The position numbers were made by a program, and so were the translations under genes. Of a DNA stretch of 35,058 nucleotides, positions 1 through 35,058 are shown piece after piece (the first letter of the stretch is position 1; each line of letters starts with the position of its first letter). Source of the DNA: Nitrososphaerota archaeon (GTDB lineage: Archaea > Thermoproteota > Nitrososphaeria > Conexivisphaerales > Conexivisphaeraceae); the NCBI GenBank assembly GCA_009903775.1, contig WYEM01000052.1, positions 1-35,058 on the forward strand. Direction: 5' to 3'. The notes below the pieces were generated by a model. That model ran no database searches. It was not told the DNA's origin and saw nothing but the letters and a program-made list of their open reading frames with translations.

Positions 1-2
1 TC

Positions 3-1598
3 ATGGCGGCCGTCGGCCACGAGGTGGTCCTGACGAGCGAGCCGGCCATAGCAAGCGACAGCTCGGGCTCGACGGTCCTCGGGTTCGTGAGCGCCCTCCC
101 CGAGAACGTGCTGAGCGACAGGATCGCATCCATGCTCTTCAGCGTGGAGGCCGACAGCGATGGGATCGCCAAGAGGGCGCCTTATGGCCTCGCGAAGGTG
201 GAGGCTAAGCTCCGGGAGCTGGGCATCGACGCGGTCATAGCCAGCCCGTACGAGCTGCACAAGGTGATAGGGGAGAGGACCAGGGTGGTCGGCATATACA
301 CGATGGACGGCATGGGCTACAGTTACGGCTCCGGCATCACTTACTGGATCGTCAGGCTGGCCGGAATCCCGTACGTCGGGCTGCCGTTCATAGCGAGATC
401 GTTCAGGTACGTGGTGAGGAGCGCGAACCTATCCAGGTTCAGGAGGAACTTCCGGATCGTGGTGGGGGGCCCCGCGGCCTGGCAGATAACGGACAGCGGC
501 ATGCAGGACGAGCTGGGCATAGATCACGTGTTCGAGGGCGAGTTCGAGCGCGACGGGCCGGCGTTCTTCAGGTCGCTGCTGTCGGGCGAGCCCGTGCCGC
601 GCAGGTTCTACGCGAGGCCCGCCGACGTCGAATCGGTGCCCACGATAGTGACGCCGTCCAATGGGGGGATCGTGGAGGTCACCAGGGGGTGCGGGAGGGG
701 GTGCGCCTTCTGCACGCCCAACATGAGCGGCATGATAAGGTCGTTCCCCTTCGACGGCCACATAGACAGGGAGATAATATTGAACCTCGACAGGGGAGGG
801 GCCGATAACATAAACCTCCACAGCGAGGAGTACTTCAGGTACGGGGCCAGCGGGATAGACCCGCGCCCGGAGAAGGTGCTCGAGCTCACGAGGAGGGCAT
901 ATGCGCTCGTGAAGTCCCGCGGCCGCGACAAGACGATATCGACGGACTTCACGACCGCCGCGGTGGTCGTGCAGGCCCCCCAGCTCGTGAGGAGCGTCGG
1001 AGAATACATCAACGAGGGCGGGCGGCGCACGTTCATAGAGATGGGGATAGAGACGGGCTCGCCGACCCTGATCGAGAGGTACATGAGGGGGAAGGCCCTG
1101 CCGTACAGGCCCGTGGAATACCCCGAGGTCGTCGAGCGCGCGATCGGAATCCTGAACGACAGCGGGTGGATAGTCGTGGGCACCATGATACTGAACTTCC
1201 CCGGGGAGACGGACGACGACATCATAGCTGACCTCGAGCTCCTGGACAGGCTGAAGGGGCTGAGGGTCGTGACTTTCCCCCTGCCCCTCATACCGGTCGC
1301 GGCCTTCAGGAGGAGGGGCTTCACCGCGCTGGACGACATCCTGGAGGACCCGCTGAGGAGGGAGTTCGTGCTCAGGGCGCTCCACAAGGCGTTCGATGAC
1401 CTGAGCGAGGGCGTCAGGATGGTGGCCGCGGGAGTGAGGGACCCGCTGAAGAGGGCGGGGATAATTGCCGCGGGGCTCGTGCTGCTCAGCCTGGTCAGGC
1501 GCCGCTACGCCGCGCAGCTGGGCTCCTTGGCGATCCCCCGGCCGGTCCACTCCAGTCCCGGCCAGCGCGTCGGCGTCTCGGTGCCGTCCACCCGCCGA
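3..1598 (+). CDS. Radical SAM protein (5' end possibly outside the window)
   Basis: CGRGCAFC (CxxxCxxC) motif; B12-binding-like N-terminal region. ORF track runs to 1730, but the first in-frame CGA is at 1596-1598 and codon usage degenerates afterwards. Confidence 0.8.
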
Positions 1599-1813
1599 GC
1601 GACCACGCGGGTCTTCCGCGCGAGGGACGGGCCTCATCGAGTTCCTTGGCAGACGGTGCGGCTCAACGCGATGGCGGGGCGCTCAAGTCGATGTTCAGGC
1701 GATCGGTCCTCGCGGCCGCGCCCATTATGAGGGTCCTCCTCATGGCGCGGTTCGCCGGCTGGAGGAACATGCTCCACCTGGCGCTGTGCCTTTTACTTTT
1801 TTGGAGTTTGGGG

Positions 1814-1880
1814 AGCTCCGTTACCTCAAGCAGATCGATGAATCTAGATCCAAGGAGCGTCGCTCCGCCTCCACGGAACC
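1814..1880 (+). repeat. Solo left-end remnant of the IS6-like element found at 21904-22710
   Basis: GCTCCGTTACCTCAAGCAGATCGATGAATCTAGATCCAAGGAGC resembles the left end GCTCCGTTACCTTAAGCCGACCATCGATGAGTCTAAATCCGAGGGAGC. Confidence 0.6.
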
Positions 1881-1989
1881 TCGGCTGGAAGCATCCGAGG
1901 GGACATTCTGGGGGTGCGGGCGCCGCCGCATGGAGGCTCTCGCAGGGGGCTTGGAAGGCATCGAGGGGCATCGGTTAAATATTATAACA

Positions 1990-2003
1990 TAATGTTTAAA
2001 TGA
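1990..2003 (+). promoter_or_regulatory. Archaeal TATA-type promoter for rubrerythrin
   Basis: AATGTTTAAATG lies about 25-30 nt upstream of ATG 2025, consistent with a leaderless transcript. Confidence 0.5.
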
Positions 2004-2024
2004 ACTCCTGTCCAATATAGCGCA

Positions 2025-2594
2025 ATGTCGGAGGAAGGCGGCCACCTGACCATGAGCCAGGACGCGCTGGTGTCCGCGCACGGCGGCGAGTCCATGGCGC
2101 ACGTCAGATACCTAATATTCGCCGAGCAGGCCGAGAAGGAGGGGTTCAAGAACGTCGCCAGGCTGTTCCGCGCGATCGCCTATGCCGAGCAGGTGCACGC
2201 GAGGAACCACTACCAGAGGCTATCCAAGTTCAAGGACTCGTTCAAGGTCGTGGCAGGGGCGCCGTTCGGTCCCGGGGACACCAGAAAGAACCTGGAGCTG
2301 GCGATAATGGGCGAGCAATTCGAGGTGGAGCAGATGTACCCATCGTACATCGAGACCGCGAAGCTGCTGAACGACAAGTCGGCGGAGATCAGCTTCAGGT
2401 ACGCCCTGGCGGCCGAGAAGATACACCTGGAGCTCTACAGGAAGGCCCTCGAGTACGTCGCCAAGGGGCAGGACATGCCGCTCGACGGATACGTGTGGAT
2501 ATGCCCGGTGTGCGGCCACACGTACGTGGGGAAGGAGCCGCCCGCCAAGTGCCCCATATGCAACGCCCTGGGGAAGGACTTCCAGAGATTCTAA
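2025..2594 (+). CDS. Rubrerythrin
   Basis: Ferritin-like N-terminus and C-terminal rubredoxin-like WICPVCGHTYVG...CPICNA; TAA stop. Confidence 0.93.
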   Translation: MSEEGGHLTMSQDALVSAHGGESMAHVRYLIFAEQAEKEGFKNVARLFRAIAYAEQVHARNHYQRLSKFKDSFKVVAGAPFGPGDTRKNLELAIMGEQFEVEQMYPSYIETAKLLNDKSAEISFRYALAAEKIHLELYRKALEYVAKGQDMPLDGYVWICPVCGHTYVGKEPPAKCPICNALGKDFQRF

Positions 2595-2934
2595 TGGTGA
2601 ATCGCGCCCCGATTTCATGGAAATGCTCGACTAAACCTGAGGAACTCCGCTCCGGGACCGGGTACCTACGTAAATAATTTGGTTAGGCTTAAGCGCGCAA
2701 CAGGTCGCGGCCGCGTCCATCGCATTGCTCCTCAGGGGGAGGGCCGAGTACCTGGCCCGCCCCCGGGTAGGGATTCCCGAGGGACCTCTACCGAACTCGC
2801 GTGGGATGCGAGCCCTCGATGCGCCCGGTCCGGGCGTCGCCCGAGGAGCGCTCTCGATCCCGAGGCATCAGCTCAGCCTTCCGCCGCGAGATGGCGGGCA
2901 ACGCGTAAATATCATATCAGATATCGGGCGCGAT

Positions 2935-4638
2935 ATGGAGTACAAGTGGGTCGTCCTCACCAACACGACCCTCGGCGTCATAATGTCCTCGATGAATATG
3001 TACATAGTGCTGATATCCCTCCCCGTGATCTTCAGGGGGCTCGGGATAAACCCATTCCTCCCCGGGGAATTCGTCTACCTCCTATGGGTCCTGATGGGAT
3101 ACAGCGTCGTGATGGCGTCAGTGCTCGTCACGTTCGGCAGGATATCCGACATGTACGGGAGGGCCAGGGTCTACACGTGGGGGTTCATCGTGTTCGCCGC
3201 GGCGTCGGTGCTCCTCTCGCTGATACCGAGCGGCTCCGGGAACTCGGGGGCGCTCCTGCTGATAGTCCTGAGGCTCGTGCAGGCCGTCGGAGGGGGGCTC
3301 CTGATGGTGAACAGCACCGCGCTCCTCGCCGACGCGTTTCCACCCCGGGAGAGGGGGAAGGCGCTCGGGCTCAACCAGGCGTCGTTCATAGTGGGGTCGT
3401 TCCTCGGGCTCATACTGGGTGGCCTCCTGTCGAGCTACGACTGGCACCTGGTCTTCTTGGTGAGCGTGCCGTTCGCGGTCGCGGGCGCGCTGTGGTCGCT
3501 ATTCAGGCTCAGGAGGACCCCGGGGACCGGCGCGGTATCCCTGGACGTGGCGGGGAACCTGACGCTGGCCGCGGGCCTGCTCGCGATATCGCTCGGCCTC
3601 ACGTACGCGCTCGTGCCCTACGGGGGCTCGCAGATGGGATGGGGGAACCCGTGGGTCATCGCGTCGTTTCCGCTGGGCGCGCTCCTCTTCGTCCTCTTCG
3701 CGATCAGCGAGAGGAGGGCCAAGGCGCCTCTCTTCGACCTGTCCCTCTTCCGCGTGAGGCCATTCACCTACGGATCCATAGCGCTCTTCCTCAACTCGCT
3801 GGCGAGGGGCGCGATAATGTTCCTCGTGGTGATATGGCTCCAGGGGATATGGCTCCCGCTCCACGGATACTCTTGGGAGTCGACGCCGTTCTGGGCGGGC
3901 GTCTACATGATGCCCATGCTTATCGGGACCGTCATCATGGCCCCCATCGGGGGGACGCTGACCGACAGGTACGGCGCGAGGGCCTTCGCCACCCTCGGCA
4001 TGGTGATAATGGCCGCATCGCTCCTCGCGCTCGCCGCGCTCCCATACAATTTCAGCCTCCCCGAGTTCGAGGCCATCTTGTTCGTGAGCGGGCTGGGGGG
4101 CGGCCTCTTCTCCGCGCCGAACACGACCGCGATAATGAACTCGCTGAGGCCGCAGGACAGGGGGACCGGGAACGGCATGAGGCAGACCTTCAGCAACGTG
4201 GGATCCACGATAAGCATGGCGCTGTTCTTCTCGATGCTCATAACGTTCTTCACGATGTACGTCCCGGGGGAGATAGCGTCCGCTGCCGCGTCACATGGCC
4301 TCCCGGGCCAGGTGGCATTGTTCCTCTCCTCGATACCGGCCAGCGGCCTCCTGTTCGCTGCGTTCCTGGGGGTGAATCCCGCCTCGGCCCTTCCGCAGTC
4401 GGCGCTGGCGCTCCTCCCGCCGAGCGCCGTCCAGCTGCTGAACTCCAAGACCTTCCTCCCATCCGTGATAGGGCCGCCGTTCATGGACGCGCTGAGGATC
4501 TCGATCTACATTTCCGCGGCGCTCGTGGCTGTGGGCGCGATGTTCTCGTGGATGAGGGGCGGGAAGTTCGTCTACGAGGAATCCGGGGCCTCCGAGCGGG
4601 CTCCTAATCCCACTCCAGCGAATGCCTCCAGTTCACGA
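2935..4638 (+). CDS. MFS transporter, DHA2/EmrB-like
   Basis: Starts MEYKWVVLTNTTLGVIMSSMN; multi-TM; GRISDMYGRARVY motif. ORF track ends at TAA 4662, but the last codons are TCA CGA GGG CGA AGC CAA TGT CGA CGC TAA, with the first in-frame CGA at 4636-4638. Confidence 0.85.
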
Positions 4639-4995
4639 GGGCGAAGCCAATGTCGACGCTAACCCGTGGTGGCCTGCGACTGCGTCGTAAGCGGCCGCTG
4701 GCCTCCGAAGGAGCTGCAGATCTACAGATCTACTTGCGGGAATACATTAATTATTCTAGAAAAGCATTGCTTGGCGCGTCCATCGATGGGGCGAGCGGCG
4801 CCCGAGCGCTCGCCGCGGATGCCCCGCAGATCGCCGACCCATCGCGCCCCGACGCGCCGCCCTCCGGGACCCGTGCCCCCTGCGCCGCGCGACCCACCCA
4901 TCTGATTGGGGAGCGGAGGCGCTTTGAGGACCTCGAGGGGTATCTGGCGCCGATGTCCGCGAATCGGCACGGCGACGACCGCTGCCGGGTGATCG

Positions 4996-5991
4996 TCGCG
5001 CGGGCCGCGCCCTCCCCAGCAGCCCCTCGAGCTCCCCCTCCACGATCCCCAGGGCGTCGAGCCCCATGCCCTCCGCGCGGATCAGCGCGTACCCCATGGC
5101 CACGCCCTCCTTGACGTACCCCCTCTCGAAGGCCCTGAGCCCCTCCATGCGCGACCCGGCGAACGAAGTCCTGGAGTGCTCGACCGCCCCCACGCCCACC
5201 TCCCTCGCGAGGCCGAGCAGGTCCGACTCCGGGTCCTCCACTATCCACCTGGTGGTCAGGATCCTCAGCCTGCCCGCGTCCCCTCCCATGGCCCTGTAGA
5301 GGGCGGCCGCGGCCGCCATCTGGGTGCCGCCCGCGAGCGCGACCTCGCCGCCGGACTCTGCGGCGCCGAGGGCGATCGCCGCCAGCGCCAGGTGCACGGG
5401 GTCCCCGACCTCGGCCGCCGCTGAAATGGCGTCCAGCGGAGGGGATATGCGCGATACCGCCTCGCGCACCACCGCCTCCTTCAGCGCCTTCGGGTTGCGG
5501 GGGGCGGCGCTGCTGGTCCTCCCCCAGGCGTCGTATCCCAGGGCTATGAGGATCGCCATGGCGGTCGTGGTGCCGCCCGGCATGGACTCCCCCAGGACCA
5601 GCCTTCCGAGGGGCGCTAGCTGGGACCCCAGGAGGCGGGCGTTGGCCGCCAGCTCCTCGGCCGCCGCGCGCGGCATTGCCCCGCGCCTTATGTCCCCTCC
5701 CGGGACCCCGCCGAGGGCGACGCGCGGCACCCTGGGCGGGACCCTGGATCCGGCGTCCACGACGACCTTGGGGACGCCCGCGGTGAGGGCCCTGGTGATG
5801 ACCGCGGGGGTCGGAATCCCATCGGGCGTCGTGGGCACGACGCCGAGGGTCCGGGTCCTCCCGAGCAGCAGGTACTCGGCGTCAAGCGCCGGCGTGTAGT
5901 GGGTGGCCTCCGGGCTGGGGCCGGCGATCGAGATCCCCGGAATCAGGGAGACGTCGGTCGTCCCCACGACGAGGACGAGCACGTCGCGCAC
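4996..5991 (-). CDS. Nicotinate-nucleotide--dimethylbenzimidazole phosphoribosyltransferase-like (CobT/UPF0284 family)
   Basis: GESMPGGTTTAMAILIALGYDAWGRTSSA...AGGTQMAAAAALYRA. Conserved region ends ...EGLLGRARPA followed by CGA CGA; the extension to 4756 has non-coding codon usage. Confidence 0.8.
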
Positions 5992-6028
5992 GGGGGGCGG
6001 CGCCAGCCGCGCCTAATGAGCGTTCGGC

Positions 6029-6583
6029 TCAGCGGCGCCCGCCGACCAGGTAGCCGCCGAACGCGAGGGCCCAGAGGAGGACCGGGTACACTATCATCCT
6101 CTCCATCCCCCCGGGGCCCAGGCCCATGTAGTACTGGCCCGCGTAGAGCACCAGCGAGGCGAGGGCGGCCGCGCCCAGGACGGCGGACGCCGCCCCGAGG
6201 CCGCGCGGCTGCGCGCCGTACGAGAACAGCGCCGCGAGGCCCCCGAACAGGAATGTCACCAGCGAGAAGATCGTGTGGAGCCCGTGTGGGGAGCCCTCCG
6301 GGAACAGGCCGACGCCGATGGCGCCGACGCCCGCCAGGATCACTGCGACCGTGAACGGCCTCCTCATGGCCCCCAGCAGGAGGGCGCCCGCCGTCGCCAC
6401 GAGCGCGCCGAGGATGATTATGGAGGAGTTGAAGATCGGGGCCGTGGCCCCGACGCCCAGGTCGCTTATGTAGTTCGAGTGGACGCTGTATCCGGGGCTC
6501 AGGGCCTCCGAGATCACCATCGAGATTATGAACTGCATGGTCCCGAGCGAGACCAGGTAGCCCGCCAGCCTGACGCGGTCCAC
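6029..6583 (-). CDS. DUF998 family membrane protein
   Basis: HSNYISDLGVGATAPIFNSSIIILG motif, multi-TM; GTG start, TGA stop. Confidence 0.8.
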   Translation of the reverse strand: MDRVRLAGYLVSLGTMQFIISMVISEALSPGYSVHSNYISDLGVGATAPIFNSSIIILGALVATAGALLLGAMRRPFTVAVILAGVGAIGVGLFPEGSPHGLHTIFSLVTFLFGGLAALFSYGAQPRGLGAASAVLGAAALASLVLYAGQYYMGLGPGGMERMIVYPVLLWALAFGGYLVGGRR

Positions 6584-6629
6584 CGGGGATGGCGGGCGCG
6601 GGCCCCGATAAACGTTGCGACGCCGCGCG

Positions 6630-7046
6630 TCGCTTCACGACCAGGACGGGCCTCCTGGACCTCGTCACTATACCCATCGAGACGCTGCCCAGGAGAGCCC
6701 TCTTCAGCGCCGAGAGCCCCCTGCTGCCCGTCACTATCAGGTCCGCGCCGATAGAGTCGGCGTGCTGCAGCACCGCCTCCACAGGATCCCCCACCAGCAC
6801 GGATCCCTCCGCCTCCACCCCCCTGGACCTCGCGGCGGCGACCGCCTCGCCGACCTCGCGCTCCGCGCGCTCCCTCATCTCCCCGATCAGCCTGTCATCG
6901 AGCTCGAGCCCGACCAGGGTCCCCGTGTCCACGACCTTGACCACGTGGAGGCTGGCGCCGCAGGCCGCAGCCAGGTCCACCGCGACGCCGAGGGCCCTCC
7001 TGGCGTTCTCCGATCCGTCGTATGCCAGGAGCAGTCTGCCGAGCAT
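6630..7046 (-). CDS. Universal stress protein (UspA family)
   Basis: LLLAYDGSENARRAL...DLIVTGSRGLSALKRALLGSVSMGIVTRSRRPVLVVK then CGA. The ORF track reads on to 5943 through the whole DUF998 gene. Confidence 0.88.
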
Positions 7047-7162
7047 CGCCCCGATGTGCGGGGGCGGATCCTTAAATCGAGTTCCATCGCCATCTGGGCG
7101 ACGGCGCGCCCCTCCGCGCTCCGGCGACTAACAATTATTAGCGCGGGGCCCGCCGCCCGCGC

Positions 7163-8365
7163 GTGGACCGGCGCGGGGGACCCAGGGTCTCCTTCGGGCC
7201 GTCGTGGATAGCTCTCCTGACGGAGGTCGATACCGCATCGATAGTGACCGGGCTGCAGGTGGGGGCCGCGCAGGGCTGCCTGATGGCGCTCGCCGCGCTC
7301 GCGCTGGCCGTGCCGCTCTTCTTCGTGCACGAGGTGGCGGGCTCCATGGGTCCGGCGTCCGGGATGGGCTTGGGAGGCGCCCTCAGGAAGCTCTTCGGGG
7401 CGAGGGCCGCGTACGCATTCGCGCTCCTGATGTCACTATCGGACGTCGTGGGCTATGCGGCGCAGTACGCGGGCATAGCCCTCGCGCTGCGCATGATGGG
7501 GCTGCCGGTCGTCCCCGGGCTCCTGGCCGCGCTGCTGGCCACCGTGGCGATAGCGCGGCGGTCCGGCAGCTGGCATCTGAGGGCGGCGCTGCTCGTGCTG
7601 AGCGCGTTCCTGGTCGGCACCGTGATGGCGTCTGCGGCCGGCTCCTTCACCCTTCTGGCGCGCTCCTGCACGTCGGGAGGGCCAAGGCCGGGCGCGCAGT
7701 TCTACTTCATGCTGGCGGCCCTGGCCGGGGCGACGATATCGCCGTGGTCGATAGCGTTTCACTCCGGGGCCCGGAGGATCCGCGCGGAGACGCGCGCCCT
7801 GAGGGCGGAGGTGCTGGCCGGGTCCCTGGCTTCCCAGGCGATAATAGCCATGGCGATAATCACCGGCGCTGCCCTCGGCGGAACTTTGTCGCCCGGGAAC
7901 CTCGCCGGCGCCCTCAGGCCGCTCGGCCATGTGGCGCCGTACGTGCTCGGCGCCGGGTTCATCGGAGGAAGCCTGCTGGCGCTCGCAGCGATATCGCTGT
8001 CATCCACGTGGAGGACCATAGGGGTCCTCGGGGCCAGGAGGGGGGCGGCTGTGTTCGAGCTGACGCCGGTGATCGAGGGAGGGGCGGCCATGGCGGTGGT
8101 CGTCATCGCGGGGAATCCGATAGACCTCATGGTGGACCTCATGGTGGCCGTGACACTGATGCTGCTGCCGCAGCTCTACCTGCTGGGGCGCGTGGCCTCG
8201 GAGGAGATCATGGGCCAGCACAGGCTCAGGGGGCTCAGGGCGCTGGCATACTGGCTCTCCTCCGCATTCATAGCGCTGAGCGGCGCGCTCGCCGTTGCTA
8301 TGACCGTTAACTATCCAGCCCTCGCGGCAGGGCTTCCCGCCTCACGGCCGCGCCCTGCCCGCTGA
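7163..8365 (+). CDS. Nramp-like metal transporter
   Basis: GPSWIALLTEVDTASIVTGLQVGAAQG resembles Nramp TM1 but lacks DPGN; multi-TM; GTG start, TGA stop. Confidence 0.75.
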   Translation: MDRRGGPRVSFGPSWIALLTEVDTASIVTGLQVGAAQGCLMALAALALAVPLFFVHEVAGSMGPASGMGLGGALRKLFGARAAYAFALLMSLSDVVGYAAQYAGIALALRMMGLPVVPGLLAALLATVAIARRSGSWHLRAALLVLSAFLVGTVMASAAGSFTLLARSCTSGGPRPGAQFYFMLAALAGATISPWSIAFHSGARRIRAETRALRAEVLAGSLASQAIIAMAIITGAALGGTLSPGNLAGALRPLGHVAPYVLGAGFIGGSLLALAAISLSSTWRTIGVLGARRGAAVFELTPVIEGGAAMAVVVIAGNPIDLMVDLMVAVTLMLLPQLYLLGRVASEEIMGQHRLRGLRALAYWLSSAFIALSGALAVAMTVNYPALAAGLPASRPRPAR

Positions 8366-8629
8366 AAGCGAGTAGAGGGCGGAGCCCCAGGATCATGAGC
8401 CCGCCCTCGTCGGGGGCGCGGCCTCCCGGGGTGCCCCTTCACCTCAGCCTGGTCCCCCACGGCCTCGAAGACTCCCATGCCCCGACAGCGCCCTCCCGAT
8501 GTGCGCCGCACGCGACCGCCGCTCCGCCCCGGGCGGCGCAGGGTGCCGCGCCCATCCATCCCGCCTTTGCGCGCTGAAAATCGCGCGAAAACGAATTATT
8601 ACCCTGAGGCAATCGTTCGCGCAGCGGGC

Positions 8630-9388
8630 ATGGGCGCCAGGAACCTGGAATCGGTGATCGCGGAGCTCGTGAGCGTGGAGAGGCCCGCCGGCCTCCTGGC
8701 GCTCTCCGCGGCCGTCACGCTCGGCCTCTACGCGCTGGGGCTCCTGATGCTCAGGGTGCCGGCGCTCGGCGGCCACTACATATCCGTGTTCCCCGCGGCG
8801 TTCGCCGTGATATTCGCGCTCGCCGTCTACGGCCGCAGGTCCAGCGTGAGCGCGCTGAAGCTGTACCTGGTCACGATGCTCGTGTCGTACGTGACGATCG
8901 CGGCGCTCGCGGCCCCGCCCGGCTTCTACACGGCGCTGGCGTCCCCATCCACCGTGTCGCAGTTCGTCGAGCAGGTGGACAGCTTCAGGTCCGCTTACAC
9001 GACGCTCCCGTCGATGTCGTTCGCGATATTCAGGCACAACCTCGAGATAGACCTCCTGTCGTACGTGCCGATAGTGGGCGCGGCGCTCCTCGGCTTCTCC
9101 ATGATGGACACCTCCTCGCTCGTGTGGGCGGTCAGCGCTTCCTCCATGTGGAGCGGCTATCACCTGTGGTACGCCTACGTGCTCTCCATCCTCCTCGCCC
9201 CCGACACCTTCACGGAGTTCTCGTCCTACGCGATAGCCATGGCCGGGGGTTTCGAGCTCTACATGGCGCTGACCGGAGGGGGTCGCCGCAGGCTCCGGCT
9301 GTCCCTGGCGCTGCTGGCGCTCTCCATATGCTTGCTCTACGCGTCCGCCGTCATCGAGTCGTGGCTCATACTGTACGTGGGGCTCCGA
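8630..9388 (+). CDS. SpoIIM/DUF95-like membrane protein
   Basis: LLAPDTFTEFSSYAIAMAGGFELY motif; multi-TM; ends ...LILYVGL then CGA CGT CGA. The ORF track end at 9499 overlaps the Rieske gene. Confidence 0.65.
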
Positions 9389-9423
9389 CGTCGACGGGCC
9401 GCCCCCGATCTCAACGCTAAAAT

Positions 9424-9792
9424 ATGGCGGCGTCCCGTCGGCGGGCAATGTCCAAGGTCCGCATACACGTCCACTCGTTCGAGGGCCGCAACTCCATGAT
9501 CATCTGGCTCGGGGGGAGGCCCGTCCTGGTGGTGAGGGACGGCGACCGGTTCTACGGCATGGACGCGGTGTGCGCCCACATGGGTTGCGCGCTGCTCTCC
9601 GAGGCCCGGGGGACGATCGCCATCTGCCCGGCGCACGGCGCCAAGTACGACGTGAGGACCGGTCAGATGGTGGAGCCCCCGCAGATAAAGCCCGAGGTCC
9701 CGTGCGAGCAGGAGGAGGTAAGGGTCCCGCTGAGGACCTACAGGGTCACGATCGGGCCCGATGGACTGCTGGACGTGGAGCCAGCCCGTTAG
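9424..9792 (+). CDS. Rieske [2Fe-2S] ferredoxin-like protein
   Basis: CAHMGC...CPAHGAKYD; TAG stop. Start may be 9448. Confidence 0.9.
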   Translation: MAASRRRAMSKVRIHVHSFEGRNSMIIWLGGRPVLVVRDGDRFYGMDAVCAHMGCALLSEARGTIAICPAHGAKYDVRTGQMVEPPQIKPEVPCEQEEVRVPLRTYRVTIGPDGLLDVEPAR

Positions 9793-9902
9793 GCCTCGCG
9801 CGGCGCGGACCCGGAGCCGCGTCGGCCCCCTCCCTGCCCTGAAGGGCGAGGCTTGTCGTTTTAACGTTAGAGCGGTGATCAGTACAATTAGTAACCGCCA
9901 AT

Positions 9903-9916
9903 AATCTTTATATTAT
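9903..9916 (+). promoter_or_regulatory. TATA promoter for the binding-protein gene
   Basis: AATCTTTATATTATG about 30 nt upstream of ATG 9941. Confidence 0.5.
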
Positions 9917-9940
9917 GCTTTCGTCCCGATTAGAAGTGAG

Positions 9941-11380
9941 ATGAGAAGGAGAGCTATCTCCAGGGCCGCGCTCTGGACCATAATCGCTGTCGTGATAGTG
10001 GTCGCTGTGGTCGGCGGGGTGGCCGCCTGGTACGTCACCAGGCCCCCTCCGCCAACCCCGACACCCACTCCGACTCCAACGCCTACTCCCACCCCGACGC
10101 CGACGCACGCGATAGTCGGGCAGGTGACGATCGGGGTCGCCACCTGCCTGACCGGTCCGTTCGGAGCCGCTGGCGGGCAAATATTGAGGGCGGCTCAACT
10201 GGTCCAGGACCAGGTGAACGCGCAGGGCGGGATCTACCTGGCGAACGGGCCGAACGGGCCGGGCAACTACACGATAAACCTAGTGTGGACCGACGACCAG
10301 ACGAACCCCTCCGTCGGGCCGACGGCGCTCCTCCAGCTGTACACCACCTACCACCCGGCCGTGGTGATAGGCACTGTGTTCTCGGGAGTCATGTATTCCG
10401 AGCTGTCCACGATCAGGCAGTACAACATAGTGTACATCCCAAACATAGGGGGCGTCGGAGGGGTAACGGTGTCCTCGACCAACTACAACCAGCCGCTCAC
10501 GCAGGATGACATGATCATGCACATCGAGCCGACCGCTTACATGTTCGGGGCGCAGATAGCGGAGTTCCTCCACAAGTACAAGGGCCAGATAAATCCGACG
10601 GGGCCCATCAGGATAGTATACCTGGGCAAGCAGGGGGAGCCCACCGCCGTGGACGAGTTCAACGGGCTGAATCAATCCATATACGCGATGGGGCTCCAGA
10701 ACGAGGAGGAGATAGTCGACGTCGAGTGGATCCCGGCGGCCACAACCAGCTTCGAGTCGGTGCTGAGCAGCGTCGCCTCACGGAATCCCAACGTGTTAGT
10801 GATAGCCGTGCCGCCTCCGCAGGTGGTGGGCATCCTTCAGCAGGGGGTCAGCTTCCCCCAGCTCCAGAACACCGTGGCCATCGCCTGGACGCCGGCGGAT
10901 GATCCTAACGTCTATCGGCTCATAGGCAAGGCGGCGAGCTACTATCACTACTTCGTGATCGCGAACCTGCCGGCCACTGCCAACACGTCCAATGTGGCGC
11001 TGAACCAGCGCTGGCAGGTGTTCAGGAACGAGTACCTGGCGTTCGCCGGCGCGCCCTTCGGCTCGCTGGGCTCCTTCGGATTCGATCAGATGTACATGTC
11101 GCTCGCCGCCCTGATGAAGGCCGGCACCACCAATGCGAGCGCTGTGATAAGGGCGTTCGAAGGGCTGAGACCCAGCGACGTCCCGTGGCCGCTCGCCAAC
11201 GTCTACACGCCGTTCCCGCCCAACAACACGCTCATAGGGCCGCCCTCCGCGGGGGTCCTCTACCACTCGGTCAACATGACGTACTTCTGGGTCGAGGCGT
11301 TCTACAACTCGACCAGCAGCTCCGTCTACACGCGGGTGGTCTGGCCGCCCCAGTACGCGACGATGCAGCCGGTGCTGTGA
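9941..11380 (+). CDS. ABC-type branched-chain amino acid-like substrate-binding protein (Peripla_BP_6)
   Basis: N-terminal TM anchor, (TP)n linker, then IGVATCLTGPFGAAGGQILRAAQLVQDQVNAQGG; TGA stop. Confidence 0.85.
   Translation: MRRRAISRAALWTIIAVVIVVAVVGGVAAWYVTRPPPPTPTPTPTPTPTPTPTPTHAIVGQVTIGVATCLTGPFGAAGGQILRAAQLVQDQVNAQGGIYLANGPNGPGNYTINLVWTDDQTNPSVGPTALLQLYTTYHPAVVIGTVFSGVMYSELSTIRQYNIVYIPNIGGVGGVTVSSTNYNQPLTQDDMIMHIEPTAYMFGAQIAEFLHKYKGQINPTGPIRIVYLGKQGEPTAVDEFNGLNQSIYAMGLQNEEEIVDVEWIPAATTSFESVLSSVASRNPNVLVIAVPPPQVVGILQQGVSFPQLQNTVAIAWTPADDPNVYRLIGKAASYYHYFVIANLPATANTSNVALNQRWQVFRNEYLAFAGAPFGSLGSFGFDQMYMSLAALMKAGTTNASAVIRAFEGLRPSDVPWPLANVYTPFPPNNTLIGPPSAGVLYHSVNMTYFWVEAFYNSTSSSVYTRVVWPPQYATMQPVL
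10041..10107 (+). repeat. Thr-Pro repeat linker
   Basis: PPPPTPTPTPTPTPTPTPTPT encoded by varied synonymous codons. Confidence 0.9.
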
Positions 11381-11393
11381 AGCCTCTCGCGTG

Positions 11394-11432
11394 AATTTTT
11401 ATATTAATATTAATATTAATATTTTTATTTCA
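11394..11432. repeat. AT-rich tandem tract (ATTAAT)n, possible T-rich terminator
   Basis: AATTTTTATATTAATATTAATATTAATATTTTTATTT immediately after the TGA of the binding-protein gene. Confidence 0.6.
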
Positions 11433-11511
11433 GCACTTCCTCTCTCCGGCTCCTTCCGGGGCGCCGACCTTATAAGAGACATGGTAGTGATCCTCTGGCA
11501 GTCGTGCGGCC

Positions 11512-12156
11512 ATGCGGCCAACGCCCCTCAGGCTGACGGTGGGTCCGCTGATGTCCAACTCCTACCTGCTGTGCGACGGCCCGGAGTGCCTGCTCGTCGA
11601 TCCCGGCGGCGATCCCGAGGCTCTGCTGGGCGCGGTTGGGCGCAGGAGGCTGAGGGCGGTCATCGCGACGCACATGCACTTCGATCACGTCTGGGGGGCG
11701 AGGCGGATCGTCGATGCCACCGGGGCGACGTTCATGGTTCACCGCGCTGACTGGGAGATCGCGGGGGACCTGCTGTCTCTGGCGGAGGAGCTGGGCTTCT
11801 CGGCCCCGGAGATCCCCCGGTCTGCGGAGTTCCTGGAGGACGGCCAGGTGCTTTGGCGCGGCCTCAGGGTCATTCACGCGCCGGGGCACACGCCCGGCTC
11901 GCTCTGCCTGATGGGCGACGGTTTCCTGCTGACCGGCGACACGCTGTTCGCCGGCTCCGTGGGGAGGGCCGACACCCCGTGGTCCGACCCCGACGCGCTC
12001 CCGCGCTCCGTGTGCCGCATTTATCGGGAGGTCCCCCATCACTACACGATACTTCCGGGCCACGGCCCCCCATCGACGGTGGGCGAGGAGGCCGAGCACA
12101 ATCCGGTGATCAGCGCCCGCGCCTGCGGCGATCGGTCCAGCAGCGCGATCCTGTAG
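11512..12156 (+). CDS. MBL-fold metallo-hydrolase (glyoxalase II-like)
   Basis: THMHFDH, GHTPGSLCL, LPGHGPP motifs; TAG stop. Confidence 0.88.
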   Translation: MRPTPLRLTVGPLMSNSYLLCDGPECLLVDPGGDPEALLGAVGRRRLRAVIATHMHFDHVWGARRIVDATGATFMVHRADWEIAGDLLSLAEELGFSAPEIPRSAEFLEDGQVLWRGLRVIHAPGHTPGSLCLMGDGFLLTGDTLFAGSVGRADTPWSDPDALPRSVCRIYREVPHHYTILPGHGPPSTVGEEAEHNPVISARACGDRSSSAIL

Positions 12157-12761
12157 CCGTCGTAGGACCTCACCTCCCTGCAGCCGACGTCGATGGACGC
12201 GCCAAGCCTCCTGACCTGCGTGACCAGCGAGTGGTACTCGCCGGCCTCCCCTATTGGGCTTATGCCCATCCTCCTCGCGGACGCGAGGAACGGGCCGAGC
12301 TCGCCGCGGCCGACGCGCCTGCACACGAGCTCCCGGGCCCTCTCCTCAGCCCCTATCACCACGAACGAGAGCTCCTCCAGCTCCCCCTCGAGGACCCTCT
12401 CCTCGTCCATCCCCCAGAGCGGCTCCGAGAGCTCCGCGCCCGCCTCCGCCGCCAGCGCCTCCATGTACCTCAGGTGGTCCTCCACGCCCTGGTCGCCCGC
12501 CACTATCCGTGAGACGCCGAGCGACCTCATGAGCGCCGCCTCCTCGGCCATCTCCCTCCCCCTGTGGACCCTGAGCACCACCACGGGGACCGACATGGCG
12601 CCCGCCAGCTCCAGGGCCTTCGAGATGTTGATCAGGTGCGGCGACGGCCTCGGGAACTCGTAGACGAACGTGACGAACAGGTCGACCGGCCACTCCAGCA
12701 GCGCGGCGTAGACCGAATCCTTCCCGCCCGAGAACAGCGCGGCCCTCAGCGCCATCCCCAT
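12132..12761 (-). CDS. Diphthine--ammonia ligase-like (Dph6) ATP-pyrophosphatase
   Basis: ALFSGGKDSVYA; GEAGEYHSLV. Ends ...GYRIALLD then CGA (12132-12134). Track end is 12042, a 115-bp overlap with the MBL gene. Confidence 0.85.
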
Positions 12762-12808
12762 CGCGCAGTCCCGACTCGTTTTTATTTAACTCGTGCCCAA
12801 CCGCCGCG

Positions 12809-13468
12809 ATGCCCGAGTCCGTCTACGGAATCTACCGCATCCCGATAGAGCGCGTGAACGGGAACTCCTACCTGGTCGTCAGGGGCGACGAGGTGATCGT
12901 CGTGGACACTGGGATCCCCGGGAGCGCCGAGAGGATAATCGGGGAGGTCGGGGCGCTGGGGCCCGGGAGGAGGATCTCCGCGATAATACTCACCCACTAC
13001 CACCTGGATCACTCGGGCTCGGCGGCGGATCTGAGGGCCGCGACCGGCGCCAAGGTGTACGTCCACGAGGCCGACGCGCCGTTCGTGAGCGGCGAGCGGA
13101 GGCCGCCGCTCCCCCCGAATGTCCCGAAGGAGACGCTGGACGCTTACTCGCAGATGAGGCCCGTGCGGCCCGACGTGGTCCTGAGGGACGGGGACGTCGT
13201 GTTCGGCTTCCGCGTCATCCACGTCCCTGGCCACACGCCCGGGTCCATAGCGCTCCACGACGGCAGGGCCCTCTTCGCCGGGGACAACGTGAACGTGAGG
13301 GATGGATCCATAGTGGGATCGCCCGCGCCCTACGACTGGGACAGCTCGATGGCGAAGGAGAGCCTCGGGAGGCTCCTGTCCCTCGAGTTCGATGTCCTGC
13401 TCCCGGGCCACGGCCCGCCGGTGATCGGGGACGCGGCCGCTAAGGCCAGGAGCGCCCTCAAGGTCCGA
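12809..13468 (+). CDS. MBL-fold metallo-hydrolase
   Basis: LTHYHLDHSGSAADL, GHTPGSIAL, LPGHGPPV; ends AAKARSALKV then CGA at 13466-13468. Fused in frame to the downstream gene in the ORF track. Confidence 0.88.
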
Positions 13469-13554
13469 ACGCTCGGCCTTCGAGCGCTGAGGTTGAGCGC
13501 TCCCGCCGCAGCGCGGGAGCCGAAGGTCCGCTCCCAACGTGATTCGCATAGTAA

Positions 13555-13568
13555 GGGTATTATAAAGC
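13555..13568 (+). promoter_or_regulatory. TATA promoter for the molybdopterin oxidoreductase gene
   Basis: GGTATTATAAAGC about 30 nt upstream of ATG 13595, inside the nominal fusion ORF. Confidence 0.6.
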
Positions 13569-13594
13569 GCAATCTCAACTCCTCCCTGTATCGA

Positions 13595-15730
13595 ATGAGC
13601 GGGGCGGGGACATCTGAGGATTACGAGGCGCTGGTCCCCGATGGATCCTACAGGACCGCCTGCAGGGCCTGCGCCAACGGCTCATGCGGCGTCACGGTGG
13701 AGGTGAGGGGCGGGAGGCTAGCATCCATCAGGGGCGACCCATCGGATCCGGTGAGCCGCGGTTACGTGTGCGCGAAGGCCCTCGCGTCGAGGGAGCTCCT
13801 GGAGAACCCCCTCCGCATCAGGAGCCCCATGATCAGGGATGGCGACCGGTGGAGGGAGGCCTCCTGGGACGAGGCCCTCGGCCTGATCGCGAGGAGGCTC
13901 TCCGAGATACGCGACGAATACGGACCGGAGGCCATAGCCGTGGCGACCGGCTCCCCCCGCTACGATATCTACGAGTGGCTGTACGTGGGCTTCGCCGGGG
14001 CTCTCGGGACCCCCTCCATACTCGCGGTCTCCAATTTCTGCTTCGTCCCCCGCGCGGCGATGGGCGAGCTCCTGGTGGGGGGACACGTGGTGGTCGACTA
14101 CGACGGCGATCCCCGGCTCGTGATGGTCTGGGGCGCGAACCCGATGGAGTCGAACCCGGACGAGTACAAGTATCCCCAGCTCGACGCGGCGCTCAGGAGG
14201 GGCGCCGAGCTCGTGGTGGTGGACCCCAGGAGGACGGCGCTCGCTGCCAGGGCCGACATCTGGCTCAGGGTGAGGCCCGCCGCGGACCTCCCGCTCGCGC
14301 TCGGGATGGCGAAGGTCATAGTGGAGGAGGGGCTCTACGACCGCGACTTCGTCGGGAATTACTCCTGCTGCTTCGGCGAGTTCCGCGACCGCCTGTCCAG
14401 GATATCCCACGCCTGGGTGGAGGAGGCCTCGCGCGTGGGGCGCCGGGACTACGCGAGGGCCGCCGAGGAGTACGCGACCGCCAAGCCCGCGGCCATCCAC
14501 TGGGGCGTCGGGGTAGATCAGGGGGCCAACTCGGCGTACACAGCCTATGCGCTCCTTGATCTGATGGCCCTCACCGGGAACCTGGACGCGCCGGGCGGCA
14601 ACGTGATCTTCGACCCGCCGCCCGTGGTCCCGAGCGGCGGCATGTTCCCCGGGCTGCCGGAGGGGGCCAGGGCCAGGACGCCGGGGAGGGAGTACAGACT
14701 CGCCTGGGAGAGGGTCAGGCCCCCCCACCACCTGATATGGGACGCGATCCTGACGGGGAAGCCATATCCCGTGAGGGCGATGTTGGTGTTCGCGGCGAAC
14801 CTCCTGGTCACGAGGCCCAACTCCCTCAAGATATGGAGGGCCCTGCGCTCCCTGGATCTCCTGGTCGTAGCGGACATGTTCATGACCCCCACCGCGAGGC
14901 TCGCGCACGTCGTGCTGCCCGCCGCGTCGTGGCTCGAGCGCGATGAGATAGCGGATCGCGGGAAGTTCCACGGCCGCGCCTTCGCCAGGAGGAGGCTGTT
15001 CCGGGTCGGCGGGGCCAGGAGCGACGCCGAGATCCTCCTGGACCTGGGGAGGAGGATGGGGCTCCCGGGCTTCAGGTGGGGGAGCGTCCGCGAGTTCCTG
15101 GACGAGGCCCTGCGCCCCTCCGGCCTCACGTGGGATGAGTTCTCCTCCCTGGGGCGCCTGAGGGGGCCCGTCCGCTACCACAAATACCGCGCGTCGGGGT
15201 TCCCCACCCCCTCGGGGAAGTACGAGTTCGTGAGCGGGAAGCTGGAGGAGTGGGGATACCCCGGGTTCCCGGAGTTCAGGGACCCCGTGGCCACGGACGA
15301 TCGCTACCCGTTGATCCTGATAACGGGCGCCAGGAGGCTCCCGTACATGGCGTCGGAGGGGAGGCAGCTGAGGTCGCTGAGGAGGCTCCGCCCGTGCCCG
15401 GAGGTGGAGATCCACCCGGAGACCGCGGCCAGGCTGGGGATATCGGACGGCGACTGGGTCGCGATAGAGACGGGGAACGGGAGGATATACCAGAGGGCCA
15501 GGCTGAACCCCTGGCTGGACCCGCAGGTCGTGTCGGCCGAGTACGGGTGGTGGTACCCGGAGATGGAGGACGACAGGTCGTGGACCCTCTCCAACGTGAA
15601 CGTGCTCACGAGCGACGGCCCGCCGCTGGATCCCCTCATGGGCGGGGCCCTGCTCAGGGGGCTGGCGTGCAGGGTGGAGAGGGCGGGGCCCGGGGAGGTC
15701 CCCCTGGACGATGAGTGCAGGCCCCGCCGA
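13595..15730 (+). CDS. Molybdopterin oxidoreductase (formate dehydrogenase/assimilatory nitrate reductase-like)
   Basis: CRACANGSCGVTVEVRGGRLASIRGDP...GYVCAKAL; DMSO-reductase family fold regions. First in-frame CGA at 15728-15730; ORF track ends at TAA 15769. Confidence 0.87.
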
Positions 15731-15732
15731 TC

Positions 15733-15805
15733 GCGGCCCAGGGACCCGAACCCGCGGCCGCCTGGTTAAGGGCCCGGCGCTCCGCCCCGGCTGAGCTACG
15801 GGCCC
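15733..15805 (-). pseudogene. Degenerate tRNA-Lys(CTT)-like sequence
   Basis: GGGCCCGTAGCTCAGCCGGGGCGGAGCGCCGGGCCCTTAACCAGGCGGCCGCGGGTTCGGGTCCC: acceptor 5' strand, D-arm, anticodon arm and T-loop resemble archaeal tRNA-Lys. It has C33 instead of U33, a 29-41 mismatch, and no good acceptor 3' strand. Confidence 0.5.
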
Positions 15806-15850
15806 GCCCTCGGCGAGCGACCCTCTCCACGTCAACCTGCCGGAGCGCAT

Positions 15851-16168
15851 GAGCCATCGCCTTAAAGACTAATCGATGAGCTTGGATTCGAGGGGAGCAA
15901 TCCGCCCATCCGATGGCCTCAGATCCAGATCCGGGGGACTCCTCATCACCGCGCGCTGCTCACAGCACCCCTCGGGTAGAGGGTTCGAGCGAGCCTCCGA
16001 TGGCCCGCGAGCCGGCCATCGCGCTCACGTCCTCGCGGGGCTTCGCGCTCATCAGCTGGGATCCGGGGAGGCGCCCGCTCGAGCGGAGGGAGGGCATGCC
16101 CAGGCGGCTGGACGTGCTGCGCCCGATTTTCTCGCTCGGGCGGGAATCGGGCTTGAGGCGACGGAGCC
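15851..16168 (+). mobile_element. Internally deleted, degenerate IS6-like element remnant
   Basis: Left end CCTTAAAGACTAATCGATGAGCTTGGATTCGAGGGGAGC and right end CGGCTGGACGTGCTGCGCCCGATTTTCTCGCTCGGGCGGGAATCGGGCTTGAGGCGACGGAGCC match the ends of the 21904-22710 element. Confidence 0.75.
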
Positions 16169-16214
16169 CCGGGAAGCGAGCAAAGGTAATATACCTCAAT
16201 TAGAGATGACCTAA

Positions 16215-16649
16215 TTGATGAAGGGAGACCCTAAAATACTGACCAAGAAGGAGAGGGACTGCCTCCTAGCGATATATCGTGACCTGGAGTCATCGGGCCT
16301 GCCCCCGAGGCTCACGGACCTCGCGAGGGCCATGGGCGTCAGGCCGCCCACCGCGCTGGAGCTCGTCAGGAGGCTGATGGAGAAGGGCGTGGTCGAGAGG
16401 AGGAGGGGGCTGATAGCGCTCTCCGAATCCGGCAGGAGGGAGGCGCTGAACATACTTGCCGTCCACAGGGCGCTCGAGGTCTTCTTCGCTGGATGCGGCA
16501 TGAGCGCGGACGAGGCGTGCAGCCTCGCTGGCCAGATCGACTACATCGTCGAGAGCAGGCTGCCCCCCGGGAACTTGCTGGAGGCGCTGGGGAACCCCAC
16601 CCAGTGCCCCCACGGGTACCCCATACCGGGGGGATCCGCGCGGAGGTGA
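16215..16649 (+). CDS. DtxR/MntR-family metal-dependent transcriptional regulator
   Basis: N-terminal wHTH (RLTDLARAMGVRPPTALELVRRLMEKGVVERR); NPTQCPHGYPIPG; TGA stop. Confidence 0.85.
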   Translation: MMKGDPKILTKKERDCLLAIYRDLESSGLPPRLTDLARAMGVRPPTALELVRRLMEKGVVERRRGLIALSESGRREALNILAVHRALEVFFAGCGMSADEACSLAGQIDYIVESRLPPGNLLEALGNPTQCPHGYPIPGGSARR

Positions 16650-16655
16650 CCCGAA

Positions 16656-17081
16656 GTGGAGCTCGCGCAGCTGCTGGGCCTCAGCGGGATGGGCCTCGCC
16701 GGCCTCCTGCTCCTATCGTACGTACTGGGCCTGCTGCATGGGGCGACGCCGGACGAGCACACGTGGCCCATAACCTTCTCCTACTCGGTGGGAACCTTCT
16801 CAACGAGGGGAGGGGCGAAGGCCGGCCTCGTCTTCTCCTCGGGATTCACGCTGCAGCGCGCCATACTGACAGAGCTCGCGTACTTCGCGCTCGCCTCGAT
16901 CCTGAATACCGCGCTGTTCTTCGGCCTCGTATACGTGGTCGTCGGGATCGTCATGCTGGCCGCGGGCCTCTACATAGCCAGCAGGGGGAAGTACCTCCAC
17001 TGGCACTACATGGAGGAGAAGCTGGGCGTCGCGCTCGGGATCCACAGGAAGGGGGAGCGTCGCCCAGAGGAGGGAGTTCGA
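16656..17081 (+). CDS. NicO/UreH-like metal permease, N-terminal part
   Basis: LLHGATPDEHTWPITFSYSVG; TM helices; frame ends at CGA 17079-17081. The C-terminal part is in another frame from 17089. Confidence 0.7.
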
Positions 17082-17088
17082 GCACGAG

Positions 17089-17613
17089 GTGAACCCCTTG
17101 TTCTCGGAGGCCGGGGACCTCACGAAGCCCGTGCCGGTGAAGCTCGCGTTCCTGCACGGCCTGGTCGCCGGATGGGGCGTGGGCGCGTACGCGCTCATAC
17201 TCATGACCACGGTGGCGCCCGCGATGCCGAGCCCCCTCCTCGCGTGGATGCCCGGGGCGCTCTTCGGGGTCGGCACCATGACGATGCAGGTGGCATGGGG
17301 CGCCGGATTCGCGCGGTGGCTGACGTCCATGAAGCACCTGAGCCGGGAGGGAGTGGCGCTCGTGGGCAAGACCATAACGTACTACGTCCTGACGTACGGC
17401 GGCATAGTGTTCGCGGCGGCGGGCGCGCTCGTGATGGCGTTCCCATGGGTGCTCAACCTGTCGCTGCCCACCGGCATAGGCATCCCCAACCTGGACGCGA
17501 TAGACATAGGGTTCGTGCTGGTCATAGCGACGGTCGCGGTCCTGGGGTTCGCCGGGTACCGGATGGGGGTCAGGAGGGCGCGTTCCCTCGGCCTGGTGTC
17601 GCCGGGCAGTCGA
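17089..17613 (+). CDS. NicO/UreH-like metal permease, C-terminal part
   Basis: KLAFLHGLVAGWGVGAYALILMTTVAPAMPSPLLAWMPGALFGVGTM; ends ...RRARSLGLVSPGS then CGA TAT CGA TAT CGA. Fused in frame to the next gene in the ORF track. Confidence 0.7.
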
Positions 17614-17670
17614 TATCGATATCGATGTAGACATAAAGCGTATATTCCCAGGGGCCTCAGGCCCCCTGCC

Positions 17671-19254
17671 ATGAGGCGCAGCGCGATCGTGGCCCTGATA
17701 CTCGCATCCCTCATCGTCGCGGCGCCCGCGCGGATGGTCGCCGCGTCCGCCGGGCCCCTCATCATCTCCGGCTCCACGTGGGGATCGCAGGGATCCCCCA
17801 TGGCCACCGAGCCGGGCTCCACGTACGTCCCCTACACCGTGTACCTCACTAACGCGGGACAGTACCCGGCGGAGAACGCCTCCATAAGGCTTTATCCGAC
17901 GTACCCGATCAGCTTCTCGCCCGGCGCCGCGCGGGCGATCAATTTCACCTACATACCCCCGGGGGCCACGGTCCCCGCGGTCTTCTACCTGAACGTGGCG
18001 CCCGGCGCATCCGACGGCGTCTACAACATCTCCGCGTTCGTCAACTACACGGTCGTCTCGTACAGGGGCTCCACCGTCTACAATTACACGCAGCACATGC
18101 AGGCGCCGGTCACCCTCTACGCGGCGCCCGCCGCGTACGCCGCCTACTGGGGCTCCCAGTCCTCGCCGGCCGCGGCCTACCCGGGGATGCAAGGCTCCTC
18201 GCTCACCGTGGTCGTGGGCAACTCGGGGACCGGCCCGGCTTACAACGCCACGGTGTCCATCTCCGCCTCCGGCCCCATAGACCTGGTCACCGACAGCGTG
18301 AGCGTCGGCACCATCCCGCCGGGCTCGCAGGTGCCGGTCTCGTTCGTGGCCGGGGTCTCCCTGAACGCCACGACCGGGGAATATCCGGTCAACGTGACCA
18401 TCCGCTACAACGGCGGCCTGAGCGCGTCGAGCATAGTCTACGTCCCCGTCTCCCTGGCGCCCGCGGTGTCCGTCCAGGGGTACGGGCTGGCGCAGGGCAA
18501 GGCCTTCCCGGGCGACGACGACGTCGCGCTCCAGGTATACCTCGTCAACACGGGCAACGTGACCGCGCGGGACGTCGCAGCTACGGTCTCGCTGCCGAGC
18601 CCTCTCGAGCCGGCCTACCCGGGATCCACCCAGGAGGTTGTCGGGATGCTGCCCCCCGGCCAGCCCGTCCCGCTGACCTTCAGGTTCGACGTCCCTCAGG
18701 GCGCCTCCTCCCCGGAGGACCTGTACGTCCCGCTCTACGTCACGTACGAGGGCGGCGCCGCGAGCTTCCTGATACCGGTCCGCGTGAGCCCGCTCGCGGA
18801 CTTCACGGCCGAGCCCTACTCGGTGCCCCAGCTCTCGCAGGGCGCCTCGAACGTCAAGGTCTCATATGAGATAACGAACGTCGGGAACGTCACGGCGAAG
18901 TTCGTTTCGGCTCAGCTCGTGCTGCCCAACGGGCTCTCGGGGAACGCCTTCACCTACGTCGGGGATCTGCCGCCCGGGGGGAGCGGCCTGGCCACCTTCA
19001 GCCTCGACGTGTCCTCGGGCGCGCCCGTCGGCAACTACTCGGCCATACTGGAGCTGACGTGGATCCAGTCGAATGCGCCAGGGAGGCAGTTCACCCAGGA
19101 GATACCGGTGACGCTCCACGTCGCCGAGGGGTCCGTCCAGCTGATCGAGTCGTGGCTCGCGTCCTCCGCGGGGATGATCGCCATAGCCGTGGCGATCGTC
19201 GCGGTGGTCGCGGCGCTGGCCATCGCCCTCTCGAGGGCGAGGCGGTCCGGATGA
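17671..19254 (+). CDS. Secreted/membrane-anchored CARDB-like (COG1361) repeat protein
   Basis: N-terminal signal peptide MRRSAIVALILASLIVAAPA, repeated Ig-like segments (VYLVNTGNVTARDV...), C-terminal TM; TGA stop overlapping the next ATG. Confidence 0.8.
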   Translation: MRRSAIVALILASLIVAAPARMVAASAGPLIISGSTWGSQGSPMATEPGSTYVPYTVYLTNAGQYPAENASIRLYPTYPISFSPGAARAINFTYIPPGATVPAVFYLNVAPGASDGVYNISAFVNYTVVSYRGSTVYNYTQHMQAPVTLYAAPAAYAAYWGSQSSPAAAYPGMQGSSLTVVVGNSGTGPAYNATVSISASGPIDLVTDSVSVGTIPPGSQVPVSFVAGVSLNATTGEYPVNVTIRYNGGLSASSIVYVPVSLAPAVSVQGYGLAQGKAFPGDDDVALQVYLVNTGNVTARDVAATVSLPSPLEPAYPGSTQEVVGMLPPGQPVPLTFRFDVPQGASSPEDLYVPLYVTYEGGAASFLIPVRVSPLADFTAEPYSVPQLSQGASNVKVSYEITNVGNVTAKFVSAQLVLPNGLSGNAFTYVGDLPPGGSGLATFSLDVSSGAPVGNYSAILELTWIQSNAPGRQFTQEIPVTLHVAEGSVQLIESWLASSAGMIAIAVAIVAVVAALAIALSRARRSG

Positions 19255-20024
19255 GCTACGCGGTCGAGACCGAGAACCTGACGAAGGCGTTCAACGGGTT
19301 CGTAGCGGTGAACGGCGTCTCGATAAGGGTCAGGAGGGGCACCATATTCGGGCTCCTGGGCCCGAACGGCGCCGGCAAGAGCACGCTCCTCAGGATGGTG
19401 TGCACGCTCCTGAGGCCCACCTCCGGCAGGGCCTACGTGGAGGGGTTCGACGTGGAGAGGGAGCCGAACAGCGTCAGGAGGATAATCGGGGTGGTCCAAG
19501 AGAAGCTCCTGCTCTACCCCGTGCTCACGGCCAAGGAGAACCTGGAGCTCTTCGGGAGGCTCTACGGGATAGATGGGGAGGAGCTCAGGCGCAAGGTGAG
19601 GGACCTCCTGGAGGAGGTCAAGCTCTGGGGCTTCCGCGACAGGCCCGTCGGCACCTTCTCCACTGGGATGAGGCAGAGGCTCAACATAGCGAGGGCGCTC
19701 ATCCACGACCCGCGGGTCATAATATTGGACGAACCCACGAACACCCTGGACCCCCAGAGCGTGCGCTGGGTCAGGGACTACGTCAAGGGGCTGAAGGGGA
19801 GGGGGCTCACGGTCATAGTCACGACGCACGACATGCACGAGGCCGAGGAGCTGTCGGAGGAGCTCGCGATAATGGACAGGGGGCAGGTCCTCGACGTGGG
19901 CCCGGTGAACGAGCTCAAGTCCAAGTATCACGCCTCCACGGTGGAGGACGTGTTCCTGGAGCTCACGGGGAGGGAGCTCCGGGACGAGCTCTCCGGGAGG
20001 ATAAGCGGGAGGGGGTGGAGGCGA
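19251..20024 (+). CDS. ABC-2 type transporter ATP-binding protein
   Basis: Walker A GPNGAGKST, FSTGMRQRLNIARALIHDPRVIILDEPT. First in-frame CGA at 20022-20024 overlaps the downstream GTG by about 10 bp. Confidence 0.93.
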
Positions 20025-21169
20025 CGCCGCTCGGGTCCGGGATCCGCCACGCTCTCCTGATAGCGAGGAAGGACCTCACGGAGTTCTACAGGGTGAGGCC
20101 CAGGCTCGTCACAATGATACTCTTCCCGATAATACTGATGCTGCTCTTCGGCTACATGTTCCCGTCGAGCGGATCGGTGAGCCACGTGCCGATAGCGGTG
20201 GTCGTGCAGGACCAGAGCCCCCAGGGGCTGGCGATCGCGCAGAGGTTCACCTACCTGGCGCAGTCGTCCGGGCTCCTCGACGTGGAGACCACGGACTCCC
20301 TGAGCTGGGCCCAGCGGCAGCTAGTCATGAACAACGTCTACGCCATAGTGATATTCCCCCGGGGGCTGGGCGCGCAGCTGTCGTCCGGAGGCGGGACCGT
20401 GGAGGTGATACTCGACCAGCTCAACCCGACCCTGGACAGCGCCGTGAGGGGCGAGATAGCGCAGATATTCTCGCAGATGGACGCCCCGGCGCAGATCTCC
20501 GCGGGGTTCCCGGCCTCCCCGGGGACGCTCGACGTGGTCTTCCAGGGGCTGGTGCCCGGGGCCACGGGCAGCTTCGAGTTCCTCGCGCCCGGCATCGTGG
20601 CGATGACCGCGATAGTGGGCGGGCTGTCGGGGCTCGCCATGACGTTCTCCAGGGAGAGGGAGCTGGGGACGCTCGACGGGCTCCTCATGGCCCCCATATC
20701 CAGGCTATCCATCCTGTTCGGGAAGGGCATCGCGCAGATAGTAAGGGGCGCAATGAGCAGCGTGATAGTGTTCGTGATATCGGTCGCGCTCTTCGGCGTC
20801 AAGGTCTACGGCAACCCCCTGCTGATGATACTCGTGCTCCTCGAGGGGATACTCGCGTTCACCGGGATGGGCATGCTGTTCACGAGCTTCGTGAGCGACC
20901 AGGAGTCGGCGCAGCTGATCATCATGATGATACAGTTCCCGATGATATTCCTGAGCGGCGCGCTCTTCCCGCTGCTCCAGCTGCCGTGGTGGCTCAGGAT
21001 GATATCGTACATACTGCCCCTCACCTACGTGGTCTCCGCCTTCAGGGCCGAGATGGTGCTGAACGCCCCCTTCTCCGCAATAGCGCCCCAGGTCTACGGG
21101 CTGGCGATATTCACGGTCGCGGTCTTCGCGCTCGCCGTGCCGCTCTTCCAGCGCGCGGTCACTAGGTGA
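20015..21169 (+). CDS. ABC-2 type transporter permease
   Basis: RKDLTEFYRVRPRLVTMILFPIILMLLFGY; C-terminal ABC-2 membrane helices; TGA stop. Confidence 0.88.
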   Translation: MEATPLGSGIRHALLIARKDLTEFYRVRPRLVTMILFPIILMLLFGYMFPSSGSVSHVPIAVVVQDQSPQGLAIAQRFTYLAQSSGLLDVETTDSLSWAQRQLVMNNVYAIVIFPRGLGAQLSSGGGTVEVILDQLNPTLDSAVRGEIAQIFSQMDAPAQISAGFPASPGTLDVVFQGLVPGATGSFEFLAPGIVAMTAIVGGLSGLAMTFSRERELGTLDGLLMAPISRLSILFGKGIAQIVRGAMSSVIVFVISVALFGVKVYGNPLLMILVLLEGILAFTGMGMLFTSFVSDQESAQLIIMMIQFPMIFLSGALFPLLQLPWWLRMISYILPLTYVVSAFRAEMVLNAPFSAIAPQVYGLAIFTVAVFALAVPLFQRAVTR

Positions 21170-21178
21170 GCTCCGCCA

Positions 21179-21832
21179 TCACAGCAGCTCCGCGACCTTC
21201 CTCAGATCGTCCACGCAGCGCGCCCCGCGGCCCCCGCACCCGCGCCTGTCCAGGAGGTAGGCGTCCACCCCCGCGCTCAGGGGCATCTCCAAGTCCCACA
21301 CCGGGTCGTTCCCCACGTGCACAATCTCGCCGGGCGCCACGCCCAGGCGCCTAGCCGCCTCCCTGTAGAAGTCCGCGTACTTCCTCGGGACGCCGAAGTC
21401 CGAGACGCAGGACATGATGGCGTGGAACCTTATCCCGAGGACCTCCTCGTAGACCTCCGCGAAGATCCTGGCGCTGTTCGTCGACGCCACCAGTAGGACC
21501 CCGTCGCCCAGCCCCCTGAGCAGCTCCTCGGCGTCGGGATACATCCTGATCCACCCCGCGTTCTCCAATATCAGCGCGCGCGGATCCGCATCTATGCCGA
21601 ACCTCCTCAGCCAGTAGTCCGGCATGTACCACCTCAGGTCCATGGGCCCCACCTCATCGTAGGCGGTCCGGACCACGCGCTGGGCCTCCTCCAGCGGGAC
21701 ACCCTTGCGCTCCGCGTAGAGCTCAGGCATGAACTCCATCCAGAAGTGCTCCGCGAAGCGCTCGTCTATGATGGTGCCGTCGAGGTCCACCGAGAGGACC
21801 CTGATGCCGCTGGACGCCGCAGGATCGCCCAC
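21179..21832 (-). CDS. HAD-superfamily hydrolase
   Basis: LSVDLDGTIIDERFAE, LLVASTNSARIF, VHVGNDPVWDLEMPLSAGVDAYLLDR; TGA stop. Confidence 0.87.
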   Translation of the reverse strand: MGDPAASSGIRVLSVDLDGTIIDERFAEHFWMEFMPELYAERKGVPLEEAQRVVRTAYDEVGPMDLRWYMPDYWLRRFGIDADPRALILENAGWIRMYPDAEELLRGLGDGVLLVASTNSARIFAEVYEEVLGIRFHAIMSCVSDFGVPRKYADFYREAARRLGVAPGEIVHVGNDPVWDLEMPLSAGVDAYLLDRRGCGGRGARCVDDLRKVAELL

Positions 21833-21895
21833 GTGCCCTCAAATGGTCGGGCTCCTTTTAAACGTCGGGGGCGTGGAGCGCTCGCATGGACCGCG

Positions 21896-22718
21896 CGGCA
21901 ACAGGCTCCGTTACCTTAAGCCGACCATCGATGAGTCTAAATCCGAGGGAGCCCTCCGCCCGATTTGCCATGACCACCAACCCGATCCAGATCAGGAGGA
22001 GGACTCCCCTTCCGGTCATGGCCCACGCTGTCATCCTTATTTCTCGGGCCTCTCGCTGAGGCGCGCCGCCAGGTCCCTGAGGCCCATCAGTAGGAGCCAA
22101 GTGTCGATATGGAGGTGGGCGCAGAGGCCGGGCCCAATCCTCGGATCCATCGGCGCGGATCCTAGGGAGGTGCGTCGCATAATCATCGATGAGGCGATGG
22201 TGGACCTGGGAGGGACCCCGGCGTGGATCTGGGTCGCCTTCGAGCCCGACCTCCATGCGATGCTCGACTTCCACGCAGCCCGCGCGGGAACTCCATAGAC
22301 GCCTACCTGTTCATCGGGAGGCTCGTCCGCAGGTACGGCGGGGTCCCCATCTACACGGACGGCGCGGGATGGTACGCCGATGCGTGCAGGTGGGCGGGCG
22401 CCGAGCACATAGTCTACGATCGCCCCCTGAGGAACCTCATGGAGCGCATGATCCAATACATCTAAGGATAGGACCGAGGCCTTCGACGACCCCTTCCCCG
22501 TCGGCGGGCGCAGGCTCGCGTCCGGGCGCGCGTTCGAGCGCATGCGTAACTGGCTGTCAGCGTTCACGTCCATGCACGACTTCGTGTTCGAGGACGGGGA
22601 TCTGGGGAGGCCCCCGCTGGTGTGGGAAGAGGAGGGAATGCCGCGGTGGCTGGACGTGCTGCGCCCGATCCTCTCGCTCGGGTGGGAGGTGGGCTTAAGG
22701 TAACGGAGCCCGGCAACA
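21896..22718 (+). mobile_element. IS6-like insertion sequence with TIRs and TSD
   Basis: Perfect 19-bp TIRs GGCTCCGTTACCTTAAGCC (21904-21922) and GGCTTAAGGTAACGGAGCC (22692-22710), flanked by the 8-bp direct repeat CGGCAACA (21896-21903 and 22711-22718). Confidence 0.93.
22140..22704 (+). pseudogene. IS6-like DDE transposase, frameshifted
   Basis: IIDEAMVDLGGTPAWIWVAFEPDLHAMLDFHAARAG / NSIDAYLFIGRLVRRYGGVPIYTDGAGWYADACRWAGAEHIVYDRPLRNLMERMIQYI / KDRTEAFDDPFPVGG...MRNWLSAF in different frames; two 1-nt indels. Confidence 0.8.
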
Positions 22719-22758
22719 TAAAGAAACCCTTAAAAATAGGATAAACTAATCATCCATT

Positions 22759-23361
22759 ATGGAATCGCGCATTCGTCCACGTGGGCATTGTGGAGAGCAT
22801 GGGCATCCGCGCGGGCATCGCGGAGGCCGCTGGGGCGGCGCCCTAGATCCGCTGCCGATCCTGGAGCGCGCCGGGCTGAGGCCCGGGATGTCGCTGCTCG
22901 ATCTGGGCTCCGGCGCCGGCAGGTTCTCCATACCCGCTGCCGGCGTGGCGTCGAGGGTCCACGCCATCGACATATCGGAGGACGCCGTTAGATCGCTCCT
23001 GGAGGAGGCCTCGAGGCTGGGCCTGGGGAACCTGACCGCCTCCGTCGGTGACGCCGCGGGCGACCTGGGGTTCGATGGCGAGTTCGACATGGTGCTGCTC
23101 GCCAACGTCCTCCACGGCTTCGTGGTCGCCGGCACCGCGGATCGCGTGCTGGAGAACGCGAGGAGGGCCCTCCGGCCGGGCGGCCGCGTCCTCGTGCTGG
23201 AATTCAAGAAGGACTCGCCATCGCCCCCCGGGCCCCCGTCCTACATGAGGATCCGGGAGGAGGACCTCATCGAGACCGCGTCCCGCCACGGCCTCGAGCC
23301 CATCGATCGCTTCGAAGCGGGCCCCCATCACTACGCGGTTGTGTTTCAGCGGAAATCGTGA
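22759..23361 (+). CDS. SAM-dependent class I methyltransferase
   Basis: GMSLLDLGSGAGRFSIPAAG; VLLANVLHGF; RPGGRVLVLEF; TGA stop. Confidence 0.85.
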   Translation: MESRIRPRGHCGEHGHPRGHRGGRWGGALDPLPILERAGLRPGMSLLDLGSGAGRFSIPAAGVASRVHAIDISEDAVRSLLEEASRLGLGNLTASVGDAAGDLGFDGEFDMVLLANVLHGFVVAGTADRVLENARRALRPGGRVLVLEFKKDSPSPPGPPSYMRIREEDLIETASRHGLEPIDRFEAGPHHYAVVFQRKS

Positions 23362-23390
23362 GCTATCCCCTCGGAGCAGGATCCGTCGCG

Positions 23391-24413
23391 TCGGCTCCGC
23401 GAAATGCGCGCCGCCCCCTCGCGCCCCAGCTCGTCCCACGTTCCATCGGAGTAATGGCTGACGGCTCCCCCGTCCCCGACGTACGTCCCGCAGAACCTGC
23501 AGAATCCCCCCTCCATGCATGAGCCGCACGTGGGGCACGTCCTGCGCGGATCGGAGCACCTCCCCGGCCTCTCGATGCACATCCCCTCCATCACCCTGTA
23601 CAGGTGGACGTGAGCCCTCGACGGGAATTTTATCCCGGTCGTCCTGTGGAGTTCGACCGCGTCGCGGAGCTCCACCCCCGATGACCAGCGCGCGATCAGC
23701 CCCATGGCGCCGGATCCCTCAGTGATGGGGACCTTCTCCCTCCACGCTATATTCCCCAGGCCCCGCCTATCCAAGTACCTCCTCATCAGCAGCTTCCCGT
23801 ATCTGCGCCCGTTGACGTCGCCGATCTTGCACTCGAGGGGGGTCTCCAGCGCTATCCTCCTCGCGTCGTCGGTGTAGAGCGGGAGCTCCACGCCTATTCC
23901 CAGCGCGAACCCCAGGTCCCTGGACGCGAACCTGGATCCCGTGAGGACCCTGGAGTACCACCTGTCCACGCCGCGCTGGTCGTAGCCCAGGAGGAAAGGG
24001 TAGCCCAGGAAGAGCTCGTCTCCCCCGTCCCCCGTCGCGGCGCATCCGCATCCCCCATCGCGCGCGGCCCTCAGCCCCAGGCACGCGGCGGTATCGGCGG
24101 CTATCTCCACCGGATCGATGGACCTCGTGACCGAGATCGCTTTCCTCTCGCATTCCTCCACCAGATCCGGGTCGACCGGTGCCCTGAGCAGCTCCAACCC
24201 CAGCGCTTCGGCCGCGCTCGCCGCGAACCTCGCATCGACCCCGCCCGGCAGCTCCACGGTGACCAGCCTGGGCCTGATGCCCGCCTCGACGGCCGCGGCG
24301 GCCACGAACGTGGTATCTATCCCCCCGGAGAAGAGCACGCAGTCGCATCCCCTGTCGCGAAGTAGCGACGCGATGGACGCGGCGAGCTCGTCCCCGAAGA
24401 CATCACAGTTCAC
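23391..24413 (-). CDS. Asparagine synthase-related PP-loop ATPase with C-terminal zinc-ribbon-like cysteines
   Basis: CVLFSGGIDTTFVAAAAVEAG; GDGGDELFLGYPFLLGYDQRG; CPTCGSC/CRFCG. First in-frame CGA at 23391-23393. Start GTG (VNCDVFGDE) chosen because TATAAATA lies just upstream. Confidence 0.75.
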
Positions 24414-24431
24414 GCGGAGGGAACGGGCCGG

Positions 24432-24466
24432 AAAGTATTTATACCATATGGATGGATAGTCCATCC
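24432..24466. promoter_or_regulatory. Divergent promoter with inverted-repeat operator candidate
   Basis: AAGTATTTATACCATAT is a TATA element readable on both strands; GGATGGA-TAG-TCCATCC perfect inverted repeat at 24450-24466 sits between TATA and ATG 24468. Confidence 0.55.
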
Positions 24467-24467
24467 A

Positions 24468-25775
24468 ATGAGAAGGAAGGCATCGTCATCGGTCGCGGTC
24501 TCGCTGATAGTAGTCGCCGTGGTCGTGGCAATATCCGCGGCGTACATAGGGCATCAGTTGAGCGCCTACTCCGCCCAGGTCTCGGAGCTCTACTCAGCGG
24601 TCAGCTCGCTCAACAGGACGGTGGCGTCCCAGGCCTCCGCCATAAGCTCGATCGCGTCGCAGCAGCAGTCCATCCAGTCGCAGCTGAGCTCGCTCAACAG
24701 GACGGTGGCGTCCCAGGCCTCCGCCATAAGCTCGATCGCGTCGCAGCAGCAGTCCATCCAGTCGCAGCTGAGCTCGCTGGAGAGCTCCATGAGGTTCCCC
24801 GCCTCCGCGGTCGACGCCACGGGCCAGCAGATAGTGGTATACTCGGAGCCCACTAGGATAGTGTCGCTGATGCCGAGCGACACAGCCATCCTCTTCGCGG
24901 TCGGCGCCGGCCCGCAGGTCGTGGGGGTCGACAAGTACTCGAGCTGGCCCCCCTGCCTGTCGGCGCTCGAGGCGAACGGGACCGTGAAGGACATCGGGAG
25001 CGGCTGGTACCCGAACCCGGAGGTGATACTCTCCGCGAGGCCCGACATGGTCTTCGGCGTGTCCAGCGTCCCGAGCAACCACGCGCTCAAGCAGCAGTTC
25101 GCCGCCTACGGCATCCCCGTGGTCCTCCTCCCCGATAACACGATAGAGGACGTCCTGCAGAGCATCTACACAGTCGGGAGGCTCACGGGCCACACCGGGA
25201 CGGCGCAGCTGCTGGCCGAGAACGTGACCGCCGAGCTCTCGTACGCGGAGGGCAGCACTATTGGGCTCAACAGGACGTCCGCCGCGCTCATAGTGTGGCC
25301 CTCGCCGATCTGGGTGGCCGGCAACGGCACCTGGGAGGACCAAATGATCACAGCCGCCGGCGGGTCCAACGTCTTCTCGAAAGTCAGCGGGTGGGGGCCG
25401 GTCGATCCCGAGGCGCTGCTGGCTGCCAGGCCCCAGGTGATAATATACGCCGCGGGGCACGGCCAGCTCAACTACACCGAGTTCATGTCCACGCTGTACC
25501 AGAAGCTGGGGCCGGCCGCCGACAGCGTCCCGGCCATAGCGAGCGGCCGCGTCTACGCGGTCACCGGGGAGTACAACGACTGGCTCACGGAGCCGGGGCC
25601 CTTCGTCGGATACGGCACGATACTGCTCTCGGTCCTCCTCCACCCCGAGGCCTACGGCATGAACTACACGTCCATACCCCACGTGGTCTCCCCCGGCACG
25701 CTCAGGCTGCCGGTCCCCGCGTCGGTACCCGTAATAAGCACCCCGCGGTGCGCGTCGGCCGTGAGCTCCCCATGA
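24468..25775 (+). CDS. Fe-siderophore/cobalamin ABC transporter substrate-binding protein (BtuF/FecB-like)
   Basis: N-terminal anchor, coiled-coil-like repeats, TRIVSLMPSDTAILFAVGAGPQVVGVDKYS...PEVILSARPDMVFG; TGA overlapping the next ATG. Confidence 0.9.
   Translation: MRRKASSSVAVSLIVVAVVVAISAAYIGHQLSAYSAQVSELYSAVSSLNRTVASQASAISSIASQQQSIQSQLSSLNRTVASQASAISSIASQQQSIQSQLSSLESSMRFPASAVDATGQQIVVYSEPTRIVSLMPSDTAILFAVGAGPQVVGVDKYSSWPPCLSALEANGTVKDIGSGWYPNPEVILSARPDMVFGVSSVPSNHALKQQFAAYGIPVVLLPDNTIEDVLQSIYTVGRLTGHTGTAQLLAENVTAELSYAEGSTIGLNRTSAALIVWPSPIWVAGNGTWEDQMITAAGGSNVFSKVSGWGPVDPEALLAARPQVIIYAAGHGQLNYTEFMSTLYQKLGPAADSVPAIASGRVYAVTGEYNDWLTEPGPFVGYGTILLSVLLHPEAYGMNYTSIPHVVSPGTLRLPVPASVPVISTPRCASAVSSP
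24603..24780 (+). repeat. Perfect 84-bp tandem duplication encoding (SSLNRTVASQASAISSIASQQQSIQSQL)x2
   Basis: Copies 24603-24686 and 24687-24770 are identical at the nucleotide level. Confidence 0.95.
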
Positions 25776-26704
25776 GGGGCGGCCTCCTCCATCTCCTCCT
25801 CCCGGTCTTCTTCGCGCTATCCCTGTTCCTCGGGCCCTACGGGCTCATCAACCCGTTCTCCCACGGCCTGGGGGCGTTCGTCCTCGAGCTCAGGCTCCTC
25901 AGGGCCCTCGCAGCCTCGCTCGTCGGGCTCGCCCTCGCCGCCTCCGGCTCCGGGCTGCAGGCGCTCCTCAAGAACCCCCTCGCTGATCCCTACATACTCG
26001 GCGTCTCGTCGGGCGCGGCCCTCGGGGTGCTGGCGACGATCGCCGCCGGCTTCATCTGGCCGCTCGCGGTGTCTCTCTCGGCCCTCCTGGGGGGGCTCGC
26101 GGCCCTCGCTCTCGTCATGGCCGTCTCGTCCGCGCTCGGCCTGACGAGGACCTCCATGGTGCTCGCCGGCGTCGCCCTCTCCTACGCCCTGAGCTCCATC
26201 GACATGATCATCATGATGGACCTGGGGCCCGCGGTCCAGGGATCCCTCGCGTGGCTGTTCGGGACGGTCGCCTACGCGCTCTGGGGCGAGCTGGCCTACG
26301 CGGCGCCGCTGATGGCCGCGGGCGCGGCATGGATATTCCTGAGGGCGGGCCACCTGGAGTCGCTGATGCTGGGGGACGACGTGGCGGAGTCCATGGGCGT
26401 GAGGGCGCGCAGGCTGAGGGCCGAGGTGGCGGTGGCCTCGGCCCTCTCGACGTCCGCGGCGGTCGCGGTGGCCGGCCCCGTGGGCTTCGTCGGGCTCGTG
26501 GCCCCGTGGATCGCCAGGCTGGGATCCGGGGGGGCATTCCGCAGGATCTACCCGCTCTCCCTGTCGCTCGGCGCCTCGCTCACGGTGGCCGCGGACCTGG
26601 CCTCGAGGTTCGTGGAGCCCGGGGGCATGGCGCCCCTGACCTCGATAACGGCCCTCATGGGGGCCCCAGTGCTCGTCTACCTGCTGGCGAGGTGGCGGGG
26701 TTGA
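25772..26704 (+). CDS. FecCD/BtuC-family ABC transporter permease
   Basis: ALAASGSGLQALLKNPLADPYILGVSSGAALG; GPVGFVGLVAPWIAR; TGA stop. Confidence 0.92.
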   Translation: MRGGLLHLLLPVFFALSLFLGPYGLINPFSHGLGAFVLELRLLRALAASLVGLALAASGSGLQALLKNPLADPYILGVSSGAALGVLATIAAGFIWPLAVSLSALLGGLAALALVMAVSSALGLTRTSMVLAGVALSYALSSIDMIIMMDLGPAVQGSLAWLFGTVAYALWGELAYAAPLMAAGAAWIFLRAGHLESLMLGDDVAESMGVRARRLRAEVAVASALSTSAAVAVAGPVGFVGLVAPWIARLGSGGAFRRIYPLSLSLGASLTVAADLASRFVEPGGMAPLTSITALMGAPVLVYLLARWRG

Positions 26705-27459
26705 ACCCTGTGCTGGAGGCCGACTCGCTATCCCTCGCCTACGGCGGCCGCGTCGTGCTGGAGGGGCTGAGCTTCGAGGCGTACCCGGGCGAGGTCCTCG
26801 CGGTGGTGGGGCCCAACGGGGCCGGGAAGACTACGCTGCTCAGGGCCCTCTCGGGCTCGCTGGAGGTGGCCGGCGGCGCCCTGAGCTGCTGCGGATTCTC
26901 CGCGGCGGCCGGCGAGCGCCTGGGCGCTGGCGACCGCATCTCCTACGCGCCCGCGTACCCGGACGTCGATCCCTGGATCTCCGCGCTCGACCTGGTGCTC
27001 TCCTACAGGATGGGGCCCCGCAGGCCCTGGGCGAGGCCGTCCCGCGAGGACGTGGGCGCGGCCCTGGAGTCGCTCCGGCGCCTGGGCGCGGCGGCGCTCG
27101 GCCCCCGGAGGACGTCCGAGATGAGCACCGGCGAGCTCAAGATGGTGATGCTGGCCGCGGCGCTCTCCAGGCGCTCCGACGTGCTGCTGCTGGACGAGCC
27201 GCTCGCCTACCTGGACCTGAGGAACCAGTCGATCGCCATGTCCGCGCTGAGGGCCGAGGCCCGCAGGGGCGCGCTCGTGCTCGTGGCCTCGCACGAGCTG
27301 CACCTGCTGAGGCTCTACGCCGACAGGGTCCTGGTGCTCTCGGGCGGGAGGGCGGTCGCGATGGGGCGCGTGGACTCCGTGCTCAGCGAGGACCTGCTGG
27401 AGAGGGCCTACGGCGTGCCCCTCAGGGAGGAGCGCGCCCTGGTCCCGTCGATCCATCGA
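26701..27459 (+). CDS. Iron/cobalamin ABC transporter ATP-binding protein
   Basis: VVGPNGAGKTTLLRALSG; MSTGELKMVMLAAALSRRSDVLLLDEPLAYLDL; ends EERALVPSIH then CGA 27457-27459. ORF track extends to 27528. Confidence 0.9.
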
Positions 27460-27556
27460 GCGGGCGGCGCGCGGGAGCGGCGTAGTTACTGTAATTATTT
27501 CCGTTGCGGGGCCCCCGGGCGATATTAATATAAGGTGGGCAAGAAGCCATGCGAGG

Positions 27557-30199
27557 ATGGATCACGAGCCTGAGACCGGCTTCGGCTGGGAGCTCGAGGA
27601 CGGCACCCACGTCTACACGAACAGCACGCTGGAGGGCCCCGTCCTGGTGTACGTCAAGGGCGGGAAGATCGTCAGGATCGAGCCGCTGAAGCTCTCGCCC
27701 GAGGATCCCGAGTCCTGGACGATCGAGGCCCGCGGGCGCAGGTTCTCTCCCCCCAGGAAGGCGCTCGTCCCCTCCTACATACTGGCCGAGAGGGCGAAGG
27801 TGTACTCCCCCAAGCGCGTCCTCTACCCGATGAAGCGCGTGGACTTCGATCCGAACAAGAAGGACAGGAAGGCCGAGAACAGGGGCAAGTCGGGCTACGA
27901 GAGGATAAGCTGGGAGGAGGCGCTCGACATACTCGAGCAGGAGATAACCAGGGTGCACAAGACTTACGGCCCCGGCGCCATCGGCACGACCTCCTCCTCC
28001 CATCACTCCTGGGGCATCATAGGGTACAGGCTGAGCGCCTACCTGAGGTTCATAGATATACTGGGCGTGACCTACGCTGATCACAACCCGGACAGCTGGG
28101 AGGGCGCGCTCTGGGGCGCCGTCCACATGTACGGCTTCAACTGGGGCGTCGGAGTGCCGGAGCAGAACGACCTCCTGACGGACGCCCTCCAGAACACCGA
28201 GATGATAGTGCTCTGGTCGGCAGACCCGGAGACCACCCTGGGCACGTACGCGGGCTACGAGAGCAACCCGTGGCGCCAGTGGCTCAAGGAGCTGGGCGTC
28301 AAGTTCGTGATAATAGATCCCTTCTACAACTATACGGCGGTCAACTTCGCTGACAAGTGGATAGCCCCGAGGCCGGGCACCGACACGGCGCTCGCCGCGG
28401 CCATAGCCTACGTCTGGATAAGCGAGGGGACGTACGACAAGGAATACGTGGAGAAGAGGACGATCGGCTTCGAGAAGTTCAGGGACTACATAATGGGCAG
28501 GGAGGACGGGGTCCCGAAGACCCCGGAGTGGGCCGAGAGGATAACCGGCGTGCCGGCCCGCGAGATAAGGGCGCTCGCCAGGGAGTGGGCCAGGAAGAGG
28601 ACGATGCTCGGCTTCGGCAGCAGGCCCGGCATGGGCGGCGCCGGCCGCGCCGCCTACGGCCACGAGTGGGCCAGGTACATGGTGGCGCTCCAGGCTATGC
28701 AGGGCGCCGGGAAGCCCGGCGTCAACTGGTGGTCCACGAGCACCGGGTCCCCCACCACGCCCAACGTGCCGGAGGACTCCAACCCATACGGCTTCTTCTT
28801 CCCGGGCTACGGCGACGGCGGGATATCGGGCGACACGGGGTACACCGGCGCGGCCAGGATCCTGCCGCGCGGCTTCGTCAGGATCCCGGTGACCGACAGG
28901 ATCAACCAGCCCGGCGGGCAGCACGTGCTCAGGCTCTTACTCCCCGAGGCCATAATGAGCCCCCCAGTGGAGTGGAGGGGCAAGGGCTTCAACACGATAT
29001 CCATAGAGGCGCAGTTCAAGAAGTACAAGTACCCGGAGGACGGCTACTCCGAGATAAGGATGTTCTGGCGCTACGGCGCCGCCTACATAGGCACCATGAC
29101 CAACACCAACAGGTGGGTCAGGATGTACAGGAGCCCCAAGCTGGAGTTCGTCGTGAACCAGAACCCGTGGTTCGAGGGGGAGGCCAAGTTCGCCGACCTC
29201 ATACTCCCGGCGGCGACCAGCTTCGAGCGCTGGGACATAGGCGAGTTCTCCAACATATCGGGCCAGTCGCTCGAGAGCGTGCAGTTCGTCAACCACAGGA
29301 TAATAGCGCTGAGCATGAAGGCGATAGAGCCGCTCGGGGAGTCCAAGAGCGACTACGACATATTCGCCATGGTCGCGAAGAGGCTGGGCTTCTACGAGAA
29401 GTACACCGAGGGAGGGATGACGCAGCTGGACTGGGTGAGGAGGTTCTTCGAGAGGAGCGACCTGCCCAAGTACATCTCGTGGGAGGAGTTCAAGAGGCGC
29501 GGCTACTTCGTGGTCCCGGTCAAGAAGCGCCCCGTGACCCCGGCGCTCAGGTGGTTCTACGAGGGGAGGAGGAGGGACACCATAGGGGCCGGGCCGGCCG
29601 GGGGCGGCGTGATGGGGATGCCGGACGGCACGGGCCTCGGCACCCAGAGCGGCAAGATAGAGTTCGAGTCGAACAGCCTGAAGAGGTTCGACCCGAACGA
29701 CCCCGAGAGGCCGCCGGTCCCGCACTACATACCCTCGTGGGAGGGGCCCGACACGCCGCTCGCGAAGAAGTACCCGCTCCAGCTGATGACGCCCCACGCG
29801 AGGTACAGCTTCCACACGCAGCACGACGCCAAGGAGACCTGGATCGATGAGATACCGGAGCACAGGAGGAGGGGGCCGGACGGCTACTTCTACAGGGTGA
29901 TGAGGATAAACCCGGCCGACGCCGCGCCGAGGGGGATAAGGGACGGGGACCTCGTGAAGGTGTACAACGACAGGGGGGCCGTGATCTGCATAGCGGAGGT
30001 GACGGAGAGGATAAGGCCCGGCGTCGTGCACTGCTATCAGGCATCCGCCGCCTACGATCCGATAGGCGAGCCGGGGGAGTCCCCCGACAGGGGCGGGTCC
30101 GTGAACCTGCTCACGCCGCACAGGTTCCTCTCGAAGAACGCGAACGGGATGGCGCCGAGCAGCGCCCTCGTCGAGGTCGAGAGGTGGGAGGGATCCCGA
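27557..30199 (+). CDS. DMSO-reductase-family molybdopterin enzyme resembling pyrogallol-phloroglucinol transhydroxylase large subunit
   Basis: No N-terminal FeS motif or Tat signal; TYADHNPDSWEGALWGAVHMYGFNWG; paired with an FeS subunit carrying a C-terminal beta domain. Last codons TCC CGA TGA. Confidence 0.75.
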
Positions 30200-31089
30200 T
30201 GACCCGCTACGGGATGTTAATAGACGTGGCGAAGTGCAACGCCTGCTACAACTGCGTCTCAGCCTGCAAGGACGAGTTCTGGGACAACGATTATCCCCCG
30301 TACTCCAGGGCTCAGCCGAAGTTCGGCCAGAACTGGGTGAGGGTCGACAGGAGGGAGAGGGGGCACTTCCCCTACATAACCGTCGCCTACATGCCGGTCA
30401 TGTGCCAGATGTGCAGGGACCCGCCCTGCCTCAAGGCGGCCAGGGACGGCGCGGTCTACGTGAGGGAGGACGGCATAGTGATGATAGATCCCGAGAAGTC
30501 GAGGGGGCAGAGGCAGATAGTGGACGCTTGCCCCTACGGGGTCATATACTGGAACGAGGAGCTCCAGATACCCCAGAAGTGCACGTTCTGCGCCCACCTG
30601 CTGGACCAGGGGCGGAAGCAGCCCAGGTGCGTCGACGCCTGCCCCACCGGCGCTATGGTCTTCGGGGACCTCGACGACCCGGACAGCGAGCTGAGCAGGA
30701 TGATCAGGTCCCTCTCCTCGGGCCAGCCCTACCGCGGCGAGGAAACGAAGGTCCTCTACTCGGGGAAGCCCGAGGCTTACGAGCCGAAGCCGGGGGTGGG
30801 GCCCAGCGTCCTCTACCTCAACCTGCACAGGATGACGAAGCTCTTCATAGCCGGGAGCGTGGTCCTGAGGGAGAGCGACGACCTCGTGGAGGGGGCATCC
30901 GTGAGGCTCGAGGCGGGCGGCAGGGAGATCGCGGCGACGACCACCGACGCGTTCGGCCAGTTCCACTTCGATGGCCTCGAGCCGGGGAAGTACACCGTGA
31001 GGGTGGAGTACCCCGGCCACAGGCAGCTGTCGGTCGACGTGGAGGCGCGGGAGAGCACCTACCTGGGCTACCTCTTCCTCGAGAAGCGA
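30199..31089 (+). CDS. 4Fe-4S ferredoxin-type subunit with C-terminal transthyretin-like domain (transhydroxylase small subunit-like)
   Basis: CNACYNCVSACKDEFW, CQMCRDPPCL, CTFCAHLLDQG; C-terminal VRLEAGGREIAATTTDAFGQFHFDGLEPGKYTVRVEYPG; ends YLFLEK then CGA 31087-31089. Confidence 0.85.
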
Positions 31090-31143
31090 GGGGCTCCCGC
31101 GACCCAGCAACGCTTAATTCAGTAGCCATGGAGATCCGCCGTG

Positions 31144-31938
31144 ATGTCGCAGGCCTTCACGCGGATAATCTATGAGAAGCGGGACGGCGTGGCGTGGATC
31201 ACCCTGAACAATCCCGAGAGGTACAACGCGCTCGAGAAGGAAATGCGCGCTGAGCTCAGGGAGGCGCTGGAGGACGCCCGGAGGGACGACTCCATAAGGG
31301 CGGTCGTGATAAGGGGCTCCGGGAAGGCCTTCAGCGCGGGCGGCGACATAAGGGCCATGCTCGAGTGGACGCCCACGGTGGCCATGAGGGAGTTGAAGGA
31401 GCTGGGCACGGCATTCGTTATAGAGCGGATCATAAGGGAGATGCCCAAGCCGGTGATCGCGATGGTCCACGGCTACTGCCTGGGCGGGGGCTTCGAGCTG
31501 GCCATGTCGTGCGACATCGTGGTGGCGTCTGAGGACGCGAGGTTCGGCAGCCCCGAGATCAACATAGGACTGATACCCGGCAGCGGCGGGACCCAGATGC
31601 TGCCGAGGCACGTGGGGGAGAAGAAGGCGAAGGAGCTGATATTCACGGGCGATCAGATAACGGCGCGCGAGGCGGCCGAGCTGGGGCTCGTGAACAGGGT
31701 CGTGCCGCCCGACAAGCTCGAGGAGGCGGTCGAGGAGATCCTGGAGAAGCTGAAGTCGAAGAGCCCCGTCGCCCTCGCCGCCGCGAAGGAGGCGATAAAT
31801 GCCTCCCTGGAGCTCGGCCTGACCCACGGCATCATGTACGAGGCGCAGGTCTTCTCGAGGCTGTTCTCCACGAAGGACCAGAAGGAGGGCGCGAGGGCCT
31901 TCCTGGAGAAGCGGAGGCCCCAGTGGACGGGGGAGCGA
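31144..31938 (+). CDS. Enoyl-CoA hydratase/isomerase family protein
   Basis: AFSAGGDIRAM, GYCLGGGFELAMSCDIVVASEDARFGSPEINIGLIPGSGGTQ; ends AFLEKRRPQWTGE then CGA 31936-31938. ORF track continues in frame into the cyclase. Confidence 0.93.
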
Positions 31939-32044
31939 GCGCCCCCGGCGGGCCCGCGGGCCGGCGGCCGCTCCCCTGACGCTCCCCTGAAAGAATATTC
32001 TTTTATTACCATAGAGAATATGCTTTTAGGCATCCCTGGGGCAA

Positions 32045-32056
32045 GGCTTATATGGA
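32045..32056 (+). promoter_or_regulatory. TATA promoter for the cyclase gene
   Basis: GGCTTATATGG about 25-30 nt upstream of ATG 32077, inside the nominal ECH-cyclase fusion. Confidence 0.6.
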
Positions 32057-32076
32057 GTACAACCTACTGGCCCCCG

Positions 32077-32982
32077 ATGTCTAGCGAGTTCCTAGCGGAT
32101 CTGGCCACCGAGATGGCCGACATCCTGGAGAGGAGCCTCCACGGCGGCCTCAGCAGGAAGGACCTCGGCAGGGCCGAGGACATAGTGAAGCCCAGGACCC
32201 TGAAGTTCTGGGGCCACGAGGTCGAGATATACGATCTCTCCCAACCCTTCGGGCCCCAATCGGTCATATGGCCGACCGCCAACGGGTCGCCCGAGTTCAC
32301 GATGGTCCGCAACCACGCGTACGCGAGGGCCCGCACCGTGAGGATCTGCTCCTCGATGCACGTGGGCACCCACATGGACGCGCCCATCCACGTGGAGGAG
32401 GGCTACCCCTCCATAGACCAGCTGCCGCTGGACAGGATGATAGGCGAGGGCGTGATAGTATCCATACCCAAGAGGGAGTGGGAGATCATAACGCCGGAGG
32501 ACCTCGAGAGGGCGAGGCCCGAGATACAGCCGGGGGACATAGTGGTGATAAACACAGGGTGGCACCGCTATTACTCGGACTCGGCCAGGTACTTCCTGTT
32601 CGCGCCCGGCCTGTACAAGGAGGGCGCCGAGTGGCTCCTGAGGAGGGGCATAAAGGGGCTGGCGCAGGACACGCAGGCGACGGATCACCCGCTGGCCACT
32701 GTCCTCGTGCAGGGCAACATGGGCCAGGGCAACCCGCCGATAATGCCCTGGCTGGCTGACCTCTACAAGAAGAAGACCGGGAGGGATGTGCGCGAGGACT
32801 TCCCCTACTGGGAGCCGGCGCACAGGATCCTCTACACGCACGGCATATGGGGGATAGAGAACGCCGGGGGCGACATCGACAAGGTGACGGGCAAGAGGGC
32901 GCTGATAGCCGCGTTCCCGATAAGGTGGATCGGCGGGGATGCCTCCATGGTAAGGCTAGTGGCCATGATCGAGAAGAAGTGA
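32077..32982 (+). CDS. Cyclase family protein (PF04199-type, kynurenine formamidase-like)
   Basis: SSMHVGTHMDAPIHVEEGYPSIDQLPLDRMIGEGVIV; GDIVVINTGWHRYY; TGA stop. Confidence 0.9.
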   Translation: MSSEFLADLATEMADILERSLHGGLSRKDLGRAEDIVKPRTLKFWGHEVEIYDLSQPFGPQSVIWPTANGSPEFTMVRNHAYARARTVRICSSMHVGTHMDAPIHVEEGYPSIDQLPLDRMIGEGVIVSIPKREWEIITPEDLERARPEIQPGDIVVINTGWHRYYSDSARYFLFAPGLYKEGAEWLLRRGIKGLAQDTQATDHPLATVLVQGNMGQGNPPIMPWLADLYKKKTGRDVREDFPYWEPAHRILYTHGIWGIENAGGDIDKVTGKRALIAAFPIRWIGGDASMVRLVAMIEKK

Positions 32983-32995
32983 CCAGGCCGAGGCG

Positions 32996-33817
32996 ATGCA
33001 GATGAGCTCCGGCTCCTCCGAGTACAGGATGGCATCCCTCTCCGACATATTCAGGCTGGATGGCAGGGTCGCGGTCGTCGTGGGCGGCTCGGGCAGCATA
33101 GGCAAGTACATCGCCGAGGCCCTCTCCGCCTACGGCGCCAGGGTCGTGATAACCGGCACCAGGCCGCTGGAGAAGCTGAACGAGCTGGCCAGGGGGATCG
33201 GCGAGAGGACGGGGCGCGAGGTCGGCGCTCTGCAGTTCGACGCGACGGACGAGGCCCAGGTCGCTAGGGCGAGGGACGAGGTGGTCTCCAAGTACGGCAC
33301 CGTGGACATACTGGTGAACTCGCAGGGGATCAACATAAAGCATCCCGCGCTCGAGTTCCCGGCGAATGAGTGGGACCGCATCTACGCCGTGAACGTGAAG
33401 AGCCTGATGCTGACCTCCCGGGAGTTCGGGAGGGTGATGGTCGAGAAGAGGTACGGCAAGATAATAAACCTGTCATCGGTCAGGGACTCCCGCGCCACCA
33501 AGTGGGGGGGCAACATAGCGTACTCCTCCACGAAGGGAGCCGTCGCCATGCTCACCAGACAGCTCGCGGCCGAGTGGGCGCCCTACGGGGTCAGGGTCAA
33601 CGCCATAGCCCCCGCGCTGGTGTCAACGGAGACCGGCATGGGCGCCGGCCTCATGTCATCGGATCACATCAGGAGGTACCTCGACAGCATACCATTGGGC
33701 CGCATAGCCGTGCCGGAGGACATAGTGGGCGCCGCGATCTTCCTGGCCTCCAGGGCCTCCGATTTCGTGACCGGCCAGATAATCTACGTGGACGGCGGCC
33801 TGACGGCGATCGGCTGA
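32996..33817 (+). CDS. Short-chain dehydrogenase/reductase
   Basis: AVVVGGSGSIGKYIAEALSAYGARVVITG; YSSTKGAVAMLTRQLAAEWAPYGVRVNAIAP; TGA stop. Confidence 0.93.
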   Translation: MQMSSGSSEYRMASLSDIFRLDGRVAVVVGGSGSIGKYIAEALSAYGARVVITGTRPLEKLNELARGIGERTGREVGALQFDATDEAQVARARDEVVSKYGTVDILVNSQGINIKHPALEFPANEWDRIYAVNVKSLMLTSREFGRVMVEKRYGKIINLSSVRDSRATKWGGNIAYSSTKGAVAMLTRQLAAEWAPYGVRVNAIAPALVSTETGMGAGLMSSDHIRRYLDSIPLGRIAVPEDIVGAAIFLASRASDFVTGQIIYVDGGLTAIG

Positions 33818-33868
33818 GGCTCGCGGCGGAGGGCAATGCTTATTCGCGCGGCCTGGGAGCCGGTGGCC

Positions 33869-35058
33869 ATGGCGACGCCCTCCGGGTTCGACGTCCTGAG
33901 GGGCATCAGGGTCGTCGAGCTGACCTCCTGGATATCCGGATCCTACGCCGGGGCGATGCTCGCCGGCCTGGGGGCCGACGTGATAAAGGTGGAGCCGCCG
34001 CAGGGCGACAGCTGGCGCGACGCCACCGGCATGTACTCGTTCCCGGCGCTCAACCGCAACAAGCGCGGGATCGTCATAGACCTGACGAAGGAGGAGGGCA
34101 GGTCCGTGATGCGCGAGCTCGTGGCCAAATCCGACGTGTTCCTGGAGAACATGGCGCCCGACACCATAAAGAAGTTCGGGCTGACGTATGAGGAGCTCAG
34201 GCCACTCAACCCCAGGCTGATCTACGGCTCGATAAAGGGCTTCGGGGAGGGCCCCTACGAGAAGTACACCGCAACAGATCCCGCGATACAGGCGATATCC
34301 GGGAGCATGGAGGTCACGGGCCACCCCGACAGGCCGCCGGCCAGGACCCTCGTCTCATACATAGATGATTCCACAGCCCTCTACATGGCGTTCGCGATAG
34401 TGGTCGCTCTCATGCGCAGGGATCGGACGGGGGAGGGCGCCTTCCTGGAGCTCTCCCTGTTCGACGTGGCTTCGGAGTTCATCACCAACAACCTGCTGAA
34501 CTACTACGTAGTGACGGGGGAGCTGCCCAGGAGGTCCGGCTCCAGCTATCCCTCGCTCGTCCCCTACAGGGTTTACAGGACGAGGGACGGCTACATATAC
34601 ACGGGCGCGAGGAACGATAAGGCCTGGCGGGCCTTCTGCAAGGTCCTCGGGCTCGACAGCCTGGTGGACGACCCCCGCTTCAGGACGAACGCCGACAGGG
34701 TGAAGCACAGGGAGGAGCTGGACGCGCTGGTGGAGGAGGCCACCTCGAGGTTCGAGACCGCCGACCTCGTCAACCGCCTCAGGGAGACCGGCGAGATAAT
34801 AGCGGTGCCGGTCAACACGATGGACAAGCTGCTCTCGGATCCCCACCTGGGATATCGCGGGCTCATAGTGGACCTGCAGGATCCCAAGTACGGGAGGCTC
34901 AAGGTGGCAAGGATGTCCATCAGGACCAAGGGAGGCTACGTCGACGTCATGCGCTCCCGCGCCCCCACGCTGGGCGAGCACACGGTGGAGGTGCTGAGGG
35001 ACGTCCTCGGATACGACGAGCGCAGGATAGCGGAGCTGCTGAGCTCCGGGGCCGTCAG
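33869..35058 (+). CDS. CaiB/BaiF family (class III) CoA-transferase, truncated by window end
   Basis: GIRVVELTSWISGSYAGAMLAGLGADVIKVEPPQGDSWR...NRNKRGIVIDLTKEEGR; no stop and no in-frame CGA before the window end. Confidence 0.92.
   Translation, partial: MATPSGFDVLRGIRVVELTSWISGSYAGAMLAGLGADVIKVEPPQGDSWRDATGMYSFPALNRNKRGIVIDLTKEEGRSVMRELVAKSDVFLENMAPDTIKKFGLTYEELRPLNPRLIYGSIKGFGEGPYEKYTATDPAIQAISGSMEVTGHPDRPPARTLVSYIDDSTALYMAFAIVVALMRRDRTGEGAFLELSLFDVASEFITNNLLNYYVVTGELPRRSGSSYPSLVPYRVYRTRDGYIYTGARNDKAWRAFCKVLGLDSLVDDPRFRTNADRVKHREELDALVEEATSRFETADLVNRLRETGEIIAVPVNTMDKLLSDPHLGYRGLIVDLQDPKYGRLKVARMSIRTKGGYVDVMRSRAPTLGEHTVEVLRDVLGYDERRIAELLSSGAV

What the first reader, a model, noticed from the sequence alone, without database searches (positions are those of the whole stretch)
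30190..30202. CGATGA junction: CGA, start ATG and TGA overlap between the transhydroxylase-like subunits
The large-subunit ORF of about 880 codons has its only in-frame CGA as the final codon, directly before TGA. The sequence CGATGA also provides the ATG of the FeS subunit. It resembles an ATGA-type translational coupling junction with CGA as the primary stop.
Basis: partly seen in the sequence, partly recalled or inferred. Interest (0 to 1): 0.6.

Follow-up and report, generated by a model that had tools for sequence, protein, structure and literature searches.

The report
Archaeon uses CGA as stop codon
In this archaeon the codon CGA, which means arginine in almost all life, ends about 30% of genes, including the one flagged here; apart from organelles I found no report of a cell turning an amino-acid codon into a stop.

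Summary
CGA 30197-30199 is the only in-frame CGA of the 881-codon large-subunit ORF. It sits exactly where the 91%-identical gene of a complete congener has TAG (...VEVERWEGS-stop, then MTRYGM). Across 808 kb of this genome (G000), CGA occupies the congener's exact stop column in 33 of 212 orthologs (null 2.3%, P=4e-18). About 30% of genes end at CGA. Coding signal collapses right after CGA, as after TGA or TAG. Fifteen tails exceed 100 codons, and two-gene "fusions" split at CGA. Inside genes CGA is almost absent (5 in 71,010 aligned codons, against CGC 1518). Outgroup genera use CGA as ordinary Arg.

Likely basis: tRNA-Arg(UCG), intact in both congeners, is found here only as a 3' half, and the single release factor aRF1 now accepts CGA (inferred). 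G000 aRF1 alone carries H132Q, next to its YxCxxxF stop-recognition motif. Six residual in-frame CGAs are also CGA in the congener. Two lie in aRF1 itself, at positions 30 and 126 beside or inside its stop-reading motifs. This suggests leaky or self-regulating readthrough, which is untested.

Sense-to-stop reassignment was known to me only from organelles.

The parts
27557..30199 (+). pyrogallol-transhydroxylase-like molybdopterin large subunit, CDS ending at CGA (protein ends ...ERWEGS)
   Evidence: G001 ortholog ends WEGS*
30197..30199 (+). CGA acting as stop codon (the finding)
30200..30202 (+). in-frame TGA directly behind the CGA (backup stop)
30199..31089 (+). FeS subunit CDS; ends ...LGYLFLEK-[CGA 31087-31089] where G001 ends ...LGYLFLEKQ*; 11 non-conserved codons follow before TAG 31123-31125
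31141..31938 (+). enoyl-CoA hydratase CDS ending at CGA 31936-31938; the mechanical ORF runs on into a separate cyclase gene (to 32982)
   Evidence: ECH_1 13-264, Cyclase 364-516
12809..13468 (+). metallo-beta-lactamase-fold protein ending at CGA 13466-13468 (G001 ...SLGR*); the mechanical ORF runs on into a molybdopterin oxidoreductase (to CGA 15728 / TAA 15769)
6630..7046 (-). universal stress protein ending at CGA 6632-6630 (...PVLVVK-[CGA]; G001 ...SVLVVK*); 229 codons to the canonical stop
   Evidence: (Usp ends residue 138)
12132..12761 (-). ORF ending at CGA 12134-12132 (...IALLD-[CGA]; G001 ...VALVD*)
8477..9388 (+). membrane protein ending at CGA 9386-9388 (...LILYVGL-[CGA]; G001 ...LILYVGA*); true start is downstream of 8477
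17089..17613 (+). integral membrane ORF ending at CGA 17611-17613; the mechanical ORF runs on into a secreted CARDB/NEW3-domain protein
3..1598 (+). radical SAM protein, apparent end at CGA 1596-1598, followed by a low-coding tail to TGA 1730
2725..4638 (+). MFS transporter, apparent end at CGA 4636-4638 (start is downstream of 2725)
4996..5991 (-). ORF (unnamed; no Pfam match) with apparent end at CGA 4998-4996, 80-codon low-quality tail
26251..27459 (+). ABC transporter ATPase, apparent end at CGA 27457-27459 (start is downstream of 26251)

Best explanation
In this archaeon (G000; a congener of the complete genome G001, probably Conexivisphaera; Nitrososphaeria) CGA has been reassigned from arginine to a stop codon and ends about 30% of genes, alongside TGA, TAG and a little TAA. 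Steps: (1) in the genus ancestor CGA became nearly absent from genes; (2) in the G000 lineage tRNA-Arg(UCG), the cognate decoder, was lost or crippled; (3) the single release factor aRF1, for which CGA is a first-base near-cognate of UGA, terminates at CGA, perhaps helped by H132Q; (4) mutations of stop codons to CGA are then tolerated, so CGA spreads over gene ends whatever the old stop was. At the flagged junction CGA is the primary stop: the protein ends ...ERWEGS, and the next gene starts inside it (CGATG, a TGATG-type coupling), with TGA as backup. A handful of conserved in-frame CGAs, two of them in aRF1, must still be read as Arg at least sometimes. Shown here: gene ends at CGA, depletion inside genes, and absence of an intact tRNA gene from an ~80% complete assembly.
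For: Exact stop column: CGA in 33/212 G000 orthologs of G001 genes, null 2.25%, P=4e-18; CGA replaces TGA, TAG and TAA alike (24, 7, 2). First terminator at ortholog ends: TGA 94, CGA 66, TAG 58, TAA 6. Coding score falls from 0.21 to -0.65 across CGA, as after canonical stops (-0.57), Wilcoxon 4e-14, 76 genes on 32 pieces. Tails: median 21 codons, 15 of 71 over 100. Interior CGA 5 in 71,010 codons against CGT 22, AGA 47, CGC 1518. Outgroups use CGA at 0.4-16 per 1000, aligned mostly to Arg. Window: G001 ortholog ends WEGS TAG ATG; FeS, Usp, MBL and other ends match; no Pfam domain crosses a CGA in the ten ORFs scanned. tRNA-Arg(UCG) intact in G001 and G002, only positions 29-75 in G000. aRF1 H132Q: this column is His in all 24 other aRF1s compared and changed in G000 alone, directly beside the stop-reading motif.
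Against: Six interior CGAs remain in G000 (aRF1 x2, pelota, FtsY, topo VI-B, a SPOUT-like protein), all aligned to Arg and all CGA in G001 too; a strict stop would truncate essential proteins. The assembly is 79.8% complete, so an intact tRNA-Arg(UCG) could be missing rather than lost. Arg68 and the NIKS loop of aRF1, which hold first-base specificity (PMC5681627), look intact. No proteomic or ribosome data. Only one genome shows the full state; in G001 the evidence for CGA stops is a handful of cases.
Confidence: 0.82

Rival explanations
1. CGA is an ordinary but very rare Arg codon; the stretches behind CGA are real C-terminal extensions or gene fusions.
For: TGA follows the flagged CGA directly; interior CGAs aligned to Arg exist; G001 keeps tRNA-Arg(UCG).
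Against: CGA stands in the congener's exact stop column in 33/212 genes; tails have the coding score of intergenic DNA; domains and whole genes are separated at CGA; 15 tails exceed 100 codons.
Confidence: 0.03
2. CGA at gene ends is edited to UGA in the mRNA (C-to-U editing), so the code itself is unchanged and interior CGAs are left unedited.
For: Would explain why terminal CGAs act as stops while six conserved interior CGAs remain Arg.
Against: CGA arises from TAG and TAA ends as well as from TGA ends, so there is no sign of an edited TGA class; no editing enzyme was sought or found; it would need hundreds of editing sites.
Confidence: 0.06
3. CGA is unassigned: without its tRNA the ribosome stalls and is rescued (e.g. 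pelota/ABCE1) rather than terminated by aRF1.
For: Intact tRNA-Arg(UCG) not found; first-base residues of aRF1 look standard; pelota carries a conserved CGA itself.
Against: Stall and rescue at ~30% of genes would be costly; TGATG-like CGATG couplings (12 of 75) suggest orderly termination and restart; G000 aRF1 has a unique change beside its stop-reading motif.
Confidence: 0.1
4. Dual code: CGA is stop by default but Arg at a few programmed sites, decoded by an intact or trans-spliced tRNA-Arg(UCG) not in the assembly.
For: 6/6 interior G000 CGAs are CGA in G001 (background codon identity 0.606, neutral p about 0.05); the tRNA 3' half shows no decay in its stems or T loop.
Against: No shared sequence context at the six sites; no 5' half found nearby or in the whole-genome search.
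Confidence: 0.3
5. Sequencing or assembly artefact (systematic T-to-C miscall of TGA, or a contaminated bin).
For: G000 is a fragmented MAG (117 contigs, 79.8% complete).
Against: CGA ends lie on 32 separate pieces; CGA replaces TAG and TAA ends too; the flagged junction differs from G001 by more than a base swap (TAGATG versus CGATG); interior CGA depletion cannot come from miscalls.
Confidence: 0.01

Closest known systems
UCA (and UCG) sense-to-stop reassignment in Sphaeropleales (Scenedesmus-type) green algal mitochondria (PMC6821328)
   Same: A sense codon one base from a canonical stop becomes a stop; its tRNA is missing; the release factor (mtRF1a) carries lineage-specific changes near stop-reading residues; codon disappearance precedes capture.
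   Different: Organelle with few genes and a bacterial-type RF1; second-base change (UCA). Here: a whole archaeal genome, eRF1-family aRF1, first-base change (CGA for UGA), with a congener showing codon depletion only.
CGA/CGG-to-Trp and CGG-to-Gln reassignments in bacteria (Codetta survey, PMC8629427)
   Same: Arg CGN codons change meaning after becoming rare, linked to loss or change of CGN tRNAs.
   Different: Those are sense-to-sense changes in low-GC bacteria (0.26-0.38 GC); here sense-to-stop in a 67% GC archaeon. My reading: a profile-based inference that scores amino acids (with 'no meaning' allowed) would not flag a sense-to-stop change.
Vertebrate mitochondrial AGA/AGG 'stop' codons (from general knowledge, not looked up)
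   Same: Arg codons without a tRNA found at gene ends.
   Different: A few genes only, mechanism debated; here hundreds of genes are implied.
Bacterial prfB (RF2) autoregulation by an in-frame UGA (general knowledge)
   Same: Release-factor gene carrying the codon that its own product reads as stop.
   Different: prfB uses a +1 frameshift; the aRF1 CGAs are in frame, at conserved Arg positions, and no regulation has been shown.

Membership tests
Sense-to-stop codon reassignment | Codon found at true gene ends far above chance | tested here: met
   33/212 at the congener's exact stop column, P=4e-18; 66/227 first terminators
Sense-to-stop codon reassignment | Codon (nearly) absent from gene interiors | tested here: met
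   5 of 71,010 aligned interior codons; six conserved sites in all seen
Sense-to-stop codon reassignment | Cognate tRNA absent | tested here: inconclusive
   Only a 3' half in an 80% complete assembly; nearly all other G001 tRNAs have counterparts
Sense-to-stop codon reassignment | Release factor reads the codon | not testable with these tools
   Only a correlate: G000-specific H132Q beside YxCxxxF
Sense-to-stop codon reassignment | Proteins end before the codon in vivo | not testable with these tools
   Needs C-terminal mass spectrometry
Ordinary Arg codon (standard code) | Codon aligns with conserved Arg inside proteins at normal frequency | tested here: not met
   Met in outgroups, not in G000
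CGN-to-other-amino-acid reassignment (Codetta type) | Codon aligns with a different conserved amino acid | tested here: not met
   The few interior CGAs align with Arg
Release-factor autoregulation (prfB-like) | In-frame, conserved copy of the recognised stop in the RF gene | tested here: met
   Two CGAs in aRF1, same sites in G000, G001 and G002; but the first is CGA also in genera with standard CGA use
Release-factor autoregulation (prfB-like) | Readthrough or termination responds to RF level | not testable with these tools
   Experiment needed
Pyrogallol hydroxytransferase (large subunit) | Full-length similarity to the solved enzyme | tested here: met
   4v4c, residues 20-880, E=1.5e-296

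The most novel reading that the evidence does not exclude
A cellular genome has a self-referential, dual-meaning code. CGA is the regular stop in hundreds of genes, yet the release factor that reads it keeps two in-frame CGAs at residues 30 and 126, next to the GTS loop and inside YxCxxxF, the very motifs that read stops. Full-length aRF1 would then be made only when readthrough of CGA as Arg is high, a feedback loop in which termination at CGA limits aRF1, shared with pelota and a few other genes.
Probability: 0.25. Interest if true: 0.97.

Novelty: new variant of a known kind. Interest (0 to 1): 0.92.

Why it matters
Stop-to-sense changes are common; sense-to-stop changes were known to me only from organelles, and the papers searched report none in a cellular genome. 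The genus and its sister offer before-and-after stages (G003 normal CGA; G001 codon depleted, tRNA kept; G000 captured as stop with the tRNA gene broken), so models of how codons change meaning can be tested directly. It asks how an eRF1-type factor accepts C in the first position. It also has practical weight: automatic annotation of such genomes under the standard code would fuse genes, extend C termini and mis-size proteins.

Tried and rejected
A first self-trained coding model locked onto antisense frames in GC-rich DNA and was discarded for a GC3-seeded one and ortholog tests. The aragorn 'tRNA-Arg tcg' at G000:C2:28511 is an intron-bearing tRNA-Asp (GTC), and the 'tRNA-Pyl' on C91 a Gln (CTG) with intron, by reading the sequences. 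A search for the missing 5' half of tRNA-Arg(UCG) found only other tRNAs and a chance-like coding match at C15:3373. 'CGA only disfavoured by base composition' rejected: other A-ending codons are far more frequent. 'Miscalled TGA' rejected: TAG and TAA ends also became CGA. 'G001 uses CGA stops too' kept only as a possibility: raw tail enrichment is not above that of control codons relative to flanking DNA, and only four strict cases remain. Seeing the aRF1 CGAs as newly placed regulators was weakened because the first is CGA in G003, G006, G008, G010 and G018, and the second in G007 and G009. One genome-contig scan with G000 aRF1 returned only G002.

Full report
The observation. The large-subunit ORF 27557-30202 has one in-frame CGA, the last codon before TGA, and the ATG of the FeS subunit lies in CGATGA. 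In the window it appears to: CGAs in high-GC3 ORFs sit at protein ends, followed by low-quality tails, or between two proteins in one mechanical ORF. In the ten ORFs scanned Pfam domains never cross them: Usp ends at residue 138 just before its CGA, ECH_1 ends at 264 and a separate cyclase domain starts at 364, and a metallo-beta-lactamase domain (16-201) is followed by a molybdopterin oxidoreductase from 281.

The genome and its kin. The window is contig C7 of G000, a 1.45 Mb archaeal assembly (117 contigs, 79.8% complete, GC 0.67). Two congeners are held: G001, one contig of 1,593,902 bp, 99% complete, and G002. A G002 contig matches JAGDXL010000024.1, 'Nitrososphaerales archaeon isolate KMA_Bin20'. 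From memory, the size of G001 fits Conexivisphaera calida (Conexivisphaerales); I could not verify the name. The only isolate of the group is an anaerobic sulfur and iron reducer (PMC10833072).

CGA at gene ends. I compared 808 kb of G000 with 800 kb of G001. At the exact column of the G001 stop, G000 has TGA 66, TAG 38 and CGA 33 of 212 genes; chance from flanking triplets is 2.25%, P=4e-18. CGA took over from TGA, TAG and TAA ends (24, 7, 2). Among 227 aligned ends the first terminator is TGA 94, CGA 66, TAG 58, TAA 6. Control codons can also stand first by mere frequency (CGC 78), which is why the exact-column test matters. Across 76 CGA ends on 32 pieces the coding score drops from 0.21 to -0.65, the same as after canonical stops (-0.57); GC3 from 0.88 to 0.65. 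The next canonical stop is a median 21 codons away, over 100 codons in 15 of 71, and 12 of 75 CGA ends form CGATG with a following start, like TGATG at 10 of 98 TGA ends. Examples are listed.

The flagged site. The G001 ortholog (91% identity) reads ...VEVERWEGS, TAG, then ATG ACC CGC; the window reads ...VEVERWEGS, CGATGACCCGC. A G002 paralog also ends WEGS*MTRYGM. The downstream FeS subunit ends LGYLFLEK-CGA against LGYLFLEKQ* in G001. The enzyme is a pyrogallol-transhydroxylase-like protein.

CGA inside genes. In 71,010 aligned interior codons CGA occurs 5 times in G000 and 7 in G001, against 22/167 CGT, 47/284 AGA and 1518/1183 CGC. Other genera of the order and class use CGA as Arg at 0.4-16 per 1000 codons with canonical ends, so depletion is genus-level. 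G001 has at most a few CGA ends.

The decoder. G001 and G002 have an intact tRNA-Arg(UCG). In G000 the whole-genome search finds only positions 29-75, at C88:577-623 (91% identity), about 0.55 kb upstream of argS; the 5' part is missing. Nearly all other G001 tRNAs have counterparts in G000; Leu-GAG is the other possible absence. Because the assembly is incomplete, loss is likely but not proven. The fragment could also be an integration scar or half of a split tRNA; no 5' half was found.

G000 has one aRF1. At columns invariant in relatives, the only G000-specific change beside a stop-reading motif is His to Gln directly after YxCxxxF, position 132 in human numbering. CGA is a first-base near-cognate of UGA for eRF1, and discrimination against C rests on the NIKS loop braced by Arg68 (PMC5681627); both look intact in G000. 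So aRF1 as reader is an inference.

The puzzle. All interior CGAs seen within confirmed G000 orthologs align with Arg and are CGA in G001: aRF1 twice, pelota, FtsY, topoisomerase VI-B and a SPOUT-like protein (the last name from sequence motifs, no family match). With background codon identity of 0.606 this alone has p of about 0.05. In aRF1 they encode residue 30, before the GTS loop, and residue 126, the x of YxCxxxF (yeast L123), shown to matter for stop discrimination (PMC4482090). These CGAs are partly old: other genera with ordinary CGA share one or the other. Some decoding of CGA as Arg must persist in G000, since a strict stop would cut aRF1 at residue 30. Autoregulation is an attractive but untested reading.

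Literature. Sense-to-stop changes are reported for algal mitochondria, with release-factor changes and a missing tRNA (PMC6821328). The 250,000-genome Codetta survey reports CGA/CGG changes in bacteria only to amino acids (PMC8629427). Searches for an archaeal or other cellular sense-to-stop case found none, in an open-access library only.

Verdict. That CGA terminates translation in this genome I hold at about 0.95; the full mechanism (tRNA loss plus aRF1 acceptance) at about 0.7; overall 0.82.

Noticed in passing
L045 (G000:C88) 577-623 and 1172-3082: A 3' half of tRNA-Arg(UCG), with intact anticodon arm, T arm and acceptor strand, lies about 0.55 kb upstream of the arginyl-tRNA synthetase gene; a hairpin-like inverted repeat (TTACGCGTG...CACGCGTAA) sits just before it.
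   Followed up: partly
L195 (G003:C1) about 1480-1560: tRNA-Arg(UCG) of the sister genus seems to carry a 14-nt insertion inside the 5' strand of the anticodon stem (position 29/30), an unusual intron site.
   Followed up: partly
L096, L097, L098 (G014, G016, G019 aRF1): aRF1 of three relatives is interrupted inside the YxCxxxF stop-recognition motif by a long in-frame insert ending ...FMVHN before the conserved Cys, which looks like an intein.
   Followed up: no
L066 (G000:C12) pelota gene; G001 pelota: The pelota gene, paralog of aRF1, also keeps a conserved in-frame CGA, 35 codons before its end.
   Followed up: partly
G000:C40, C41, C66: The same tRNA-Arg(TCT) sequence sits at the ends of three contigs, so the G000 assembly breaks at repeats containing tRNA genes; completeness of tRNA counts is affected.
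   Followed up: partly
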